Positions 1 to 64,000 of a stretch of 64,000 bases of DNA are shown here, piece after piece. Source of the DNA: Armatimonadota bacterium (GTDB lineage: Bacteria > Armatimonadota > Fimbriimonadia > Fimbriimonadales > Fimbriimonadaceae); the NCBI GenBank assembly GCA_027451905.1, contig DAIDHV010000006.1, forward strand, positions 1 through 64,000, in the 5' to 3' direction. The notes below the pieces were generated by a model that worked only from the letters and a program-made list of their open reading frames with translations, made no database searches and was not told where the DNA came from. The number at the start of each line of letters is the position of its first letter. Position 1 is the first letter of the stretch. The position numbers and the translations under genes are program-made.

Positions 1-334
1 AGGAAGTAAAGAGAATACTTGTAGACATAAATATTGTAATGAAACCGACAAACCTATTGATTGCTGATTGTTGCTCCCTTATCTGATTTAGATCCACTTA
101 GAACTACCTCCTGTTCACTTCACATTTGTAATTGTCCCGCGCTTGGCAAGCGCAAGTCATAGAATGAACCCAGTTTTGGTACAGTCTGCTTTATAAGCCA
201 AATTCAATTCCTTTGATTCAAATCAGAACTTGATATTCAGAAGCATCCTTAAACCATTGTTCGATTTAAAAAAGTGTAAAATGAGCGCTAGTAAATCTCA
301 AAGAGGAGTTTAACTAAATTGGAGACAAGATCAC
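1..334. other. intergenic region at left edge
   Basis: No gene is supported in this AT-rich stretch. A short hairpin (GCGCTT/AAGCGC, 139-153) lacks a T tract. A TAAAAT hexamer at 277-282 could be the -10 of the prepilin-like gene that follows, but no good -35 is present at normal spacing. Two GGAG-type ribosome-binding sequences (304-307 and 321-324) lie before the TTG start at 335. Confidence 0.5.
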
Positions 335-1234
335 TTGAAAAGAAGCGCATTTACACTCATCGAACTTCTCGTTGTCATCGCAATCATAGCTATTCTCGCT
401 GCGATCCTTTTTCCTGTTTTCGCACAGGCAAAGGCAGCGGCAAAAGCAACCGCCAGCCTAAGCAATATCAAGCAGCAGTCGCTTGGCATCCTGATGTATG
501 CAAACGACAATGACGACCATTTCGTCCCCGAGGCATCTTGGAACAATGGCAATGATCCGCTGAACCTTGGTGGAGTCGGAACCGTATCCACCTGGGCCTG
601 GCTGGATCTGCCCTACATAAAAAATGGTCCTATCTTCCAAGACCCCAGCGGACCTAATACTCCAGACTGGCTAGGTCAAGCAAGCGGAACCAATGATCAA
701 CTCGCTTCGGACACGGTGATTCCTGAGTATGGCTACAACGATGTCTTTCTCTCTCCTGGAGTGGGCACCGCCAATGGACTCGCAGAGGAGCCGATCAGTT
801 CCACCTCAGTTGGACAGCCGGCCGAGACTGTCATGCTCACCTCTAAGTGGGGCTATTCTGAAAGTAGCTACCCCTCCGGCTCTTTCTTTTTCTATGGACC
901 TAACTTTCCCCTACCAAGCGCGGAAGTTGAAGTGCCAGATTGTTCTTACTTCCAGCAGAATCCTAACTTGGGTGCTGGATTCTGCACATCTCAGTGGGGT
1001 GTTGGCGATCCCATCATTCAGGGAGTAGAGGGCGTTACAAACATTCAAGCCGGAGCCGATACCGGAGGCGTTTCATTTAGAGTCGCCAACAAAGCAACCG
1101 TTGCATGGGTTGATGGCCATGCGTCTAGGAACGATCCTGGCTATTTGGCAAGAGGCACCAACTGGACTCCGACGACGAACTTCTCCGCTATTCAGATGAC
1201 CGACCTGACCCAGTACCTCTGGGACATCCAGTAA
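335..1234 (+). CDS. type IV prepilin-like (DUF1559-style) protein
   Basis: A 299-residue secreted or surface protein with a class III (type IV pilin) signal. A very short basic leader, the FTLIELLVV segment at residues 6-14 and Glu10 are visible, followed by one hydrophobic helix to about residue 30. The residue before the cleavage Phe is Ala5 rather than the usual Gly. The C-terminal part has the W-V-D-G-H motif (about 258-262) of the large pseudopilin family common in Planctomycetes and Armatimonadota. The TTG start is chosen because GGAG lies 10 nt upstream and the pilin motif starts immediately after it. No pilus or secretion machinery is nearby, so the partner apparatus is elsewhere. The function of these multi-copy pseudopilins is unknown. 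Confidence 0.9.
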   Translation: MKRSAFTLIELLVVIAIIAILAAILFPVFAQAKAAAKATASLSNIKQQSLGILMYANDNDDHFVPEASWNNGNDPLNLGGVGTVSTWAWLDLPYIKNGPIFQDPSGPNTPDWLGQASGTNDQLASDTVIPEYGYNDVFLSPGVGTANGLAEEPISSTSVGQPAETVMLTSKWGYSESSYPSGSFFFYGPNFPLPSAEVEVPDCSYFQQNPNLGAGFCTSQWGVGDPIIQGVEGVTNIQAGADTGGVSFRVANKATVAWVDGHASRNDPGYLARGTNWTPTTNFSAIQMTDLTQYLWDIQ

Positions 1235-1248
1235 CCTGAATTGATACA

Positions 1249-1290
1249 CAGACGTATTGAGTCCGAAGTCTTTCGGACTCAATACGTCTG
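1249..1290. repeat. perfect 18-bp inverted repeat
   Basis: Arms 1249-1266 and 1273-1290 are exact reverse complements around a 6-base centre whose outer bases can also pair. It sits between the prepilin-like gene and the lipoprotein gene. There is no T tract after the right arm, so a simple intrinsic terminator is not obvious. It could be a transcript-stabilising or rho-associated hairpin. Confidence 0.7.
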
Positions 1291-1324
1291 CACGACTTCA
1301 TTGACCACCGAAACCACTCAACTC

Positions 1325-1537
1325 ATGAAAACCACAGTTCTCTATGCGGCAGGAGCCGCCCTCATTACCGTTCTCGTCGGATGCAGCAAGTCGGCTACAC
1401 CCACGCCGCCGTCCTCGTCGGCCGCCAAGTCCTCGTCAGCCACGAAGATTATTACCGCTCCCAATGGAGTCCAACTCAAGAGCACATCCAATTTCTCTGC
1501 GACTTCTGCGGCTGGTAAAGCTCATGCTGGACAGTAG
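1325..1537 (+). CDS. small lipoprotein
   Basis: Encodes 70 residues. The N-terminus is a typical lipoprotein signal: Lys2, a hydrophobic stretch and the lipobox L-V-G-C ending at Cys20. A Ser/Pro/Ala/Lys-rich linker follows, typical of a membrane-anchored spacer. No recognisable domain remains. The ATG at 1325 is chosen over upstream in-frame codons because it places the signal peptide exactly at the N-terminus. The gene ends 4 nt before the thioredoxin-like gene, so the two are probably cotranscribed. Function unknown; a small anchored partner of the redox protein is possible. Confidence 0.7.
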   Translation: MKTTVLYAAGAALITVLVGCSKSATPTPPSSSAAKSSSATKIITAPNGVQLKSTSNFSATSAAGKAHAGQ

Positions 1538-1541
1538 GTCT

Positions 1542-2624
1542 ATGTTTAAGCGCTTTTTCGCACTGCTTTCATTCGTGATTGCGGTGGCCTCTATATCTGC
1601 CACTGCTCTCGCCAAACAGCCCACGCTTACCATTGGCAGTCTCGCTCCTGCTCTTCGGCCATCCGCTTGGCTAAAAGGCACACCTGTCAAATCATTTTTG
1701 CGCGGACACTTTTATGTTGTGGAGTTTTGGGCCACTTGGTGTGAACCTTGTAAGGAGAACATTCCTCATTTGACGGAACTTGCCAAGAAATTCAAGGGCA
1801 AGGTGACTTTTGTGGGAGTGGATATATGGGAGTCCGATGACCCCACGATCGTCACCCTACCAAAGGTTAAGGCGTTTGTCAAATCGGAAGGCTCAAAAAT
1901 GGGCTACGTTGTTGCCGCTGATGGTCCCCATAATCAGGTCGCCAACGCTTGGATGAAGGCTGCCGGTGAAGGCGGTATCCCCACCGCTTTCGTCATTGAC
2001 GGTAAGGGAATCGTCGACTGGATTGGGGGACCTCAGGATCTTGAACCTGTCCTTAAGCAGGTGTTAGCGGGCACGTTCAATGTGCAGGCCGCAAAGGAGC
2101 TTCGAGAGCGGTCTAAGGGTCCCATTTTCCTGATTCAAGATCAGCTGAAGCTCAAGGAATATAAGCAGGCTTTGGCATCAATCAATGCGGAAATCAAGAA
2201 GAAGCCAGATTCTGCGCGATCGCTAGATATTCTGCGCCTGACGGCTCTCACTCATGTCGATTTTCGTGAGTTCAAAAAAGATGCGAAGAAGATTCTCGAT
2301 GAGAGCAAAGGAAACATCGGCATGTACCAGATGCTCTGCTCTATCTTCGCCAGCGAAACTGGTTTGCCCAAAAGCGAATTCGAGTACGGGCTAAAACTAG
2401 ATGAAGAGGCGCTGAAAAACCCTCAGGGAAGGGATTACCTGTTTCTAGCCATGGGAGCTGCGATGGATTCTAGCCTTGGCAATTTGAAAGAAGCGATTCT
2501 TCTGCAACAGCAGTCGGTCGATGCAGGTTCCAAGAGCCCTCACTGCCCTCAAGCATTTCTGGAGTTCCTTCAGAAGGGACTTGCCAAGTATCAAGCAGAA
2601 GAAAAGAAGCAGTTGAAACAATAA
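1542..2624 (+). CDS. TlpA/ResA-like thioredoxin with helical C-terminal region
   Basis: A 360-residue exported thiol-disulfide protein. Residues 1-24 form a signal peptide. The thioredoxin fold holds the active site W-C-E-P-C (66-70) and the cis-proline loop GGIPTAF (Pro147). This type usually reduces disulfides in envelope proteins or serves cytochrome maturation. The rest (about 190-360) is helical, TPR-like and lacks a named domain, so the protein is roughly twice the length of a plain TlpA. The start at 1542 keeps the signal peptide at the N-terminus; an in-frame ATG at 1524 would add six residues. It lies just behind the lipoprotein gene. The thioredoxin assignment is firm, the substrate unknown. 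Confidence 0.88.
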   Translation: MFKRFFALLSFVIAVASISATALAKQPTLTIGSLAPALRPSAWLKGTPVKSFLRGHFYVVEFWATWCEPCKENIPHLTELAKKFKGKVTFVGVDIWESDDPTIVTLPKVKAFVKSEGSKMGYVVAADGPHNQVANAWMKAAGEGGIPTAFVIDGKGIVDWIGGPQDLEPVLKQVLAGTFNVQAAKELRERSKGPIFLIQDQLKLKEYKQALASINAEIKKKPDSARSLDILRLTALTHVDFREFKKDAKKILDESKGNIGMYQMLCSIFASETGLPKSEFEYGLKLDEEALKNPQGRDYLFLAMGAAMDSSLGNLKEAILLQQQSVDAGSKSPHCPQAFLEFLQKGLAKYQAEEKKQLKQ

Positions 2625-2949
2625 GTTTCCGCTGGATATGCCGGCCTGCCGATTCTATGAGGCTGTCCAGGAGACGACTGAGACCGCTCATTTACAGTAT
2701 CTCTTGTTGGGCGGGCTTGGTAGTCCCTATAATCCGGTCAAGCCAGAGCTGGATTCCTTTCGATGAATTGGCAACTAGTTATCGGGAGGTTAAACTTAGA
2801 CCCAAAATTGATGTCCTGCAAAAGTTTGTACAAATCATTAGCAACGCCAAGCAAGGAATCGAATGTGAAATCTTGATTTTGCCTAATTATTTTAAGTGAC
2901 GAACAATTTCTACTTTCACACGGCTGACTTATGTGGTGGAATAGTTAGC
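2625..2949. other. long upstream region of the sulfhydrylase gene
   Basis: This 325-base gap contains no convincing gene. It carries a plausible promoter (separate entry), which would leave a leader of about 210 nt before the GTG at 2950. I searched it by eye for a SAM riboswitch, which often controls this gene family, and found no match to the conserved core. Confidence 0.45.
2704..2733 (+). promoter_or_regulatory. candidate sigma-70 promoter
   Basis: TTGTTG (2704-2709), an 18-base spacer and a perfect TATAAT (2728-2733). It would start transcription near 2740. An inverted repeat GGCTTG/CAAGCC overlaps the -10 region and could bind a regulator. Confidence 0.4.
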
Positions 2950-4266
2950 GTGAGCAGTACAGTTAGCGATCCGAAACCCCTCTCTTTTGAGTCTTTGGCA
3001 CTCCATGCCGGCCAAAAACCCGACCCGACCACCAAAAGCCGAGCCGTACCCATTTATCAAACCACCAGCTACGTGTTTGATGACACCAGCCATGCGGCCA
3101 GACTTTTTGCCCTTCAAGAATTTGGAAACATCTACACCCGATTGATGAATCCGACCACTGATGTTCTGGAGCAGCGAATCGCGGCTTTAGAGGGCGGTAC
3201 TCATGCGGTGGCAACTGCAAGCGGACAGGCAGCCGAGACTCTGGCTATCACCAACATTGCAGAAGCTGGTGATGAAATCATTAGTAGCACCTCCTTGTAT
3301 GGTGGCACCTACAATCTGTTCCACTACACCCTTCCTAAGCTAGGAATCAAATGCGTTTTTGTTGATCCCAGCGATCCAGAAGGATTTAGGAGAGCCATCA
3401 CCCCAAAAACAAAGCTGATCTATGGTGAGTCGGTTGGAAATCCCAAGCTTGATACTTTTCCTTTTGAAGCGGTCTCCAAGATTGCCAAGGAAGCCGGATT
3501 GCCATTGGTGATCGACAATACAATGCCGACTCCTTACCTGCTAAAGCCATTTGAGCATGGCGCCAACGTGGTTGTCCACTCCCTCACAAAATTTATTGGG
3601 GGGCATGGCACCAGCATAGGAGGCATTGTCATTGATGGCGGCAACTTCGATTGGGGAGCATCTGGCCGATTTCCAAATTTCACGGAGCCAGATCCTAGCT
3701 ATCATGGCCTGAAGTTTTGGGAAGTCTTCGGTAACTTCCCGGGCCTTGGTAACGTTGCGTTTGGACTCAAAGCCAGAGTTCAAGGTCTAAGAGATACCGG
3801 AGCATGCATTAGCCCAACCAATGCCTTTCATATTCTGCAAGGAGCCGAGACGCTCCATGTCCGCATGGAAAGGCATGCAGAAAATGCTCAGAAAGTGGCT
3901 GAGTTTCTGGCAAGTCACCCCAACGTCAGTTGGGTGAATTATCCCGGACTGGGTTCTCATAAGGACCATGCCGAAGCCAAGAAGTACCATTACCGAGGTC
4001 AATACGGAGCCATCATTGGGTTTGGAATCAAAGGTGGCTATGATGCGGCGCTGAAGTTTATTGACAAACTCTCTATTTTCAGCCTTCTTGCCAACATTGG
4101 AGATGCCAAGTCTCTTGTGATCCACCCTTCCAGCACAACCCACCAACAGTTGAATCCAGAAGAGCAACTGGCAGCTGGAGTCACTCCAGACTTCATCCGG
4201 CTTAGCATTGGGTTGGAAAGCAGTGCTGACCTTCTTACCGACCTAGATCAGGCTTTACGCAGCTAA
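2950..4266 (+). CDS. metY: O-acetylhomoserine sulfhydrylase (PLP enzyme)
   Basis: A 438-residue member of the Cys/Met-metabolism PLP family. It joins O-acetylhomoserine with sulfide (or methanethiol) to form homocysteine (or methionine) in the cytoplasm. Landmarks are A-S-G-Q near residues 90-93, the phosphate-binding SLYGGTYN loop near 115-122, D-N-T near 189-191 and the PLP lysine in [10 protein letters not shown] (Lys214). The length fits MetY rather than the roughly 390-residue cystathionine synthases. The GTG at 2950 is preferred over a GTG 18 codons upstream because GGTGG lies about 9 nt before it and the family core begins soon after. A strong terminator follows at 4291. Confidence 0.93.
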
Positions 4267-4290
4267 CTAGCAATTCAGAAGAACCTTGTA

Positions 4291-4323
4291 AGCCTGCAGG
4301 CACTTCCTGCAGGCTGTTTTTTT
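4291..4323 (+). terminator. intrinsic terminator of the sulfhydrylase gene
   Basis: A 10-bp GC-rich stem (4291-4300 with 4306-4315), a 5-base loop and a run of seven T (4317-4323). Confidence 0.9.
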
Positions 4324-4346
4324 GCATATCCAAGCTGAACTTGATG

Positions 4347-4352
4347 TAAACT
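4347..4352 (+). promoter_or_regulatory. TANNNT -10-like hexamer (TAAACT)
   Basis: Ends 7 nt before the ATG at 4360, directly after the preceding terminator. No Shine-Dalgarno is seen, so a leaderless start is proposed. Confidence 0.5.
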
Positions 4353-4359
4353 TTTGGCT

Positions 4360-5031
4360 ATGAGGGTTTGGAAGTTAACGATACCGCTTGGAGCCATTTT
4401 GATGGCAGGCGGCTTTTGGCTGCGTGCCCAGGCGCAACCTCATTTTGAAGGTATCGCCGACGAAATTCCCCGCCACAAGATCACCGATCAAATGGTGCTT
4501 GCCTCCAAAAAATTTCAGGGTATAGCGGCGCCCAACTTTGCTTTGCATCCTGTTAATGGCCCCGCTGTTTCATTGAATCAGCTTTGGAATATAGGGCCCG
4601 TTTTTATTATTTTCATTTTGCATGGATGCCCCTGCTCGATCGAGGCTGAGCCATTTTTTCAGTCCCTATACAGTGGGTTTGATGGCAAAGTGACGTTTAT
4701 TGGGATTACAAATGGAACTCCAGCGCAGGCAAAAAAGTGGGTTCACCATTTCCAGGTGCCCTTTCCTGTTGTTTCAGATTCATCGCTGGACGTCATGAAA
4801 GCTTTCCACGCTCAAGAATCTACTTACAGTGCTTTGATCCTTCCCGGGGGAACGATTAGCCGCGAGTGGCCCGGCTACGATCAGGCCATTCTTCAGGATA
4901 TTGAAGCCAATATTTCTCGAGACGCAAACCTAAGCTATCCAGACCTTGATTTTAGCCAGGCACCTATCCGGCCAACGTCTGGCTGCTTTTTTTATGGCGA
5001 ACCTGCGCCACCAGTTCCTAGAGGGAATTGA
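4360..5031 (+). CDS. exported redoxin (AhpC/TSA-like)
   Basis: A 223-residue protein with a signal peptide (about 1-25) followed by a redoxin/thioredoxin-like fold. The expected active-site position holds C-P-C (Cys90, Cys92) after the hydrophobic strand FIIFILHG. The middle (FIGITNGTP, PFPVVSD) fits peroxiredoxin-like AhpC/TSA domains. It probably handles thiol or peroxide chemistry in the envelope. The cis-Pro region is not clearly canonical. The C-terminus ends in a short Pro-rich tail with one more Cys. The ATG at 4360 is chosen because it lies 7 nt after a TANNNT hexamer; a TTG two codons upstream is possible. It stands alone between a terminator and the kinase gene. Confidence 0.75.
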   Translation: MRVWKLTIPLGAILMAGGFWLRAQAQPHFEGIADEIPRHKITDQMVLASKKFQGIAAPNFALHPVNGPAVSLNQLWNIGPVFIIFILHGCPCSIEAEPFFQSLYSGFDGKVTFIGITNGTPAQAKKWVHHFQVPFPVVSDSSLDVMKAFHAQESTYSALILPGGTISREWPGYDQAILQDIEANISRDANLSYPDLDFSQAPIRPTSGCFFYGEPAPPVPRGN

Positions 5032-5117
5032 GTTGCATCCCCGCGGGTTGAAGTTCTTGGGATCGGCTTTTTCGGTGGCAAAATGACCACCGCCAACCCT
5101 AGAAATACTGAACCCAA

Positions 5118-5693
5118 ATGAATTGTAAAGGGCCAAAATACAGGGTTGTTGGGGTAGCCGGTGGAACATGCAGCGGAAAATCAACCCTTTGCAAAGCGTT
5201 CGTTGAGCAAATCCATCAGACCGACTTCACTTGTGGGCTTATCAACTTAGATCAGTTTTTTAAGACTGAGGTCACTCCAGATTTGGCAGTCACAATGTCC
5301 GATGGAAGCACATTGCTGGATTTTAACCAACCAAATTCGATTGACCAATCCGGATGCCTCGCGGCGATTCTTACTATGATGGAGAGCCGTGAACTTGTTG
5401 TGATCGAGGGCCACTTGCTATTTGCGTGCCCCAATTTATGGCCATTGCTTGACTACTGCGTCTTTGTGGACGCGCCGCCCGACATTCGGTTCATCCGAAG
5501 GCTAGAAAGAGACTTGGCAAGAGGAAAGTTTGGAAGCAGTCCCCATTTGATCGCTGAGTATTACTTAAAATCCGCTCGACCTGGCCATGAAATGTACATT
5601 GAGCCCACGAAGTTTATGGCGGATGTTATTCTTGATGGCTGTGATACGGTGCCAAATCTCGTCAGCCGGTTCGAAGCAGAGATTACGTTTTAA
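5118..5693 (+). CDS. uridine kinase-like P-loop kinase
   Basis: A 191-residue cytoplasmic kinase. Walker A is GGTCSGKST (15-23, Lys21). The body resembles uridine kinase and nicotinamide riboside kinase: L-D-Q-F-F after strand 2, V-V-I-E-G-H before a second hydrophobic strand, and an R-R-L-E-R-D lid segment with paired arginines. The likely reaction is ATP-dependent phosphorylation of a nucleoside-type substrate. Uridine/cytidine and nicotinamide riboside cannot be told apart by eye. No clear Shine-Dalgarno precedes the ATG; an AATACT hexamer lies 8 nt upstream. It converges on the TPR gene with 3 nt between stop codons. Confidence 0.75.
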   Translation: MNCKGPKYRVVGVAGGTCSGKSTLCKAFVEQIHQTDFTCGLINLDQFFKTEVTPDLAVTMSDGSTLLDFNQPNSIDQSGCLAAILTMMESRELVVIEGHLLFACPNLWPLLDYCVFVDAPPDIRFIRRLERDLARGKFGSSPHLIAEYYLKSARPGHEMYIEPTKFMADVILDGCDTVPNLVSRFEAEITF

Positions 5694-5696
5694 CCC

Positions 5697-6542
5697 CTAG
5701 GGTTCGACTTCGCTTGATTCGTCGGCAAGGTCAGCAATTCTCTGAAATCGAGTTGGCTGCTGGATCTGAAAATCGGGATCCTCGGAAAACAGCTCGTACG
5801 CCCTTTGAAAGTATGGGATGGCGTCATTCCGTCTTCCAAGCTCCAGAAGGTTTTCTGCCATCTCTTCGGAAACAAATCCGGCCTCTGGAAAGGCAGTTAA
5901 CGGCAGCAAGACTTCGATAGCTTCCCGATGGCGTTTGAGGGACCTTAGGCACCGCGCAATCGTCCACTGAGCAATCCGCTTTCTAAGGTCTGTTCCATGC
6001 TGCATCTGCCAGGCTGAAGCTTCCTTAAAAACTTCTAGGGCTCGTTCAAAGCTGCCGGAGTTATGATAGGCCCACCCCAGGTTGTTAAGCAGGGTTCCTT
6101 CCCACTTTTTGGCTCTTTCTTCGGTGGAAGCTTGGGCCATTTGCAGAGCTTTGAGGTTCCATCCGATGGACTTCTCTTGGGAGGTCACAATTCCCAACAT
6201 GTGGGCTGCATCGATGGCATAAAAATCAAGTTTAGAGAGTGTGGCCAACGCTATGGCAGAAAGAAAGTAGGGAAGTGCCGATTCGGGATCTCCCGCAGAA
6301 TTGCAGAGCCGACCGCTTTCTAGCTGGATTCTAAGTCTGACAATTGCACTTTGACTTTTAGAAGCTAGCTTAAGTGCTTGCCAAGCCTCATCAAATTTGC
6401 CGACAAGACCAAGCGATCTTGCAATTTGGGTGCGAATTTCTTGGGCCGATTCGGGATGTTGTTCAATGGCCATCGTCAGAGCGTCAAGTCCGGCAGCGGG
6501 TTCGTCAATGGACCAAAGAGCATCAATCTCTTCGCTATTCAT
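5697..6542 (-). CDS. TPR-repeat protein
   Basis: A 281-residue soluble helical protein made of tetratricopeptide-like repeats; the clearest is NNLGWAYHNSGSFERALEVF in the middle, with weaker copies on both sides. No signal peptide, membrane segment or enzymatic domain is visible, so it is likely a cytoplasmic protein-binding scaffold. The ATG at 6542 has no Shine-Dalgarno but has TAAAAT ending 8 nt upstream. It is transcribed away from the tRNA-Arg gene. The partner is unknown. Confidence 0.75.
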   Translation of the reverse strand: MNSEEIDALWSIDEPAAGLDALTMAIEQHPESAQEIRTQIARSLGLVGKFDEAWQALKLASKSQSAIVRLRIQLESGRLCNSAGDPESALPYFLSAIALATLSKLDFYAIDAAHMLGIVTSQEKSIGWNLKALQMAQASTEERAKKWEGTLLNNLGWAYHNSGSFERALEVFKEASAWQMQHGTDLRKRIAQWTIARCLRSLKRHREAIEVLLPLTAFPEAGFVSEEMAENLLELGRRNDAIPYFQRAYELFSEDPDFQIQQPTRFQRIADLADESSEVEP

Positions 6543-6550
6543 AACTGTAA

Positions 6551-6556
6551 ATTTTA
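6551..6556 (-). promoter_or_regulatory. TANNNT -10-like hexamer (TAAAAT)
   Basis: Read on the minus strand it ends 8 nt before the ATG at 6542, with no Shine-Dalgarno between. Confidence 0.45.
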
Positions 6557-6665
6557 GTTGAAAAGATGCCTAGGCACGCTGCAAAGTCGATTGGGATTGC
6601 AGTCGTTTTACTGATGTCTCGGGTACGGCATGTCACCGATGTCTTCGGTATGAACAACCTGGAAT

Positions 6666-6741
6666 TGGCCCGCTCGGAGGGATTCGAACCCCCGACCCTT
6701 GGTTCCGAAGACCAATGCTCTATCCACTGAGCTACGAGCGG
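6666..6741 (-). tRNA. tRNA-Arg (anticodon TCG)
   Basis: A complete 76-nt cloverleaf on the minus strand. The acceptor stem CCGCTCG/CGAGCGG is perfect, the D arm contains AGTGGATAGAGC, the anticodon loop CTTCGGA gives TCG (reads CGA codons) and the T loop is GTTCGAATC. A G discriminator and encoded CCA end are present (6666-6669). Confidence 0.97.
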
Positions 6742-6935
6742 TTGAAGGAATCGAAATTCGCCCCAAACTTTTGAGTAGAATTTCGCATTTAAGAAAGTAT
6801 GGCAGAACAGGGGCAATCCTATCACAGTCATGTTGTTCTGTTGCAGATTCATGGCATGAGCATTTCATCATTCTCGCTTCGTAGAACAGTAAGCAACACC
6901 GGCAAAATTGCCAATATTATGAAGAGAGCCATCTT

Positions 6936-7244
6936 ATGAACCAACTACTTGAACAGCCAATTTTAGGACTGGACACAAAGTTTCCAGAGAATCTTATTGT
7001 GCTTCAGCAGGATGAATCTCAGAGATTTGGATGTTATTGCCATGACGGAATCCATGGGCTTGCTTGTTTTAGCAACGAAGGGAGTGCCTTGGAATTTGCC
7101 GATTCTAATGATTTGAGCAACATGCTTTGCCGTCTGGTTACGTTTGATGAAGCTCGGGAAATCGCTAAAAACCGGCCCTTGCCGGTAGTAGCAATCATCC
7201 TGTTGGATCGTCTTGACAATCCTCAGGTTCATTTCATCCGCTAA
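6936..7244 (+). CDS. hypothetical protein, 102 residues
   Basis: A 102-residue soluble protein without signal peptide or membrane segment. It begins with a Leu/Pro-rich stretch, contains a C-Y-C-H cluster near residues 33-36 and ends with a hydrophobic strand (VVAIILLDRLD) typical of an alpha/beta fold. The composition and a purine-rich AAGAGAG about 8 nt upstream of the ATG support a real gene. I do not recognise the family. It lies downstream of the divergently oriented tRNA-Arg gene and converges on the second prepilin locus. Confidence 0.6.
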   Translation: MNQLLEQPILGLDTKFPENLIVLQQDESQRFGCYCHDGIHGLACFSNEGSALEFADSNDLSNMLCRLVTFDEAREIAKNRPLPVVAIILLDRLDNPQVHFIR

Positions 7245-7330
7245 GGCATTCAAGAGCTGTTAGGTATTTGGTCCATGAGCTTTAGCTGGCACAACTTCTG
7301 GTCGACACCATCAAGACCTGGGTCAGAGGA

Positions 7331-8005
7331 CTAGGGCGCATATAGATTGCACGAGTAGGGGAATCCAAGGCACATTTCGCCTTGGCAAGGGGCGGCATCA
7401 GTGAAACTAGCCCATTCCTGGCGTCCAGCCACATTCGTCGTGCCGCCTGGCTCTTGCGAGCAGTACATCCCGACATGGGCATGCTGTACTGAGCCATCAC
7501 GCCTTAACCGTAAAACTAATCCAATCCAGTCTAGGCTTGGCTCTGGGTCTGGGCTCCCGTGGTTTACGCGTTTCCCATGAACATAGCAAACAAAGATTCC
7601 GTAGTCTGGGTCCACGGCTCCCATCGCGGTGCGGAATCCCGGATAGTTTGGAATATAGTAATAGCTTTCCTTGAAGCCTAAGGAGTGGAACTCCGGCTCG
7701 TTACCATACTTGGTTGTGTCCTCGGGGCAAACGAGAACCTTCTTAACGGTTGGGTTTACTGCAACCATGTTTGCGATATCAGCCGGCATTTGCCCATCAT
7801 TGTCATTTAGGTACTCGTGCCAGGCCACGGATAGTTGTCTAAGGTTAGCAATACAAGGGACGATTCTTGAGTACTTTTTAGCCCGATTTAGCGCAGGGAA
7901 CAGCAAAGCAGCAAGGAGGGCAATGATAGCAATAACTATCAAAATTTCAACCATTGTTAGTCCATCGTTCCTTCGCCGTCGGATCGATTCTCTTTTTATA
8001 AGCAT
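7331..8005 (-). CDS. type IV prepilin-like protein (second copy)
   Basis: A 224-residue pseudopilin-type protein. The leader is longer and basic (K-R-E-S-I-R-R-R-R-N-D-G). Gly is the residue before the cleavage point, followed by L-T-M-V-E-I with the conserved Glu, and a single hydrophobic helix ending in ALLFPALNRAK. The C-terminal half has several Cys residues and an R-R-D-G-S-V-Q-H-A-H-V-G segment equivalent to the D-G-H region of the first copy. The ATG at 8005 is chosen because AAGGAA lies about 8 nt upstream; an in-frame start 12 codons earlier would displace the leader. It starts just after the stop of the upstream membrane protein gene, so the two form an operon. Confidence 0.85.
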   Translation of the reverse strand: MLIKRESIRRRRNDGLTMVEILIVIAIIALLAALLFPALNRAKKYSRIVPCIANLRQLSVAWHEYLNDNDGQMPADIANMVAVNPTVKKVLVCPEDTTKYGNEPEFHSLGFKESYYYIPNYPGFRTAMGAVDPDYGIFVCYVHGKRVNHGSPDPEPSLDWIGLVLRLRRDGSVQHAHVGMYCSQEPGGTTNVAGRQEWASFTDAAPCQGEMCLGFPYSCNLYAP

Positions 8006-8006
8006 T

Positions 8007-8510
8007 TTAGATTCCTTGAAGTGCACTGCCGAACCTTGCACCTAGCAATGCCCCTGCGAAGGTAAGAATTGTGTAAGTAGCCGACGATAGGAAAAGCCTA
8101 AGCAGCATGGAGGTCTGACCAACCAGCAGGTCCTTGTTTAAAGGTAGGAGGTACCCATCTGGATAAACCAAAACGCAGACTGATAAACCGAAAATTCCAA
8201 GAAAAACGCACCCCCTTGGCGCGGCTTTGAAGCGACTTATTGCTAAGGTTGTGCAAACGCTCAAGATCAGAACGACCCACCGCCTGCTAAAATCCTCTGC
8301 CGCGCTCAGCAGCAGCCAGCCTTGGTTGTTGCTCATCGGTAGCTGAGGAAGGCCGGCTGTGAGTCGAAAAACTGCCGTTTCAGCTGTTCTGTACAGCCAA
8401 AGGTCAATGGTGCCTGCTAGCCAACCACCGATCGCCGCAAAGGTAAGGGCACCCAAGTAAAAGTTTGCACCTTTCGAATCTGTTCCTACGTTCCCACGCA
8501 TTCTTTCCAT
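8007..8510 (-). CDS. hypothetical four-helix membrane protein
   Basis: A 167-residue integral membrane protein with about four hydrophobic helices (roughly 17-38, 74-92, 99-117 and 135-160). No enzymatic motif or known family is recognised. It sits between the Cys-rich secreted protein gene (upstream, 41-nt gap) and the prepilin-like gene (downstream, 1-nt gap), so the three minus-strand genes are probably one operon and may act together at the cell surface. The start is uncertain by three codons; a second ATG at 8501 has the purine-rich AGGATGGA before it. Confidence 0.6.
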   Translation of the reverse strand: MERMRGNVGTDSKGANFYLGALTFAAIGGWLAGTIDLWLYRTAETAVFRLTAGLPQLPMSNNQGWLLLSAAEDFSRRWVVLILSVCTTLAISRFKAAPRGCVFLGIFGLSVCVLVYPDGYLLPLNKDLLVGQTSMLLRLFLSSATYTILTFAGALLGARFGSALQGI

Positions 8511-8551
8511 CCTGGGTTGCTATTCGGGCAGCCTGACGGAAGGCTCGGTGC

Positions 8552-8953
8552 CTAAGGCTTGCACTGCGTGTTGAGGTTTGTCCACCTCCCATAACATTGG
8601 TACCAGGTCTGCCCTGGGCAGTAAAACAAGTGCTCAGTGTGTTGCCACAAGGTCCCCGAACTTGGTCCCGCTTCAACACATGCGTACACGACTCCATTTT
8701 CCATAGTGCAGCCGGTTGGGCAGGGGGGTGGGGAGGTTGCTGGGAAATTGATTTCCCCGATTGTGGTGGGAGATTGTGGTTTGTGCAGGGCACATCCGCA
8801 TTTCGCAGGCGGGTTCAATTGGCGGAGCAAGTTACTCAGCGGAGACCTTGGGTTCGCTGAGTCGGGGGGGGGGGAAGATAGCGACGCAATCTGCAACGGC
8901 AACAATACTGCATTGCAGAATGCTAGGGTAAGGAGTAAGGTTGCTTTCATCAC
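8552..8953 (-). CDS. Cys-rich secreted protein with poly-C tract
   Basis: A 133-residue protein with an N-terminal signal peptide (about 1-23) and a mature part rich in Cys (around ten) and Pro: C-G-C, P-P-P-C-P-T-G-C, Y-A-C, F-Y-C and Y-Q-C-Y pairs. These suggest a disulfide-stabilised extracellular domain. Codons 27-30 lie in an uninterrupted run of eleven C on the coding strand. A one-base change there would shift the frame right after the signal peptide. The GTG at 8953 is chosen because TACAAT ends 7 nt upstream and no Shine-Dalgarno exists; an ATG is the next codon. It is the first gene of a probable operon with a membrane protein and a prepilin-like protein. No family recognised. Confidence 0.6.
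   Translation of the reverse strand: MMKATLLLTLAFCNAVLLPLQIASLSSPPPDSANPRSPLSNLLRQLNPPAKCGCALHKPQSPTTIGEINFPATSPPPCPTGCTMENGVVYACVEAGPSSGTLWQHTEHLFYCPGQTWYQCYGRWTNLNTQCKP
8864..8874. repeat. homopolymer of eleven G (C on coding strand)
   Basis: An 11-base mononucleotide tract inside the coding region of the Cys-rich secreted protein, just after the signal peptide. Its length is in the range prone to slipped-strand mispairing. Confidence 0.85.
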
Positions 8954-8960
8954 AAATGGT

Positions 8961-8966
8961 ATTGTA
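8961..8966 (-). promoter_or_regulatory. TANNNT -10-like hexamer (TACAAT)
   Basis: On the minus strand it ends 7 nt before the GTG at 8953. It is half of a 10-bp palindrome, ATTGTACAAT (8961-8970). Confidence 0.5.
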
Positions 8967-9116
8967 CAATAGTTATTTGAAAAACCTGCTTTTTTTGCCG
9001 GTTTTTCTATCGCGTTTTGAAAATCGAGTGATTTTTAGCTCTAGCGAAAAATATCCCGATCTCTGAAAACATTGCTTGTCAACGAGAGATAATTTTGGCT
9101 CCAATCGGGGAAAAGG

Positions 9117-9143
9117 TTGGCACTTTCTTTTAGAGAGTGCCAA
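9117..9143. promoter_or_regulatory. distal CIRCE-type operator
   Basis: Arms TTGGCACTT (9117-9125) and GAGTGCCAA (9135-9143) match as inverted repeats at 8 of 9 positions and are separated by exactly 9 bases, the spacing of HrcA-binding CIRCE elements. It is centred 63 bp upstream of the proximal element. Confidence 0.7.
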
Positions 9144-9149
9144 TTTATG

Positions 9150-9179
9150 TTTACAATTGCCGTTATATTTAGGTAGAAT
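9150..9179 (+). promoter_or_regulatory. groESL promoter
   Basis: TTTACA (9150-9155), 18-base spacer, TAGAAT (9174-9179). The predicted start near 9186 falls inside the proximal CIRCE element, the usual arrangement for HrcA repression. Confidence 0.75.
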
Positions 9180-9206
9180 TTAGCAGTCGCAGAGAGTGAG
9201 TGCTAA
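9180..9206. promoter_or_regulatory. CIRCE operator (HrcA site)
   Basis: TTAGCAGTC (9180-9188), 9 bases, GAGTGCTAA (9198-9206). This is the classic TTAGCACTC-N9-GAGTGCTAA element with one mismatch. HrcA should repress groESL here until heat shock titrates the chaperonin. Confidence 0.9.
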
Positions 9207-9231
9207 ATTCAACTGCGAAAATAGATTCAAA

Positions 9232-11157
<1,926 letters not shown>

Positions 11158-11159
<2 letters not shown>

Positions 11160-11222
11160 GTTCGGGTTTTTAAAACCTGAACTTACAGAGTCCAGCCCCG
11201 GAAACGAGGCTGGACTTTTTTT
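11158..11222 (+). terminator. groESL terminator region
   Basis: Two successive hairpins follow the stop codon. The first (about 11158-11183) pairs the arms AAGTTCGGGTTT and AAACCTGAACTT with one G-T wobble. The second pairs AGTCCAGCC (11189-11197) with GGCTGGACT (11208-11216) and runs into a 7-base T tract. The second is a standard intrinsic terminator. Confidence 0.9.
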
Positions 11223-11332
11223 ACGGCTAAACCGCAGACTATGCTTTGGCAAAAGCGCCGTGACAAAAGTGCGCGATGGCGGAGCGGAAATGTGGCATTC
11301 GGCACCATCATGGAAGTAAGGAAAAGGAACTG

Positions 11333-12793
11333 ATGATTGGGGTTGTTGGAGCAGGAATTGGCGGACTCAGCGCGGCTATCGAATGCGCCTTGAACGGCCT
11401 AGAAGTGACCGTCTTCGAAGCGCGAGAGGCAGCCGGTGGCAAAGCTTGTCCGATAGTTCATCAAGGTTACACGCTGGATCCTGGGCCAAGCATTGTCATT
11501 TTGCCGGAAATCTACACCGATCTCATCCAAAGAGCCGGTTTTAAGCCTGAAACTTATTTGGATTTCATAAGGCTCGAAACCATCACAAGGATTTTTAATC
11601 AAAGCGCATCGAAGGAAAGAGAACCAGAAGTTTTTGACCTTCCCGCTGACCACAGCAAGCTGTTGGATTTGGCTAGAGACATCAATCCACGCGATGCGAC
11701 CCATTTGGAGGAGCTCATGGCAAAGCTAAACAAATGGGCCCCCTATATCAAAAGTAAGTTTTTGCTGCAGCCGGTGGAGTCTCCACTTGCCCTTTTAGAT
11801 TGGAAGCTATTGCAGTTTGGCAGAGAGCTTCAGCTAGGCAAAGAGTTTAAGCAGATCGTAGATGGCATGTTTCAGTCCGATGTGTTCAGGGCGTTATTTT
11901 ACGGATTTCCATCTTATAGCGGGCTTTCTTACCGCACAAAAAGCCCTTCACCCTGGTTTATTCCTTACTTTATGTTGCAGCAGGGAGTCTACGTAAGCCA
12001 AGGCGGAGTCGCTTCAATTCCCAATGCGCTGTTTCAGGTCGCTCAAGAGCTTGGAGTGCGCTTTGAGTTTCAGAACGAAGTGGTGGGTGTTGCCTCTAGT
12101 GGCAGCAATATTGTAAGCCTTCAAACTGCCCAAAGTGGAATGGTGAAAGTTGAAGGAGTCATTTGCAATCAAGATCGAGGCAGCTTTGCTAAACTGCTGA
12201 AACGCAACAAAAGCTCTAAGCCCAGCATGAGCTATCTGACCTTGCATCTTGGAATCAGAAACCCTTCGTTTGACTTTGCTACTCATAACCTCTTTATCTC
12301 TTCTGACTATAAGGATGGTTTTAGAAATCTCTACGAACTGCAAACAGAAGCAAATTGGGCGGTTATGTACCTGAATGCGCCTCATTTAGACAATCCGGAA
12401 TGCAGCCCCGAAGGGACGGGCCAGTACTTCTTTGTTTCTCCTTGTCCGGCCCAGATGCCTTCTTTCGACCAGAAAAAAGCTGAGGAGACCTTGCTTGAGA
12501 CGGTGGAGTCTAGGCTGCACCGATTTCACATTCCTTTAGACCTCGATCGTATCGAAGTGGAAATCAAACAGTCTCCCCTTGTTTTTGCAGAAAGAGACGG
12601 CAATGAGTTTGGCTCCCTTTTTGGCGTTCATGAATCAGAACGGGTGATGGGAATGCTCCCAGGAAACCGAGATCAATGGATCAAGAACCTCTTCTATGTT
12701 GGGGCGAGCGTTCAGCCAGGGGCAGGAATGCCCATGGCATGTCTCAGCGGTCAGCATGGGGCTACTGGACTCCTCGAACAGCTTAAAGGTTGA
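11333..12793 (+). CDS. phytoene desaturase-like FAD oxidoreductase
   Basis: A 486-residue member of the CrtI/CrtD-type flavoprotein family. The N-terminal dinucleotide-binding motif is G-A-G-I-G-G-L at about 6-12, followed by the second-strand glutamate in VFEAREAAGGKA and the P-G-P-S motif near 53. The C-terminal G-A-S-V-Q-P-G-A-G-M-P motif is characteristic of carotenoid desaturases and related dehydratases. It probably introduces double bases' worth of unsaturation into a polyene chain, but no crtB, crtE or cyclase gene lies nearby, so the substrate is open. The ATG at 11333 is chosen for AAGGAAC 3-9 nt upstream and because the FAD motif starts immediately; it excludes a longer, unlikely N-terminus. 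Confidence 0.88.
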   Translation: MIGVVGAGIGGLSAAIECALNGLEVTVFEAREAAGGKACPIVHQGYTLDPGPSIVILPEIYTDLIQRAGFKPETYLDFIRLETITRIFNQSASKEREPEVFDLPADHSKLLDLARDINPRDATHLEELMAKLNKWAPYIKSKFLLQPVESPLALLDWKLLQFGRELQLGKEFKQIVDGMFQSDVFRALFYGFPSYSGLSYRTKSPSPWFIPYFMLQQGVYVSQGGVASIPNALFQVAQELGVRFEFQNEVVGVASSGSNIVSLQTAQSGMVKVEGVICNQDRGSFAKLLKRNKSSKPSMSYLTLHLGIRNPSFDFATHNLFISSDYKDGFRNLYELQTEANWAVMYLNAPHLDNPECSPEGTGQYFFVSPCPAQMPSFDQKKAEETLLETVESRLHRFHIPLDLDRIEVEIKQSPLVFAERDGNEFGSLFGVHESERVMGMLPGNRDQWIKNLFYVGASVQPGAGMPMACLSGQHGATGLLEQLKG

Positions 12794-12806
12794 TTGGGAC
12801 TGATGC

Positions 12807-13409
12807 CTACAAGATTGTTTTAGATTCCACTTTTCCGTCAACCGTCAATTCATAAACGATCGGGGTTCCCGTATCTAAATTGAGTTCTAAGACTTCTTCT
12901 TTAGACAAGGAATCCAATTGCATGACGATCGATCGGTTTGAGTTACCATGAGCAACCACAAGCACATTTTTGTTGAGTTTGATGTCACCAAGAATGCATC
13001 TTTCAAAAAACGGTAGGGTTCTGGCCGCCGTGTCTTTGAGAGATTCACCATGAGGAGGGGCAATGTCGTAGCTTCGGCGCCAAATCTTAACCTGATCGTC
13101 GCCAAATTTGGCAGCTGTTGCTGCTTTATCTAGCCCCTGCAAATCTCCATAATGACGTTCATTAAGCGCGATATCGGATATGATGGGAACTTCAAACCCA
13201 CCCGATTCCATAATGACGGCAAGCGTTTTTTGGGCTCTTGTGAGACCGCTTGTGTAGGCCACATCTATTTTTATCCTTCCAAGCTTTTTGCCGGCAGCCC
13301 TTGCTTCTTCAATGCCAGCTGAGGTGAGGGGAACGTCTACCCATCCCGTAAAACGGTTTTCAGCATTCCATAAAGATTGCCCATGGCGAACGAGGATTAA
13401 CTTTGGCAC
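12807..13409 (-). CDS. gpmA: 2,3-bisphosphoglycerate-dependent phosphoglycerate mutase
   Basis: A 200-residue cytoplasmic glycolytic enzyme interconverting 3- and 2-phosphoglycerate. The catalytic histidine motif is LVRHGQSLWN (His9), followed by R-F-T-G-W-x-D-V-P-L, the L-N-E-R-H-Y-G-D-L-Q-G loop and the second histidine in VVAHGNSNR. At 200 residues it is shorter than the roughly 230-250 residues of E. coli-type enzymes, but all active-site segments are present. The start is a GTG. It converges on the CrtI-like gene with 13 nt between. Confidence 0.93.
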   Translation of the reverse strand: MPKLILVRHGQSLWNAENRFTGWVDVPLTSAGIEEARAAGKKLGRIKIDVAYTSGLTRAQKTLAVIMESGGFEVPIISDIALNERHYGDLQGLDKAATAAKFGDDQVKIWRRSYDIAPPHGESLKDTAARTLPFFERCILGDIKLNKNVLVVAHGNSNRSIVMQLDSLSKEEVLELNLDTGTPIVYELTVDGKVESKTIL

Positions 13410-13479
13410 GACATATTAACTATGGCATGATTGAGGGTATTTTGACTCTGAAAGCCTCATCATGGAGCAACTTCAAGCC

Positions 13480-14817
13480 TCACTTCCAGTGGTATAAGCA
13501 TGGCTTTCCGGAAGCCTTGCGGGTTACCTTGCCATTCTTGGCAATCTCCTTGCCTCTAAGCAACACATGACTTGGCATTTGTGCCATTGCGATGCCGTCA
13601 AAAGGACTCCAGCCGCACTTGTAGTGGGCATCTGCTTGATGAAACATTGTCATTTTCTTGTGATTGATCACCACGATATCGGCGTCATAGCCAACTTTAA
13701 GGTAGCCCTTGTTCTTAATGCCAAACAGTTCAGCGGGACGAGAGGTCAGCATTGCAATGGACGATTCTAGCGAAATCATGCCCTTATTGGCAAATTTTAG
13801 CGCCATTGGCAGCAAGGTTTGCACGCCTGGCATCCCGCTTGGTGAACCTTCATGGCCAATTGCATAGGGTCTTTGCTTTTCGGAGAGGAGATGAGGAGCG
13901 TGGTCGCTTCCAAAAATATCAAACAATCCCGCTTTAAGGCCGCTTTGAATTGCAGTCTGATGCATTTCGTCTCGAATAGGTGGATTCATTTGGACCAGTG
14001 TAGAGCGCATCCTGTAACACTCGGGAGCCGCAAAAAAGATGTGTTGAGGGGTGACCTCACAACTGAGGTCTTGGTGTTTTTTAGCTTCCGCTATCAGGAG
14101 AATCTCTTCGGCGGTGGAAATGTGGAGAATGTGGACCGCTTTACTGAGTTCACGGGCCTGTTCGATGAGCATTTTGGTACTGAGCACCGCCGCTTCGGGG
14201 TCTCGCAGGTAAGGGTGCTGGAGTGGGCCCAGACTCGGTTGAAACAGGCTTTGTCGCTCAACCAATCGGGATTCCAACTCGGAATGGACCGAGCATCTCC
14301 TACTGATGCAGATTAGAACTTCTTGCAGGAGGTCAATTCGATCAATAAGGAGTGATCCGGTTGAACTGCCCATGAAAATCTTGATGCCTGGGGTTCCTGG
14401 CAGCTCTTCAAGGATTCTGAGGCTCTGGATGTTTTCTGGTGACGCCCCAATAAAAAAGCCGTGGTCACAATGCATTCTGCCTTCTGCCGCCATGAGTTTT
14501 GATGCTAACCGGTCCTCGGTTGTGGTTGGCGGATTCGTGTTGGGCATCTCAAAAACGGTAGTGACACCTCCAGCTACTGCCGCCTTTGATCCAGTGGCAA
14601 GGTCTTCTTTGTGAGTCAGACCAGGCTCTCTAAAATGAACCTGGGTATCAATGGCTCCTGGCATGACAAGTTGGCCTGAGGCGTTGATCTCCGTTTTGGC
14701 CCTACCGTTAATCGAGGGTGATATTTCCGCGATCTGCTCACCTTCGATTGCAATGTCTCCTCTCACCAATCCGGTGGGAAGTGCAAGAAGCCCCTTCCTG
14801 ATAATAATGTCAACCAC
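13480..14817 (-). CDS. pyrC: dihydroorotase (class I amidohydrolase)
   Basis: A 445-residue metal-dependent amidohydrolase, probably dihydroorotase (carbamoyl-aspartate to dihydroorotate, pyrimidine synthesis). The metal motif D-x-x-V-H-F-R-E-P-G is present; the second residue of D-x-H-x-H is Gln-Val (D-T-Q-V-H), so the first histidine is replaced by Gln. F-E-M-P-N-T, H-S-E-L, H-I-S-T and G-S-D-H-A-P follow in the expected order. Allantoinase is the main alternative. The start is uncertain: GTG 14817 gives a normal N-terminus and lies 9 nt after TACAAT; an ATG at 14901 would add 28 atypical residues and run into the divergent gene. Confidence 0.82.
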   Translation of the reverse strand: MVDIIIRKGLLALPTGLVRGDIAIEGEQIAEISPSINGRAKTEINASGQLVMPGAIDTQVHFREPGLTHKEDLATGSKAAVAGGVTTVFEMPNTNPPTTTEDRLASKLMAAEGRMHCDHGFFIGASPENIQSLRILEELPGTPGIKIFMGSSTGSLLIDRIDLLQEVLICISRRCSVHSELESRLVERQSLFQPSLGPLQHPYLRDPEAAVLSTKMLIEQARELSKAVHILHISTAEEILLIAEAKKHQDLSCEVTPQHIFFAAPECYRMRSTLVQMNPPIRDEMHQTAIQSGLKAGLFDIFGSDHAPHLLSEKQRPYAIGHEGSPSGMPGVQTLLPMALKFANKGMISLESSIAMLTSRPAELFGIKNKGYLKVGYDADIVVINHKKMTMFHQADAHYKCGWSPFDGIAMAQMPSHVLLRGKEIAKNGKVTRKASGKPCLYHWK

Positions 14818-14826
14818 AATCGCTAA

Positions 14827-14875
14827 ATTGTATCTTGCAACACCTTTCAGGGTTCTTGCAAAAAGCACCGATAAT
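14827..14875. promoter_or_regulatory. divergent -10-like elements
   Basis: TACAAT on the minus strand (14827-14832) lies 9 nt before the dihydroorotase GTG. GATAAT on the plus strand (14870-14875) lies 6 nt before the GTG of the hypothetical gene at 14882. The two genes are separated by only 64 bp and neither start has a Shine-Dalgarno. Confidence 0.4.
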
Positions 14876-14881
14876 GTCAAT

Positions 14882-15736
14882 GTGCCGTTGCTACTGCCCA
14901 TTCTTTTCTTACAAAGCCTTCAACTAAGCTTCCCAGAAAGGCCGATTGCCTCTGCATTCAAAGAAGGGAGAGAACTCGCCAAAAAGGGTTGGCCGATTGA
15001 TTCAACGGAAGGGCAGTGGTGTCAACCGCTTGGATTTTGGTTTGATGGAAGAATCAAGCGTCCGGTAGATCGGGTTCTTTGGGTCAACGCTGATTTTACA
15101 AGCCGATGGCTCGGTTGGCTTGCCGAGGAAGAAGAATGGTCCAATTCTTTGGTAAAGATGCGATGGCAAAACATACGCAGCCAGCTTAACGGTCGGTTGA
15201 CTTTTGTTCTTGATCTCTGTGCTTTTCCTAGGTTAGATCCCCTAGGGTTTGGGACAGTTCAGGCCGCGAATCCTTACAAAGCTTTACGGCCCTACTGCGA
15301 GGTCTCCGCAAGCTCTCCCAACGCGTCTGACTGGGCAAGTCGAAATAGCTCAGTTTGGTCTTATCGGCTGGGAGGCACGTTTGGTTCTGGCCGCTTTTTG
15401 CCAAAGATGGCTTGGAAACTGCAAGGTTACTCTTGGAACAAGTTTTGGAATCGCAAGTTTTACCAAAACACCATGCTGAGTCCATTGTTTTCTCCAGATG
15501 CGGAGCCAAGTTCAGGAGAACAATCATTACCCCTTGGTGACTACTTCGGGGCTGGGTGGGTCATTCAAATCCCCGTAAACGGCTTGCCTATTAACGTGAA
15601 TAAAATTAGGTTTCAAGTTTTTCAGCCTAAGAAAAGAGAGTCTGCGGAATTTCAATTTAAACTCAAACTGCCAGTTCAATCTTCTTCATCACATGACCAA
15701 ACGGACTGGCAAGATTTTTTTGGTCAAAATGAATGA
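14882..15736 (+). CDS. hypothetical secreted protein
   Basis: A 284-residue protein beginning with a hydrophobic signal-like segment (VPLLLPILFLQSLQLS) and continuing with a Trp- and aromatic-rich, probably beta-rich body (W-F-D-G-R, F-G-A-G-W-V-I-Q-I-P). The style recalls carbohydrate-binding or DOMON-like beta-sandwich domains, but I cannot assign a family. The GTG at 14882 is chosen because it puts the signal at the N-terminus; the frame is open 77 codons further upstream, antisense to the dihydroorotase gene, which is not credible. Its TGA is immediately followed by the GTG of the exonuclease gene, so the two are translationally coupled. Confidence 0.65.
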   Translation: MPLLLPILFLQSLQLSFPERPIASAFKEGRELAKKGWPIDSTEGQWCQPLGFWFDGRIKRPVDRVLWVNADFTSRWLGWLAEEEEWSNSLVKMRWQNIRSQLNGRLTFVLDLCAFPRLDPLGFGTVQAANPYKALRPYCEVSASSPNASDWASRNSSVWSYRLGGTFGSGRFLPKMAWKLQGYSWNKFWNRKFYQNTMLSPLFSPDAEPSSGEQSLPLGDYFGAGWVIQIPVNGLPINVNKIRFQVFQPKKRESAEFQFKLKLPVQSSSSHDQTDWQDFFGQNE

Positions 15737-16507
15737 GTGCGAATCGCGACTTTTAATGCGGCTTCTTTAAGGGCAAGACTGTCCATTTTGCTGGACTGGC
15801 TCGAGTCAACTCAGCCAGATGTTTTGGGTATTCAAGAAACGAAAGTTGAAGACGATAAATTTCCTGCCGAAGAGTTTGAAGCGATCGGATATCACTGCAC
15901 TTTTAACGGACAAAAATCATACAACGGGGTTTGCTTTTTGTCTCTGGAGGCTCCAACGGAAGTCACAAAAGGCTTTCAGGACCCCGTCTTCCCTGAAGAT
16001 GCCCGTTTGATCGCGGCAAGGTTTGGAGACATACAAATCATCAATACCTACGTCCCCAACGGAACTTCGGTCGGCTCAGAAAAGTTTGATTACAAGCTTC
16101 GTTGGCTGGAACGGTTTAACCAGTTTGTACGGCAGAGATACACCCCTGCTGGCAACGTAATTTGGATGGGAGACATCAACATCGCAAGGCACCCAGAGGA
16201 TGTTTATGACAGCAAAAAAGTATTGGGAGGGGTGGGGCATAATCCCAAAGAGTTTGAGCGATTAGACGCAATTTTAGAGTGGGGATTGACGGATCTGTTT
16301 AGAATCAAAAACAGTTCGGAGGACCAGTTTACTTACTGGGAGTTCTTCATCAGAAGTTCGCTTGACAAGAATATTGGCTGGCGCATTGACCACATTTACG
16401 GGACGGATTCTATTGCCAAGAGGCTCATAGATTGCTATATAGACAAAGAACCTCGGCTTCGGGAACGACCCAGTGATCACACATTTGTCATTGCCGACAT
16501 CGAGTAA
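15737..16507 (+). CDS. xth: exodeoxyribonuclease III
   Basis: A 256-residue AP endonuclease/3'-5' exonuclease of the exonuclease-endonuclease-phosphatase family, acting in base-excision repair. Motifs are in order: M-R-I-A-T-F-N-A-A-S-L-R, LGIQETKVED (metal Glu), N-T-Y-V-P-N-G, W-M-G-D-I-N-I-A and the C-terminal R-I-D-H-I-Y plus S-D-H. The length is typical. It begins with GTG directly after the TGA of the upstream gene, implying coupled translation. Confidence 0.93.
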   Translation: MRIATFNAASLRARLSILLDWLESTQPDVLGIQETKVEDDKFPAEEFEAIGYHCTFNGQKSYNGVCFLSLEAPTEVTKGFQDPVFPEDARLIAARFGDIQIINTYVPNGTSVGSEKFDYKLRWLERFNQFVRQRYTPAGNVIWMGDINIARHPEDVYDSKKVLGGVGHNPKEFERLDAILEWGLTDLFRIKNSSEDQFTYWEFFIRSSLDKNIGWRIDHIYGTDSIAKRLIDCYIDKEPRLRERPSDHTFVIADIE

Positions 16508-16588
16508 CGAAACGGTACGATTCCGCCGGTAATCGCCCAGTTTAACTGAAATTGGAATCTTAACAACTTGTCTGGCGTCTTTAGATAA

Positions 16589-18946
16589 GTGCCAGAAAAA
16601 GCAGAGGGAGTTGCGAATAGGCGTTCAGGGGCCGCGCGTGCCACGAAACGCCCTCGATGGAGAAAAGCGGTTAAGCTATCGGCAGCTTATGGCACCCTCC
16701 TCTTTTTGTGCGGTCTTATTGCGCTTGGAGTTTTATGGGCTCAGGCCCTAGAACATGCGGAATCAGTACTGCCAACGGTTGATACAGACATTGCCAATTT
16801 AGGAATCACCCCCAGTAAAATCGTGTCGGCAGATGGGGAAGTGCTTTATGAGGAAAGCAGCCAATTTCGAGAGCCAGTTAACTTATCGGAAATTCCGATG
16901 GTCATGCAAAATGCAATGATTGCGGCAGAGGACAAGAGGTTTTATGAGCACTCAGGAGTTGATTGGAAGGCAATCGCAAGGGCAGCTGCCCTTGGGTTAA
17001 AGAATGGTCATTTTACGCAGGGTGCCAGTACTATAGCCATGCAGCTTGCCAAAAAGTTGGCCTCGAATGGGGCTAGGACATTTCATCGAAAGCTAGATGA
17101 TGCAGCGCTTGCCTTTGAACTCGAAAACACATGGAGCAAAAAAAGGATTCTTCAGGCTTATTTGAATCTTATGTATTTTGGTTCAGGAGCCTACGGTGTC
17201 AAAGCTGCTTGTCAAGTTTATTTTGGAATTCCTCTAAGCAAGATCACTCTTCCTGAAGCGGCTATGCTGGCACGATGCGTGAGGCGCCCAAGCTACGAAA
17301 ACCCATTTGCCAACCTAAGCAAAGCCATTGCCAACCGAAACGTTGTTCTGATGATCATGAAGCAGCAGGGAATGATTGATTCAGCGGCTTACAATAAGGC
17401 TATTCATCAAAAGGTTCGGCTGGCAAAGCCTCATTTTGCTTACTCGGCTAGAATTTTCGCGGCTCCTTACTTTGTTGAAGATGTGATTGGCCAACTGAAA
17501 GCCCAGGGCATGTACCACTACCTCACTGATGGTGGCTACAAAATCGTCACCACCTTAGACAGTCACCTAGAGGATTTGGCGGAAGCTAAGTTATCAAGCG
17601 TGATCGCCCAGAATTCGGGAAGAGGAGTGCGGACCGGTGCCTTTGTGATGATGGATAAGGATGGCAGAATATTGACCGAAGTAGGAGGGCCCGATTATCG
17701 CAAGTCCCAGTTCAACGTCATCACCAATGGCTCTTTGCAGCCTGGGTCTTCTTTTAAGCCCATTGTGTATGCAACCGCCATTTCAGAAGGGAAGATTGAT
17801 GAAACCTCCGAGGTTTCAAGCGATCACCTTTCCATTTACGATCCTTCAACCCATAAGACCTGGGTTGTCCATAACGACGCCAACTTTTACGCGGGAATGA
17901 TTCCAGTGCGCACTGCGATTGCCCAATCTGTAAATACAGCAGCGGTAAGAGTGATTCAGATGGCGGGGGTAGGGAATGTGATCAACTTTGCCCACAATGT
18001 TTTTGACATCAAGTCTAATTTGCCCCACTACCCCAGCATTGCCCTTGGTTCGTGCGATGTTTCACCCCTCGAGATGGCTAGGGCTTACAGCGTATTTATG
18101 CTTCATGGAAGCCGGTTCAGCCCTTATTCCATTGATCACATTGAAGATTCTTCGGGTGATATTGTGGCTTCGTTTGGCCCCAAAATCACTAGCAATGTCT
18201 TGGATTCTAGCGTTGCCGATCAAATACGAGACCTTTTGCGGGCCGTCGTTACGGAAGGGACCGGGTTCACCGCCCATGACGTTCCCAATGCGATGGGAAA
18301 GACGGGCACTACTAGCACCAACAAAGATGCTTGGTTTGACGGATTTACTAACAACTTCTTAGCGGTGGGCTGGGTTGGAAATCAACGGTACGACAAGCAC
18401 CTAAAAAAGTACATTGCGGCTCCAATGGCAAGCTCGGTGTTTGGAGGCACCGTCACTATTCAGGTTTGGAAGACGATGATTTTGGCAGCGCAAGCGGAGA
18501 GAAATAAACTTGCTAAGTTCAGCCAGACTCCAGGATCGGCCCCGCTGACGACAATTCCGAAAAAAGCAGAGGTCCCTCCTACCAAGCCAACCGAGCCACC
18601 CATTCAGGTTGATCCTGAGAGCCAAGCTCCAATTTCGGCAGCGCCATCCGATGGATCGGACCCCAATCAGCCCAGTCAACAGCCTGGCAATGGAACCAAT
18701 CCTCAAAATGGGCAGCCTGCCAACTCCAATCCAAATTCAGCCGGTTCTTCGCCATTGGGCCTTAACCCAGTAGATCCGGTCGGCAAGACAAAGGGCAAAA
18801 AAGCCAATGCTAAGCCCCAATACGTGACGGTTGAGATTTGTGAAGACAGTGGGCTTTTGGCAACGCCCTATTGCCCCGACGTGGTTAAAAGAAGGTTCCT
18901 CAAAGGGCATCAGCCAACCAAATATTGCACTCTTCATCATCCCTAG
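16589..18946 (+). CDS. class A penicillin-binding protein 1A
   Basis: A 785-residue bifunctional peptidoglycan synthase. A basic cytoplasmic N-terminus is followed by one membrane helix (about 28-53). The GT51 glycosyltransferase domain has the catalytic glutamate in AAEDKRFYEHSG (Glu114) and the G-A-S-T-I-A-M-Q-L motif. The transpeptidase domain has G-S-S-F-K-P (Ser387, Lys390), S-V-N and K-T-G-T-T. A Pro/Ser/Asn-rich tail of about 100 residues leads to a C-terminal C-E-D-S-G-L-L-A-T-P-Y-C-P module with two cysteines. The GTG is the only in-frame start before the membrane helix. The PBP2 gene follows after 3 nt. Confidence 0.95.
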   Translation: MPEKAEGVANRRSGAARATKRPRWRKAVKLSAAYGTLLFLCGLIALGVLWAQALEHAESVLPTVDTDIANLGITPSKIVSADGEVLYEESSQFREPVNLSEIPMVMQNAMIAAEDKRFYEHSGVDWKAIARAAALGLKNGHFTQGASTIAMQLAKKLASNGARTFHRKLDDAALAFELENTWSKKRILQAYLNLMYFGSGAYGVKAACQVYFGIPLSKITLPEAAMLARCVRRPSYENPFANLSKAIANRNVVLMIMKQQGMIDSAAYNKAIHQKVRLAKPHFAYSARIFAAPYFVEDVIGQLKAQGMYHYLTDGGYKIVTTLDSHLEDLAEAKLSSVIAQNSGRGVRTGAFVMMDKDGRILTEVGGPDYRKSQFNVITNGSLQPGSSFKPIVYATAISEGKIDETSEVSSDHLSIYDPSTHKTWVVHNDANFYAGMIPVRTAIAQSVNTAAVRVIQMAGVGNVINFAHNVFDIKSNLPHYPSIALGSCDVSPLEMARAYSVFMLHGSRFSPYSIDHIEDSSGDIVASFGPKITSNVLDSSVADQIRDLLRAVVTEGTGFTAHDVPNAMGKTGTTSTNKDAWFDGFTNNFLAVGWVGNQRYDKHLKKYIAAPMASSVFGGTVTIQVWKTMILAAQAERNKLAKFSQTPGSAPLTTIPKKAEVPPTKPTEPPIQVDPESQAPISAAPSDGSDPNQPSQQPGNGTNPQNGQPANSNPNSAGSSPLGLNPVDPVGKTKGKKANAKPQYVTVEICEDSGLLATPYCPDVVKRRFLKGHQPTKYCTLHHP

Positions 18947-18949
18947 CCA

Positions 18950-20818
18950 ATGTCTATCCTTTCCACACCGAAGCGTCCGGTGCCAGATGGCAGCGCCATT
19001 GCCTTTGCCATCGTTGGATTTGGACTGCTCCTCACTGCCTTTTTGCGGCTTTGGTTTTTTCAGGTTGTTCGAGGCCCGGATTTAGCAGATCAAGCCCAGC
19101 ACATCAATCAAGCCACTGTCAATTTGTTGGCTCCTCGAGGGTTAATTTTCGATCGAGATGGGCACCTGTTGGCAGGAATCAAAGCCGAGGTTGTTATCTC
19201 TGCCATTCCTGAGGTTGTGAAGGCGAACCCCGAGGTTTTGACCAAATTGGCATCAATTCTTAATGTGCCCGTCTCTAGATTGCAAGCCAAGATCAAGAGT
19301 TCAGTAGCCCCTCAGAACTTGCCCGTTCCCATTGATGTGGGGGCTGACCTTCATATGGCAACAAGGATCGCGGAATCAAGAAACGAGCTGCCCGGGATCC
19401 AAGTGGCAAGCCAGCCGATGCGCTACTACCCAAATACCACCGACTTCACCCACATCTTAGGGTACGTCTGGGTGCCTGATAAGTCAGACATCAAGCGGCT
19501 GAAAAGGAAAGGAATTACCCCCAGCGAGTACGTTGGCAAGTTTGGAGTGGAGTGGAAGTACGAGCAAGAATTAATGGGTCAGCCCGGCTCTGAAGTGATG
19601 GACCTTGGCAAAAAAGGAATTCCTTCTCGGATCGATTCAATCAGCAACCCTGTGCCCGGAGATCAGCTGACATTGAGCATTAGCTCTAAGCTGCAGGAAG
19701 TTGCTAATCAGGATTTAAAAGGAAGGCGGGGTGCCGTTGTGGCTTTAGTTCCTTCCACTGGAGAAGTTTTGTGCATGGTCAGCGCGCCCACCTATGATCT
19801 TGCCCAGTTTGAAGGTGGAATCAGCACAGCCAATTACGAAGCCCTTGCTAAAGATCCATCCAAGCCGTTTGAGAACAGGGCGGTCAATGGATTTTATCCT
19901 CCTGGCTCGGTTTTCAAGCTGATCACTTCGATGGCGATGGAGAAGAGCGGCCATTTCGATACGAGTACAACCGTTTTTTGTGACGGTGGATACCACATCG
20001 GTAAGGCCATTGTTCGGTGCGAAGGGCATCATGGAGACATTTCTTATTTAAGAGCCTTTGCGGTTTCTTGCAACACTTATTTCTGCACAATGGGAGTTCG
20101 CTCTGGCTCAGAAGAAATTCACAAAATGGGGGTCGAAGCGGGATTGGCTCAAAAATCGGGAATCGACCTGCGGTCTGAGCTCAATTCAGGTTTTGTGCCT
20201 GACCGGGACAACGCTTATGAAGTGCGAAAATCTGGCCAGTGGTTTACGGGAGACACGGCAAATGAGTCTATTGGCCAGGGCTATGTGCTCGTCTCCCCAC
20301 TGCAAATGGCAGATGTGACGGCGTTGGTTGCCAATCGTGGAGTCTCTTATGTGCCCCATTTAGTCCACTCAATCAAACCGATTGCGGGGCCAGAGCAAGT
20401 GATTCAGCCCAAGATTTTTAAGCAGATAAACATGCCCGATTCTTTCTGGTCAACCTTATGGGAAGCGATGGAAGGGGTTATTTCCCATGGCACTGCAACC
20501 AAAGCCCAAATTCCGGGAATCACTTGGGCAGGTAAGACCGGGTCAGCCCAGCATGGTCCGGGAAAACCAACCGACTCTTGGTTTGTGGGATTTGGCCCGG
20601 TTGAGAATCCCAAGATTGCGATCGCGGTCATCGTGGAGTCGGGTGGAGGCGGTGGAGACACGGCTGCCCCGATCGCGAGGGATGTTGTCAAGGCTTACCT
20701 AGAACCTCAATCTTCAGCAACAAACCCAACGCCGAGCGCAAAAGTTCAGACAAAGGGAAATGGCAAAAAGGTGACCAAGGCTAAAGCACCTGCAACTTCG
20801 CCACTTCACGGAGTCTAG
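18950..20818 (+). CDS. mrdA: class B penicillin-binding protein 2
   Basis: A 622-residue monofunctional transpeptidase for cell elongation or shape. One N-terminal membrane helix (about 15-40) is followed by a dimerisation domain with L-A-P-R-G-L-I-F-D-R-D-G. The transpeptidase has P-P-G-S-V-F-K-L (Ser320, Lys323), S-C-N in place of S-x-N and K-T-G-S-A. The C-terminus is a Lys/Pro/Ala-rich tail. It starts 3 nt after the PBP1A stop, so the class A and class B synthases are coexpressed. No rodA or mreBCD is adjacent, which is unusual for PBP2. Confidence 0.93.
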   Translation: MSILSTPKRPVPDGSAIAFAIVGFGLLLTAFLRLWFFQVVRGPDLADQAQHINQATVNLLAPRGLIFDRDGHLLAGIKAEVVISAIPEVVKANPEVLTKLASILNVPVSRLQAKIKSSVAPQNLPVPIDVGADLHMATRIAESRNELPGIQVASQPMRYYPNTTDFTHILGYVWVPDKSDIKRLKRKGITPSEYVGKFGVEWKYEQELMGQPGSEVMDLGKKGIPSRIDSISNPVPGDQLTLSISSKLQEVANQDLKGRRGAVVALVPSTGEVLCMVSAPTYDLAQFEGGISTANYEALAKDPSKPFENRAVNGFYPPGSVFKLITSMAMEKSGHFDTSTTVFCDGGYHIGKAIVRCEGHHGDISYLRAFAVSCNTYFCTMGVRSGSEEIHKMGVEAGLAQKSGIDLRSELNSGFVPDRDNAYEVRKSGQWFTGDTANESIGQGYVLVSPLQMADVTALVANRGVSYVPHLVHSIKPIAGPEQVIQPKIFKQINMPDSFWSTLWEAMEGVISHGTATKAQIPGITWAGKTGSAQHGPGKPTDSWFVGFGPVENPKIAIAVIVESGGGGGDTAAPIARDVVKAYLEPQSSATNPTPSAKVQTKGNGKKVTKAKAPATSPLHGV

Positions 20819-20886
20819 CCACCTCCGGTCTGGAACCTAACCATGGTGGAGTTGAAACGTTAGGAAAGGAAAAGCGCAGGGAAGGA

Positions 20887-23055
20887 TTACATACGAAGCT
20901 GGGTTGAAGAATCGGCTTGAAGCTGCTTGAGTGAAGACTGGAACAGTTCGATGTCGGCCTGAATTGCATTTTGCTTGTAAGTTGAGCCAATTTCTTGATC
21001 TAACTGGAGCAGATGCTGAGCATTTGCAATAGCGGCTTGCATCTTCTTGATAGCTTTAGGACCGTTTTCGGGACCCCAATTGAGGGTTCCGTACTTTTTA
21101 TAGAACTCCAAAAGAGTGGGGACGGTAAGGCGAGCATAGTCTGCCTCTAACTGCACGGCTCCGAACAAGAGATCGGCTTTGGTGACGTTGGAATTCGCCT
21201 GTTTCATCAAAAACATCCTTGCGTCTATGGATTCAAGGGGAACCAACTCATAGAGAGCGCGAACCTTGGTGATCGGCATCGATTCAACCGCTATCATCTG
21301 ATCTGCAACCGCCTTTGCCTCACCAATGTTTCCAGAAGATACTTCAAAGTGCAGTTGGTCTCTTAAAGTAATCAGATCATTGGGGGCAAGGGCAAGGGCT
21401 TCGGCAAAGGCACTTTGAGCGGCACTAAATTCGCCGACCGAGGCCAGCTTGTTTGCAAGCAATCGAAGGTACTTGATGCTTGGGTCAAGTCGGCATGCTA
21501 AACGAATCTGGGCGATAGAATCGGTTGGATTTTGGTACAGAAAACTCCGCAAGTAGTGGGCTTCGCCGCATAAAAAATTCACGCTCGAAGCCGATTTACT
21601 GGCAGAGATGGCTCCATCGAGATCCTGATGGTTCATCGCATAGTGCAGTCTAGCCAAGTACCATTCGGAGGTTCCAATCCAGGCCAAACCGCAAACGGCT
21701 ACCACCGTTGAACTTATTGCGCCAATTCTAAAGAGAGCAGGAGTCAATTCTGGTGAACTGCCATCGGGGGCAAGCTGCAATCCTATTCCAAGCAGCAGAA
21801 ACGCTGCTAAACCAATGCCAAAAAAGTACAGATTAGATTCAAAGACTCCGTCTACGCACAGAGCAATAATCGAGCCAATGATAAACGTGAGAGGGATGGA
21901 CCTCTCGGCAACTTCCCACTTGCCACGCAGGCACGCAAGAATCCAGGCGCCCACAATCGCAACAAGGCAAAGAGGAGCAAAGATCGAAGCTTCGGTGCCT
22001 AGCTCAAGAAAATTGTCATGAGCAAGAACTGTCTCGCTTACCAACCCTGGCTGCGAAGAATAGTTGCCAAAGGCACCAATTCCGACTCCTGAGGGATGCA
22101 TCTTCATCAAAATGATGCAGCTCTTCCAGAGGTTGATCCGGAACTGTACCGATTGCTTGCCGCCCGCGCTTGTGCTGGTAAGACGGGTCCCAACTGCTTT
22201 GTCTCCTTTTTGCTGGGTTGAGTGCACGGCTCCAAAAATGAGCAGAATGGCTAAGGCAAAGGCAGCGAGGACAGGCAAATAGTCAGACTTTTTTGTAAAA
22301 CGGCGCGCCTTGGTTAAAAGGATGAGCAGAGCTGTGCAAAGACCGATGATATAGGCTAGTAATCCTCCCCGGGATTGGGTTAGAAACAGGGCAAAGGCAT
22401 CGAGGGCAAAGAAGAAGACCCCAGCCGTGCGCAATCGAATGTTGCGCTCAAAAATCATAGCAAGGGCTGCAAATGATCCCAAGATTAAAATGCCGGCAAG
22501 GGCATTAGGGTTGCTCCAATTGGCAAAAATCCTCCAAGTCGGGTCAATGGCTCGGGTTGCTTCCCACTCGCGGATTCCAAGCAATGCTTCGATTCCGCAG
22601 CCAATTGCAAAAGCAAAATAAACAACTTTTGGTCCCTTTGTTCTGCCCAGGCAAATAAGCCCCGCAACAAAGGCCGAAATGTAGGCCAGAAAGCAAAAAA
22701 GCTGGCTTAGCGACTGGTTTAAGAAGCGGCTCTCAGCAACGCTTAGTAGGATAAGAGCAACGAAAACCGGTATTAGCATCGAGAGCCCGTATCTTGGAAA
22801 AGAAAGCACCTGGGCTTTTGACAGCCTTAGAATCAGGGCGATGGCAAGCGGCAAGAACAGAATCAAGTGAGAGAGAGTTGGTAAATCTGGCCCCCCAAAT
22901 AGAGCGATGACGGACGGCGTGAATCCAGATGAAATGGAAGTAATGCTGGTGTAGATTTGACCGCCTAAAAAGGGGATCAAAAAGGCAGACGCGGCTACCA
23001 GAATCAGAAAGAGATCTGACTTGTTGTTTGCCTTAGACTGGCGCCCGAGTGTCAA
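20887..23055 (-). CDS. O-antigen ligase-like membrane protein with TPR tail
   Basis: A 722-residue protein. The first 440 or so residues contain about 12 membrane helices and the polar segment typical of the O-antigen ligase/Wzy (PF04932) family (L-T-Q-S-R-G-G and a periplasmic H-D-N-F-L-E-L-G-T-E loop). The last 270 residues are soluble TPR-like helices. It probably joins or polymerises glycans on lipid carriers at the outer face of the inner membrane; ligase and polymerase cannot be separated by sequence alone. It overlaps the upstream glycosyltransferase gene by 4 nt and forms the end of a three-gene surface-polysaccharide operon. Confidence 0.85.
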   Translation of the reverse strand: MTLGRQSKANNKSDLFLILVAASAFLIPFLGGQIYTSITSISSGFTPSVIALFGGPDLPTLSHLILFLPLAIALILRLSKAQVLSFPRYGLSMLIPVFVALILLSVAESRFLNQSLSQLFCFLAYISAFVAGLICLGRTKGPKVVYFAFAIGCGIEALLGIREWEATRAIDPTWRIFANWSNPNALAGILILGSFAALAMIFERNIRLRTAGVFFFALDAFALFLTQSRGGLLAYIIGLCTALLILLTKARRFTKKSDYLPVLAAFALAILLIFGAVHSTQQKGDKAVGTRLTSTSAGGKQSVQFRINLWKSCIILMKMHPSGVGIGAFGNYSSQPGLVSETVLAHDNFLELGTEASIFAPLCLVAIVGAWILACLRGKWEVAERSIPLTFIIGSIIALCVDGVFESNLYFFGIGLAAFLLLGIGLQLAPDGSSPELTPALFRIGAISSTVVAVCGLAWIGTSEWYLARLHYAMNHQDLDGAISASKSASSVNFLCGEAHYLRSFLYQNPTDSIAQIRLACRLDPSIKYLRLLANKLASVGEFSAAQSAFAEALALAPNDLITLRDQLHFEVSSGNIGEAKAVADQMIAVESMPITKVRALYELVPLESIDARMFLMKQANSNVTKADLLFGAVQLEADYARLTVPTLLEFYKKYGTLNWGPENGPKAIKKMQAAIANAQHLLQLDQEIGSTYKQNAIQADIELFQSSLKQLQADSSTQLRM

Positions 23056-23969
23056 TTGTGTTGCCTCGTTCTCAAGAGAGACTTAAAGAGGCTTGTGCCA
23101 GCAGTCCGCAGAAGCAAAAGACCGGCGCGAGCCGATAAAGCTGCCATTGCAAAGGCAAGCAAGGGCAGCCTTTTGAGTGGTGATTGGCCTTGCAGACCAT
23201 TTTTGGAATAGAACCGAAACATAGACCTATGAAATCGAACTATCATTTTGGCAACTGCTTTGCTTGAACTGGTCCCAATTTCATGAGTGACAACTGCAGA
23301 CGGAAAGTAGGCTACTTCAAAGCCCATCTTTCTTGCCCTCCAGCACCAATCCACATCTTCGCAGTACATGAAATAGGCTTCATCGAACAGGCCGACTTTA
23401 TCGATGACTTCCTCGGTGACATAAAAAGCAGCCCCAGAAACCCAATCAACAAAACGCTCCGAGTCATGATTCCAATCCAACATCAGATACTCCTTCAGTA
23501 AGGGGGCATTGGGAAAAAGCTTTCCGAGGAGTGAGTTTCTGAACAGAGCCGCCAACGGATTGGGGAATGACCGACACGAGTACTGCAGCGTTCCATCAGT
23601 ATTCAAAAGTTTTGGGCCAAAAATTCCAACTTCTGGATGGTGGGCTCGGTAATCCTGCATCCTAGATATCGCGTGCTCATGAACGTAGGCGTCTGAATTT
23701 AGCAAAAGCACGTCTTTTCCATTTCTCTTCCGGATGCATTCGTTGTGGCCTCCCGCAAAACCTAAATTCACTTTGGATTCTATGAGATTGACCCACGGGA
23801 ATTCAGTTTTGATCATTTCCGCGGAACCGTCTGATGAGCCATTATCCATAACAATCACTTCAAAGGCCGCGTTGAGACGCTCTGTGTTGAGGCAGCTAAG
23901 GCAATGGCGGGTTTGGCTGAGTGTGTTCCAACTGCAGATTGTAACCGTCAGGTTGAAATCCTTTGTCAT
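23052..23969 (-). CDS. family 2 glycosyltransferase
   Basis: A 305-residue GT2 enzyme of the rhamnosyltransferase (WbbL-like) type. The N-terminal GT-A fold shows V-T-I-C-S-W-N, V-M-D-N-G-S-S-D-G-S, the NLGFAGGHN loop, a D-A-Y (DXD-like) motif and the C-E-D-V-D-W-C-W-R acceptor segment. A C-terminal basic, partly hydrophobic segment suggests membrane association. It probably adds a sugar to a lipid-linked glycan. The ATG at 23969 is the only start giving an intact first strand, and it lies 74 nt inside the preceding glycosyltransferase gene. Confidence 0.92.
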   Translation of the reverse strand: MTKDFNLTVTICSWNTLSQTRHCLSCLNTERLNAAFEVIVMDNGSSDGSAEMIKTEFPWVNLIESKVNLGFAGGHNECIRKRNGKDVLLLNSDAYVHEHAISRMQDYRAHHPEVGIFGPKLLNTDGTLQYSCRSFPNPLAALFRNSLLGKLFPNAPLLKEYLMLDWNHDSERFVDWVSGAAFYVTEEVIDKVGLFDEAYFMYCEDVDWCWRARKMGFEVAYFPSAVVTHEIGTSSSKAVAKMIVRFHRSMFRFYSKNGLQGQSPLKRLPLLAFAMAALSARAGLLLLRTAGTSLFKSLLRTRQHN

Positions 23970-24831
23970 AGCCCTTTGCCCTCACAAACGCAAGCCCATA
24001 GACCGGAATCGTTGCGCAACCAAGCGCAAGAAAGTCGAAAACTCCATGCGCGTGCTTCTTCCAGTAACGCAGAAGGCTTTTGTGTGACTCCCAAATTATG
24101 GATTTGCGAACCAGCTTTGTGCTTTCCCCTCCGTAGTGTCTGATTTCTACCGAAGGTAAATACCAGCATTGCCACCCCCTCTGTTGGATTCGAAAAAGCA
24201 AATCAACCTCATTAAAAAAAATTGGAAAGCTTTCATCAAAGGGGCCATTGGTTGTATTGACTTCAGCAAGCGCCGATTTCCTAAACATCAAGAATGTCCC
24301 CATTGGTTGGGGCGCAAGCTGCTCTCTATTGTAGTTAAAACCGAAGCATCGGTAGGAATCGAACAAACTGTTTGGAAATCTCTTTGCAAGACCAATAGCA
24401 TCGTAAAAAACGCCAGAGACAGTTGGGAAGCCTCGGATTGACTTTTGAACATTTCCATCCATGCCTATCTGCTTGGCGCCGATGGCTCCGCAATCGGGAT
24501 GGCTATTCATAAAAGCAAGTGCAGATTCCAGGGTGTTTGGCAACATTTCTGTGTCTGGATTTAAGGTCAAGATGAACTCACCTTTGGCTTGGCTAATGCC
24601 TAAGTTGTTGCCTTTGGCGTACCCATGGTTTTGGGATTCGGCAAGGAGTATGACTTCTGGGCAGAGGGAAGAAACTGCTTCCGCGCTTCCGTCTTGAGAA
24701 TGGTTATCAACCACAAGGACTTCCATTGGGAAGTTTGGTCGAAACTGCTCAAGGGACCTCAGACACTGAATCAGAAGGTCTTTTGTGTTCCAATTTACTA
24801 TGACAACCGACAAGGTTATTTGATCTGCCAA
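23896..24831 (-). CDS. family 2 glycosyltransferase
   Basis: A 311-residue GT2 enzyme similar in layout to its downstream neighbour: V-V-I-V-N-W-N-T, V-V-D-N-H-S-Q-D-G-S, N-H-G-Y-A-K-G-N-N, the N-P-D-T metal motif and F-F-N-E-V-D-L-L-F-R. Likely substrates are nucleotide sugars for cell-surface glycan. The TTG at 24831 is the best start; a TTG six codons later is possible. The two GT2 genes are probably a duplication that diverged, and this one heads the operon that ends with the ligase-like gene. Confidence 0.9.
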   Translation of the reverse strand: MADQITLSVVIVNWNTKDLLIQCLRSLEQFRPNFPMEVLVVDNHSQDGSAEAVSSLCPEVILLAESQNHGYAKGNNLGISQAKGEFILTLNPDTEMLPNTLESALAFMNSHPDCGAIGAKQIGMDGNVQKSIRGFPTVSGVFYDAIGLAKRFPNSLFDSYRCFGFNYNREQLAPQPMGTFLMFRKSALAEVNTTNGPFDESFPIFFNEVDLLFRIQQRGWQCWYLPSVEIRHYGGESTKLVRKSIIWESHKSLLRYWKKHAHGVFDFLALGCATIPVYGLAFVRAKGYDKGFQPDGYNLQLEHTQPNPPLP

Positions 24832-24918
24832 CCCTTAAAGTTTGCCACTTAAGCCAAGTTGCAGACTTTTTAAGCCATAAAACGGCTTCTGCGGGAGCAA
24901 TTTTAGGATAGAAGCTGG

Positions 24919-25010
24919 TAATATCTACTGAGTTTGGGGAGATACCACAGGGCCGACGTTTAGATGCCGGCTTTGTTGCTATTCAGGCGTCCCCCAAATC
25001 AAAAAGGAGG
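24919..25010 (+). promoter_or_regulatory. structured leader of the NlpC/P60 gene
   Basis: TAATAT (24919-24924) could be a -10. Just downstream, TTTGGGG (24933-24939) can pair with CCCCAAA (24992-24998), closing a roughly 65-nt domain that ends right before the strong AAAGGAGG (25003-25010). Inside, GCCG/CGGC and GATGCC/GGCGTC arms can pair. The arrangement suits a structured regulatory leader. No known riboswitch was firmly matched. Confidence 0.35.
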
Positions 25011-25020
25011 AAAAGGATTC

Positions 25021-26382
25021 TTGACTGTACTTAAAGCAGGAATCGGGGCGCTATTCGCAAGTGCGGGATGCCTAGCCCTGAGTTCAAGTTACCACGTTCA
25101 TAGCGGTGACACTCTCGATTCAATTGCACACAAATTCCACATACCAGTACACCAGTTGGCGGTTGCCAATGGGCTCAATGGTCAATCAGTATTAAGGCTT
25201 GGGATGAGCCTTATCATTCCCGGCCACCGCTCCGAGCAAACGAGCCACGTTGAGGAGTCCGGTGGATACACGGTTCGGGAAGGCCAAAACGACTGGATTA
25301 TCGCCCATAAATTTGGGCTTACCGTTCCCCAACTGCATCGATTAAATCCCGGAGTGGACTGGAGCGCTTTGCGCCCTGGTATTCATCTCAATGTCGGCAG
25401 TTCCCAGCGTGAAGTTTCTCATGAATCAACTAGCCACTTCCATGAAGCTAGCTTTCATCAAACTTCTGCAGGAGACAGCGTCTATCGCGTAAAGGAAGGA
25501 GACAACGATTGGTTGATCGCCAAGAAATTAGGGATTACTCACCAAGCCTTGCTAGACATGAATCCTCATGTGGATTGGTCTCGCCTGCAGCCAGGAGAAA
25601 AAATCAATCGGCCAAGCAGTCGCGTGACGCTAAACTACTCAAGAGGATCCGCTCGCAACGTCACCATCGCGGCAGATCATGTGATTCTTAGGCGTGGTCC
25701 AAGTACCTCATCGGATGAAATCACGGAAGTTAATGCTGGCACCTTGGCAAGAGTCTTGGGTGAACATGGCCGCTGGTACCACTTGCAATTTCCAAAAGGT
25801 ACGAAAGCTTGGGTCAGAGATGACTTCTTAGTGGCGTCTCATGAAGCACCAAGTGACGAGTATGCCTATCATCATTCTCGCTATCACTACGCATACCATC
25901 GTTCTCGGCATGGGTACATTCATGGTTCCTACAACTATGCCCTTCATGTTCCGTCAGGATTGGCGTCAAGCAAGCTCTTGCGCACCGCGTATTCCATGAG
26001 AGGCACACCGTATGTTTGGGGAGGAACCAGCCGCTCTGGTGGATTCGACTGCAGTGGTTTTACTTCTACTGTTTTCCGCAAGGACGGGATTCAGATTCCT
26101 CGAACTAGCCGAGAGCAATCAAGGGTTGGCAAGAGGGTATCGAGGGATGACCTTAAGAAGGGAGATTTAGTTTTCTTCCGCACTTTGGGCAGTCGCCGTA
26201 TCAACCATGTTGGAATCTACATAGGTAACGGCAAATTCATCCAGGCAAGCAGCGGCCGTGGTCATGTTATTGTGAGTTCGCTAAGTGATTCTTATTATCG
26301 AGATCACTATGCAGAAGCGCGCAGGATTTTGCACCATCCTGCAGTTAAGAGCCATCATCCTAAACCGAAGCACAAAAAGTAA
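25021..26382 (+). CDS. LysM-SH3-NlpC/P60 peptidoglycan hydrolase
   Basis: A 453-residue secreted wall hydrolase. The signal peptide (about 1-22) is followed by a LysM repeat (H-S-G-D-T-L-D-S-I-A), two diverged LysM-like repeats sharing N-D-W-x-I-A and V-D-W-x-x-L-x-P-G, a bacterial SH3 domain (about 205-265) and a C-terminal NlpC/P60 cysteine peptidase with the catalytic Cys in F-D-C-S-G-F and His in N-H-V-G-I-Y-I-G. It should cut peptide cross-links in peptidoglycan. A His/Tyr-rich linker precedes the catalytic domain. The TTG at 25021 is chosen over an ATG at 24964 because AAAGGAGG lies 11 nt upstream and the signal peptide then starts at residue 1. Confidence 0.93.
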   Translation: MTVLKAGIGALFASAGCLALSSSYHVHSGDTLDSIAHKFHIPVHQLAVANGLNGQSVLRLGMSLIIPGHRSEQTSHVEESGGYTVREGQNDWIIAHKFGLTVPQLHRLNPGVDWSALRPGIHLNVGSSQREVSHESTSHFHEASFHQTSAGDSVYRVKEGDNDWLIAKKLGITHQALLDMNPHVDWSRLQPGEKINRPSSRVTLNYSRGSARNVTIAADHVILRRGPSTSSDEITEVNAGTLARVLGEHGRWYHLQFPKGTKAWVRDDFLVASHEAPSDEYAYHHSRYHYAYHRSRHGYIHGSYNYALHVPSGLASSKLLRTAYSMRGTPYVWGGTSRSGGFDCSGFTSTVFRKDGIQIPRTSREQSRVGKRVSRDDLKKGDLVFFRTLGSRRINHVGIYIGNGKFIQASSGRGHVIVSSLSDSYYRDHYAEARRILHHPAVKSHHPKPKHKK

Positions 26383-26408
26383 TTTTTTGATTGAATGGTT
26401 CGGCCAAG

Positions 26409-26447
26409 TTGGCGGAAGTGCATTTTTTGCATTTCCGCCAATTGTTT
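26409..26447 (+). terminator. intrinsic terminator of the NlpC/P60 gene
   Basis: A 14-bp stem (26409-26422 with 26428-26441, one G-T wobble) and a T-rich tail. Confidence 0.85.
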
Positions 26448-26541
26448 TCTAGGCAGTCTTTAAATAGTGGTTTTTTGGTTCGATTTTGGCCACCACCCAG
26501 CAAGGAACAGGTGGATTCAAGGTATTATTTTTAGTTCATTT

Positions 26542-26618
26542 GGCCCGGTCGTCTAGCGGTCTAGGACGCCGCCCTTTCACGGCGGAGATCGCGGGTTCGA
26601 GTCCCGTCCGGGCTACCA
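26542..26618 (+). tRNA. tRNA-Glu (anticodon TTC)
   Basis: A complete 77-nt cloverleaf. The acceptor GGCCCGG pairs with CCGGGCT (G-T at the first pair), the anticodon stem CCGCC/GGCGG holds loop CTTTCAC (anticodon TTC, reading GAA/GAG), the T loop is GTTCGAGTC and CCA is encoded (26616-26618). TATTAT at 26523-26528 may be its -10. Confidence 0.97.
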
Positions 26619-26679
26619 AACTCCCAACCAAATTGACTTCAACTCAGAATGTTTCCTGGGGAGTACAGTGCAGAGCAGA

Positions 26680-27777
26680 TTAAAGTGGTCGGCCGCCAAA
26701 ACCAGGAGGGGGTTCAATCAATTTCCAGCTGATTTCCGGTACTCGATGGTCAAGCAGATTCTTCATAGCTGCCATCCCCGGTTGTTCAGTAGCGTAGTGA
26801 CCAGCGGCCATAACCGAAAATCCTGCACTGACGGCATCCACTGCTTCATTTTGAGGGATTTCGCCAGTTACGAAGATGTCGACTCCTTCTTCGATGGCAC
26901 TCCTCCAATCCGAGCCAGAACTGCCTCCAATCAAGGCGACTTTGGAAATGAGCCGAGCAGGATCACCCCACACCAAAGCACTTGTGTCTAATTTGTTATC
27001 AACGTGGGTCTTAAAATCCTTGAGGGTCATCGGCGCAGTTAAATGACCAACACGACCGATGTGGGCAGCTGGACGGCTTCCAGCCTGAGCTTCAATGAAA
27101 AGAGGCACCTCATACGGGTGAGCTTCTTGAAGCATTGCTTTGGCACGAGAGACTAACCGGTTGGGCATAAGCCATTCTAACTTCACCTCTGGGGTTGATG
27201 CATATTGGCCCACCTCGCCTAAAAAAGGCTTCGCTTCACTTGTGGGCAGGTACCTACCGAGTCCTGCAGATTGGTAGACGCAATCTTGGTAGCCGCAATG
27301 AGTGCTAAAGCCCTGAGATTTCAACTTGTTTATGAGAGTTTCTTCGTGGCCGTTCGGAACATAGGTCTGCAGCAGAGTCAACAGCTCTGGCTGGGAGGGC
27401 CCAAACGGAATGCAGTTGATAAGTCCCAGCTGACTACATAAGGCATCATTAACCCCACCCTGAGCGCAATCCCAATTGGTATGAGTTGCAAAACATGCAA
27501 TTCCGGATTTGGCAAGTTCGTAGGCGGGAAGGACGGTGGGATTTTCGGGAGTGAGTTCAGTGATGGGATCCCAGATCAACGGATGGTGAACCACCAGCAG
27601 ATCGCAACCCTGATTTTGACAAAATTGAACCGCAAATAGGGAATGGTCAAGAGTAACAGCTGCCGTCTTAATGTCCGATTCTAGGCTGCCGCATTGCAAT
27701 CCAATATGATCAAACCCAAAAGCAAAATGAGGAGGGGCAATGTCATCAAGTACCCGAACAAGGTCAGCCAGTTTCAC
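26680..27777 (-). CDS. Nif3-like dinuclear metal centre protein
   Basis: A 365-residue protein of the NIF3/YqfO family, often labelled GTP cyclohydrolase I type 2-like although its role is unsettled. Metal ligands are in V-V-H-H-P-L-I-W, H-T-N-W-D near the N-terminus and G-H-Y-A-T-E near the C-terminus. The length shows it carries the internal CutA/PII-like insert of the long form (about 130-230), whereas E. coli YbgI lacks it. The start is a GTG with no Shine-Dalgarno; TAAACT lies 12 nt upstream. The gene stands alone. Confidence 0.9.
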   Translation of the reverse strand: MKLADLVRVLDDIAPPHFAFGFDHIGLQCGSLESDIKTAAVTLDHSLFAVQFCQNQGCDLLVVHHPLIWDPITELTPENPTVLPAYELAKSGIACFATHTNWDCAQGGVNDALCSQLGLINCIPFGPSQPELLTLLQTYVPNGHEETLINKLKSQGFSTHCGYQDCVYQSAGLGRYLPTSEAKPFLGEVGQYASTPEVKLEWLMPNRLVSRAKAMLQEAHPYEVPLFIEAQAGSRPAAHIGRVGHLTAPMTLKDFKTHVDNKLDTSALVWGDPARLISKVALIGGSSGSDWRSAIEEGVDIFVTGEIPQNEAVDAVSAGFSVMAAGHYATEQPGMAAMKNLLDHRVPEISWKLIEPPPGFGGRPL

Positions 27778-27821
27778 GATTGTGAAATCAGTTTATCTTC
27801 AAGGGCGGGCTATAAAAAGGA

Positions 27822-27848
27822 AAGCGGGGTAAACCCCGCTTCTTTTTT
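27822..27848 (-). terminator. intrinsic terminator, bidirectional
   Basis: An 8-bp stem AAGCGGGG/CCCCGCTT (27822-27829 with 27834-27841) flanked by A- and T-rich runs on both sides. It lies just after the stop of the small minus-strand gene at 27853. Confidence 0.8.
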
Positions 27849-27852
27849 CGTC

Positions 27853-28059
27853 TCAGCCGACACGTCGTTCGACTTGCTCTGTATTAATATGATTGCTATT
27901 TGCCGCCAATCCGTGGCTAGAACAATAATCAGCAAGTTTTTTCAACGCTCGTTCAGAAGTGCTGTCCAGTCTTTGAGGGCTTGTTAAACACAAACTCAAA
28001 ATGGCAAACGCTTCGTCTTCCGTCAACCTTAACGCCTCTTGGATTGCTCCTACTGGCAT
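27853..28059 (-). CDS. small hypothetical protein, 68 residues
   Basis: A 68-residue helical, soluble protein. The segment L-T-E-D-E-A-F-A-I-L and the R-L-D-S-T-S-E-R-A-L-K-K-L repeat-like helix suggest a compact helical domain; no family is recognised. The ATG at 28059 is chosen because GGAGG lies 6 nt upstream (28066-28070 on the plus strand as CCTCC). The frame is open to 28143, and a longer 96-residue product cannot be excluded. It ends at a strong terminator and is separated from Nif3, so it is a monocistronic unit. Confidence 0.6.
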   Translation of the reverse strand: MPVGAIQEALRLTEDEAFAILSLCLTSPQRLDSTSERALKKLADYCSSHGLAANSNHINTEQVERRVG

Positions 28060-28262
28060 ATTGGTCCTCCGTGCCGTTTCCGGCTCCGTATTAATGGACG
28101 ACATTTCGCACTGAGTTGTTCCAAACAAAATGTCTTTACTCATCCCCCACAGTATTTATTGGCATTGGAATACCAATCCTCAGGGAAAGGGCTATGACCT
28201 TTGGCCTATTTTTTCAATTATCTGGCAAAGCACCGGCTAAGAGCCAAAAGAAACTTCATCGG

Positions 28263-28268
28263 TATACT
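28263..28268 (+). promoter_or_regulatory. TANNNT -10-like hexamer (TATACT)
   Basis: Ends 7 nt before the ATG at 28276; there is no Shine-Dalgarno, supporting a leaderless start. Confidence 0.55.
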
Positions 28269-28275
28269 TGGCTTC

Positions 28276-29364
28276 ATGCCGGACTCCGAATTTTTGCGGG
28301 AATACCTGCAATATGGGGGTCAGGCCGTTATTGAAGGGGTGATGATGCGTTCACCCAACTATTTTGCAATTGCCTGCAGAGCGCCTAACAACTCTATTGT
28401 GGTGCGGTGCGAGCCAATCGCCAAATCAGACAATATCCGCAAGAAGCTGCTTAAAATTCCTGTTCTGCGGGGCAGCCTCGCCCTTCTCGATGCAATTGCT
28501 CTCGGATCCAGAGCCATGAAGTTTGCCGCATCTGTGCAAATTGATCCTCAATACGCGGATGAGAAAGGCAATCAAAGTTTGACCTCAGAAAGGCAAAGCA
28601 AGCAGGCAGGTGGTGATTCCTCATATTCTGAATCTGGCCCCCAAGCAAAGCCATCTGAAAAAGAGGCAGATCAGACGTCTCCACCGACGATTGTCGCATC
28701 CGATAAGTCCCTTCAATCCGGTGCAGTCGCGGCAACGGTCACGTTTTCCTTGGCGATTGGGCTTCTTGTGTTTGTTTACTTTCCTAACCTTGTTGCCCAG
28801 CACTTGGGATTTTTGAGCGTCCACACTCCTACCCAGCAAAATTTGGCAGCCGGCCTCATTAAAATTGTCTTTTTTCTTGCCTATATCTATGCAATTGGGA
28901 AAATGCCAGATGTTCACCGAGTATTTCAGTACCACGGGGCAGAGCATAAAGCGATCAACACGCTAGAAGCGGGCAGAAAACTTCATCTGGAAGAATGTGA
29001 AAAATCAACTCGGCTCCATCCTCGGTGCGGAACAAGTTTTGCAGTGATTGTGCTCCTTTTAAGCCTTGTCATCATGACTTTTGTGCCCAGATACCCAGTG
29101 CCAGGACTCTCGCTTTTTGCAGAAGTCACCATCCGAGTTGCGGTGGAGATCTTATTTTTGCCCCTGATTGCGGGATTAAGTTATGAACTTCTCAAATTTG
29201 CTGGGACGTTCCGCTCGCAAACCCTCATCATGATCTTCTTTAGGCCCGGGTTATGGATGCAACTGCTGACAACTCAAGAGCCCAAAGTGGATCAAATTGA
29301 AGTTGCGCTTACCTCACTTAAAGAAGTCTTGAAGGCAGAAGGCAAGCTAGAAGGGCTTGTATAA
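28276..29364 (+). CDS. DUF1385 membrane protein
   Basis: A 362-residue protein of the DUF1385 family. The N-terminal signature G-G-Q-A-V-I-E-G-V-M-M-R-S is clear, and the central F-Q-Y-H-G-A-E-H-K-A motif with L-H-P-R-C-G-T-S-F contains conserved His and Cys residues that could bind metal. About four membrane helices are visible. A polar, low-complexity insert lies at about 110-160. The biochemical role of DUF1385 is unknown to me. The ATG at 28276 is chosen because TATACT lies 7 nt upstream and the family signature starts soon after; the frame is open a further 25 codons upstream. Confidence 0.87.
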   Translation: MPDSEFLREYLQYGGQAVIEGVMMRSPNYFAIACRAPNNSIVVRCEPIAKSDNIRKKLLKIPVLRGSLALLDAIALGSRAMKFAASVQIDPQYADEKGNQSLTSERQSKQAGGDSSYSESGPQAKPSEKEADQTSPPTIVASDKSLQSGAVAATVTFSLAIGLLVFVYFPNLVAQHLGFLSVHTPTQQNLAAGLIKIVFFLAYIYAIGKMPDVHRVFQYHGAEHKAINTLEAGRKLHLEECEKSTRLHPRCGTSFAVIVLLLSLVIMTFVPRYPVPGLSLFAEVTIRVAVEILFLPLIAGLSYELLKFAGTFRSQTLIMIFFRPGLWMQLLTTQEPKVDQIEVALTSLKEVLKAEGKLEGLV

Positions 29365-29385
29365 GCCCCAAGAAGGTCGCTGACT

Positions 29386-29697
29386 TTAGCTGTGTCCCAC
29401 AAACAGAACAACCCAAATCGCAACATAGGCTAGGCTTGCGTAGGTGCAAGCTTTGCGCACAAAATCCAAGTTTTGCCTTGCGTAGCGCTGCAGGGCATAC
29501 CACCCCGCGGCTAAGGTTAGGGCTTTTACCAAAACAAACAGCCAATCACTGCGGTCAATAAAAAACCGCATCAACGGATTGACCTCGGTGATCATCCCTT
29601 TCGAGTAGAGAACGGCGGTCGAAATTAGGTCGATAATTCCAATCGCCAAGAACAGCATCAGTGCTCTCGTGGGAAATGCTTGGCGAATTCGCTCCAT
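29386..29697 (-). CDS. DUF5658-type small membrane protein
   Basis: A 103-residue protein with three membrane helices. The N-terminal D-L-I-S-T-A and the E-V-N-P-L-M loop match small DUF5658-like proteins. Function unknown. AGGA about 7 nt upstream supports the ATG at 29697. It starts 18 nt downstream of the carboxypeptidase gene stop, so it is probably the second gene of that transcript. Confidence 0.75.
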   Translation of the reverse strand: MERIRQAFPTRALMLFLAIGIIDLISTAVLYSKGMITEVNPLMRFFIDRSDWLFVLVKALTLAAGWYALQRYARQNLDFVRKACTYASLAYVAIWVVLFVGHS

Positions 29698-29715
29698 ATT
29701 GATTCCTAATGCAAA

Positions 29716-30999
29716 CTACGTGCCAACCGACAAATCTCTTTCGACGGTTTCTAAAATTTTATCTTCAAGCTGCTTTGTTGTTTGGCCTGAACAGTTGTAA
29801 TTGTTTTCAATGAGGCTAAAAATAATCGTCTGTCCATTGCGAAGGGTGAGATAGCCGGAGATCGCACTGACCCTTGTCATAGACCCAGTTTTGCACTGAA
29901 TTTTGTACTTAAGAAGCCGATGGGTCATGGTGCCGCCTCCTGGATGATCTAATAAGGATCTCCAAAGTTCGGCATTAGGCTGTTGAAGGTGCCAAAGCAG
30001 GAGGTTTGCAATGGTCATTGGCTGAACACTGTTCTCCCGGCTCAGGCCGCTTCCATCATCAAGGATGACGTCGTACCCATCAAAGCCTAGGTTCGATTTA
30101 TACCAAGCTCTTTCCTTTTGCAGGGCTTGATCATAGGGATCAGTCAACCTTTGACCTTGAGATGCGGCTAACATCAGCAGGTTTTCGGCGATGTTGTTGT
30201 CGCTGATCTGCAGGCAAGTCCTCATTGTTTTTTCTAGCCGTTGACCAGTGATGACGTAACTTGGTTGACCCTGGGGAGGAGTCGTGGCATATCCGCTAAA
30301 GATTCCAAGCCGACTCGCGGCAACTTGGTCGGGATCGGGCAGGGCGTATCTGTCGAGCCTGCCATTTGGGTTCGGAAGCTGGCCGGTCAGCTCAACCGTA
30401 TGCTTCCAAGGATCATAAGTGTCGACAAAGGTGGGGTTATGGCGCTCGGTCCAGACAATTCGGTTGCCATAAGAGTGAGGCATGAGTCTTGGCTTGCCAT
30501 GAACGGCATCGAGTTCGATGGCCCCTCGATCTAAGGTCAAGGCGTCAACTTGAGCCGTGTAATAGTAGGGAAGATCACCAAGCTCCCAATCTCCATTCCA
30601 GCCTCCTCGATACGCTTCCCAAATCTTGACCGGCTCTTTGTGGTTGAGGTGCAGTTGTTTTGCGGCGAGATCAAGCTGCTGGGGACTCAGAAGCGGGTCA
30701 CCAGTGGATTCGATGACGACTTCCTTTCCGGATTTCCAAATCAATGTTTTGGGCCTGTAATTTGGGCCCAAGACTGCCAACGCATAGGTAGCGGCAAAAA
30801 GTTTATTGTTACTGGCAGGGACCAGCCTTGTGCGGGCGTGTTTGGAAAAAAGAATGTTGCCATCGCTGTCTTCAAACACACATCCTAATTCGGCTCCGCT
30901 CCACGGCCTCAGGTGATAGATCGCGGTAAGATCGTGCCGCAATGTGTTGACCCTATCTGCCATGGTTTGATGAGCCAGAATAGGATTTGGCAAAAACAT
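29716..30999 (-). CDS. dacB: D-alanyl-D-alanine carboxypeptidase/endopeptidase (S13)
   Basis: A 427-residue PBP4-type enzyme that trims or cuts peptidoglycan peptides. The active-site motifs are P-A-S-N-N-K (SxxK), S-D-N-N (SxN) and K-T-G-S. It is shorter than E. coli DacB (about 477). The N-terminus M-F-L-P-N-P-I-L-A-H lacks the usual basic region and long hydrophobic core of a signal peptide, and the frame closes upstream at a stop, so no longer version exists. TAACCT lies 7 nt before the ATG. How it reaches the periplasm is unclear. Confidence 0.88.
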   Translation of the reverse strand: MFLPNPILAHQTMADRVNTLRHDLTAIYHLRPWSGAELGCVFEDSDGNILFSKHARTRLVPASNNKLFAATYALAVLGPNYRPKTLIWKSGKEVVIESTGDPLLSPQQLDLAAKQLHLNHKEPVKIWEAYRGGWNGDWELGDLPYYYTAQVDALTLDRGAIELDAVHGKPRLMPHSYGNRIVWTERHNPTFVDTYDPWKHTVELTGQLPNPNGRLDRYALPDPDQVAASRLGIFSGYATTPPQGQPSYVITGQRLEKTMRTCLQISDNNIAENLLMLAASQGQRLTDPYDQALQKERAWYKSNLGFDGYDVILDDGSGLSRENSVQPMTIANLLLWHLQQPNAELWRSLLDHPGGGTMTHRLLKYKIQCKTGSMTRVSAISGYLTLRNGQTIIFSLIENNYNCSGQTTKQLEDKILETVERDLSVGT

Positions 31000-31006
31000 A
31001 CAGATA

Positions 31007-31012
31007 AGGTTA
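31007..31012 (-). promoter_or_regulatory. TANNNT -10-like hexamer (TAACCT)
   Basis: On the minus strand it ends 7 nt before the dacB ATG at 30999. No Shine-Dalgarno. Confidence 0.5.
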
Positions 31013-31106
31013 TCAGGTTGTTGCTCGGGTCACCAGCCCGACTAGTGAGGAAACTCGAGCTTAGGTAAGTGTGCAATAACCCTCTTAAAAACAGAGTCGA
31101 TGAACT

Positions 31107-32138
31107 CTAAGATGCTTGCTCTTCCGGAAAGACAGGCTCATCAACATGATCAGATTCACACAACTCGATATCATGGGCCATTTGGATGGCATAAGCCCTT
31201 AACAGCGGATCGGGCTCTTGTTTAGCCATGTCCCGAATCGCATCGATGACTTCAGAGGTTAAAGATGGAACCCACTCAACAACATGAAAGAGGCCATGGA
31301 TGGCACTGCGTCTTCCAATTTTGCTTGGACTCTTAAGGCACTCAATGAGTGTGGATCCGCCTTGATAATCAGGCAGGTGGCCCCCCAAGACAACACCCGC
31401 TTTGTAGGCAACCCTCGCGATATCGTCTTCAGCGGTCCAAATCAGATTTTTCATTGCCTCAATTGCTAGTCGAACTTCTTCGCTTGAATGACAGTATTCA
31501 GGCAAGTCTTCGAACATGTCTAACACACACCATTGAGCCCCTCGACGGTTGGGATGGCGATTTGACTTTAAGATCTCAATGAGGGCAAGGCCATACAGGC
31601 GGCTGGAGGCTTGTTGTTCAATTTCAATGCGGGCTTCATTGGCAACATCCCGATCCTTGCAAAAAAGGACTTTGAGCAAATTTTCGGGTGCGAGGTCATG
31701 GACGTGGCCCCGAAATCGAGAGGAAAGACCGAGTACCTCCGAAATAGAGAACATTCTTTGAAAGAACGGCTCAGATTTTTCTTGCAGAAGCTGGATGCAA
31801 GTGGCGTGATTTGTTCCCTTAACATCAATCCACAGGCCAGGGCAACGGGCAAAAAAACCAAATTGATTCTCTGCAGTTTCAACAAGGTATGTCTCGTTAT
31901 GAATTTCAACTTCATGGGTTCCTTTCCAATCTGTATCCGAAACATGAAATAGTGCCGCTTCGGAGGGAGGTGGCCATCGGAATTTGATTCGGGGTCCCAG
32001 ATCAAGTGCGGCGGATTCTGGCACAGACAGCAACCACGCGTCCAGTGAGTCTCGTAGCTCTATTGCCGCCTCAACTGGTGCAATTTCATGGCTTAATCGC
32101 GACAAGCCATCACCTGTTTGGACGTCTTCCGTATTCAT
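31107..32138 (-). CDS. HEAT-like repeat protein
   Basis: A 343-residue soluble protein. The N-terminal 150 residues form an unrecognised acidic, mixed alpha/beta region. The C-terminal half is built of helical pairs resembling HEAT/armadillo-type repeats (R-R-G-A-Q-W-C-V-L-D-M-F, I-G-R-R-S-A-I-H-G-L-F, L-L-R-A-Y-A-I-Q-M-A). Such repeats usually bind proteins. No signal peptide or catalytic motif is visible. It stands alone between dacB and the peroxidase gene. Confidence 0.65.
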   Translation of the reverse strand: MNTEDVQTGDGLSRLSHEIAPVEAAIELRDSLDAWLLSVPESAALDLGPRIKFRWPPPSEAALFHVSDTDWKGTHEVEIHNETYLVETAENQFGFFARCPGLWIDVKGTNHATCIQLLQEKSEPFFQRMFSISEVLGLSSRFRGHVHDLAPENLLKVLFCKDRDVANEARIEIEQQASSRLYGLALIEILKSNRHPNRRGAQWCVLDMFEDLPEYCHSSEEVRLAIEAMKNLIWTAEDDIARVAYKAGVVLGGHLPDYQGGSTLIECLKSPSKIGRRSAIHGLFHVVEWVPSLTSEVIDAIRDMAKQEPDPLLRAYAIQMAHDIELCESDHVDEPVFPEEQAS

Positions 32139-32280
32139 GAGTTCAGGTCAAACGCAGACTGCATCTGTAGTGTCATGTTACGATATAAGACGCCGCCAGC
32201 GCAGATTTCAATCTAACCACTTGACTTTCAATGACTAGTGAAAGCCATCAGAGGGCAATCTTGCCGTGTGAAAAAGAAAA

Positions 32281-32880
32281 CTAGGGAGTCGCTTTTTCGG
32301 CAAGAGTCTTTTTGATCATGCTGATAACGTCTTTTGAATCTGGCAGATGGCCTGGGTCAATTCTCATCACAACGTTGCCATTTCGATCAATCAAGAACTT
32401 TTCGAAATTCCACTGAATCGGTCGCTGTGGAGTGTCACTGTGAGCAATTAGCCATTGATACAGAGGGGCCTCGTCGGGCCCTTTCACATCCAATTTGGCA
32501 AACATGGGGAAGGTCACATGATAGGTGCTGGTGCAGAAGGCTTTGATCTGCTGGTTGTCACCGGGCTCTTGGTTCATGAAGTCGTTTTCGGGAAATCCCA
32601 AAACCTCAAAACCTTGCTTGTGATACTTCGCATAGATTTTTTCGAGCCGAGCGTACTGAGGTGTGTTTCCGCACAAGCTGGCCACATTGACGATCAAAAG
32701 AACCTTGCCTTTGTATTTAGATAGCTTGGTTGGGTGCCCATCAATGTTTGGCACTTTGAAGTCATAAAGAGATTTTGGCAAAGGTGCCGGCGTGGGGTTT
32801 GGACCCTGATGAGAAGCCGTAGCAATGGCAATGACGCTGCCAACCGCAATAAACGACAAGGACATAAGGACGCCTTTCAT
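32281..32880 (-). CDS. exported glutathione peroxidase-like protein
   Basis: A 199-residue thiol peroxidase with a signal peptide (about 1-23). The peroxidatic cysteine sits in N-V-A-S-L-C-G (Cys70) and the W-N-F motif (Trp157, Asn158) is intact. The second motif, normally F-P-C-N-Q-F, reads F-P-E-N-D-F, so the tetrad glutamine is replaced by Asp100. A resolving-type Cys is present in F-C-T (Cys116), implying a thioredoxin-dependent two-Cys mechanism. The ATG at 32880 is preferred; a GTG three codons upstream is possible. Confidence 0.88.
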   Translation of the reverse strand: MKGVLMSLSFIAVGSVIAIATASHQGPNPTPAPLPKSLYDFKVPNIDGHPTKLSKYKGKVLLIVNVASLCGNTPQYARLEKIYAKYHKQGFEVLGFPENDFMNQEPGDNQQIKAFCTSTYHVTFPMFAKLDVKGPDEAPLYQWLIAHSDTPQRPIQWNFEKFLIDRNGNVVMRIDPGHLPDSKDVISMIKKTLAEKATP

Positions 32881-32997
32881 GATATTCACTACGAATGATG
32901 ATCTCTTAAGATTTCCAAATAGTTTGGTGTCTTCATGAAATGGCTCCTGATTTTTAAGACATTTTGATTTTCCTTTTGGGAAACAACCAATTCAGCC

Positions 32998-34398
32998 CTA
33001 CGCCGAGCACTTGAGGGCGAGATCATAAAAGATGCGAGCGTAGATTTTGGCCATTTTCAGAAGGTGGTCCACTTTTATTCTTTCGTCGGTTTGATGGGCC
33101 CCTCCATCACCTAGCCAGCCCGTACCAATGCTGACCGTATTAGGAACAGCGCGCGCATAGGTGCCTCCTCCCATTGTAAAGGGCTCAGTCATGTCATCAG
33201 TTTCTGCTCGATAGGCGTCAACAATTGTTGAAATCAGTCGGGAATCCTTGGCAAAGTAAAGCCCTTTGCTGAGGTGAGGCAATTGAACCGACGCTCCAAT
33301 CTGCAATCCACTTAATTTGGAATTAGCCCGATCAAGCAAATCAGATTCACTCCAAGCCGTCGGGCATCGAACATTGACGGTGAAGACAAGGTTGTCTCCA
33401 ACCGTGTCAATAATTCCCACATTTGAAGTCAAATCTCCGGTCGCATCTTCGCGGCCATGAATTCCTAAGCCAACGCCGCTGGGATGGCAAAAGCCAAGGA
33501 GTTTCTCAAAATACTCAGCCTCTTTTGGGGGGCAAATGCCAACCATGGCTCGGAAAATTCTCGTGAGGGCAGAGTCACCGAGAAAGGGAGTTGATCCATG
33601 GGCCGCCTTGCCGTGAGATACCAGATGAAGCTGGCTTCCAGACCAGTGGAATTCAATATTTTTGTCCCAGTAAGATTCAGACTTGTCCATTGCAAAAGTT
33701 GCAATTTCGGGATGAAAGATAATGACGGCTTTGGCATGATCAATCACAATATTGGGCCTCTGACCACCGGTGATCGAAGCGACTTCTAAAGGCTCTTTCA
33801 TTCTAGGAACTGAAACGATGAGATCAGCAATGCCTTTTTCGGCGTAGCAGCAGGGCCAGCCGGAATCGGGGGCTACCCCAAAAGTTGGGGCTTCTTCGGT
33901 TTGGACGTACCGCTCCACACACTTAAAGCCTGATTCTTCGTTGCATCCAAACGCTTGACGAAACCTTACATTGAGTTCTGGACAGCATTCCTTGATGGCT
34001 CTTAAAGCGTAAAAGCTAGCCATGGTTGGGCTTTTGTCATCCACTGCCCCTCGGGCATAAATATAGCCATCATGAATTTCGGCTCCAAACTCGGGGTACT
34101 TCCAACCCGGTCCCGTTGGCACCACGTCAAGGTGACCCAAAGACAAGATCAGGTCTTTTCCATGTCCAAAATCGGCAAAACCCAGGTAGCCATCTAAATC
34201 TGTTGTGGCAAATCCGTACTCATTAGCAAGGTCAAGAGCCAGATCGAGGGCTTTTCGGTTACCTTCGCCAAACGGAGCCATAGGCATGGCTGGACTTTCA
34301 ACCGAGGGGATTTGGAGCATGGCGCGATCGTCGGCAATGAGATCAGCTTCGTGAGATTCTAACCAAGCGTGGAGTTTTTGGATGGCGTTCTCTTGCAT
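32998..34398 (-). CDS. M20 dipeptidase (PepV-like)
   Basis: A 466-residue zinc aminopeptidase/dipeptidase of peptidase family M20, acting on small peptides in the cytoplasm. Metal and catalytic residues are in G-H-L-D-V-V-P, G-A-V-D-D-K-S-P, N-E-E-S-G and P-D-S-G-W-P. The T-M-G-G-G-T-Y-A-R segment near the C-terminus is typical of PepV (carnosinase-like Xaa-His dipeptidases). The ATG at 34398 lies exactly 6 nt after TAACCT; a TTG just before it is less likely. The gene is on its own, divergent from secDF. Confidence 0.9.
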   Translation of the reverse strand: MQENAIQKLHAWLESHEADLIADDRAMLQIPSVESPAMPMAPFGEGNRKALDLALDLANEYGFATTDLDGYLGFADFGHGKDLILSLGHLDVVPTGPGWKYPEFGAEIHDGYIYARGAVDDKSPTMASFYALRAIKECCPELNVRFRQAFGCNEESGFKCVERYVQTEEAPTFGVAPDSGWPCCYAEKGIADLIVSVPRMKEPLEVASITGGQRPNIVIDHAKAVIIFHPEIATFAMDKSESYWDKNIEFHWSGSQLHLVSHGKAAHGSTPFLGDSALTRIFRAMVGICPPKEAEYFEKLLGFCHPSGVGLGIHGREDATGDLTSNVGIIDTVGDNLVFTVNVRCPTAWSESDLLDRANSKLSGLQIGASVQLPHLSKGLYFAKDSRLISTIVDAYRAETDDMTEPFTMGGGTYARAVPNTVSIGTGWLGDGGAHQTDERIKVDHLLKMAKIYARIFYDLALKCSA

Positions 34399-34404
34399 CA
34401 AGTA

Positions 34405-34410
34405 AGGTTA
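34405..34410 (-). promoter_or_regulatory. TANNNT -10-like hexamer (TAACCT)
   Basis: On the minus strand it ends 6 nt before the ATG at 34398, with the same hexamer as upstream of dacB. Confidence 0.5.
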
Positions 34411-34578
34411 CCGCCGAGTAGGAACTTCGTTTTGAGGATGCCATCGGTGGCCCTCATCCTGGCTGAATTTAGAAGGGAACGGAAGATTTTTAATCCAAGG
34501 CAGGCTGGAGGAACTAGAATTGAACTTTGGTTAAGGTGAATTGGTATACTTCCTAGTCGCCACAGGGGGCGGATTAGT

Positions 34579-37194
34579 TTGCAAAAACGAGGCTTCAGTT
34601 ATCTCATCTTTACAATAGTGCTGGGCATCATTGCCGGCCTACTTTATAAATTTCGACCATATCATCTTGGTTTAGACGTTCAGGGTGGTGTTCGATTTAC
34701 TTACCAAGTTGAGCTAAACCAAGAAGCGCAAACCCACCTTGCAAATCAGTCGATGGGAGCAATTCTCGACAAAACCGTCAGAATCCTTCAAAATCGAGTC
34801 TCTGGTTTGGCAGGAGCTACGGAAGGGACGGTTCAGGTCAAAGGCGCCGACCAACTGATCGTTGAACTTCCGGGAGTCAAAGACCCCGCTCAGGCAGCAA
34901 AGCTGATTGGCTCAAGCGCAAGTTTGAGGACATATTGGGCTCAAAATGTTCAAACTCAGGCCCAACAATACAGACGGTACGCGATTGCCAACAACGATAC
35001 ATCTTCGAAGAATCCCGTTGTTACCTTTACCGACACCTTTACCCATCAAACAATCACGCCAGACAATCCTGAATACGCCCAAATGATCAAGGGTTGGAAG
35101 CTTTTGGTCACTGGCGACGAACTGCAATCTGCGACCCCAGAACCGCTTGGAAACGGCAAGTATCGGCCTACGATGACATTTACATCGGCAGGCGGTCAAG
35201 CTCTTCAATCTTGGAGCCAGGCTCACCTTGATCAGGGTGAAATGGTGGCTTTTGTTCTCGACGGCAAAGTCCTCCAGATAGCACCTGTCGCCAATGGACA
35301 AACCCTTGGGCAGACGATTGAAGTTCAGGGCGAATTCACCGGATCTTATGTTCGGGGATTGACCGATCTGCTCAATGCCGGTGCGTTGCCAGTTGACCTC
35401 AAACTTTTAAGCAGTCAAACCGTAGACCCAACAATTGGTAAGTTTGCCTTGCAGAGGATGGTCTTGGCCGGTCTTATCGCCTTTGGCGTGATTTGTGCCT
35501 ACCTCATCGTCTACTACGCCTTTCCGGGCATCGTGGCCGCCCTCGCTCTGTCTCTGTACTGTCTGTTCACTCTAACTGCTCTCAAATTGATTGGGGCGAC
35601 GTTCAGCTTGGCGGCAATTGCGGGCTTTGTTTTATCGGTGGGCATGGCAGTTGATGCCAACATTTTAGTCTTTGAACGTTTCAAAGAAGAAATAAAACGG
35701 GGAAGAGGTCTGCATGATGCTCTCAATCTTGGCTTCAAGCGAGCTTTCCCGGCAATTCTAGACTCCAACGCTTGTTCGGTGCTTACCGCCTTTATGCTTG
35801 CCGAGTTGGGTACCGGGCCTGTGAAAGGATTTGCAACCACTTTAATCATTGGTGTGCTTATTTCTTTGTTTACAGCTGTGACGGTTACAAGAAGCCTCTT
35901 GCTCTTCCTGACCGATTCTGGAATTGGGAACGACCTCAAATTCTATGCTCTCAAGCGAAATTGGTTTGGAGAGCATCTGGAAGGATCTGCCAACGCCGAG
36001 CCCCTGCAAATTGTTAATAATGCCAAGAAGTGGTTTTCTATCACCGCGGCGATAGTTGCCATTGGCCTTGTATTTATTGGACTGAAGGGCCTGAAATTTA
36101 ATGTTGAATTTACGGGTGGGCTTGAGGCAACCTTTGCTCGAAGTGCAAACTTCCCGGACCAAGCTCAGATCAATTCAAACCTAACGAAAGCGGGGATGAG
36201 GGGATCCAATGTTCAGTTTTCGTCTGATCCCAAGCGGGGACCCTTGGTTGATATTACGATCCCCAATGAAGCTAATCAACTCAGCCACTTAGATCCCGAT
36301 CAGCAAAGTGCTCTTGTGGTGAAAGACGCTGGCCTTCCCGTGGGCACCAAGCCCCTTAGCAGCTCCTTTGTTAGCCCAACAATTCAGGCAGAGATTATTG
36401 CAGACGCAGTCTGGGGAATCTTAGGAAGCTTTAGCCTCATCGTTATTTATTTGGCGATCCGGTTTGGTTACATGTTGGGAAGCGTCAAGAATGGACTTCG
36501 ATTTGGCCTTACGGCAATTGCGACAGGAGTCAAAGATATCGTTGTGATTCTTGGAGTTGCGGCCGTGCTAGGGAAGTTATTGAACTGGGAGTTGAGCTCT
36601 TTATTCATTCCTGCGATGCTGACGGTTGTCGGTTTTTCGGTACACGATAAGATCGTTATTTTCGATAGAATCCGCGAAAACTTAAGGCGTCCACTGCCAG
36701 GCGAAACGTTTGAGCACTTGGTTAATCGATCGGTCACTCAGTCTTTTGCTCGATCCATCAATACGGCGGCAGCGGTTGTGGTTACTCTTCTGATTCTTGT
36801 GATCTTTGGCACAACTACGATAGACCTGAAGTTCTTCTTGATCATCATGCTTTCTGGTATCGCCTGGGGTACGTACTCTAGCATTTACACTGCGGCACCG
36901 CTACTGAACTGGTGGGAGACGATGGTCTTGAATAAATTTGGTCCCGACGCTACTTTGATGGTTTCCGTGCGGAATCAGGCGGCTGCGGCAGCCTATCATT
37001 ACACGCCAGAGGCCACGGTTCCAACTCCGACGAAACCAAAGAGCAAGCCTAAAGCCGAAGCTCCTACCGCTCCAGTTGCTCCGACCGTGAATCAAACTCC
37101 TACTGCAACAAACAGTGGAAGAAGTTACGGCCAAGTAAGAAGAGCTAGCCAGGCTAGGCAAAAGAACACTGAATTTGATGATGAAGATATTTAG
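34579..37194 (+). CDS. secDF: SecDF fusion, protein export accessory
   Basis: An 871-residue fused SecD and SecF that uses the proton gradient to pull proteins out of the SecYEG channel. The SecD half (about 1-440) has one N-terminal helix, the G-L-D-V-Q-G-G-V motif, a large periplasmic domain and five helices with G-M-A-V-D-A-N-I-L-V-F-E-R. The SecF half (about 470-780) repeats the pattern with F-T-G-G and V-G-F-S-V-H-D-K-I-V-I-F-D-R. A Pro/Ala/Lys-rich cytoplasmic tail of about 60 residues ends the protein. The start is TTG with a weak GGGGG 10 nt upstream; TATACT at 34545-34550 is a likely -10 with a leader of about 20-25 nt. Confidence 0.95.
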   Translation: MQKRGFSYLIFTIVLGIIAGLLYKFRPYHLGLDVQGGVRFTYQVELNQEAQTHLANQSMGAILDKTVRILQNRVSGLAGATEGTVQVKGADQLIVELPGVKDPAQAAKLIGSSASLRTYWAQNVQTQAQQYRRYAIANNDTSSKNPVVTFTDTFTHQTITPDNPEYAQMIKGWKLLVTGDELQSATPEPLGNGKYRPTMTFTSAGGQALQSWSQAHLDQGEMVAFVLDGKVLQIAPVANGQTLGQTIEVQGEFTGSYVRGLTDLLNAGALPVDLKLLSSQTVDPTIGKFALQRMVLAGLIAFGVICAYLIVYYAFPGIVAALALSLYCLFTLTALKLIGATFSLAAIAGFVLSVGMAVDANILVFERFKEEIKRGRGLHDALNLGFKRAFPAILDSNACSVLTAFMLAELGTGPVKGFATTLIIGVLISLFTAVTVTRSLLLFLTDSGIGNDLKFYALKRNWFGEHLEGSANAEPLQIVNNAKKWFSITAAIVAIGLVFIGLKGLKFNVEFTGGLEATFARSANFPDQAQINSNLTKAGMRGSNVQFSSDPKRGPLVDITIPNEANQLSHLDPDQQSALVVKDAGLPVGTKPLSSSFVSPTIQAEIIADAVWGILGSFSLIVIYLAIRFGYMLGSVKNGLRFGLTAIATGVKDIVVILGVAAVLGKLLNWELSSLFIPAMLTVVGFSVHDKIVIFDRIRENLRRPLPGETFEHLVNRSVTQSFARSINTAAAVVVTLLILVIFGTTTIDLKFFLIIMLSGIAWGTYSSIYTAAPLLNWWETMVLNKFGPDATLMVSVRNQAAAAAYHYTPEATVPTPTKPKSKPKAEAPTAPVAPTVNQTPTATNSGRSYGQVRRASQARQKNTEFDDEDI

Positions 37195-37266
37195 GGCTGC
37201 TTGAGAGCTCAAATTATCTTCAAAACTCTCCAGTTGGGTTGAAGGCAGTGCAAGGAAGGTTTTTAT

Positions 37267-37419
37267 CAATTGCCGATTCATGGCAATTGTTCAAAATAAC
37301 CGTCTGATGTGCGCGGGATTCAGACGGTTACCTACGATGTTCAGGTTCAAGGCACCTTCACAGCGCGTCCCGGCTGCTGCCGGGCTAGGTGGGTTTTGAG
37401 TTCCTCAAAACCCACCTAG
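37267..37419. repeat. cluster of four hairpins between secDF and era
   Basis: The gap between the convergent genes holds successive inverted repeats: CAATTGCC/GGCAATTG (37267-37274, 37282-37289), AACCGTCTG/CAGACGGTT (about 37307-37329), CCCGGC/GCCGGG (37369-37374, 37379-37384) and a perfect 16-bp stem with a 3-base loop (37385-37400, 37404-37419). None has a clear T tract on the plus strand. This could be a dense terminator region or a structured non-coding RNA on either strand. Confidence 0.6.
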
Positions 37420-37449
37420 AACCGTGCGGATTCAAAAATCCACAAAGAA

Positions 37450-38340
37450 CTACTTGCCGTACTCTAATTCGTGGAGGATTCTGGGATTCATACGCCAACC
37501 CTCCTCAACTTTTACATGAAGCCCAAGGTACACGTGGCGGCCAATTAGCGCCTCGATTTCGGCGCGGGCGCCTTGACCTATCTCTTTGAGAGTCTGACCG
37601 TTCTTTCCGATGAGAATGCCTCGTTGGCTTGGTTTTTCTACCAAAATGGTGGCTTCAATTCTGGTTTCCGACTCTTCATCTTCCCAAACATCCACAATTA
37701 CGGCGCAAGAATAGGGGATTTCTTGTCTCGTTCGGTTTAGGATTTGCTCTCGAACCAGTTCGGCCGACAAGAACTTGGAAGAGCGATCAGTCAGATCATC
37801 TTCTTCGAATTGAGGCTCACCTGGTGGCAGATAGGCGATAATCATCTCTTCTAATTTGTCAATGTTAATAGCTCGGTTAGCCTGGGTAAGCATATACTCT
37901 TCGGTTTTGAAGAGCTGGCAATAGGCGGCTATGAAAGGCTCAACATTTTCTGCCTTGAGTCGGTCCATTTTGTTGAGGCAAACAAGGATCGGGACTCCTG
38001 CGCCTTGCTGATCTACCGCTTTAGCAACTTCTCGATCTAGTTCTCCTGGGTGATGGGCGCCATCAACCACGGCAAGAATGACGTCCACATGGTCAAGGGC
38101 GCCTTTTGATGCCGCCAGCATCTCTCGATCTAACCTTGTGTGAGGGGTGTGAATTCCGGGCGTGTCCACAAAGACCAGCTCGGCGTTCTGTCGATGGGCT
38201 ATACCAACAAGGGAGGTTCGAGTCGTCTGAGGTTTTTCACTGACGATGGAGATTTTTTGACCTACAATCGCGTTGAGGATGGTGCTTTTCCCCACATTTG
38301 GCCTTCCAACAATGGCGATCTTGCCACTTTTGTACTTCAT
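37450..38340 (-). CDS. era: GTPase Era
   Basis: A 296-residue ribosome-assembly GTPase that binds the 3' end of 16S rRNA. G1 is G-R-P-N-V-G-K-S-T, G3 is D-T-P-G-I-H, and G4 is N-K-M-D. The C-terminal KH domain shows G-I-L-I-G-K-N-G-Q-T-L-K-E-I-G. The length is normal. Its ATG overlaps the stop of the 1052-residue gene by 4 nt, so it is translated by coupling. Confidence 0.96.
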   Translation of the reverse strand: MKYKSGKIAIVGRPNVGKSTILNAIVGQKISIVSEKPQTTRTSLVGIAHRQNAELVFVDTPGIHTPHTRLDREMLAASKGALDHVDVILAVVDGAHHPGELDREVAKAVDQQGAGVPILVCLNKMDRLKAENVEPFIAAYCQLFKTEEYMLTQANRAINIDKLEEMIIAYLPPGEPQFEEDDLTDRSSKFLSAELVREQILNRTRQEIPYSCAVIVDVWEDEESETRIEATILVEKPSQRGILIGKNGQTLKEIGQGARAEIEALIGRHVYLGLHVKVEEGWRMNPRILHELEYGK

Positions 38341-41300
38341 ACCCGTTTTCGGAAGAAGGCACTAATGCCAGTTTCTGGTTCATAGCTCCCCTGGCCAGCT
38401 TGCCCTTGACGTCCACGCTTCTTCCTGCGATTCTGGCGCCGATTTCGGGAGTAAGACCCATTGTCCTCATCCGATTCTGACGCAAACTCCTCGGTTTCAA
38501 AGGTTATGATGGGCTGCAAAAGCCACTCTTCTTTGACTTCATCGGGCAAGGCATCTTCTACGTAGTCCGCAAACTTCAGGATGGGAATATCAATGTCCGA
38601 CTCTTTCTCTAGGCGGATATTAAGATCTCGTTCTGGCAGTTCGCCAACTTCCAAGACCTTAGCGGCATCGGCCCGAATGATCCGCTCAATTTCTTCTCCG
38701 CCTCCAATCAAGAAGGTGTAGGTTGAGTTTTCCGAGGCCACAAATTTTAAGATGTTGCCTTCTAATTTGGGATAGGTTCCGGTGAGAACGTCGTAAGCAA
38801 TCCAACCGGCTGGGAGGGGAACTGTCCGGCTGCCACCTGCTCTCACATGGATGCTTACAAAAGGAAGGCTCACGTTAACGGTGTCTTCTTGGATATCAAA
38901 TTGATGGGCTCCGGCGAGGTGTCCAAGTCCCCTAATGAGCCCCGGAGAGATCAGAGGCTCACCTAGGAAAATTGAAGTCCAGAAACTTTCAGGATCATCG
39001 GAGTGGCCAAAAGTTTTGAGAGCAAAACTTGGCAAACCGCTTTGGAGATATTCACCTAAGACTTCGAGGTTTTCATCGTAAACTGCAAAATAGCTTGGCT
39101 CTAGTTTGGAGCCTCCGATTCTGCCTTGGTCAGGGAAGTAGCCGGAAAGGGCATGACGCCGATCCACAAGGACGGTGCCGGACTTGGAGAAGAATGGCTG
39201 CGGCTTCAGGGCAATGCCAACCACTTCACGAACCCGATCCATAGCATCTCTTCCCCCATCAAACAAGGCAGCTGCATACAGCCAAAGCAAAACCTTGCCC
39301 TTGCAGTGGAGGCGAGACTGGACCGCGCTGCGCAATGGTGACCGCATATCCCAGGCGTTTAAGAAAATGTAGAGCTTTGCATCTGGGAATCTTTCGCGAT
39401 GAGCAAGATCACTCAGCAAGTAGTAGCCAATCCGCAATCCAGCGCGATGGGCAGCATCGCAAACGTTCTGGACCAAAAGCAAGAACGCATTAGGATCAAC
39501 TAAATAGGCAAGCGATCTCTCATCAATAAAGATGACCACCTCTGGTTCTTGGAGATCAGCCGACATTCTTTCAATTAGCAAATTCTTGATTGAAGACGCC
39601 CTTTGCCAAATGCCAGGGAAGTTCAGCCAGCCCCTCCCATAAGAATCGCACCAGTTTAAGCCGCTTGCGTGGGCAACCGCGGCACCGGCACCGCGCCAAT
39701 GAGCCGCTTCTAATGCCTGAGGGTTATTGAGAACTGGATTCTGGCTGTCATCTTCGGAGTAGGTGCTTAATGACGTCTTGAAGTCTTCATCTGAGATGAA
39801 CAACTTTCCGTTCAGAGCGCAACTGTCAACCGGCAGCGGTATCGTCGCTGTGCCGCCCGGGGTCCGTTCTCGATAGCTTGGCGGACCAGAGATAAAGTCA
39901 ATTTCCGGGGCCCTCAAGAGTTTTCCAAGTGCCAGATGGCCGCTGTAGGGGTGGGACCACTCGAAGGTAAAGCCATAGCTAACCCCAACCAAAAACCAGC
40001 CATCACTGGCTCTTTTCACAGTTGCAGCAAGGGACCGAATGCGCTGCATGGTGGCATCGCTTAAAAAGAGATGGTAGTCCACAACTCGACGCTGTTTGCG
40101 AGACGACCTTACAAATCGCTCGCCGTCGGCGCCTTCGGGGGCAAAATCTGGGATTGTGATCGAGTCAAACTCAGCTTGGCCATCAAACCAAGCCGCTCGC
40201 AGGGTCACAATATCGTTCTGATACCGGCTACGGCACCACTTTCGGAACCCAATTTCGGCAGCGGGAGAAAGGTCGTACCCTTCTTCCACTTCTCGTTTCC
40301 ATGGGGTTTTCCCTAGATGAAATCCGATGACATGAGACCCAAATTCTCCCGATCGAAGCTGGCTGGTGAAGTCATAAAGGTGTGCCTCCACTTTGTCCCA
40401 ATAAGCTTGATCAAAGGTTGAAGGGTGATTTGAGTTTCGACCATTGATGGAATTTGGAAATTGCTGCTTCCAATCGTACGGCGGTTTAAAGTGAAGCAAA
40501 AAGGAGATATTAGCGCTGGGATTGATCCCAACCACTCGCTCTAAAATGACCCTTGCATCGGCTAAGAGGGAATCTACTGAATCTCCGATTGAAAAGTTGA
40601 TCCCGAGCTGCACCAGGTTGATTCCTGCCTCGGAAGCATGCTTGATCTGCTCCGCAATTGTTGACCAAGATCTCATTTCAAAGTCAAACACAGAAAAGAA
40701 AAGGGGTGGAATTGCTACTTGACCCTTAACAAGGGTAGGGATTCCATTTCTCGTAATGACCTGAGGAGCGTCAGGTGGAACCATCATCGGCGCTTCTTCC
40801 ACCAACGGTTCCTCGATTAACGGCTCTTGGAGTTCCGGTTCCAACTGGGGATCGAGGGAATATAAACTCTCGGTAAAGATTTCTTCTGGTTCAGCAATTG
40901 GTCGCTTTAGCCCTTTGTTGTTTGTAGCGCCAGACCTGGTTCGAAAAGCGACTGAAAACTCGGTTAATGCAGCATCCAGATCAAAACCTTGATCGGAAGC
41001 ATCGGTCTCATCTTCTGGTTTTGGCTTTCCTGCCAAGGTTCTAGGTTTGGCCCTACTGATTTCTGCCTGTTTTGAAGCGATGCTGGAGGCATCCACATTT
41101 TTCTTGCCAGTCGATCGCCATTCAATGATTGTGAAGGTACTGTCGACAGGTTCGGAACTGGCGTGACTTGGTTTTGAGGCTTGCTTTTTGGCTTTTGAGG
41201 CAGGAGTTGGTTTTGGTGATTCCTGCTCGATCCGCTCACCGGCGGCGGCTTTTCTTCCATTCTTTCGAAACGACACCTGCAAGGATTCATTTGGATCCTG

Positions 41301-41495
41301 GATTTCTTCGGTAGCTTCGGGTTCAGATTCAGCGAGAACAGCCTTAGCCGGTTTGGGGGGCTTTGATGATTTGCTGGAAGCAGAAGCAGACTTGCGCTTG
41401 GATGGTTTGACCCCTAAGACAATCGCATCGGGGTGGCTAATTTCAATATCTGGTTCGGCGGGAGACAGTTTTTCAATAGGTTTCTTTCTAGGCAT
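38337..41495 (-). CDS. glycosidase-like TIM-barrel protein with basic tails
   Basis: A 1052-residue protein. Residues 1-230 are Lys/Ser/Pro/Glu-rich and probably disordered. The middle (about 260-870) resembles GH42-like beta-galactosidase proteins: a TIM barrel with the segment V-I-G-F-H-L-G (where GH42 has the acid/base N-E), W-C-R-S-R-Y, and L-N-G-K-L-F-I-S-D-E-D-F, whose Asp/Glu cluster could hold the nucleophile, then a trimerisation-like Rossmann region and a beta-sandwich. The last 40 residues are Arg/Gln/Gly-rich (R-R-Q-N-R-R-K-K-R-G-R). No signal peptide is seen, so it is predicted cytoplasmic. The GH42 link is from memory of the family and is moderate. It overlaps era. Confidence 0.6.
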   Translation of the reverse strand: MPRKKPIEKLSPAEPDIEISHPDAIVLGVKPSKRKSASASSKSSKPPKPAKAVLAESEPEATEEIQDPNESLQVSFRKNGRKAAAGERIEQESPKPTPASKAKKQASKPSHASSEPVDSTFTIIEWRSTGKKNVDASSIASKQAEISRAKPRTLAGKPKPEDETDASDQGFDLDAALTEFSVAFRTRSGATNNKGLKRPIAEPEEIFTESLYSLDPQLEPELQEPLIEEPLVEEAPMMVPPDAPQVITRNGIPTLVKGQVAIPPLFFSVFDFEMRSWSTIAEQIKHASEAGINLVQLGINFSIGDSVDSLLADARVILERVVGINPSANISFLLHFKPPYDWKQQFPNSINGRNSNHPSTFDQAYWDKVEAHLYDFTSQLRSGEFGSHVIGFHLGKTPWKREVEEGYDLSPAAEIGFRKWCRSRYQNDIVTLRAAWFDGQAEFDSITIPDFAPEGADGERFVRSSRKQRRVVDYHLFLSDATMQRIRSLAATVKRASDGWFLVGVSYGFTFEWSHPYSGHLALGKLLRAPEIDFISGPPSYRERTPGGTATIPLPVDSCALNGKLFISDEDFKTSLSTYSEDDSQNPVLNNPQALEAAHWRGAGAAVAHASGLNWCDSYGRGWLNFPGIWQRASSIKNLLIERMSADLQEPEVVIFIDERSLAYLVDPNAFLLLVQNVCDAAHRAGLRIGYYLLSDLAHRERFPDAKLYIFLNAWDMRSPLRSAVQSRLHCKGKVLLWLYAAALFDGGRDAMDRVREVVGIALKPQPFFSKSGTVLVDRRHALSGYFPDQGRIGGSKLEPSYFAVYDENLEVLGEYLQSGLPSFALKTFGHSDDPESFWTSIFLGEPLISPGLIRGLGHLAGAHQFDIQEDTVNVSLPFVSIHVRAGGSRTVPLPAGWIAYDVLTGTYPKLEGNILKFVASENSTYTFLIGGGEEIERIIRADAAKVLEVGELPERDLNIRLEKESDIDIPILKFADYVEDALPDEVKEEWLLQPIITFETEEFASESDEDNGSYSRNRRQNRRKKRGRQGQAGQGSYEPETGISAFFRKRV

Positions 41496-41721
41496 GACGG
41501 AGTTAAGTCGGATGTGAATGTAAGTGTTTTCAGTCTGCCAAGTTGCTTAAGAGGCATGGCTGGAAATGAGCTTTCACCAATTCTATTTGGAAAGCTTTGA
41601 AGGTGCCAAGCAAACGAGGAACACCTCATTGAAGTTGCTGGCGAGTTCACTCTTGAGATTATGACAGATGCGGAACAAATAAACCAAATTTGGCATTTTT
41701 TGAACTTTGATCGAAAATTCG

Positions 41722-43596
41722 ATGAAACCTGCTAAAAATGCAGGGAAGCTAATCCGACAATTTGAAATGATGGCAACTGCCTCAATTAGCGTTCATCTGG
41801 TTCCAAGTGCTGCCGCTGTTTCTGGCGCAGGCTCTGGTCGTGGATCTGACCAGTCTTCCGCTGGCTTCGATAAAGTTCTTGCCCCATTGATTCAAGGCTC
41901 CAATGCACTTGCCGATCCTGGGGGATTAGGAAGATCGTCACCACCCCCCAAAATTGGCGGACAAGTTGCTGATCCGCCACCACCCAAATCAAGCCCGGGC
42001 AAATTAAACAAGGGCAAGTTGAACAAGGAGGCACAAGATGGAAAACCGACAGCACCATCTCAATCGCAGGACCAAAGTTCAAAGCCAGTTTCAAAATTCA
42101 ACTTGGCATCAGCGGTTGCAGTCGCTTTTTCTTTACCGTCAAACTCCAATCTTGGCAAAGCCAACATTGCTGAGCATGCTATAGCCTCGGCGGCTGATTG
42201 GAATGGCATCAGTCCCTCTGATCGGCTCATCGGCGCGGGAACAAGCGAGCCGTTCACTGGCAAGCTAGGTTCCTCGGCTATCATCGCGGGTAAGGATCAA
42301 AAAGGGGCAATATCCGCCCAGGATCAGGCTCAGATTCTTGCTTCTAGCCAAAATGGCTCCGAGCAAAAATCGGCATCTGGATCTCAGGAATTGGCGATTT
42401 TGGATGCAAACCTATCTCAGAATCAAGAAGGCCTCAGTTCGATCCCTGTCAAATTGCAAGAAGGGCCAGACCAAAAGCTTTCGGCCAAGTTCTCCAGCGT
42501 CAATAAAGAAAGCAATTTCAATTCGCAGGATTCAGTGCCGGTCAAGCCTATCTCATCAGCCAATAAATCAGACAGCACGATTACAGAGCCAGGGCAGGAC
42601 AGCCGAATCCAGGTTCAAAATTCAAGCACACAGGAGGCAAACAGTCAAATCGCCTCTCAGAGCAATCCAAGCCGCCAAAGTATAAGCATCAATGATCCGC
42701 AAGCTGCCTTTAACCCTACTGGCTTGAGCGCGTCTGGTATGGGCGCAAGACCCTCCGAAGTGAGCGGAAAGAAAGGAGGCGAAAGCCTTTCAACCCAGTC
42801 TGCTGTCAAGGGACAGCAATCCGAGGTCACGGGTAGTCGAACGGCAAGTTCCTCCAATCAAGGCTCTGATGGTGGCAATTCAACGGGATTGAAGAGATCG
42901 AATCAAGAGATTCCTATCACTTCGAAATCCGTAAAGGAACCGGCTAGCCCGAATTCTAGCCCACTTACGGAAAAAGCAGCGACGGTTGCAAAGACTAGCA
43001 GCCAAGAATCGTCTTCGGTGGCAGGTTTTGGATCTATTCAAGTTGGAAAAGGGATGCAAAGCGGCACGTCGGCACCCGTCCAACCCACTGATCCAATTGA
43101 CCTGCGACAGTCCACAATGATTGCAAAACAGGTCTCGGAGAGAATTCAGCTGCTGGCAGCGGGAAGAAATGGAGAGCAGGTAACCCTGCAAATCAATCCC
43201 AAGGACTTCGGCGCCATCACAATGACGGTTAATGCAGTTGGAAAGACAATTTCAACTTTGATTTCAACCGAGAACTCTAGCGTTCGCCATGCTTTGAATG
43301 CAAACCGGCAGGAAATTGAATCTAGCCTTGTTCAAAAGGGATATTCTGCCGCTTCCGTCAGCGTGAGTTCCCAAACGTCGAACCATGGCAACAAAGAGCA
43401 ACTGCCTAATCAGAATTTGAGTTTTGGATCACAGCCTCAGCAGGGCAATAAGCAGGGTCAAGGGCAACCCCAAACTGCTTCCCAAAGCGGACATGCCAAT
43501 TTTGCCAACGGGGCTTCTGCCAACCTTGTGCCAGAACTGGATTCACACTCCAACAACTCATCTTTTTCAAAAACATCAATTGATATGCGAGCGTAA
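41722..43596 (+). CDS. fliK: flagellar hook-length control protein
   Basis: About 624 residues. The long N-terminal and middle part is Ser/Gln/Asn/Lys-rich and disordered, as in FliK, which acts as a molecular ruler exported through the flagellar apparatus. The C-terminal Flg_hook domain (about 470-570) shows I-A-K-Q-V-S-E-R-I, V-T-L-Q-I-N-P-K-D-F-G and L-N-A-N-R-Q-E-I-E. It sits directly before flgD and flgE. The start is uncertain between 41722 and 41767/41770; a GACAAT hexamer ends 5 nt before 41767. Confidence 0.85.
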   Translation: MKPAKNAGKLIRQFEMMATASISVHLVPSAAAVSGAGSGRGSDQSSAGFDKVLAPLIQGSNALADPGGLGRSSPPPKIGGQVADPPPPKSSPGKLNKGKLNKEAQDGKPTAPSQSQDQSSKPVSKFNLASAVAVAFSLPSNSNLGKANIAEHAIASAADWNGISPSDRLIGAGTSEPFTGKLGSSAIIAGKDQKGAISAQDQAQILASSQNGSEQKSASGSQELAILDANLSQNQEGLSSIPVKLQEGPDQKLSAKFSSVNKESNFNSQDSVPVKPISSANKSDSTITEPGQDSRIQVQNSSTQEANSQIASQSNPSRQSISINDPQAAFNPTGLSASGMGARPSEVSGKKGGESLSTQSAVKGQQSEVTGSRTASSSNQGSDGGNSTGLKRSNQEIPITSKSVKEPASPNSSPLTEKAATVAKTSSQESSSVAGFGSIQVGKGMQSGTSAPVQPTDPIDLRQSTMIAKQVSERIQLLAAGRNGEQVTLQINPKDFGAITMTVNAVGKTISTLISTENSSVRHALNANRQEIESSLVQKGYSAASVSVSSQTSNHGNKEQLPNQNLSFGSQPQQGNKQGQGQPQTASQSGHANFANGASANLVPELDSHSNNSSFSKTSIDMRA

Positions 43597-43599
43597 AAA

Positions 43600-44217
43600 A
43601 TGAGCAATACCATAACACCAACCGTCGGAAGTACTTACTTTGGCCAGACACCGCCTGCACCCAGCGCAGGTTTGAACGTGAATACGTTTATCAGCCTGTT
43701 AGTCTCCGAACTTCAAAACCAAGATCCAACCCAGCCGATGTCTAGCAGTGACATGTTCAATCAGATGTCTCAGTTAGGTCAAATGCAGGGAATTAGCCAG
43801 TTGAACAGCAATGCTCAGATGCAAGAAGCTCAATCTCTGGTCGGAAAAACTATCACGTCAAGCGCAACCGATTCCACAACCGGAACCGTGACCGAAACCG
43901 ATGGATTAGTCGTAGGGGCATCAACCACCAACGGCAATTATACGCTTTCGGTTTTAACTTCGGATGGAACTACAAAATCCATTAATCTGACTGATGTCAA
44001 GAGTGTTCAGCCCAACCTCGATCCAACCACAGCTGCCAGCCTGATCGGCAAAACCATCAGCGGTACGGCCACGGTTCCTGGAAGCACTCAGCCTCAAGCA
44101 GTGAATGGAACTGTCACTAGCATCAGCGTTAGCGGCGGATCAACCTTGCTTAACGTCAATACATCTAACTTCGGTACAGTGCAGGTGCAAACAAGTGCAA
44201 TAACCTCTGTATCGTAG
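43600..44217 (+). CDS. flgD: flagellar hook-capping protein
   Basis: A 205-residue scaffold that caps the growing hook and guides FlgE assembly. The N-terminal signature F-I-S-L-L-V-S-E-L-Q-N-Q-D-P-T-Q-P-M is clear, with D-M-F-N-Q-M-S-Q-L after it. The rest is beta-rich (FlgD Tudor/Ig-like, with G-K-T-I repeats). It starts 3 nt after the fliK stop and is 8 nt before the next gene. Confidence 0.95.
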   Translation: MSNTITPTVGSTYFGQTPPAPSAGLNVNTFISLLVSELQNQDPTQPMSSSDMFNQMSQLGQMQGISQLNSNAQMQEAQSLVGKTITSSATDSTTGTVTETDGLVVGASTTNGNYTLSVLTSDGTTKSINLTDVKSVQPNLDPTTAASLIGKTISGTATVPGSTQPQAVNGTVTSISVSGGSTLLNVNTSNFGTVQVQTSAITSVS

Positions 44218-44225
44218 GAACCAAA

Positions 44226-44606
44226 ATGAGCAACCGAATCGAAAACCCAGCCATAGCAAACTTAATCCAGACGAGGGGAACCTCGGCCCCGGCAAGTATT
44301 GCTCCCCAAACGCCGACTACAGGTCCAAGCAGTTTTGAGAATGTCTTGCAAGACAAGCTCAAGGTGAGCGGCCATGCGGCGACGAGAATCGAAAGTCGAG
44401 GGATTAACCTTGGGCCAAGTGAGTGGGAAAGGGTAATCGGCGGAGTTGATAAAGCCGCTGCCAAAGGTGCTAAGGAGTCGCTGGTTATGGTTGATAACGT
44501 CGCTTTAGTGGTGAGCGTCAAAAACCGAACCGTCATTACTGCCGTTGATCAGCAAAACATCAAAGATAATGTTTTCACAAACATTGATAGTGCGGTGATT
44601 GTGTAG
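44226..44606 (+). CDS. flagellar operon protein, TIGR02530 family
   Basis: A 126-residue protein of the small family found between flgD and flgE in Firmicutes, Thermotogae and related groups. The core motif is G-H-A-A-T-R-I-E-S-R-G-I, then K-G-A-K-E-S-L-V-M-V-D-N-V-A-L-V-V-S-V-K-N-R-T-V-I-T, ending V-F-T-N-I-D-S-A-V. The exact function is not established, but position and conservation tie it to hook assembly. AGGA 7 nt upstream supports the start. Confidence 0.92.
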   Translation: MSNRIENPAIANLIQTRGTSAPASIAPQTPTTGPSSFENVLQDKLKVSGHAATRIESRGINLGPSEWERVIGGVDKAAAKGAKESLVMVDNVALVVSVKNRTVITAVDQQNIKDNVFTNIDSAVIV

Positions 44607-44714
44607 GCAGATCGTCAAATCGTAGGCCATTGCAGGACCGAGAAATCGGGAGCGTCTTGAAAACATGAATTGAATTCAAGTGGCCGACTTTCAAAAACAA
44701 TTCAATCAAAAATT

Positions 44715-46016
44715 ATGTTACAAGCGTTACTTGCCGGGGTGTCGAGCATTCAGTCTCAACAGTCGCGGTTAACCGTCATCGGAAACGACCTTTCCAATGT
44801 CAATACAGATGGATTTAAGAGCTCGGATGTTCTTTTTAAAGACATGCTTTCTCAGACCCTCCAAGGAGCATCGCCTCCACAAAACGGGGCCGGTGGAACC
44901 AATCCAATCCAGGTTGGTCTCGGCGCGGTGGTTGGCAGCACGACCATTGACCAGGCTCAAGGTTCGCTTAACGCTACCGGGAAACCAACCGACATGGCCA
45001 TTCAGGGCAATGGGTTCTTTATGGTTTCAACCGGAAGTGGCGTGAGCTACTCTCGAGATGGAGCGTTTAGCCTGGACGCGAATGGAGATTTGGTTCAGGA
45101 TTCCACTGGCTACAAGCTTTTGGGATGGAGTGCCAGCAATTTGGGAGTTATTTCTACCACGAATGGCATCAGCACAAGCGATGCCCTCAACATTCCAGTG
45201 GGATCTCTCAGCTCCGTGCAGCCGACAACTTCGTTGGCTCTCAGCGGTAACTTGAGCAGCACGGCAGCTTCAACCGACACTTGGACGTCTCAGGCAACTG
45301 TATACGACAGTTTGGGTGGTGCTCAAACGGTTACGGTTCAGTTCTTGAACCATACAAGTCCACCACCAGCCAGCCCTGCACCTCCGACAGGAGCGCAATC
45401 CAGTTGGGACTGGGCGGTTTATGCCGGCAGTTCTGCCACAGGATCTCCTTTAGCGACTTCGGCTAGTTCCGGAAGTAGCCCCTTGTTTTTTGATGCCAAT
45501 GGAAACATTATTCCGCCAGGATCTGGGATCACCAATACGGTTTCCGTTCCAGGAGGAACTGGTGCCAATCCTGCCGCGGTTTCTTTGGACTTTAGTTCAA
45601 TCAGCCAGGTCAGCAGCAACAGTTCGGTTTCCGAAAAGAGCCAAAATGGGTTTCCTCCCGGATCATTGTCAAGCTTCACAATTGGTCAGGATGGAACCAT
45701 TACGGGAACCTTTACGAATGGTCTAACTCGGTCACTAGGACAGGTTGCGATTGCAACCTTTGCCAATCCAGAAGGGCTTTCAAGTACCGGTGGCAACCAA
45801 TGGCAAGAGACCGCCAACTCTGGCATTGCCCGAGTCTCGACACCAAGCCAGAACGGAGCCGGCATCGTCAGTGCAGGATTCTTAGAACAAAGCAATGTTG
45901 ATATGGGAACAGAGTTTTCTAATCTCATCGTGACTCAAACTGGTTTCCAAGCGAATACAAAAATCGTGAGTACAGTCGATCAGATGCTGCAGACTTTGAT
46001 CGCAATGAAGCAGTAA
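44715..46016 (+). CDS. flgE: flagellar hook protein FlgE
   Basis: A 433-residue hook subunit. The N-terminus holds the rod/hook signature S-N-V-N-T-D-G-F-K and the N-terminal helix, residues about 80-150 carry Q-G-N-G-F-F-M-V-S, and the C-terminal coil ends in G-F-Q-A-N-T-K-I-V-S-T-V-D-Q-M-L. Large Ser/Thr/Gly-rich inserts form the exposed domain. ATG 44715 is used because it gives the canonical M-L-Q-A-L N-terminus; no Shine-Dalgarno precedes it. A terminator follows. The basal body and other flagellar genes are not in the window. Confidence 0.95.
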   Translation: MLQALLAGVSSIQSQQSRLTVIGNDLSNVNTDGFKSSDVLFKDMLSQTLQGASPPQNGAGGTNPIQVGLGAVVGSTTIDQAQGSLNATGKPTDMAIQGNGFFMVSTGSGVSYSRDGAFSLDANGDLVQDSTGYKLLGWSASNLGVISTTNGISTSDALNIPVGSLSSVQPTTSLALSGNLSSTAASTDTWTSQATVYDSLGGAQTVTVQFLNHTSPPPASPAPPTGAQSSWDWAVYAGSSATGSPLATSASSGSSPLFFDANGNIIPPGSGITNTVSVPGGTGANPAAVSLDFSSISQVSSNSSVSEKSQNGFPPGSLSSFTIGQDGTITGTFTNGLTRSLGQVAIATFANPEGLSSTGGNQWQETANSGIARVSTPSQNGAGIVSAGFLEQSNVDMGTEFSNLIVTQTGFQANTKIVSTVDQMLQTLIAMKQ

Positions 46017-46036
46017 GGTAACTGAAGCTCATCAAA

Positions 46037-46070
46037 AAGTGCCCGCTGCCAGTAATGGCGCGGGCACTTT
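46037..46070 (+). terminator. hairpin terminator after flgE
   Basis: Arms AAGTGCCCGC (46037-46046) and GCGGGCACTT (46060-46069) with an inner GCCA/TGGC; followed by a short T stretch. Confidence 0.75.
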
Positions 46071-46111
46071 CTGCATATGGCCGTGCTGCCTTTCCTCAGA
46101 ATGGAAGCTTG

Positions 46112-46140
46112 TTGCCATCATTATCTGCATCAAGTAGACT
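46112..46140 (+). promoter_or_regulatory. promoter of the ridA operon
   Basis: TTGCCA (46112-46117), 17-base spacer, TAGACT (46135-46140). The -10 ends 6 nt before the ATG at 46147, so transcription should start at or next to the start codon (leaderless). Confidence 0.7.
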
Positions 46141-46146
46141 ATCGCG

Positions 46147-46533
46147 ATGCAGCGAAGAGTTGTTTCAACGACAAACGCTCCGGCCGCGATCGGCCCTTAT
46201 AGTCAAGCGGTCAGCGTTGGTAGAAACTTTCTTTTTATGAGTGGGCAAATTCCACTCACTCCAGAAGGCAGCGTAGTCACGGGCTCTATTAAAGAACAAA
46301 CCCAGCAAGTTGTTGAGAACATGAAGGCAGTGCTTGCCGAGGAAGGTTTAACGCCGGATAATCTTGTCAAGACGACAATTTTCTTGTCATCAATGAACCA
46401 CTTTGCGGAAGTGAATGAGGTTTACGGAGCCATGTTTTCTGGCGATCCTCCCGCGAGATCAACGGTTGCGGTGGCAGGACTTCCGCGCGGAGTCGATGTT
46501 GAAATTGAAGGGATTGCGGTGTACCCATCTTGA
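46147..46533 (+). CDS. ridA: RidA-family deaminase
   Basis: A 128-residue trimeric Rid protein that hydrolyses reactive enamine/imine intermediates released by PLP enzymes. Key segments are A-P-A-A-I-G-P-Y-S-Q-A, F-M-S-G-Q-I-P-L-T-P and the C-terminal P-P-A-R-S-T-V-A-V with the substrate-binding Arg, followed by G-V-D-V-E-I-E. The length is typical. It begins with a leaderless-type promoter and overlaps the next gene by 4 nt (TTGA), so the three genes that follow form one transcription unit. Confidence 0.95.
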   Translation: MQRRVVSTTNAPAAIGPYSQAVSVGRNFLFMSGQIPLTPEGSVVTGSIKEQTQQVVENMKAVLAEEGLTPDNLVKTTIFLSSMNHFAEVNEVYGAMFSGDPPARSTVAVAGLPRGVDVEIEGIAVYPS

Positions 46534-47456
46534 AGCACGTTGTATCAGTTAGCTTAGGAACCAGCAAGCGGGACAAGGCCCAGGAAACCGAGATTCTCGG
46601 CGAACAATTTAAGATTGAGCGCATAGGCTGTGATGGCGATCTTAAACTCTATGCCGACACGTTCAGGAAGTTCGATGGTCAAGTTGATGCGATTGGAGTC
46701 GGCGGTGCCGATTTATATTTATCGTTAGGTGGCAAAAGATATGTCTTCCGGCAGATCATGAACATCATTCAGGCCAATGTCAAATCTACGCCAGTCGTTG
46801 ATGGCAGTGGCCTGAAACATACTTTGGAAAGGGAGACCATCCGCCGCTTAAATAAAGACGGGGAAGTGGATTTCAAAAACTCAAGCACACTTTTGGTATC
46901 TGCGGTTGATCGGTTTGGGATGGCAGAAGCGTTAGTAGAAGCAGGAGGCGCGGTGACTTATGGTGACTTTTTGTTTGGACTTGGGTTGCCAATTCCGGTC
47001 AGGAACTACAAAACGGTTCTTGCCCTTGGCAAAGTAATGCTTCCAATCATTACCAAAGTGCCGTTCAAATGGGTTTATCCAACCGGCACAAAGCAAGAAG
47101 AGCGAAAGCCAAAGTTCGAAAAAGAGTTCTTAAAGGCAGACATCATTGCGGGAGATTGGCATTATATTCATCGTTACATGCCTCACAAAATGCCGAGAAA
47201 GACTATCATTACCCAAACGGTAAGAAAGGCAGATTTAGAGATGCTAAAAGAAGCAGAAGTTGCGCGGGTCATCACCACAACGCCGATCATGGGTGGGGAA
47301 ACTTTTGCAACTAACGTCATGGAAGGGGTTATCATTGCCTTGCTTGGAAAGCGGCCAGAAGAAATGAAAGAATCGGATTATTTTGGGGTCTTAGAAAAAC
47401 TTAACTGGAAACCAGAAAAAATCGAACTTTCCACGGGTGCAGCGGTTTCTGCGTAG
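46530..47456 (+). CDS. conserved protein, quinate 5-dehydrogenase-like
   Basis: A 308-residue protein whose relatives in Deinococcus-Thermus and similar phyla are, as I recall, labelled quinate 5-dehydrogenase. I see V-S-L-G-T-S-K-R-D, a G-V-G-G-A-D-L-Y-L segment and V-V-D-G-S-G-L-K-H, but no clean Rossmann G-x-G-x-x-G, so the label should be treated as weak. TTG at 46530 overlaps the stop of ridA. It is 17 nt before a Rossmann-fold gene, which may be its functional partner. Confidence 0.6.
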   Translation: MKHVVSVSLGTSKRDKAQETEILGEQFKIERIGCDGDLKLYADTFRKFDGQVDAIGVGGADLYLSLGGKRYVFRQIMNIIQANVKSTPVVDGSGLKHTLERETIRRLNKDGEVDFKNSSTLLVSAVDRFGMAEALVEAGGAVTYGDFLFGLGLPIPVRNYKTVLALGKVMLPIITKVPFKWVYPTGTKQEERKPKFEKEFLKADIIAGDWHYIHRYMPHKMPRKTIITQTVRKADLEMLKEAEVARVITTTPIMGGETFATNVMEGVIIALLGKRPEEMKESDYFGVLEKLNWKPEKIELSTGAAVSA

Positions 47457-47473
47457 AATTGTAAAGAGACCTC

Positions 47474-48544
47474 ATGCGCTTTGCGTTTGTTATTCACCCG
47501 TTTGAAGCCAAGGATGTTGCCAAGAAGTACGCGGTAGCTAAGTATTTTCCGGACCGGGCTATCGAATCGTTTCTTCTCAGGAAAAAACCGGTTTGGGTTA
47601 GCGACATCACGGGAATTGAGTCTAAAACGGGGGCACAGACATCAGGATTTTTTGTGGGGTTGCCCTTGACTCCTAACCAGATGCTCCACACGGTGCCGAT
47701 CGAAAAGGTCAATGAGCGCATTTTGCAGTGTTGTGAGCTAGCCCATCAGGAAGGAGCGGAGATCATAGGGCTGGGTGCTTTTTCGGCGGTTGTTGGTGAC
47801 GGTGGCATTTCGGTGGCTAAGGCGAGCCCCATTGCAGTGACGACGGGAAATTCTTATACGGTTGCCACTGCGATTGAGGGTGTTGAGAAGGCTTGTCAAT
47901 TAGTGGGTATCCAAGAGCAAGACTCCACAGTTGCCGTTGTTGGCGCAACCGGATCCATTGGCAAAACCTGCGCTCGGATTCTTTCGAAGTCGTTTCAGAA
48001 AACCATTGTGGTTGGCAGAGACGAGGCCCGTACGCAGCTTATCGGAGAGGAAGTTCATGCCTCAATCTCCTCAACCGATGTTTCCAAAATTAAGGATGCA
48101 GACGTGGTGATCACAGTAACTTCCTCGGAGACTCCCATTATTGACCCAGCCTTTCTTAAGCAGGGTGCTATTGTATGCGATGTCTCTCGCCCAAGAAATG
48201 TTTCGGTCAAAGTGGCAGCAAGCCGCCCAGACGTGCTTGTCATCGAGGGTGGAGTGGTCAAAGTTCCTGGTCACCCAGAATTTAATTTCGACTTTGGATT
48301 TCCACCGGGAACAGCCTTTGCCTGTATGAGTGAAACGATGATGCTTGCCTTAGAGAACAGGGCGGAAAGCTACACATTGGGCAAAGAAGTCTCTGTTCAA
48401 CAAGTTGAAGAAACAAGAGCCCTTGCCAGCAAGCATGGCTTTGAGCTTGCCGGATTTCGAGCCTTTGAACACGAAGTGACGGAAGAAGCCATCAATAGAA
48501 CACGCATGGCGAGAAAGAAGCTAGATTTAGTGACTACCTCTTGA
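47474..48544 (+). CDS. acyl-ACP reductase-like oxidoreductase
   Basis: A 356-residue protein resembling cyanobacterial aldehyde-forming acyl-ACP reductase (AAR). Shared marks are an N-terminal hydrophobic lobe (G-L-G-A-F-S-A-V-V), T-T-G-N-S-Y-T (AAR: T-T-G-N-T-H-T), the Rossmann motif V-G-A-T-G-S-I-G-K-T, and F-A-C-M-S-E-T-M-M-L-A-L-E with Cys284 aligned to the catalytic Cys of AAR. In AAR this enzyme makes fatty aldehydes, but no aldehyde-deformylating oxygenase gene is nearby. A shikimate-dehydrogenase-like role is the alternative label. It follows the quinate-dehydrogenase-like gene in the same operon. Confidence 0.7.
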   Translation: MRFAFVIHPFEAKDVAKKYAVAKYFPDRAIESFLLRKKPVWVSDITGIESKTGAQTSGFFVGLPLTPNQMLHTVPIEKVNERILQCCELAHQEGAEIIGLGAFSAVVGDGGISVAKASPIAVTTGNSYTVATAIEGVEKACQLVGIQEQDSTVAVVGATGSIGKTCARILSKSFQKTIVVGRDEARTQLIGEEVHASISSTDVSKIKDADVVITVTSSETPIIDPAFLKQGAIVCDVSRPRNVSVKVAASRPDVLVIEGGVVKVPGHPEFNFDFGFPPGTAFACMSETMMLALENRAESYTLGKEVSVQQVEETRALASKHGFELAGFRAFEHEVTEEAINRTRMARKKLDLVTTS

Positions 48545-48620
48545 TTCCGCCAGATTCTCCAATAATCTAAAAATCTGGTAGTTTGTCCGGATAAGGATTT
48601 TTTAGCTTTTTCCGAATCTT

Positions 48621-48833
48621 ATGAATGATATGTGGCCTTTGCTTGCTGGTTATGTGACCCTATCGTCCGACTTCTATGGTGAAATGTTTCGTCGCGCTCC
48701 GGTCATGGAGGATGATGAAGACAAACTTGCGCGATGGAAAGTTGAGCCTGACTCCTTTTTGGTAGATCAGCCTAAAGAAGAGGTCCAGGTTCTTTCAATG
48801 CCAGTGTCCGTTGAAGAAAGAAAGGCAGCCTAA
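48621..48833 (+). CDS. small acidic protein, 70 residues
   Basis: A 70-residue soluble protein, rich in Asp/Glu/Lys in the second half (M-E-D-D-E-D-K-L-A-R-W-K-V-E). No family is recognised. There is no clear Shine-Dalgarno; an ATG at 48630 is an alternative start. It follows the oxidoreductase operon by 76 nt and converges on the lipoprotein gene. A real gene is likely but not certain. Confidence 0.5.
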   Translation: MNDMWPLLAGYVTLSSDFYGEMFRRAPVMEDDEDKLARWKVEPDSFLVDQPKEEVQVLSMPVSVEERKAA

Positions 48834-48870
48834 GCTAAAAGGCTTAACTTTTGGCAGACCAAGACCTTAA

Positions 48871-49311
48871 TTAATGAATGTAAGGCTCGCCCGCTTTGCG
48901 CCGGTGGAGTTCAATTCCAGCCGCGTTTGAACTTCCGCTGACTTCAAACAGGAGGGTGCCGCTTGGCTGCAAGATCACCTTAATGTCGCCATTCTGCGCC
49001 CGAACATCGGCGGGTTGAGTGGCGAGGCTTTTCCCCATAATATCTTTGGTGACTAGTTTTCCAAAATCAGGGTATTGCTCATAGTCACCGGAACGAGGAA
49101 CTCCAGATTCCAACAGATCAAATTTCCCGGTTCGGTGAATAGTTAACTGGATAAGTCCTAAGGTGTTCAGCACGGCATCGGTATCGCCAGGCTGTCGTTC
49201 TACTTTCACGTGGCCAATCCAAAGCCCCACGTATTTGGGTGAAGGATCGGAACTGCATCCCATAAGCCCAATAATGATAAGGACAGCCCACAAGGAAGAT
49301 TTGATCTTCAC
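48871..49311 (-). CDS. lipoprotein, 146 residues
   Basis: A 146-residue lipoprotein. The signal ends in the lipobox L-M-G-C (Cys19), after a K-I-K-S basic region and a short hydrophobic core. The mature part is a small beta-rich domain beginning G-L-W-I-G-H with repeated hydrophobic strands, similar in style to generic lipocalin- or META-like stress proteins, but no family is claimed. The GTG at 49311 has TAACTT ending 6 nt upstream and no Shine-Dalgarno. Located convergent to the small acidic protein and divergent from purL. Confidence 0.75.
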   Translation of the reverse strand: MKIKSSLWAVLIIIGLMGCSSDPSPKYVGLWIGHVKVERQPGDTDAVLNTLGLIQLTIHRTGKFDLLESGVPRSGDYEQYPDFGKLVTKDIMGKSLATQPADVRAQNGDIKVILQPSGTLLFEVSGSSNAAGIELHRRKAGEPYIH

Positions 49312-49317
49312 AGAGTG

Positions 49318-49323
49318 AAGTTA
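49318..49323 (-). promoter_or_regulatory. TANNNT -10-like hexamer (TAACTT)
   Basis: On the minus strand it ends 6 nt before the GTG at 49311. Confidence 0.5.
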
Positions 49324-49414
49324 CCATAAGCTGGAAAGGCCCGAGAAAGCGTGGACTCAAGGTTGGCAGCCTCAGCATGTTGTAAAAACGTAGTTCTGGC
49401 CACCGTCGGAAAGA

Positions 49415-49420
49415 TATACT
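49415..49420 (+). promoter_or_regulatory. TANNNT -10-like hexamer (TATACT)
   Basis: Ends 6 nt before the purL ATG at 49427. No Shine-Dalgarno is present. Confidence 0.55.
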
Positions 49421-49426
49421 TTAGGT

Positions 49427-51685
49427 ATGACCTCATTTGCTCCGGAAGTCTACCAAGGCATGGGGCTCAGGACCTCTGAATACCAACTGATTTGTGAACT
49501 TCTGGGCCGAAGTCCAACCTATTCTGAACTTGGCATGTTTGCGGTGATGTGGAGCGAGCATTGTGGATATAAATACTCCAGAAAAGTCTTAACCGCGTTC
49601 AAAAAGTACAAGGAAGCCTCCGAAGGAGATGGCCTGGAAAATGCAGGCATCGTACCAATTGGAGGCGGGCTAGGGGTTACTTTTAAGATCGAGAGCCACA
49701 ATCATCCGAGTGCGGTTGAGCCTTACCAAGGAGCGGCAACGGGGGTTGGAGGGATTCTAAGAGACATTTTTACGATGGGAGCGCGCCCAATCGCCAGCCT
49801 CAACAGCCTGAGGTTTGGACCTATCTCTGGAAGCACGACGCCTGAACCCATAAAGGCGAGAAATCGGTACTTGTTAGAACATGTTGTGGCAGGAATCGCC
49901 GGTTATGGCAATTGCGTAGGAGTGCCTACGGTGGGTGGAGAAGTCAGTTTTCACCCTTCTTACAGCGGAAATCCCCTGGTCAATGCAATGAGCGTTGGGT
50001 TAGTTAAGATTTCTGAGGTCACAACAGCGGCTGCTACTGGTCCTGGAAACCCGGTGATCTATCTTGGCTCTGCAACGGGGCTTGATGGCATCCATGGCGC
50101 AACCTTTGCCAGTGTTGATCTGGATGAGGAGAGTGAATCTAAGCGGCCCAATGTTCAAATTGGTGATCCATTTGCGGAAAAGTCTTTGATTGAGGCCACT
50201 TTGGAAGCCCTTAAAACTGGTGCTATTGTCGCCATTCAGGATATGGGAGCGGCGGGGATCACTTGTAGCACGGTGGAAATGGCTGCCAAGGGCAAAGTAG
50301 GAATGAAGGTCAATTTAGACCTTGTTCCTATGCGCGAACCAGATATGGAAGCCCACGAACTTCTTTTAAGCGAAAGCCAAGAGCGGATGCTGTGCGTTGC
50401 CAAATTGGGTCGCGAAGACGAGGTTTTAGATGTCTGTAAAAAGTGGGGAATATCGGCTGCGGTTGTTGGTTATGTCACGGAAGAACCACGTTTGGTCATT
50501 AGTCGCAAAGGAGTTGTTGAGGTTGATCTTGATCCTGCCCTCCTTGCGGATATGTGTCCTTTTTACGAAACAGTCACCGCCGAATCTGCCGAAGTGGGTG
50601 AGGCTCGCAGTTGGAATGGAGGGCTAGACCATGTGGATTGCCACAAGTTGTTGATTCAGCTTTTGGGCAGTGCCGAGTTGGGTTCAAGAAAATGGGTTTA
50701 TCGGCAGTTTGATTCCCAGGTTCAAACCCAAACACTCCTTGGGCCTGGTGCGGGGGATGCTGCCGTTTTAATGCCTCGAGGAATTTCAAGTGGGGTTGCG
50801 GTAGCGGTTGATGGAAATGGCCGCCAAGTTTGGCTTGATCCGTTTACAGGCGGAGTCAACACAGTGGCGGAAGCGGCTCGAAATGTTGCCTGCACGGGAG
50901 CCAAGCCGGTTGCCTGCACGGATGGTCTGAATTTTGGAAACCCAGAGAATCCTCACGTTTATCACCAATTCAAAGAGGCGGTTGAAGGGATAGCCTTTGC
51001 CTGCGAACGTCTAAACACGCCAGTTGTCAGTGGGAATGTTAGCTTTTACAACCGAAGTGACTTTGGCGAAATTATCCCCACGCCAATTATTGGTATGGTT
51101 GGAGTTCTTGAGGATGGGACTGCCGCACTGCCATCGAGTCCAAAGAAGCCCGATGGGTTGAAACTTGGATGCATACAGGTTCCATTGGAGACAGATTTAA
51201 GCTGGCTCGGCGGTTCATTTGCGGTTAGTTTTGAACTAGGGCAAGAGCTTGGAACTCCGATCCGAGCTGATCTGAACGGAGAAGCCAGATTGCATGGTTT
51301 GTTGAATCAACTTGCCCTTGAGAAGCGGATTCTCAGTGCCCATGACTTATCGGAAGGGGGCATGGCAACTGCATGCGCGGAAATTGCAATCAAAGCCAAT
51401 TGCGGGCTTCACCTTTCCGTTTCATCTGAATTCTGGAAGGCAAAATCAGAAGCAGAAGCCTTGTTTGGGGAATTGCCAGGAGTCGTTTTTGTGTCTTATG
51501 AGGCTAGTCAGGTTGACGACATCAAACGCTTATGCGACGATCAAGGCCTGCCGTTTCAGGAATGGGGAAGTTTTTTTGGCACAGAACTTGTTATAGATTG
51601 GAATAAGAACACTTGGCGCTGGGATATCAGTCGCCTTAGCCAAACATTTGATAGCTGCTTGGATTTTGACCAAATGCTGTCTTAG
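49427..51685 (+). CDS. purL: phosphoribosylformylglycinamidine synthase subunit II
   Basis: A 752-residue small-type PurL that converts FGAR to FGAM with ammonia from PurQ in purine synthesis. The N-terminus has M-F-A-V-M-W-S-E-H-C-G-Y-K, followed by F-K-I-E-S-H-N-H-P-S and G-A-A-T-G-V-G-G-I-L-R-D, and the second half repeats the ATP-grasp-like pattern (L-G-P-G-A-G-D-A-A-V). The length is normal for a protein working with separate PurQ and PurS, neither of which is in the window. It starts 6 nt after TATACT, apparently leaderless. Confidence 0.95.
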   Translation: MTSFAPEVYQGMGLRTSEYQLICELLGRSPTYSELGMFAVMWSEHCGYKYSRKVLTAFKKYKEASEGDGLENAGIVPIGGGLGVTFKIESHNHPSAVEPYQGAATGVGGILRDIFTMGARPIASLNSLRFGPISGSTTPEPIKARNRYLLEHVVAGIAGYGNCVGVPTVGGEVSFHPSYSGNPLVNAMSVGLVKISEVTTAAATGPGNPVIYLGSATGLDGIHGATFASVDLDEESESKRPNVQIGDPFAEKSLIEATLEALKTGAIVAIQDMGAAGITCSTVEMAAKGKVGMKVNLDLVPMREPDMEAHELLLSESQERMLCVAKLGREDEVLDVCKKWGISAAVVGYVTEEPRLVISRKGVVEVDLDPALLADMCPFYETVTAESAEVGEARSWNGGLDHVDCHKLLIQLLGSAELGSRKWVYRQFDSQVQTQTLLGPGAGDAAVLMPRGISSGVAVAVDGNGRQVWLDPFTGGVNTVAEAARNVACTGAKPVACTDGLNFGNPENPHVYHQFKEAVEGIAFACERLNTPVVSGNVSFYNRSDFGEIIPTPIIGMVGVLEDGTAALPSSPKKPDGLKLGCIQVPLETDLSWLGGSFAVSFELGQELGTPIRADLNGEARLHGLLNQLALEKRILSAHDLSEGGMATACAEIAIKANCGLHLSVSSEFWKAKSEAEALFGELPGVVFVSYEASQVDDIKRLCDDQGLPFQEWGSFFGTELVIDWNKNTWRWDISRLSQTFDSCLDFDQMLS

Positions 51686-51700
51686 AAAATTAGAGGAATC

Positions 51701-53197
51701 TTGAATTACATGAAACAAAATACATTTTTGCATCGGGGACTTGCCCTTTTCGCAATGTGCTTTGCTTGCTCCGTGGTTATGGCGCAAAGCAGTTCAACTG
51801 CTCCCACTCAGGCGGATGTTGACTTTGCCAAACGCATTCATGATGGAGAGAAGCAATTTAATGATCATAAGCTTCAAGACGCAATCACAACCTTCGAGGC
51901 GCTTCATTCTCAACGGCCGAGCAACAATACGGCTACTTCGTGGTTAGGTTTCCTTTATTTGCAAAACAATCAGGCGGATAGGGCGCTGCCTTTGCTGAAG
52001 TCAGTTGCGGCTCAGGAACCGAACAATGAAATTGTCAATAACAATCTGGGCAATGCCTATCTCAACCTCGGGCATTACATGCATGCGGCAAAGATTTACT
52101 CTCAATTGCAGGAATTGAATCCCAAAAAAGCTCAGTACCCTTACAATTTGGGAACTGCTGATCTCAAACTGCAGAGGTTTCCAGACGCAGTTTCCGCCTT
52201 CAAGAGTGCGGTCAAACTCAGCCCAGACGATCCCTATGCCTTTAATAATTTGGGAGTCGCTTATCAAGGTGAGGGTGATCAGGCCAATGCAGCCAATGCG
52301 TTCGTCAAGGCCTACAGGCTCAAGCCAACAGTTACCGAATTTGCAGAAAATGCTGGATTTGCACTCTATAAGCAGTCCGATTATGCTGGCGCGCAGAAGT
52401 ATCTGACTTTAGTTCCTGCAACCGACCCCAACATTACAGATGTTCAGATGGCATTGGCCGACTGCCAGATCCATAACAAGGACTATGCTAATGCGGTTTC
52501 AACCTATGGCCTGCTTGAGCCCAAAATGGGGAACAGTTCCACTTATTGGTTTAACCTTGGGGTGCTGAAGACTAAGCAAGGAGACACTCAGGGAGCCATC
52601 ACCGCTTACCAAAAGAGCTTATCAATCAACTCAACCGACCTTGACACCCTCACGAATCTTGGATTCTTGCAGTACCAGTCCCACGATTATGTTTCTGCGG
52701 AAAAAACATTTGATACCTTGGTTGGGCTAGATTCATCATACGATCACGCAATGCTAAATTTAGCGGCCGCCGCTCTTCATGCTGGCGATTTTAAGATGGC
52801 AGAATCGACTCTCACGACTTGGCTCCATGCCAATCCCCAGGATTTGCAATCAAGGGTCGAATTAGCCAATTTACTGTGCAATAGCAAGCAATATGATCTG
52901 GCAAGAAAGCAGTACAAGATGATCATCAAGCAAGATCCAAACAATGCCGATGCAGAAAACGGATTAGGGATTTATGACTTGCACGTGGATAACCTCGCTA
53001 CCGCGAAGGCTCACTTTGTAAGGGCAATTCACCTTCGGCATAACTTTGTGCTGGCGTATAATAACTTGGCATTGACACAAGAAAAGTTAAACGAAGTCCC
53101 CCAAGCCATAAAGACACTTGAGTTGGCCCATAAAATGAGCCCTTCTAATCAGGTGGTTAGTGACAATTTGAATAGGCTTTTGCACAACCACAATTGA
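51701..53197 (+). CDS. secreted TPR-repeat protein
   Basis: A 498-residue protein with a signal peptide (about 1-29, ending A-M-C-F-A-C-S-V-V-M-A-Q) followed by roughly ten tetratricopeptide repeats (for example N-N-L-G-N-A-Y-L-N-L-G-H-Y and Y-N-L-G-T-A-D-L-K-L-Q). It probably scaffolds envelope assemblies. The start is TTG at 51701 or ATG at 51710; GAGGA at 51693-51697 is close to the first and rather far from the second. The NAD kinase gene overlaps the last 4 nt. Confidence 0.82.
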   Translation: MNYMKQNTFLHRGLALFAMCFACSVVMAQSSSTAPTQADVDFAKRIHDGEKQFNDHKLQDAITTFEALHSQRPSNNTATSWLGFLYLQNNQADRALPLLKSVAAQEPNNEIVNNNLGNAYLNLGHYMHAAKIYSQLQELNPKKAQYPYNLGTADLKLQRFPDAVSAFKSAVKLSPDDPYAFNNLGVAYQGEGDQANAANAFVKAYRLKPTVTEFAENAGFALYKQSDYAGAQKYLTLVPATDPNITDVQMALADCQIHNKDYANAVSTYGLLEPKMGNSSTYWFNLGVLKTKQGDTQGAITAYQKSLSINSTDLDTLTNLGFLQYQSHDYVSAEKTFDTLVGLDSSYDHAMLNLAAAALHAGDFKMAESTLTTWLHANPQDLQSRVELANLLCNSKQYDLARKQYKMIIKQDPNNADAENGLGIYDLHVDNLATAKAHFVRAIHLRHNFVLAYNNLALTQEKLNEVPQAIKTLELAHKMSPSNQVVSDNLNRLLHNHN

Positions 53198-54060
53198 ACG
53201 GCACATTCCATTTCCTGGTTAATACCTATCGGAAAGACGCAATTGATGCGGCTCTAGAAACGGTGAAAATGCTCACCGCCCAGGGCCACACAGTTGCCGG
53301 CGACTTTGACGCAGCAACGCACTTGGGGATTCGAGCGGTTGAAAAATCGGAATTTGCCAATTGCCACTTGTGTCTGGCCTTTGGTGGAGATGGCACTTTG
53401 ATCAAGGCAGCTCATCTCTGCTGCCACAAAGGCACTCCCATTTTAGGTGTCTATTTTGGCCGCTTTGGCTTTGTGACTCAGGCCTCTAAGGATGACATCA
53501 AAGGAGCCGTGAGCCAACTGATCCAAGGCACCGCGATCATGGAAGATCGCATCATGCTAAAGACGGAGTTGGTGAGGCAGGGCCAAGTTGTGGCAAGCCT
53601 CCATGCTCTCAATGAAGTTGCGGTGCAACGAGCGGTCACGGTGCGGATGTTAACCTTAAGGGTTTCTATCGATGGGGCAAACCTCACCACATATCCTGCA
53701 GACGGGGTGTTGGTCTCGACTCCCACCGGTTCCACAGGCTACAATCTGTCAGCGGGAGGACCAATTATGGATCCCGCGGTAGAAGCCTTTGTGCTGTCTG
53801 CAATTGCTCCCCACACACTCTCGGCAAGGCCCCTAGTGCTGAATCCAAACTGCAAGATTGAAATAGTTTTGGAAGGCCCCACAGATGCGATGCTTTCTGC
53901 CGATAATCAAACTCACTTGCACGTGCTGGAAGGAGACCGTTTGGTGATCAGCCGCAGCGAGCATGTGACCAGACTTCTTCATGTGCGAGAAAACGACTTC
54001 CTTTACAAACTTGCCAATCGACTCTTTTGGAGCCAGCATTTGTTAGGAGACAAGTCATAG
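53194..54060 (+). CDS. nadK: NAD kinase
   Basis: A 288-residue cytoplasmic enzyme phosphorylating NAD to NADP. The signature F-G-G-D-G-T-L-I, the N-E-V-A segment, and T-P-T-G-S-T-G-Y-N-L-S-A-G-G-P (donor/NAD loop) are intact. The C-terminal hydrophobic region is typical. TTG at 53194 overlaps the TPR gene stop (TTGA), implying translational coupling. The following ABC ATPase gene begins within about 5 nt. Confidence 0.95.
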   Translation: MNGTFHFLVNTYRKDAIDAALETVKMLTAQGHTVAGDFDAATHLGIRAVEKSEFANCHLCLAFGGDGTLIKAAHLCCHKGTPILGVYFGRFGFVTQASKDDIKGAVSQLIQGTAIMEDRIMLKTELVRQGQVVASLHALNEVAVQRAVTVRMLTLRVSIDGANLTTYPADGVLVSTPTGSTGYNLSAGGPIMDPAVEAFVLSAIAPHTLSARPLVLNPNCKIEIVLEGPTDAMLSADNQTHLHVLEGDRLVISRSEHVTRLLHVRENDFLYKLANRLFWSQHLLGDKS

Positions 54061-54065
54061 ATTCC

Positions 54066-54998
54066 TTGCTTTCCATCAATCAAGCCGAAGTTGTTTTTAA
54101 AACAAGTTTGGGAGACGTAAGGGCGGTCGATAAGGTCTCATTGTCAGTGGAATCGGGAATGACGGTGGCGTTAGTTGGAGAATCCGGCTGCGGGAAAACC
54201 ACCTTGGCAAGGTCCATTTTGGGGCTTCAAGAATTAACTGGAGGTGAGATTTTGGTCAAGGGCAAGTCCATGAAAAGTTATGGCTCGAAGATTGTCAACG
54301 AACTGGGGATGATTTGGCAAGATCCGTTTGCAAGTTTGAATCCGCGTTGGACCGTCAAAAAAAGCATAGAAGAGCCGTTTCGGTTAGCCGGTGTAAGCCC
54401 TTCGACGGAGGAGCTTTTGCTTCACGTTGGCCTTGACCCTTCGGTGGCTGATAGATACCCTCACGAACTTAGTGGTGGTCAGAGGCAAAGGGCAGCCATT
54501 GGAAGGGCTATTGCTCTGAAACCGAGCCTCGTGATTTGTGATGAGCCCACTGCGGCTTTGGACCTCAGCATCAGAGCCCAGATTTTGAACCTGTTAAAAG
54601 ACATTCAGGCAGAATTTCAGACCTCTTTTTTCTATATCAGCCACGATCTCAGCACGGTGCAATACATTGCGGATTATGTAGCCGTCATGTATCTAGGTAT
54701 TATCGTTGAAGAAGGCAAAACCGAGGAGGTTTTTTCGTCTCCAAGTCACCCTTATACAAAAGCCTTATTGGAGTCCGCTCCCACCTTAGAACAATTGCAA
54801 CATCTCCCCGATCCGCTCCCTGGTGAGGTTCCCGATCCGAGGAACCCAGTAACTGGATGCAAATTTCATCCAAGGTGTAAGTTTGCTCAGGAAATGTGTA
54901 GCATGGAAGTTCCGGTTTTAAAGGGTGAAGCTTATCGCCAATCAGCTTGCTTTTTCCCTCTCAAAGGATTTACAGACGAAAGGAGGGCAGGCAATTGA
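54066..54998 (+). CDS. oligopeptide-type ABC transporter ATPase
   Basis: A 310-residue ATPase of the OppF/DppF type that normally powers peptide uptake. Walker A is G-E-S-G-C-G-K-T-T, the signature is L-S-G-G-Q-R-Q-R, Walker B is L-V-I-C-D-E-P-T-A-A-L-D and the switch is I-S-H-D-L-S. The C-terminal oligopeptide domain shows C-K-F-H-P-R-C-K-F. No permease, second ATPase or binding protein is near, so it is an orphan that may serve a transporter elsewhere. The start is uncertain: TTG 54066 has AGGAGA 15 nt upstream; the frame also extends to a TTG at 54027. Confidence 0.9.
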   Translation: MLSINQAEVVFKTSLGDVRAVDKVSLSVESGMTVALVGESGCGKTTLARSILGLQELTGGEILVKGKSMKSYGSKIVNELGMIWQDPFASLNPRWTVKKSIEEPFRLAGVSPSTEELLLHVGLDPSVADRYPHELSGGQRQRAAIGRAIALKPSLVICDEPTAALDLSIRAQILNLLKDIQAEFQTSFFYISHDLSTVQYIADYVAVMYLGIIVEEGKTEEVFSSPSHPYTKALLESAPTLEQLQHLPDPLPGEVPDPRNPVTGCKFHPRCKFAQEMCSMEVPVLKGEAYRQSACFFPLKGFTDERRAGN

Positions 54999-55711
54999 GC
55001 TCACCCGGATATGCCCGCCAATCCTTTATGGTTGAACTGGAGCAGCTTGAGCACGATTTGCTTGAGATGGGCAGCAAAACCGAAGCCATGGTCTCACTCT
55101 CGGTGGAAGCCCTTGCCAAGCTTGATGTCAAAATTGCTTTAGACGTCTGCCAGAGAGACGATGAAATTGATCAGCTTGATTTGGCCATTGAAGACCGGTG
55201 CCTGCGACTGCTTGCCTTAGAACATCCCATTGCGGGTGACTTGCGGGTTGTCAGCACGGCGATGAAAATGATCACCGACATCGAAAGAATTGGGGATCTT
55301 GCGGTCGAAATTGCAAAGATTTCAATGAAAATTGATAAGGAGCTAGGCCGCTCCGATATCATTGATGTTCCTGCAATGGCAAAGGTTGCGATGCTGATGC
55401 TTCGAGAAGCACTAGAAGCCTACGTCAAAAAGGATTTAGAACTTGTTATGCTGATTTGCACTCAAGACGATGAAGTGGATCAATACTACCGATCTTTAAG
55501 AGAGCAGTTGTTCGCAAGCATGAAGCAAGATCCGTCGAATGTGGTTACCGATTCTTGGCTCCTCTTGGCAATCCACCATCTAGAAAGAATTGCCGATCAT
55601 ACCGTTAACATTGCCGAGCGGGTTCATTTTATGGTGACAGGGCAGTTTGAGCAGTTGATTCAGAGCCATAAGCCGCTGGGAAATTCTCAAGCCGAGTCCG
55701 ACTCACTGTAA
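54995..55711 (+). CDS. phoU: phosphate-signalling regulator PhoU
   Basis: A 238-residue all-helical protein built from two PhoU repeats with E-x-x-x-D clusters (V-C-Q-R-D-D-E-I-D and I-C-T-Q-D-D-E-V-D), which bind metal and keep the PhoR kinase quiet when phosphate is plentiful. The TTG at 54995 overlaps the previous stop (TTGA) and is supported by AAAGGAGG about 9 nt upstream. It is separated from any pst/phoBR genes, which are not in the window. Confidence 0.92.
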   Translation: MSSPGYARQSFMVELEQLEHDLLEMGSKTEAMVSLSVEALAKLDVKIALDVCQRDDEIDQLDLAIEDRCLRLLALEHPIAGDLRVVSTAMKMITDIERIGDLAVEIAKISMKIDKELGRSDIIDVPAMAKVAMLMLREALEAYVKKDLELVMLICTQDDEVDQYYRSLREQLFASMKQDPSNVVTDSWLLLAIHHLERIADHTVNIAERVHFMVTGQFEQLIQSHKPLGNSQAESDSL

Positions 55712-55730
55712 CAAGGAAAGGTTCTTTGAA

Positions 55731-56585
55731 ATGTTGAGCGAACTCAGGGAGTTGTGGGCGTATCGTGAAATGCTTGCCACGATGGTTCAAAGAGAGCTTA
55801 AAATACGATACAAAAACTCTGTATTAGGCTTTTTGTGGTCTTTGCTTAACCCCTTAATCACGGTTGTTGTGATGACAATTGTGTTTGAATACATCCAGCA
55901 AAACCAGACTCCCAATCTGAGTGCTTACATTTTGGCGGCGTATTTGCCCTATATGTTTTTCCAGTTATGCTTGCTGGATTCCGCCCAGTCTGTACTCAAC
56001 GGTCTTGATTTGGCAAAGAAAATCTACTTTCCAAGAGAAATTCTGCCGCTCACCATGGTGATTAGCAATTTGATTCACTTTTTGCTGGCCCTTCTCGTCT
56101 TTTTTGGATTCTTGCTGGTTATCTATTTGCTGCATCCAATCATTGTTCCGTTTCAGGCAACGACCGTATTTTTGCCGGTTCTTATCTTGATCAATCTTGC
56201 CTTGGTGACGGGGCTATCTTTATTTGTTTCTGCACTAAACACCTTTTATGAGGATGTGAAATATATCGTTAGCGTGCTTTTGTACTTGCTATTTTTCTTG
56301 TCACCAATCATGTACTTCAGCGAAACGGTATATAATGCGCCAGCTGTCAAAAGACATCCTATCATTTTCTTTCTGTATCACCTCAATCCCGTGGCAACGC
56401 TGTCCACGGCTTATCGTCAGGTATTACTGGCTCCAACTCAGGTGATTAGTCACGGTCAAACATATCCACCCTTGCCATTTCAGTGGGGACTATTGGGGAT
56501 CACGACGGTTGTTAGTTTTGTCATTTTGATTGGTGGATATGCGTTTTTCAATCGGGTCAAGTGGAAATTTGTGGAGCGGCCATGA
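55731..56585 (+). CDS. ABC-2 polysaccharide export permease (Wzm/TagG type)
   Basis: A 284-residue membrane protein with about six helices and the N-terminal motif L-K-I-R-Y-K-N-S-V-L-G-F-L-W-S-L-L-N-P typical of Wzm/TagG/KpsM permeases. It moves lipid-linked glycan across the inner membrane with its ATPase partner, encoded immediately downstream. AAGGAAAGG about 9 nt upstream supports the start, and its stop overlaps the next ATG by 4 nt. Confidence 0.95.
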   Translation: MLSELRELWAYREMLATMVQRELKIRYKNSVLGFLWSLLNPLITVVVMTIVFEYIQQNQTPNLSAYILAAYLPYMFFQLCLLDSAQSVLNGLDLAKKIYFPREILPLTMVISNLIHFLLALLVFFGFLLVIYLLHPIIVPFQATTVFLPVLILINLALVTGLSLFVSALNTFYEDVKYIVSVLLYLLFFLSPIMYFSETVYNAPAVKRHPIIFFLYHLNPVATLSTAYRQVLLAPTQVISHGQTYPPLPFQWGLLGITTVVSFVILIGGYAFFNRVKWKFVERP

Positions 56586-57340
56586 GTAACACAAAGGGAT
56601 CGGCAGCGATTGAAGTTGATGCTATTTGCAAGGAGTTCATGCTTTCTCATAGCGGCATTAATTCGCTAAAGACAATGCTGGCATGGTGGAAGAAGCGGAA
56701 AATCGAGAAGCTGGACGTCTTAAAGGGCGTTAGTTTTCAGGTGTCCCGCGGTGAATGCGTTGCGGTTGTAGGCAGAAATGGTGCCGGAAAAAGTACCCTC
56801 CTCTCCTTGATTGCAAGGGTCTACAAACCAACTTCTGGCACCGTCAAAGTGGTTGGAAGGGTTGCCCCTCTGCTAGAACTTGGCGCCGGATTTCATCCAG
56901 ATTTAACCGGCTTGGAAAATATCTTTTTTAACGGCGTGATTTTGGGCCTCAAGCGCAAGGAAATTCAAAGCAAAATTGAAGAAATTGTCGCGTTTAGCGA
57001 GCTAGACAGCCACATTGATGCTCCGGTCAGAACGTACTCAAGCGGTATGAAGGCGCGGCTGGGATTTTCTATTGCCGTCAACATCGATGCGGATGTATTG
57101 CTGGTTGATGAAGTTTTAGCGGTGGGAGACTACGAATTTGAACAAAAGTGCTACCGTAAAATTGATGAGTTTCGGGCTAATGGAGGCACAATCCTTTTTG
57201 TAAGTCACCATTTTGCTTCGATTTCGCGAGTTGCGGATCGGTGCATATACTTAAAGAACGGGCTTATTGAGGCAGATGGCCCAACCGCAAAGATTTTAGA
57301 AATGTATAAAGGATTGCAATCAAGCGAGGTTGTACTTTGA
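56582..57340 (+). CDS. ABC polysaccharide export ATPase (Wzt/TagH type)
   Basis: A 252-residue ATPase. Walker A is G-R-N-G-A-G-K-S-T-L-L, the signature Y-S-S-G-M-K-A-R-L, Walker B V-L-L-V-D-E-V-L-A-V-G-D and the switch S-H-H. This is the canonical TagH/Wzt profile. It has no extra C-terminal domain, so it is the short type without a Wzt carbohydrate-binding module and probably exports polymer without terminal-cap recognition. GGAG before the ATG and the ATGA overlap with the permease gene fix the start. Confidence 0.95.
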   Translation: MSNTKGSAAIEVDAICKEFMLSHSGINSLKTMLAWWKKRKIEKLDVLKGVSFQVSRGECVAVVGRNGAGKSTLLSLIARVYKPTSGTVKVVGRVAPLLELGAGFHPDLTGLENIFFNGVILGLKRKEIQSKIEEIVAFSELDSHIDAPVRTYSSGMKARLGFSIAVNIDADVLLVDEVLAVGDYEFEQKCYRKIDEFRANGGTILFVSHHFASISRVADRCIYLKNGLIEADGPTAKILEMYKGLQSSEVVL

Positions 57341-57393
57341 TTCTTTCAAGACTCAACCGTCGGATTGCTTTTGTATAAATTGAACTTACGAAT

Positions 57394-57864
57394 ATGGCAA
57401 ACGAAATCATTTTAACGCCGCAAGGTTTAGCAAAACTCCGCGAAGAATTAGAAGAACTGAAGGGGCCGGAGCGCATGAGAATTGCGGAAGCGATTCGAGA
57501 AGCCAAAGCTCATGGAGACCTTAAGGAGAATGCGGCGTATCATGAAGCTAAATTGAACCAATCTCGATTGGAAAGCAGGATTGCAAACCTGCAGGCTTCT
57601 CTGGAGCGAGCAAAGGTTGTGGAAAGGGCAGATTCCGTCGCTGGTATCGGGCTAGGGGCCACTGTCACGTTGGAAGACCTTGACTATGGAGACGAACTGA
57701 CGATTGAACTTGTTGGTGCGTTTGAATCAGAGCCAGGGACAAATAAAATCTCCGTGGGTTCGCCAATGGGAGAAGCCGTGGTCGGTAAAGAAATAGGGGA
57801 CACCATAGAAGTCAAAGCTCCTGGTGGTGTGAGTAAGTTTAAAATCATCTCGGTTGTTTTATGA
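57394..57864 (+). CDS. greA: transcription elongation factor GreA
   Basis: A 156-residue GreA that stimulates RNA polymerase to cut back-tracked transcripts. The N-terminal coiled coil shows L-A-K-L-R-E-E-L-E-E-L, and the A-R/E-A-K-A-H-G-D-L-K-E-N-A-A-Y-H loop with the acidic D and E needed for cleavage is intact. The C-terminal FKBP-like domain follows. TATAAA (57374-57379) precedes it by 14 nt. It overlaps the lipoprotein gene by 4 nt. Confidence 0.96.
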   Translation: MANEIILTPQGLAKLREELEELKGPERMRIAEAIREAKAHGDLKENAAYHEAKLNQSRLESRIANLQASLERAKVVERADSVAGIGLGATVTLEDLDYGDELTIELVGAFESEPGTNKISVGSPMGEAVVGKEIGDTIEVKAPGGVSKFKIISVVL

Positions 57865-58802
57865 AGCAAACGAGGTTTGGATGGATTGTTTTAGGGCTGT
57901 TGGGGTTAGCAATTGCCGGCTGTAGCCTAGGTAAGCCCGAAAGCAGCTTCTCGAAACCATCAACTTCAAATTCCACCAATATCCCTTCTTTTTCGGTTGA
58001 AGCCGGGCAGTCTTCTTTGGCAATTGTTCACGGTACCGATAAGGTTTCGATCGGCGATCCTTATTTTCGGTGGGAAGAAATGTTTCCACGCCCTAACAAG
58101 TCGGCATTTGCAATTCGAGAGCTGCCGAAACCTCTTAGTGGAGACGGCCTTTTGCCAATTGGCTGGGAAACCCCCAACAAGGGTTTTGGTGCCATCCGAG
58201 ATGGCAACAAATTAGTTCTAGCCATGATTTGGGAATCCAAGGTAAGCCATTCTGAGGCAGCTAAAATCAGTGCAGAGTACGATCGTTACAATCAGCAACT
58301 GTCTAGCCAAGTTGTAGCTGCCAATGGTTCCCACTACACATTTTGGGAAAACAACAGCATTCGGATGATGCTGTACGTTCAGAAGAAGGGCGAAGACGCC
58401 TACAATGTAACCTTGACCTTGGGCCAAATTGACCTTATGAATGCAATCAGGGCAAGCGCTCAGCAGGCTCAAAATGACCTTGCCAGCCTTTATCCCAATT
58501 CCACTCGACCAGGTATTAAAGTGAAACCGCCATCGGTGAGGGTCTCCGGATCACCGGCGCCACCATCTGCCCCTTTAGAGCCAAATTCAAACCCTAAAAC
58601 GCAGTCTTCCGGTACGGCGGTCTCAAAACCTGCTTCAAAGCTTGGTTCAAGTTCTTCAACCACAGTTCTCAATCCCAATTCAAATTCCAAGCCAAATCAG
58701 GAAAGCCAAACCCAGGCGCCGGTTGGATCAGGACAGCTAACGACTCAGGGCCAATCTGGAGCCGTGGGCGGGGGTACAAATCCTCCCAAGACTGGCCCGT
58801 AA
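57861..58802 (+). CDS. lipoprotein with disordered tail
   Basis: A 313-residue lipoprotein. The signal M-K-Q-T-R-F followed by a hydrophobic stretch ends in the lipobox A-I-A-G-C (Cys21). The middle (about 45-210) is a folded domain without a recognised family. The last 100 residues are Pro/Ser/Asn/Thr-rich and likely disordered. It is translationally coupled to greA (ATGA). A hairpin TTGGTT/AACCAA with a short T run (58826-58859) follows. Confidence 0.7.
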   Translation: MKQTRFGWIVLGLLGLAIAGCSLGKPESSFSKPSTSNSTNIPSFSVEAGQSSLAIVHGTDKVSIGDPYFRWEEMFPRPNKSAFAIRELPKPLSGDGLLPIGWETPNKGFGAIRDGNKLVLAMIWESKVSHSEAAKISAEYDRYNQQLSSQVVAANGSHYTFWENNSIRMMLYVQKKGEDAYNVTLTLGQIDLMNAIRASAQQAQNDLASLYPNSTRPGIKVKPPSVRVSGSPAPPSAPLEPNSNPKTQSSGTAVSKPASKLGSSSSTTVLNPNSNSKPNQESQTQAPVGSGQLTTQGQSGAVGGGTNPPKTGP

Positions 58803-58825
58803 AAATACGAGGTCGCTTTAAATGT

Positions 58826-58859
58826 TGGTTAAAGTTGGAATCTTTTTCAACCAATTTTG
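58826..58859 (+). terminator. weak intrinsic terminator of the lipoprotein gene
   Basis: TTGGTT (58826-58831) pairs with AACCAA (58850-58855) and a TTTT run follows. Confidence 0.55.
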
Positions 58860-58902
58860 CGTCCTAAAAAATATCCTTGATAACAGGAGGTGGTGCAATA
58901 GG

Positions 58903-58944
58903 ATGAATTCAGAAACCCAACGCCAGAGAGGTGTCAGGTTTTAA
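58903..58944 (+). CDS. 13-codon leader ORF candidate
   Basis: ATG to TAA, encoding a 13-residue peptide with three Arg and two Gln. AGGAGGTGG (58885-58893) lies 9 nt upstream, the best ribosome-binding sequence in this part of the window. The ORF covers the 5' arm of S1 and of the next hairpin, so translating it would unfold them. The peptide may have no function other than regulation. Confidence 0.35.
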   Translation: MNSETQRQRGVRF

Positions 58945-59014
58945 CAAACTGACTTTGCGCTTTGTATGGTTTGTGATGAACCGAACTCTGGCGAGTGGAC
59001 AAGCGCAACAGGTA

Positions 59015-59046
59015 AGGAGGCTGCTTTAGTGCAGCCTCCTTTTTTT
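59015..59046 (+). terminator. strong intrinsic terminator just before kdsB
   Basis: A 10-bp stem AGGAGGCTGC/GCAGCCTCCT, 6-base loop, seven T. It ends three bases before the kdsB ATG. Confidence 0.9.
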
Positions 59047-59049
59047 ACA

Positions 59050-59772
59050 ATGGACAACATCGCAATAGTCATTCCCGCGCGGATGGCGTCTACCCGATTT
59101 CCCGGCAAGCCCTTAGCGCCGCTAGGAGGCAAGCCGATGCTTCAGTGGGTCTACGAAGCATGCTTGCGAAGCGAGGTCACCGGTTCCATCTTGATTGCAA
59201 CTCCGGATCAGGAAATTGCAGACGCTTGCGCCTCATTCCATGCCGAGTGCTTCTTTACGTCACCAGATCATCCTTCGGGAACGGATCGAATCGCTGAGGT
59301 TAGCCGATCTCGCAGGGAAGAACTTTACCTGAACGTTCAAGGGGACGAGCCATTCATCCCTATTGAAACCATTCAAGCTTGTTTTAGGGCCCTTGTCAAC
59401 CAAAAAGAGCAATTAGCGGCGTCTGTGTTTACTGACTGCAGCTTGGCAGAAGAGCTAGATCCATCGGTGGTGAAAGTGGTCATCAGTCAAGACATGAACG
59501 CTCTCTACTTTAGTAGGGCTGCGATTCCTTATAAACGAGTTCCAACTACCGAGCCTCTCAAGCGGCACCTTGGCATTTATGGGTACTCAAAAGAGGTGCT
59601 GGGCCATTATGTTTCCTGGCAGCAGGGTACGTTGGAAAAAATTGAAGGGCTAGAGCAGCTTCGATTTTTAGAAAATGGAGTCCAAATTCGAATGGAGAAA
59701 GGCATCGCGGGGCCTACTGCGGTTGATACGCCAGAACAGTTAGAAGAGCTAAGAAGGCTCATTGGCGGATAG
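59050..59772 (+). CDS. kdsB: CMP-KDO synthetase
   Basis: A 240-residue cytidylyltransferase that activates KDO for lipopolysaccharide core synthesis. The N-terminal nucleotide-binding motif is I-P-A-R-M-A-S-T-R-F-P-G-K-P-L, followed by V-Q-G-D-E-P-F-I and the Y-F-S-R-A-A-I-P-Y segment. The length fits KdsB. The ATG at 59050 is the natural N-terminus; there is no free Shine-Dalgarno, since the nearest AGGAGG is locked in the terminator stem. It is followed by rel/spoT after 78 nt. Its presence indicates an outer membrane. Confidence 0.95.
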   Translation: MDNIAIVIPARMASTRFPGKPLAPLGGKPMLQWVYEACLRSEVTGSILIATPDQEIADACASFHAECFFTSPDHPSGTDRIAEVSRSRREELYLNVQGDEPFIPIETIQACFRALVNQKEQLAASVFTDCSLAEELDPSVVKVVISQDMNALYFSRAAIPYKRVPTTEPLKRHLGIYGYSKEVLGHYVSWQQGTLEKIEGLEQLRFLENGVQIRMEKGIAGPTAVDTPEQLEELRRLIGG

Positions 59773-59850
59773 AAAGGGCTAATGGCTGGGGGCAGCAAAT
59801 CTGCCAAGCTCCTAAAGGGATAAAGTAGTCTAGCCGTTCGTAGAAATTAT

Positions 59851-62079
59851 ATGGAACCATCCGATTTGCACCTTCAAGACAGGGATCCTCCGGATCTTTC
59901 TGAAATCATTGAACTTGCCCTTATCAAGAATCCTGCCTGCAGTGTCTCTAGGATTAGAGACGCCTACCATTATGTGGCGCACGCTTTTGCCGGACGTCGG
60001 AGAGAAGATGGGACTCCATACCTCAAGCACCTTACCGAGGTTGCAAAGAAGCTAACCGAGCTTGGAGTTGATGACAATAGCATTATTGCCGGTCTTCTCC
60101 ACGACACTTTGGAAGACATCAAGGGGCTAACAAAAGAAGATTTAGCCAAGGAGTTCGGTGCCGACGTGGCCGAAATCGTGGAGGGGGTCACTAAAATCAC
60201 CACGATGGGCCCCGAAGACGAAGCCGGCGAGCATATCTTGATGGTGGACACCATTCGCAACATCAAGGCCCTTCATAAGCTTTTGCTTGCGGTGGCGGGT
60301 GACATCAGGGTCTTGCTCGTCAAATTGGCAGATCGGCTGCACAATATGCGCACGATCAGCGGCAAGAAGGATAAAAACCGGCAGAGGGTTATTGCTAATG
60401 AAACTTTGCTGGTCTTTGCTCCACTTGCGGCTCGGCTTGGGATTTGGCAAATTAAATCCGAATTGGAAGACTTATCCTTTGAAGTTTTGCACCCCGAAGA
60501 GTCTAAGCGAATTGAAAGCCTGATCAATCAAACCGAAGCAGAGCGCAAAAAAGAGCTTAGTGCGATTATTTTAGAAACGAAAGAAGCCTTAGAATCGGCA
60601 GGAGTCAAATACTTTCAAGTTACGGGCAGGCCAAAACATAAGTTTTCCATCTTCAACAAGATGGCCTCTCAGCATTTGAAATTTGAAGAAATCTATGACT
60701 TGATTGCTATTCGCATCATCGTTGATACGAATGCAGCCTGCTATCATGCCTTTGGCATAGTCCACGGCTTGTATGCCCCGATCCAGGGCTTTTTCTTCGA
60801 CTACATTGCCAAGCCAAAACCCAATGGCTATCAAAGCATTCATACCAAGGTAACCGGCCCTCATAATCGGACCTTAGAAGTGCAGATTCGAACTCAGGAG
60901 ATGCATCAAAATGCCGAATTTGGCAATGCCGCTCACTGGACCTATAAGGAAGGTTCGGAGGGATCGAAAGAAGCTAAGTCGATGAGGTCCTTAGGAAATC
61001 AGCTTGCAGCGGCTTCGGCGGAAAACACGGAAATTGGTGACTTTATGAGGGCGGTTTTGACCGACCTGTTCACCGATCAGGTTTTTGTATTTACTCCTCG
61101 TCATGACATTATCGAGCTTCCCGCAGGCAGCACGGTTATTGACTTTGCTTTCAAAGTCCACACTGAACTAGCTCTGAAGTTAAGCGGAGTTAAAGTCGAT
61201 GGAAAACTGGTTCCATTCAATACAGTTCTCCAAAACGCCCAGCGAGTTGAACTGATCACACGCTCTGATGCAGAGCCAACTCACGAGTGGGTCAAATATG
61301 CCAAGTCCAGCCACGCCTTAAGCCGCATCCGAACCTATCTGCGGAAGAAAGAGCGAGAAGTTTGGGCAAAAATCGGAAGAGCATCCATTGTTAGAGAGCT
61401 AGAAAGTTTTCATTTAGACCCCCAGGTTAATCTGTCACCCAGTAAGTTAGACCCAATCATAAAGTCATACGACGGCGTTAAAACCGCTGATGACCTGTAC
61501 GCACGGGTTGCAGAGGGGCTGATTTCTATTCAATCCGTTGTGCAAAGAATCCGAGCTCTTTATTCGGTCAGTAAAGAACCAACTCCGATTCCTGTTTCCG
61601 TTGGGTTCGACGGCACCATGGAAATTGGGGGCAAGGAAAACAAATCCATTGAGTTTAAGCGGGCAAAATGTTGTTTGCCGATTCCGGGAGATGAGGTTGT
61701 TGGCTACATCACAAGAGGCAATGGGATTCGAGTTCACCGACGGATTTGTCCATCTGCCCAGGCTCTGCTGGCAGCCGAGCCAGAGCGTTTCTTTGCAACA
61801 ACTTGGCAGCCAAGCGACGCTGTTTACGGTGTCTCTCTGCGGATTCGGTGCATCAATCGGTCTGGTCTACTTGCCGACATTACTACTGCAATCGCAGCAA
61901 AGAAAACAAATATTTCTAATGTCAAGCTTCGTGCAGGAGGCGACGCAGTGGTGGACATCACCCTAACTGTGGATGTTAAGGACGCAACTCATGCTAATGA
62001 CATTATTGCCAAGCTTTCTGGTTTTGCATCCGTGATTAGCGCTTATCGGGTCTTTAGCAGTATTTCGACGGTGGCATGA
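59851..62079 (+). CDS. rel: bifunctional (p)ppGpp synthetase/hydrolase
   Basis: A 742-residue long RSH protein controlling the stringent response. The HD hydrolase domain has H-D-T-L-E-D (His84, Asp85). The synthetase domain (about 250-360) shows G-R-P-K-H-K-F-S-I and Y-I-A-K-P-K-P-N-G-Y-Q-S. The TGS domain (about 410-470) and a C-terminal ACT domain (about 665-740) follow. Both catalytic domains look intact, so it should make and degrade (p)ppGpp. No Shine-Dalgarno precedes the ATG. It overlaps dtd by 4 nt. Confidence 0.95.
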   Translation: MEPSDLHLQDRDPPDLSEIIELALIKNPACSVSRIRDAYHYVAHAFAGRRREDGTPYLKHLTEVAKKLTELGVDDNSIIAGLLHDTLEDIKGLTKEDLAKEFGADVAEIVEGVTKITTMGPEDEAGEHILMVDTIRNIKALHKLLLAVAGDIRVLLVKLADRLHNMRTISGKKDKNRQRVIANETLLVFAPLAARLGIWQIKSELEDLSFEVLHPEESKRIESLINQTEAERKKELSAIILETKEALESAGVKYFQVTGRPKHKFSIFNKMASQHLKFEEIYDLIAIRIIVDTNAACYHAFGIVHGLYAPIQGFFFDYIAKPKPNGYQSIHTKVTGPHNRTLEVQIRTQEMHQNAEFGNAAHWTYKEGSEGSKEAKSMRSLGNQLAAASAENTEIGDFMRAVLTDLFTDQVFVFTPRHDIIELPAGSTVIDFAFKVHTELALKLSGVKVDGKLVPFNTVLQNAQRVELITRSDAEPTHEWVKYAKSSHALSRIRTYLRKKEREVWAKIGRASIVRELESFHLDPQVNLSPSKLDPIIKSYDGVKTADDLYARVAEGLISIQSVVQRIRALYSVSKEPTPIPVSVGFDGTMEIGGKENKSIEFKRAKCCLPIPGDEVVGYITRGNGIRVHRRICPSAQALLAAEPERFFATTWQPSDAVYGVSLRIRCINRSGLLADITTAIAAKKTNISNVKLRAGGDAVVDITLTVDVKDATHANDIIAKLSGFASVISAYRVFSSISTVA

Positions 62080-62531
62080 GAGCTATTATTCAGGTTGTCA
62101 GGTCGGCAAAAGTCACCATAAACGGCGCACTTTGCGGGGAGTGCGGCACCGGATTTCTCATCTATTTAGCGATACATAAAGATGACGACGAGCTTGCCTG
62201 CCAGATGATGGTTGATCGCATTTCTAAGCTAAGAATTCTGCCAGACCACGCAGGGAAGCTTAATTGGTCTCTCAATGAGGTTGAGCCCTCAGAAAAGGCA
62301 AAGATTTTGCTTATTTCTAACTTTACAGTCTATGGAAATCCGTGGAATGGCAGGCGCCCCAGCTACCAAGACTCGGCGTCCTTTGAACTTGGACAAAAGC
62401 TGTATTTGTTGGTTGGGAACCAATTGAGAAGTCAAGGTATTACAGTCAGTGAGGGGGAGTTTGGCGCGGACATGGAAATTGAATCGGTTGCCATTGGCCC
62501 TGTCAACTTGATAATTGATACGAAAAGGTGA
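62076..62531 (+). CDS. dtd: D-aminoacyl-tRNA deacylase
   Basis: A 151-residue DTD that removes D-amino acids mischarged onto tRNA. It begins M-R-A-I-I-Q-V-V-R-S-A-K-V and has the active-site S-N-F-T-V-Y-G (family S-Q-F-T-L) and a C-terminal I-G-P-V-N in place of the usual N-D-G-P-V-T, still keeping the Gly-Pro pair. The pairing of rel and dtd is common across bacteria. Starts in the rel stop (ATGA). Confidence 0.93.
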   Translation: MRAIIQVVRSAKVTINGALCGECGTGFLIYLAIHKDDDELACQMMVDRISKLRILPDHAGKLNWSLNEVEPSEKAKILLISNFTVYGNPWNGRRPSYQDSASFELGQKLYLLVGNQLRSQGITVSEGEFGADMEIESVAIGPVNLIIDTKR

Positions 62532-62589
62532 AACTTGAACAGAGGGTAGGCGTCGTATAAGTATTGAATCTGAAGCGGAGACCGCGAAT

Positions 62590-63222
62590 ATGGCAATCAA
62601 TGCAGCAGCGTTAGGTCAAAAGAATCTCGAATCAGTCACCCAGTTGACAGATGAAGACCTCATCTCAAGAGCTCAATCTGGTGATTACAACGCTTTTGAA
62701 ACCCTCTTTATGAGACATCGAACCATGGTCTATCGCTACTCTTACCAATTGGTTGGCAGAAGGGACGACGCGGAAGATTTAGTCCAAGAATCCTTTGTTA
62801 GAGCCTACGTTAACATTGGCAAATACCGAGATCAAGCAAAATTCACCACTTGGCTTCTGAGAATTGTCACAAATTTAGCGGCTGATCAGGCGAGGATGCA
62901 CACACGGCGATCAAGTTTAGAACTGCAGCAATCGAAAAGTGGCCTTGCTTGGATGACGATCGGGAATCAGATTTCTCCGGAGTCTGACGTAGAAAACGCG
63001 GTGAGGAACGAATTATTAAGGCTGGCGCTTAGCCAGTTAAGCCCTAGGCATCGAACCGCAATTATCTTGAGAGACGTGGAAGAAAAAGAGTATGGAGAAA
63101 TTGCTGAGATCATGAAGTGCTCGGTTGGCGGGGCAAAATTGCGTGTTCTTAGGGCAAGACGAGCCTTGCAAACTGTAGTCAGCAAATTCTCGAAGGAAAG
63201 TAAGGAGAGCCTGCATGCTTAA
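62590..63222 (+). CDS. ECF-type RNA polymerase sigma factor
   Basis: A 210-residue sigma-70 family factor with regions 2 and 4 only. Region 2 shows R-Y-S-Y-Q-L-V-G-R-R-D-D-A-E-D-L-V-Q-E and region 4 L-S-P-R-H-R-T-A-I-I-L-R-D-V-E-E-K with the helix-turn-helix. A purine-rich GCGGAGACC precedes the ATG. Its stop overlaps the next gene by 8 nt, marking a sigma/anti-sigma pair. Confidence 0.95.
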   Translation: MAINAAALGQKNLESVTQLTDEDLISRAQSGDYNAFETLFMRHRTMVYRYSYQLVGRRDDAEDLVQESFVRAYVNIGKYRDQAKFTTWLLRIVTNLAADQARMHTRRSSLELQQSKSGLAWMTIGNQISPESDVENAVRNELLRLALSQLSPRHRTAIILRDVEEKEYGEIAEIMKCSVGGAKLRVLRARRALQTVVSKFSKESKESLHA

Positions 63223-64000
63223 TAAGTTTCAAAAATTGGCAATTGGGAAATCCTTTGATGACCTGAACGGCAAGCAAGAAGAATCCGCAGAGGGCATGCT
63301 AAAGTCGAATCCTGAATTTGAAGCTGAAGTTCAAAAGTACAGGGAATTACGCGCCGGTTTGAACCTGTTGAAGGACGTCCCTGAGTGCCAGCTAACAGCA
63401 GAGCATTTGCGAACTCGATTATTGTCGGAGTCGCTCAATCCTCGATCGAAAAGAGACTGGTCCATTTATGTAGCAACGGCAACTGCTGCCGTCTCTTGCC
63501 TTGTTTTAGGTTTAGTCTGGGTTCAGCAGGGACGCAGCCAACAAAGCATTGGCTATCAAACCCAAAATGCAGACGTTCAATCCACCTCTAGACCCTTGGC
63601 AGTTAACCCTCCCAAGTCCATACTTAAGCCTCTTGATGCACCAAACCTTGCAGAAAAGCCTGCGTCACCGTCTGTGAGCATAGAGAGCTCTCGGTTGGCA
63701 GTTCAGCACCGAAAAGCAAGCCCATCCTATAGTTCTGAACTGAATCCAAACCTCGTTGCTTTGAATGAAGAAAGAGCGATGAGTGTTTTCTTTCCCAGCA
63801 CTAGGACTTCTAGGATGAGTTCAGAAAGCTTCCGGCATGGGTTTGGCGGACCTTCCAATCCTGCTTCTGAGTTAGCCACTCCCAATAACAGGCAGATCAC
63901 GCCTCCGATGACGATGGAAGCTTTGCAGCAATCTTCTAAGCTGTCGACAACAGGGCAATCTGATCAAACGGAGTCAACGTCAGGAAACTTAATCACCTTC
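63215..64000 (+). CDS. probable anti-sigma factor, 3' end beyond window
   Basis: An open frame of 262 codons with no stop before the right edge. The N-terminal 80 residues are a soluble, charged, helical domain (L-A-I-G-K-S-F-D-D-L-N-G), without the zinc H-x-x-x-C-x-x-C motif of ZAS factors. One membrane helix (about 84-103: Y-V-A-T-A-T-A-A-V-S-C-L-V-L-G-L-V-W-V) follows, then a long Ser/Pro/Asn-rich extracytoplasmic part. AAGGAG 7 nt before the ATG at 63215 and an 8-nt overlap with the sigma gene support it. The role is inferred from position and topology. Confidence 0.75.
   Translation, partial: MLNKFQKLAIGKSFDDLNGKQEESAEGMLKSNPEFEAEVQKYRELRAGLNLLKDVPECQLTAEHLRTRLLSESLNPRSKRDWSIYVATATAAVSCLVLGLVWVQQGRSQQSIGYQTQNADVQSTSRPLAVNPPKSILKPLDAPNLAEKPASPSVSIESSRLAVQHRKASPSYSSELNPNLVALNEERAMSVFFPSTRTSRMSSESFRHGFGGPSNPASELATPNNRQITPPMTMEALQQSSKLSTTGQSDQTESTSGNLITF

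Follow-up and report, generated by a model that had tools for sequence, protein, structure and literature searches.

The stretch upstream of kdsB in the window (the whole 64,000-nucleotide stretch of DNA analysed here) is best read as a stand-alone small RNA gene and not as a kdsB switch. Its sequence and that of its homologues point to an element of ~150–200 nt that would double as a mini-mRNA, comprising a putative promoter of its own, an extended Shine-Dalgarno (SD) sequence, a 10–15-codon ORF lying in a conserved hairpin, and a predicted terminator (Table 1); to the reading in which the RNA is the acting product we give about an even chance. The anatomy of the element is well supported by this comparison, and from it we infer a mechanism.

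Table 1. Features of the element and its surroundings in the window
Feature	Position	Strand	Description
Putative ECF-sigma promoter	58837–58863	+	GGAATC (58837–58842), 17 nt, CGTC (58860–58863); predicted start
Extended SD	58885–58895	+	AGGAGGTGGTG; complementary to the 16S 3' end (ATCACCTCCTT) over ~10 nt with one G-U
sORF	58903–58944	+	13 codons plus TAA, MNSETQRQRGVRF-stop; conservation of frame and stop
P1	58921–58928 with 58986–58993	+	CGCCAGAG (within the sORF) with CTCTGGCG; covariation
P2	58937–58941 with 58978–58982	+	GGTTT with GAACC; 98.7 % of cells paired
Internal loop by P2	58942–58944 opposite 58975–58977	+	stop UAA opposite GAU
P3	58944–58949 with 58969–58974	+	ACAAAC with GTTTGT; alignment A4 columns 75–77/124–126
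Crossing pair	58956–58962 with 59001–59007	+	TGCGCTT with AAGCGCA; outside the conserved element
Intrinsic terminator	59014–59046	+	11-bp stem (59014–59041) plus T7; T-run to 59046

The element appears to represent an RNA family not described before: neither Rfam 15 nor the literature searched contains it. At gathering score, the 4227 families of Rfam 15 returned only tRNAs for the window and 40 homologous loci, while under relaxed thresholds the window region yielded only weak unrelated matches (best E value 0.28); the first-pass annotation had likewise recognised no known class by eye. Identity with two established RNAs was rejected or found unsupported: the genome's tmRNA (RF00023) sits on contig C1 (E value 2.8e-65), and no 6S RNA match (RF00013) was found anywhere in genome G000 at E values up to 10, with a model that also misses several control genomes. 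BLAST of the stretch against phage records gave no match. Our literature search found no paper joining Fimbriimonas with small RNA, and the terms Armatimonadetes and sRNA co-occurred only in genome papers on other bacteria.

BLASTn analysis of the stretch against 60 relatives returned several weak matches, all over the same first 59 bases, which had in common AGGAGGTGGTG, an ATG and a short reading frame with ...QGGxGF-stop at its end. The pattern derived from these matches was present in 28 of the 85 genomes of the window's family (control, 0). The covariance model R1, built from ten pattern-matched loci with the window left out, recovered the window at an E value of 1.5e-10 and detected 54 copies, one per genome, among the 113 genomes of the window's order. 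Models R2 and R3 detected the element in 86 and 101 (about a third) of the 291 genomes of the phylum, respectively, totals that are estimates because the stricter filters of large searches drop weak matches and because the low-scoring families f15, f16, f20 and f21 rest on E values of 1e-4 to 1e-3; E values of the models made here are themselves rough. Throughout the R2 and R3 matches there was one copy per genome, except in a single genome (G133) with two, both of which have a TTG start (L301 and L302). A search of 48 genomes of other phyla gave a single weak match (L320, 24 bits, E value 1e-3), which was discarded as no GGAGG SD was present in the stretch read.

Two marks of a dual-function small RNA were found, namely an independent transcript with promoter and terminator, as indicated by motif statistics, and a translated small ORF, as indicated by frame and stop conservation in sequence comparison. 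The first ATG past the SD lies in frame with a conserved UUU-UAR stop in 49/50 order relatives, and ORF lengths among these relatives are restricted to 36, 39, 42 and 45 nt, with indels only in threes; the chance of such frame conservation is ~1e-22 in a naive model, a figure to be read with the relatedness of the genomes in mind, which leaves far fewer effective events. Outside the order, an ORF of 10–13 residues with the pattern M-D-x-S-Q-R-G-D-x-x-G-stop occurs in all 52 loci read, and TAG, TAA and TGA are all used to end it. Retention of the stop while the stop codon itself changes is strong evidence for translation. A +1/−1 frameshift or readthrough past the stop was rejected, since the length of the downstream sequence varies regardless of frame.

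The consensus fold of the RNA is nested, consisting of P1 (CCAGGGAGG/CCTCCCTGG), P2 (GGGTTT/GAACCC), an internal loop in which UA(G/A) faces NAU, and P3. The last codons of the sORF form the 5' arm of P1 in the window, which is one of the more divergent members and has a P1 of 8 bp offset by two positions relative to its relatives. Both-side changes were observed in 7/9 pairs of P1, and over the whole structure they numbered 54 cells compared to 12.2 in shuffles; sliding the partners by 1–3 columns reduced the paired share from 94.5 % to 39–58 %. As the covariation alignment had been fitted to the model, we also ran a swap test, which is independent of the alignment, pairing each 5' arm with its own or a foreign 3' region. 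Within the order, own regions scored 419 and foreign regions 373 ± 4 (best of 2000 permutations, 388), and a swap test of the same kind outside the order returned 386 vs 321 ± 10 (maximum 354). The P2 core (U-A/U-A/U-G) is nearly invariant within the order, and its flanking pairs covary outside it (GC14/AT5/GT2). P3 is 89 % paired, with both-side changes in two pairs and a variable apex. By the pattern used, the P2/P3 module is missing from 6/52 loci outside the order, and the hairpin is thus not universal.

Some further structural features were noted. In family f19 (L243, L245 and L257–L260), the UUUUAGC/GYCAUGAAC internal-loop module occurs twice, with the second copy inverted within P3, suggesting a portable structural or binding motif. 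Inspection by eye revealed no opposing GA in the internal loop, and a kink-turn was rejected. Two candidate 5' structures were also set aside: a hairpin (P0) ahead of the SD in the window's family, whose longest stem (4.86 vs 4.31 in shuffles) was too weak, and, outside the family, a stem that would pair GACUA, where the transcript starts, with UAGUC of the ORF and that displayed no covariation and scored the same in self and cross comparisons.

The first-pass annotation had drawn a pseudoknotted leader here. The P1 arms that it paired are present in the sequence, P1 covaries and the element is kept in relatives, the two grounds on which it had proposed that its structure be judged. Its hairpin between GTCAG (58933–58937) and CTGAC (58949–58953) is borne out as complementarity, but the conserved nested fold excludes it. 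The crossing pair exists in the window but is not conserved: complementarity between apical loop and linker was 4.94 within genomes vs 4.74 between genomes. H-type pseudoknots in which each helix has 7 or more Watson–Crick pairs arose in 4/300 dinucleotide shuffles, which is unusual and yet possible by chance, and the crossing pair is either a chance occurrence or a local addition. The folding energy of the region is −55.2 kcal/mol, compared to −44.1 ± 3.9 kcal/mol for shuffles (z −2.8). Absent from the first-pass annotation were the sORF and its extended SD, the ECF-type promoter and the element's conservation.

The main rival to an acting RNA is a micropeptide gene, in which the 10–15-residue peptide would be the product and the hairpin and terminator would merely stabilise or end its mRNA. 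The families outside the order favour it: the motif is kept between families with synonymous codons for Ser (AGT/TCT), Leu (CTA/CTC/CTT/TTA/TTG), Arg (CGA/CGG/AGA) and Gly (GGT/GGC/GGG), the retention of R-G-[DG] and the final G, partly via synonymous changes, fits a peptide function, and the SD and sORF are retained where the hairpin module is missing. The window's order disfavours it, as N-terminal residues drift freely there, with codon differences at positions 1, 2 and 3 being equal (138, 147 and 126, respectively), suggesting that it is the frame that is kept and that the peptide is unselected. Moreover, P1 covaries in the order at the expense of residues (Q to L, R, K and H), indicating that structure has been maintained over peptide. 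We regard a micropeptide gene as possible but rather unlikely. The hairpin-module pattern was not found in L311, L312, L313, L314, L315 and L319, which keep the SD and a 10–11-residue ORF (e.g. MQSDSRGDCGG and MDSASRGDCGG); L311 is a variant with ATGAC.

The SD itself is near-maximal. The 16S 3' end in the window's genome is GGGTGGATCACCTCCTT, and AAGGAGGTGGT or AAGGAGGTGAT pairs with it over 10–11 nt. Within the order, GGAGG is invariant and GGTGGTG almost invariant, while the SD in nearly all other families is AAGGAGGTGRTG, where R is A or G, either of which pairs with U. A second GAGG/GGAGG lies ~10–13 nt upstream of the stop in most members. This phylum-wide anti-SD complementarity, tolerant of A/G exchanges, together with the second SD-like motif, which lies within the ORF, could be taken to indicate a decoy that binds ribosomes or 30S subunits and whose active parts would be these two sequences, with the identity of peptide and hairpin being of minor importance; however, frame conservation, P1 covariation and the conserved module would then be left unexplained, and we consider a decoy improbable.

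The promoter type would differ between lineages, being ECF-sigma in the window's family and sigma-70 in most other families, as judged from motifs. The pattern GRAAY-N15-19-CGTH was detected upstream of 19/50 homologues in the window's family (1.2 in shuffles), at clustered positions, and TTGAC-N16-19-NATANT upstream of 29/52 loci outside the order (0.09 in shuffles). The window also encodes an ECF sigma factor (62590–63222, Pfam sigma-70 r2 and r4), preceded by GAAAC-N16-CGTC (62530–62554), which matches in type the motif ahead of the element and is likely an autoregulatory promoter of the sigma gene. In the window's family, the element would belong to an ECF-sigma regulon of the envelope-stress type. 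A terminator-like structure was present within 90 nt past the hairpin in 46/50 order relatives (4 expected). These signals bear on the view that the element is a 3' UTR feature of a greA-lipoprotein operon and not a separate transcript. greA and/or the lipoprotein gene does lie directly upstream in 44/50 order relatives, but the element has its own promoter motif upstream; outside the order, greA is found 240–450 nt downstream in f35 and one f32 genome and is otherwise absent nearby, and a sigma-70 promoter sits directly upstream of the element. A 3' UTR origin is thus very unlikely, marginally more so than a decoy. The lipoprotein-like gene that separates greA from the element in the window (57861–58802) is kept in much of the family and has no Pfam match.

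Downstream genes vary. kdsB follows the element in 15/50 order relatives (family f3 among them), with another gene in the remaining 35, and in 27/49 the next gene is convergent; KdsB grouped with none of the downstream ORFs examined outside the order. These neighbours derive from mechanical ORF calling, with some loci on draft contigs. The variable and often convergent downstream genes and the shifting position of greA indicate that the element is not the leader of one gene. The first-pass annotation's reading as a cis-acting riboswitch or attenuator leader of kdsB is accordingly the least probable of all and extremely unlikely, even with kdsB directly downstream in those 15 relatives and with the strong terminator that it correctly placed three bases before the kdsB ATG (59050), given the changing neighbours, the empty Rfam scans and the unconserved pseudoknot. 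No conserved position upstream of kdsB was found, and cis-regulation of that gene was rejected as the element's general function. The annotation's other suggestion, an independent sRNA, agrees with the element's own promoter and terminator and its conservation without a fixed downstream gene. We also observed no SD between the terminator T-run and the kdsB ATG (59014–59052), such that kdsB must be read by read-through, from a leaderless transcript or from another start; from 58966, a longer in-frame ORF overlaps the element.

In the small RNA that we favour, ribosomes would load at the extended SD and translation of the micro-ORF would open P1, with release at the stop, at the foot of P2; in the comparison, the stop codon lies at or just ahead of the P2 stem. 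As translation would open P1 and end at the foot of P2, RNA structure and translation would exclude each other, and the UUUUAG/CAUGAA module and hairpin may be exposed or hidden according to how efficiently the micro-ORF is translated. The RNA would most likely have a dual function and regulate in trans, the peptide being a by-product or second product. Hfq was found in 20/21 near relatives, making sRNA regulation plausible, a presence that permits such regulation and does not show it. More speculatively, and in our view doubtful, the element could be a phylum-wide ribosome-sensing RNA or, equally, could rank among the shortest genes retained throughout a phylum, its 11-residue peptide having an independent function. 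For ribosome sensing, a terminating ribosome would be held at the stop by the SD-like GGAGG ~10–13 nt upstream, at the spacing of an initiating ribosome, and the state of the P1/P2 hairpin would report translation or termination capacity, which the RNA would relay.

The element is a single-copy feature of many families in a phylum that has received little study, and it joins a micro-ORF to a covarying hairpin, offering a clean case in which RNA structure and translation of a 10–15-codon ORF must have co-evolved. It also exemplifies genes so short that annotation pipelines miss them, and it can be tested directly with the covariance models and alignments.

Several known systems share parts of this arrangement. 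Leader-peptide attenuators such as TnaC and the Erm leaders have stems and a terminator behind a short ORF, a layout that the element resembles, although it lacks a conserved downstream gene. The sigma-E-dependent sRNAs RybB, MicA and MicL are controlled by an ECF sigma factor. The element is reminiscent of them as an sRNA gene under ECF-sigma control, by promoter motif only, but we found no sequence relation, and it differs in having an ORF and, in other families, sigma-70 promoters. In E. coli, the greA leader contains the small RNA GraL (PMC6829880). Like the element, GraL is a small terminated RNA adjoining greA; however, it lies in the greA 5' leader, whereas the element follows greA in the window's order, where it has its own promoter, and in f35 precedes greA by several hundred bases and has its own terminator. 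Similar in organisation are the dual-function sRNAs with a short ORF, among them SgrS/SgrT and Spot 42/SpfP of E. coli. RyhB/RyhP is reported as another dual-function small RNA with a short ORF (PMC5331693). Like these three, the element combines a small ORF and a structured RNA in a short terminated transcript, but its ORF is nearly the smallest possible, lies near the predicted 5' end behind an extended SD and has its stop at the foot of the main hairpin; the arrangement is phylum-wide.
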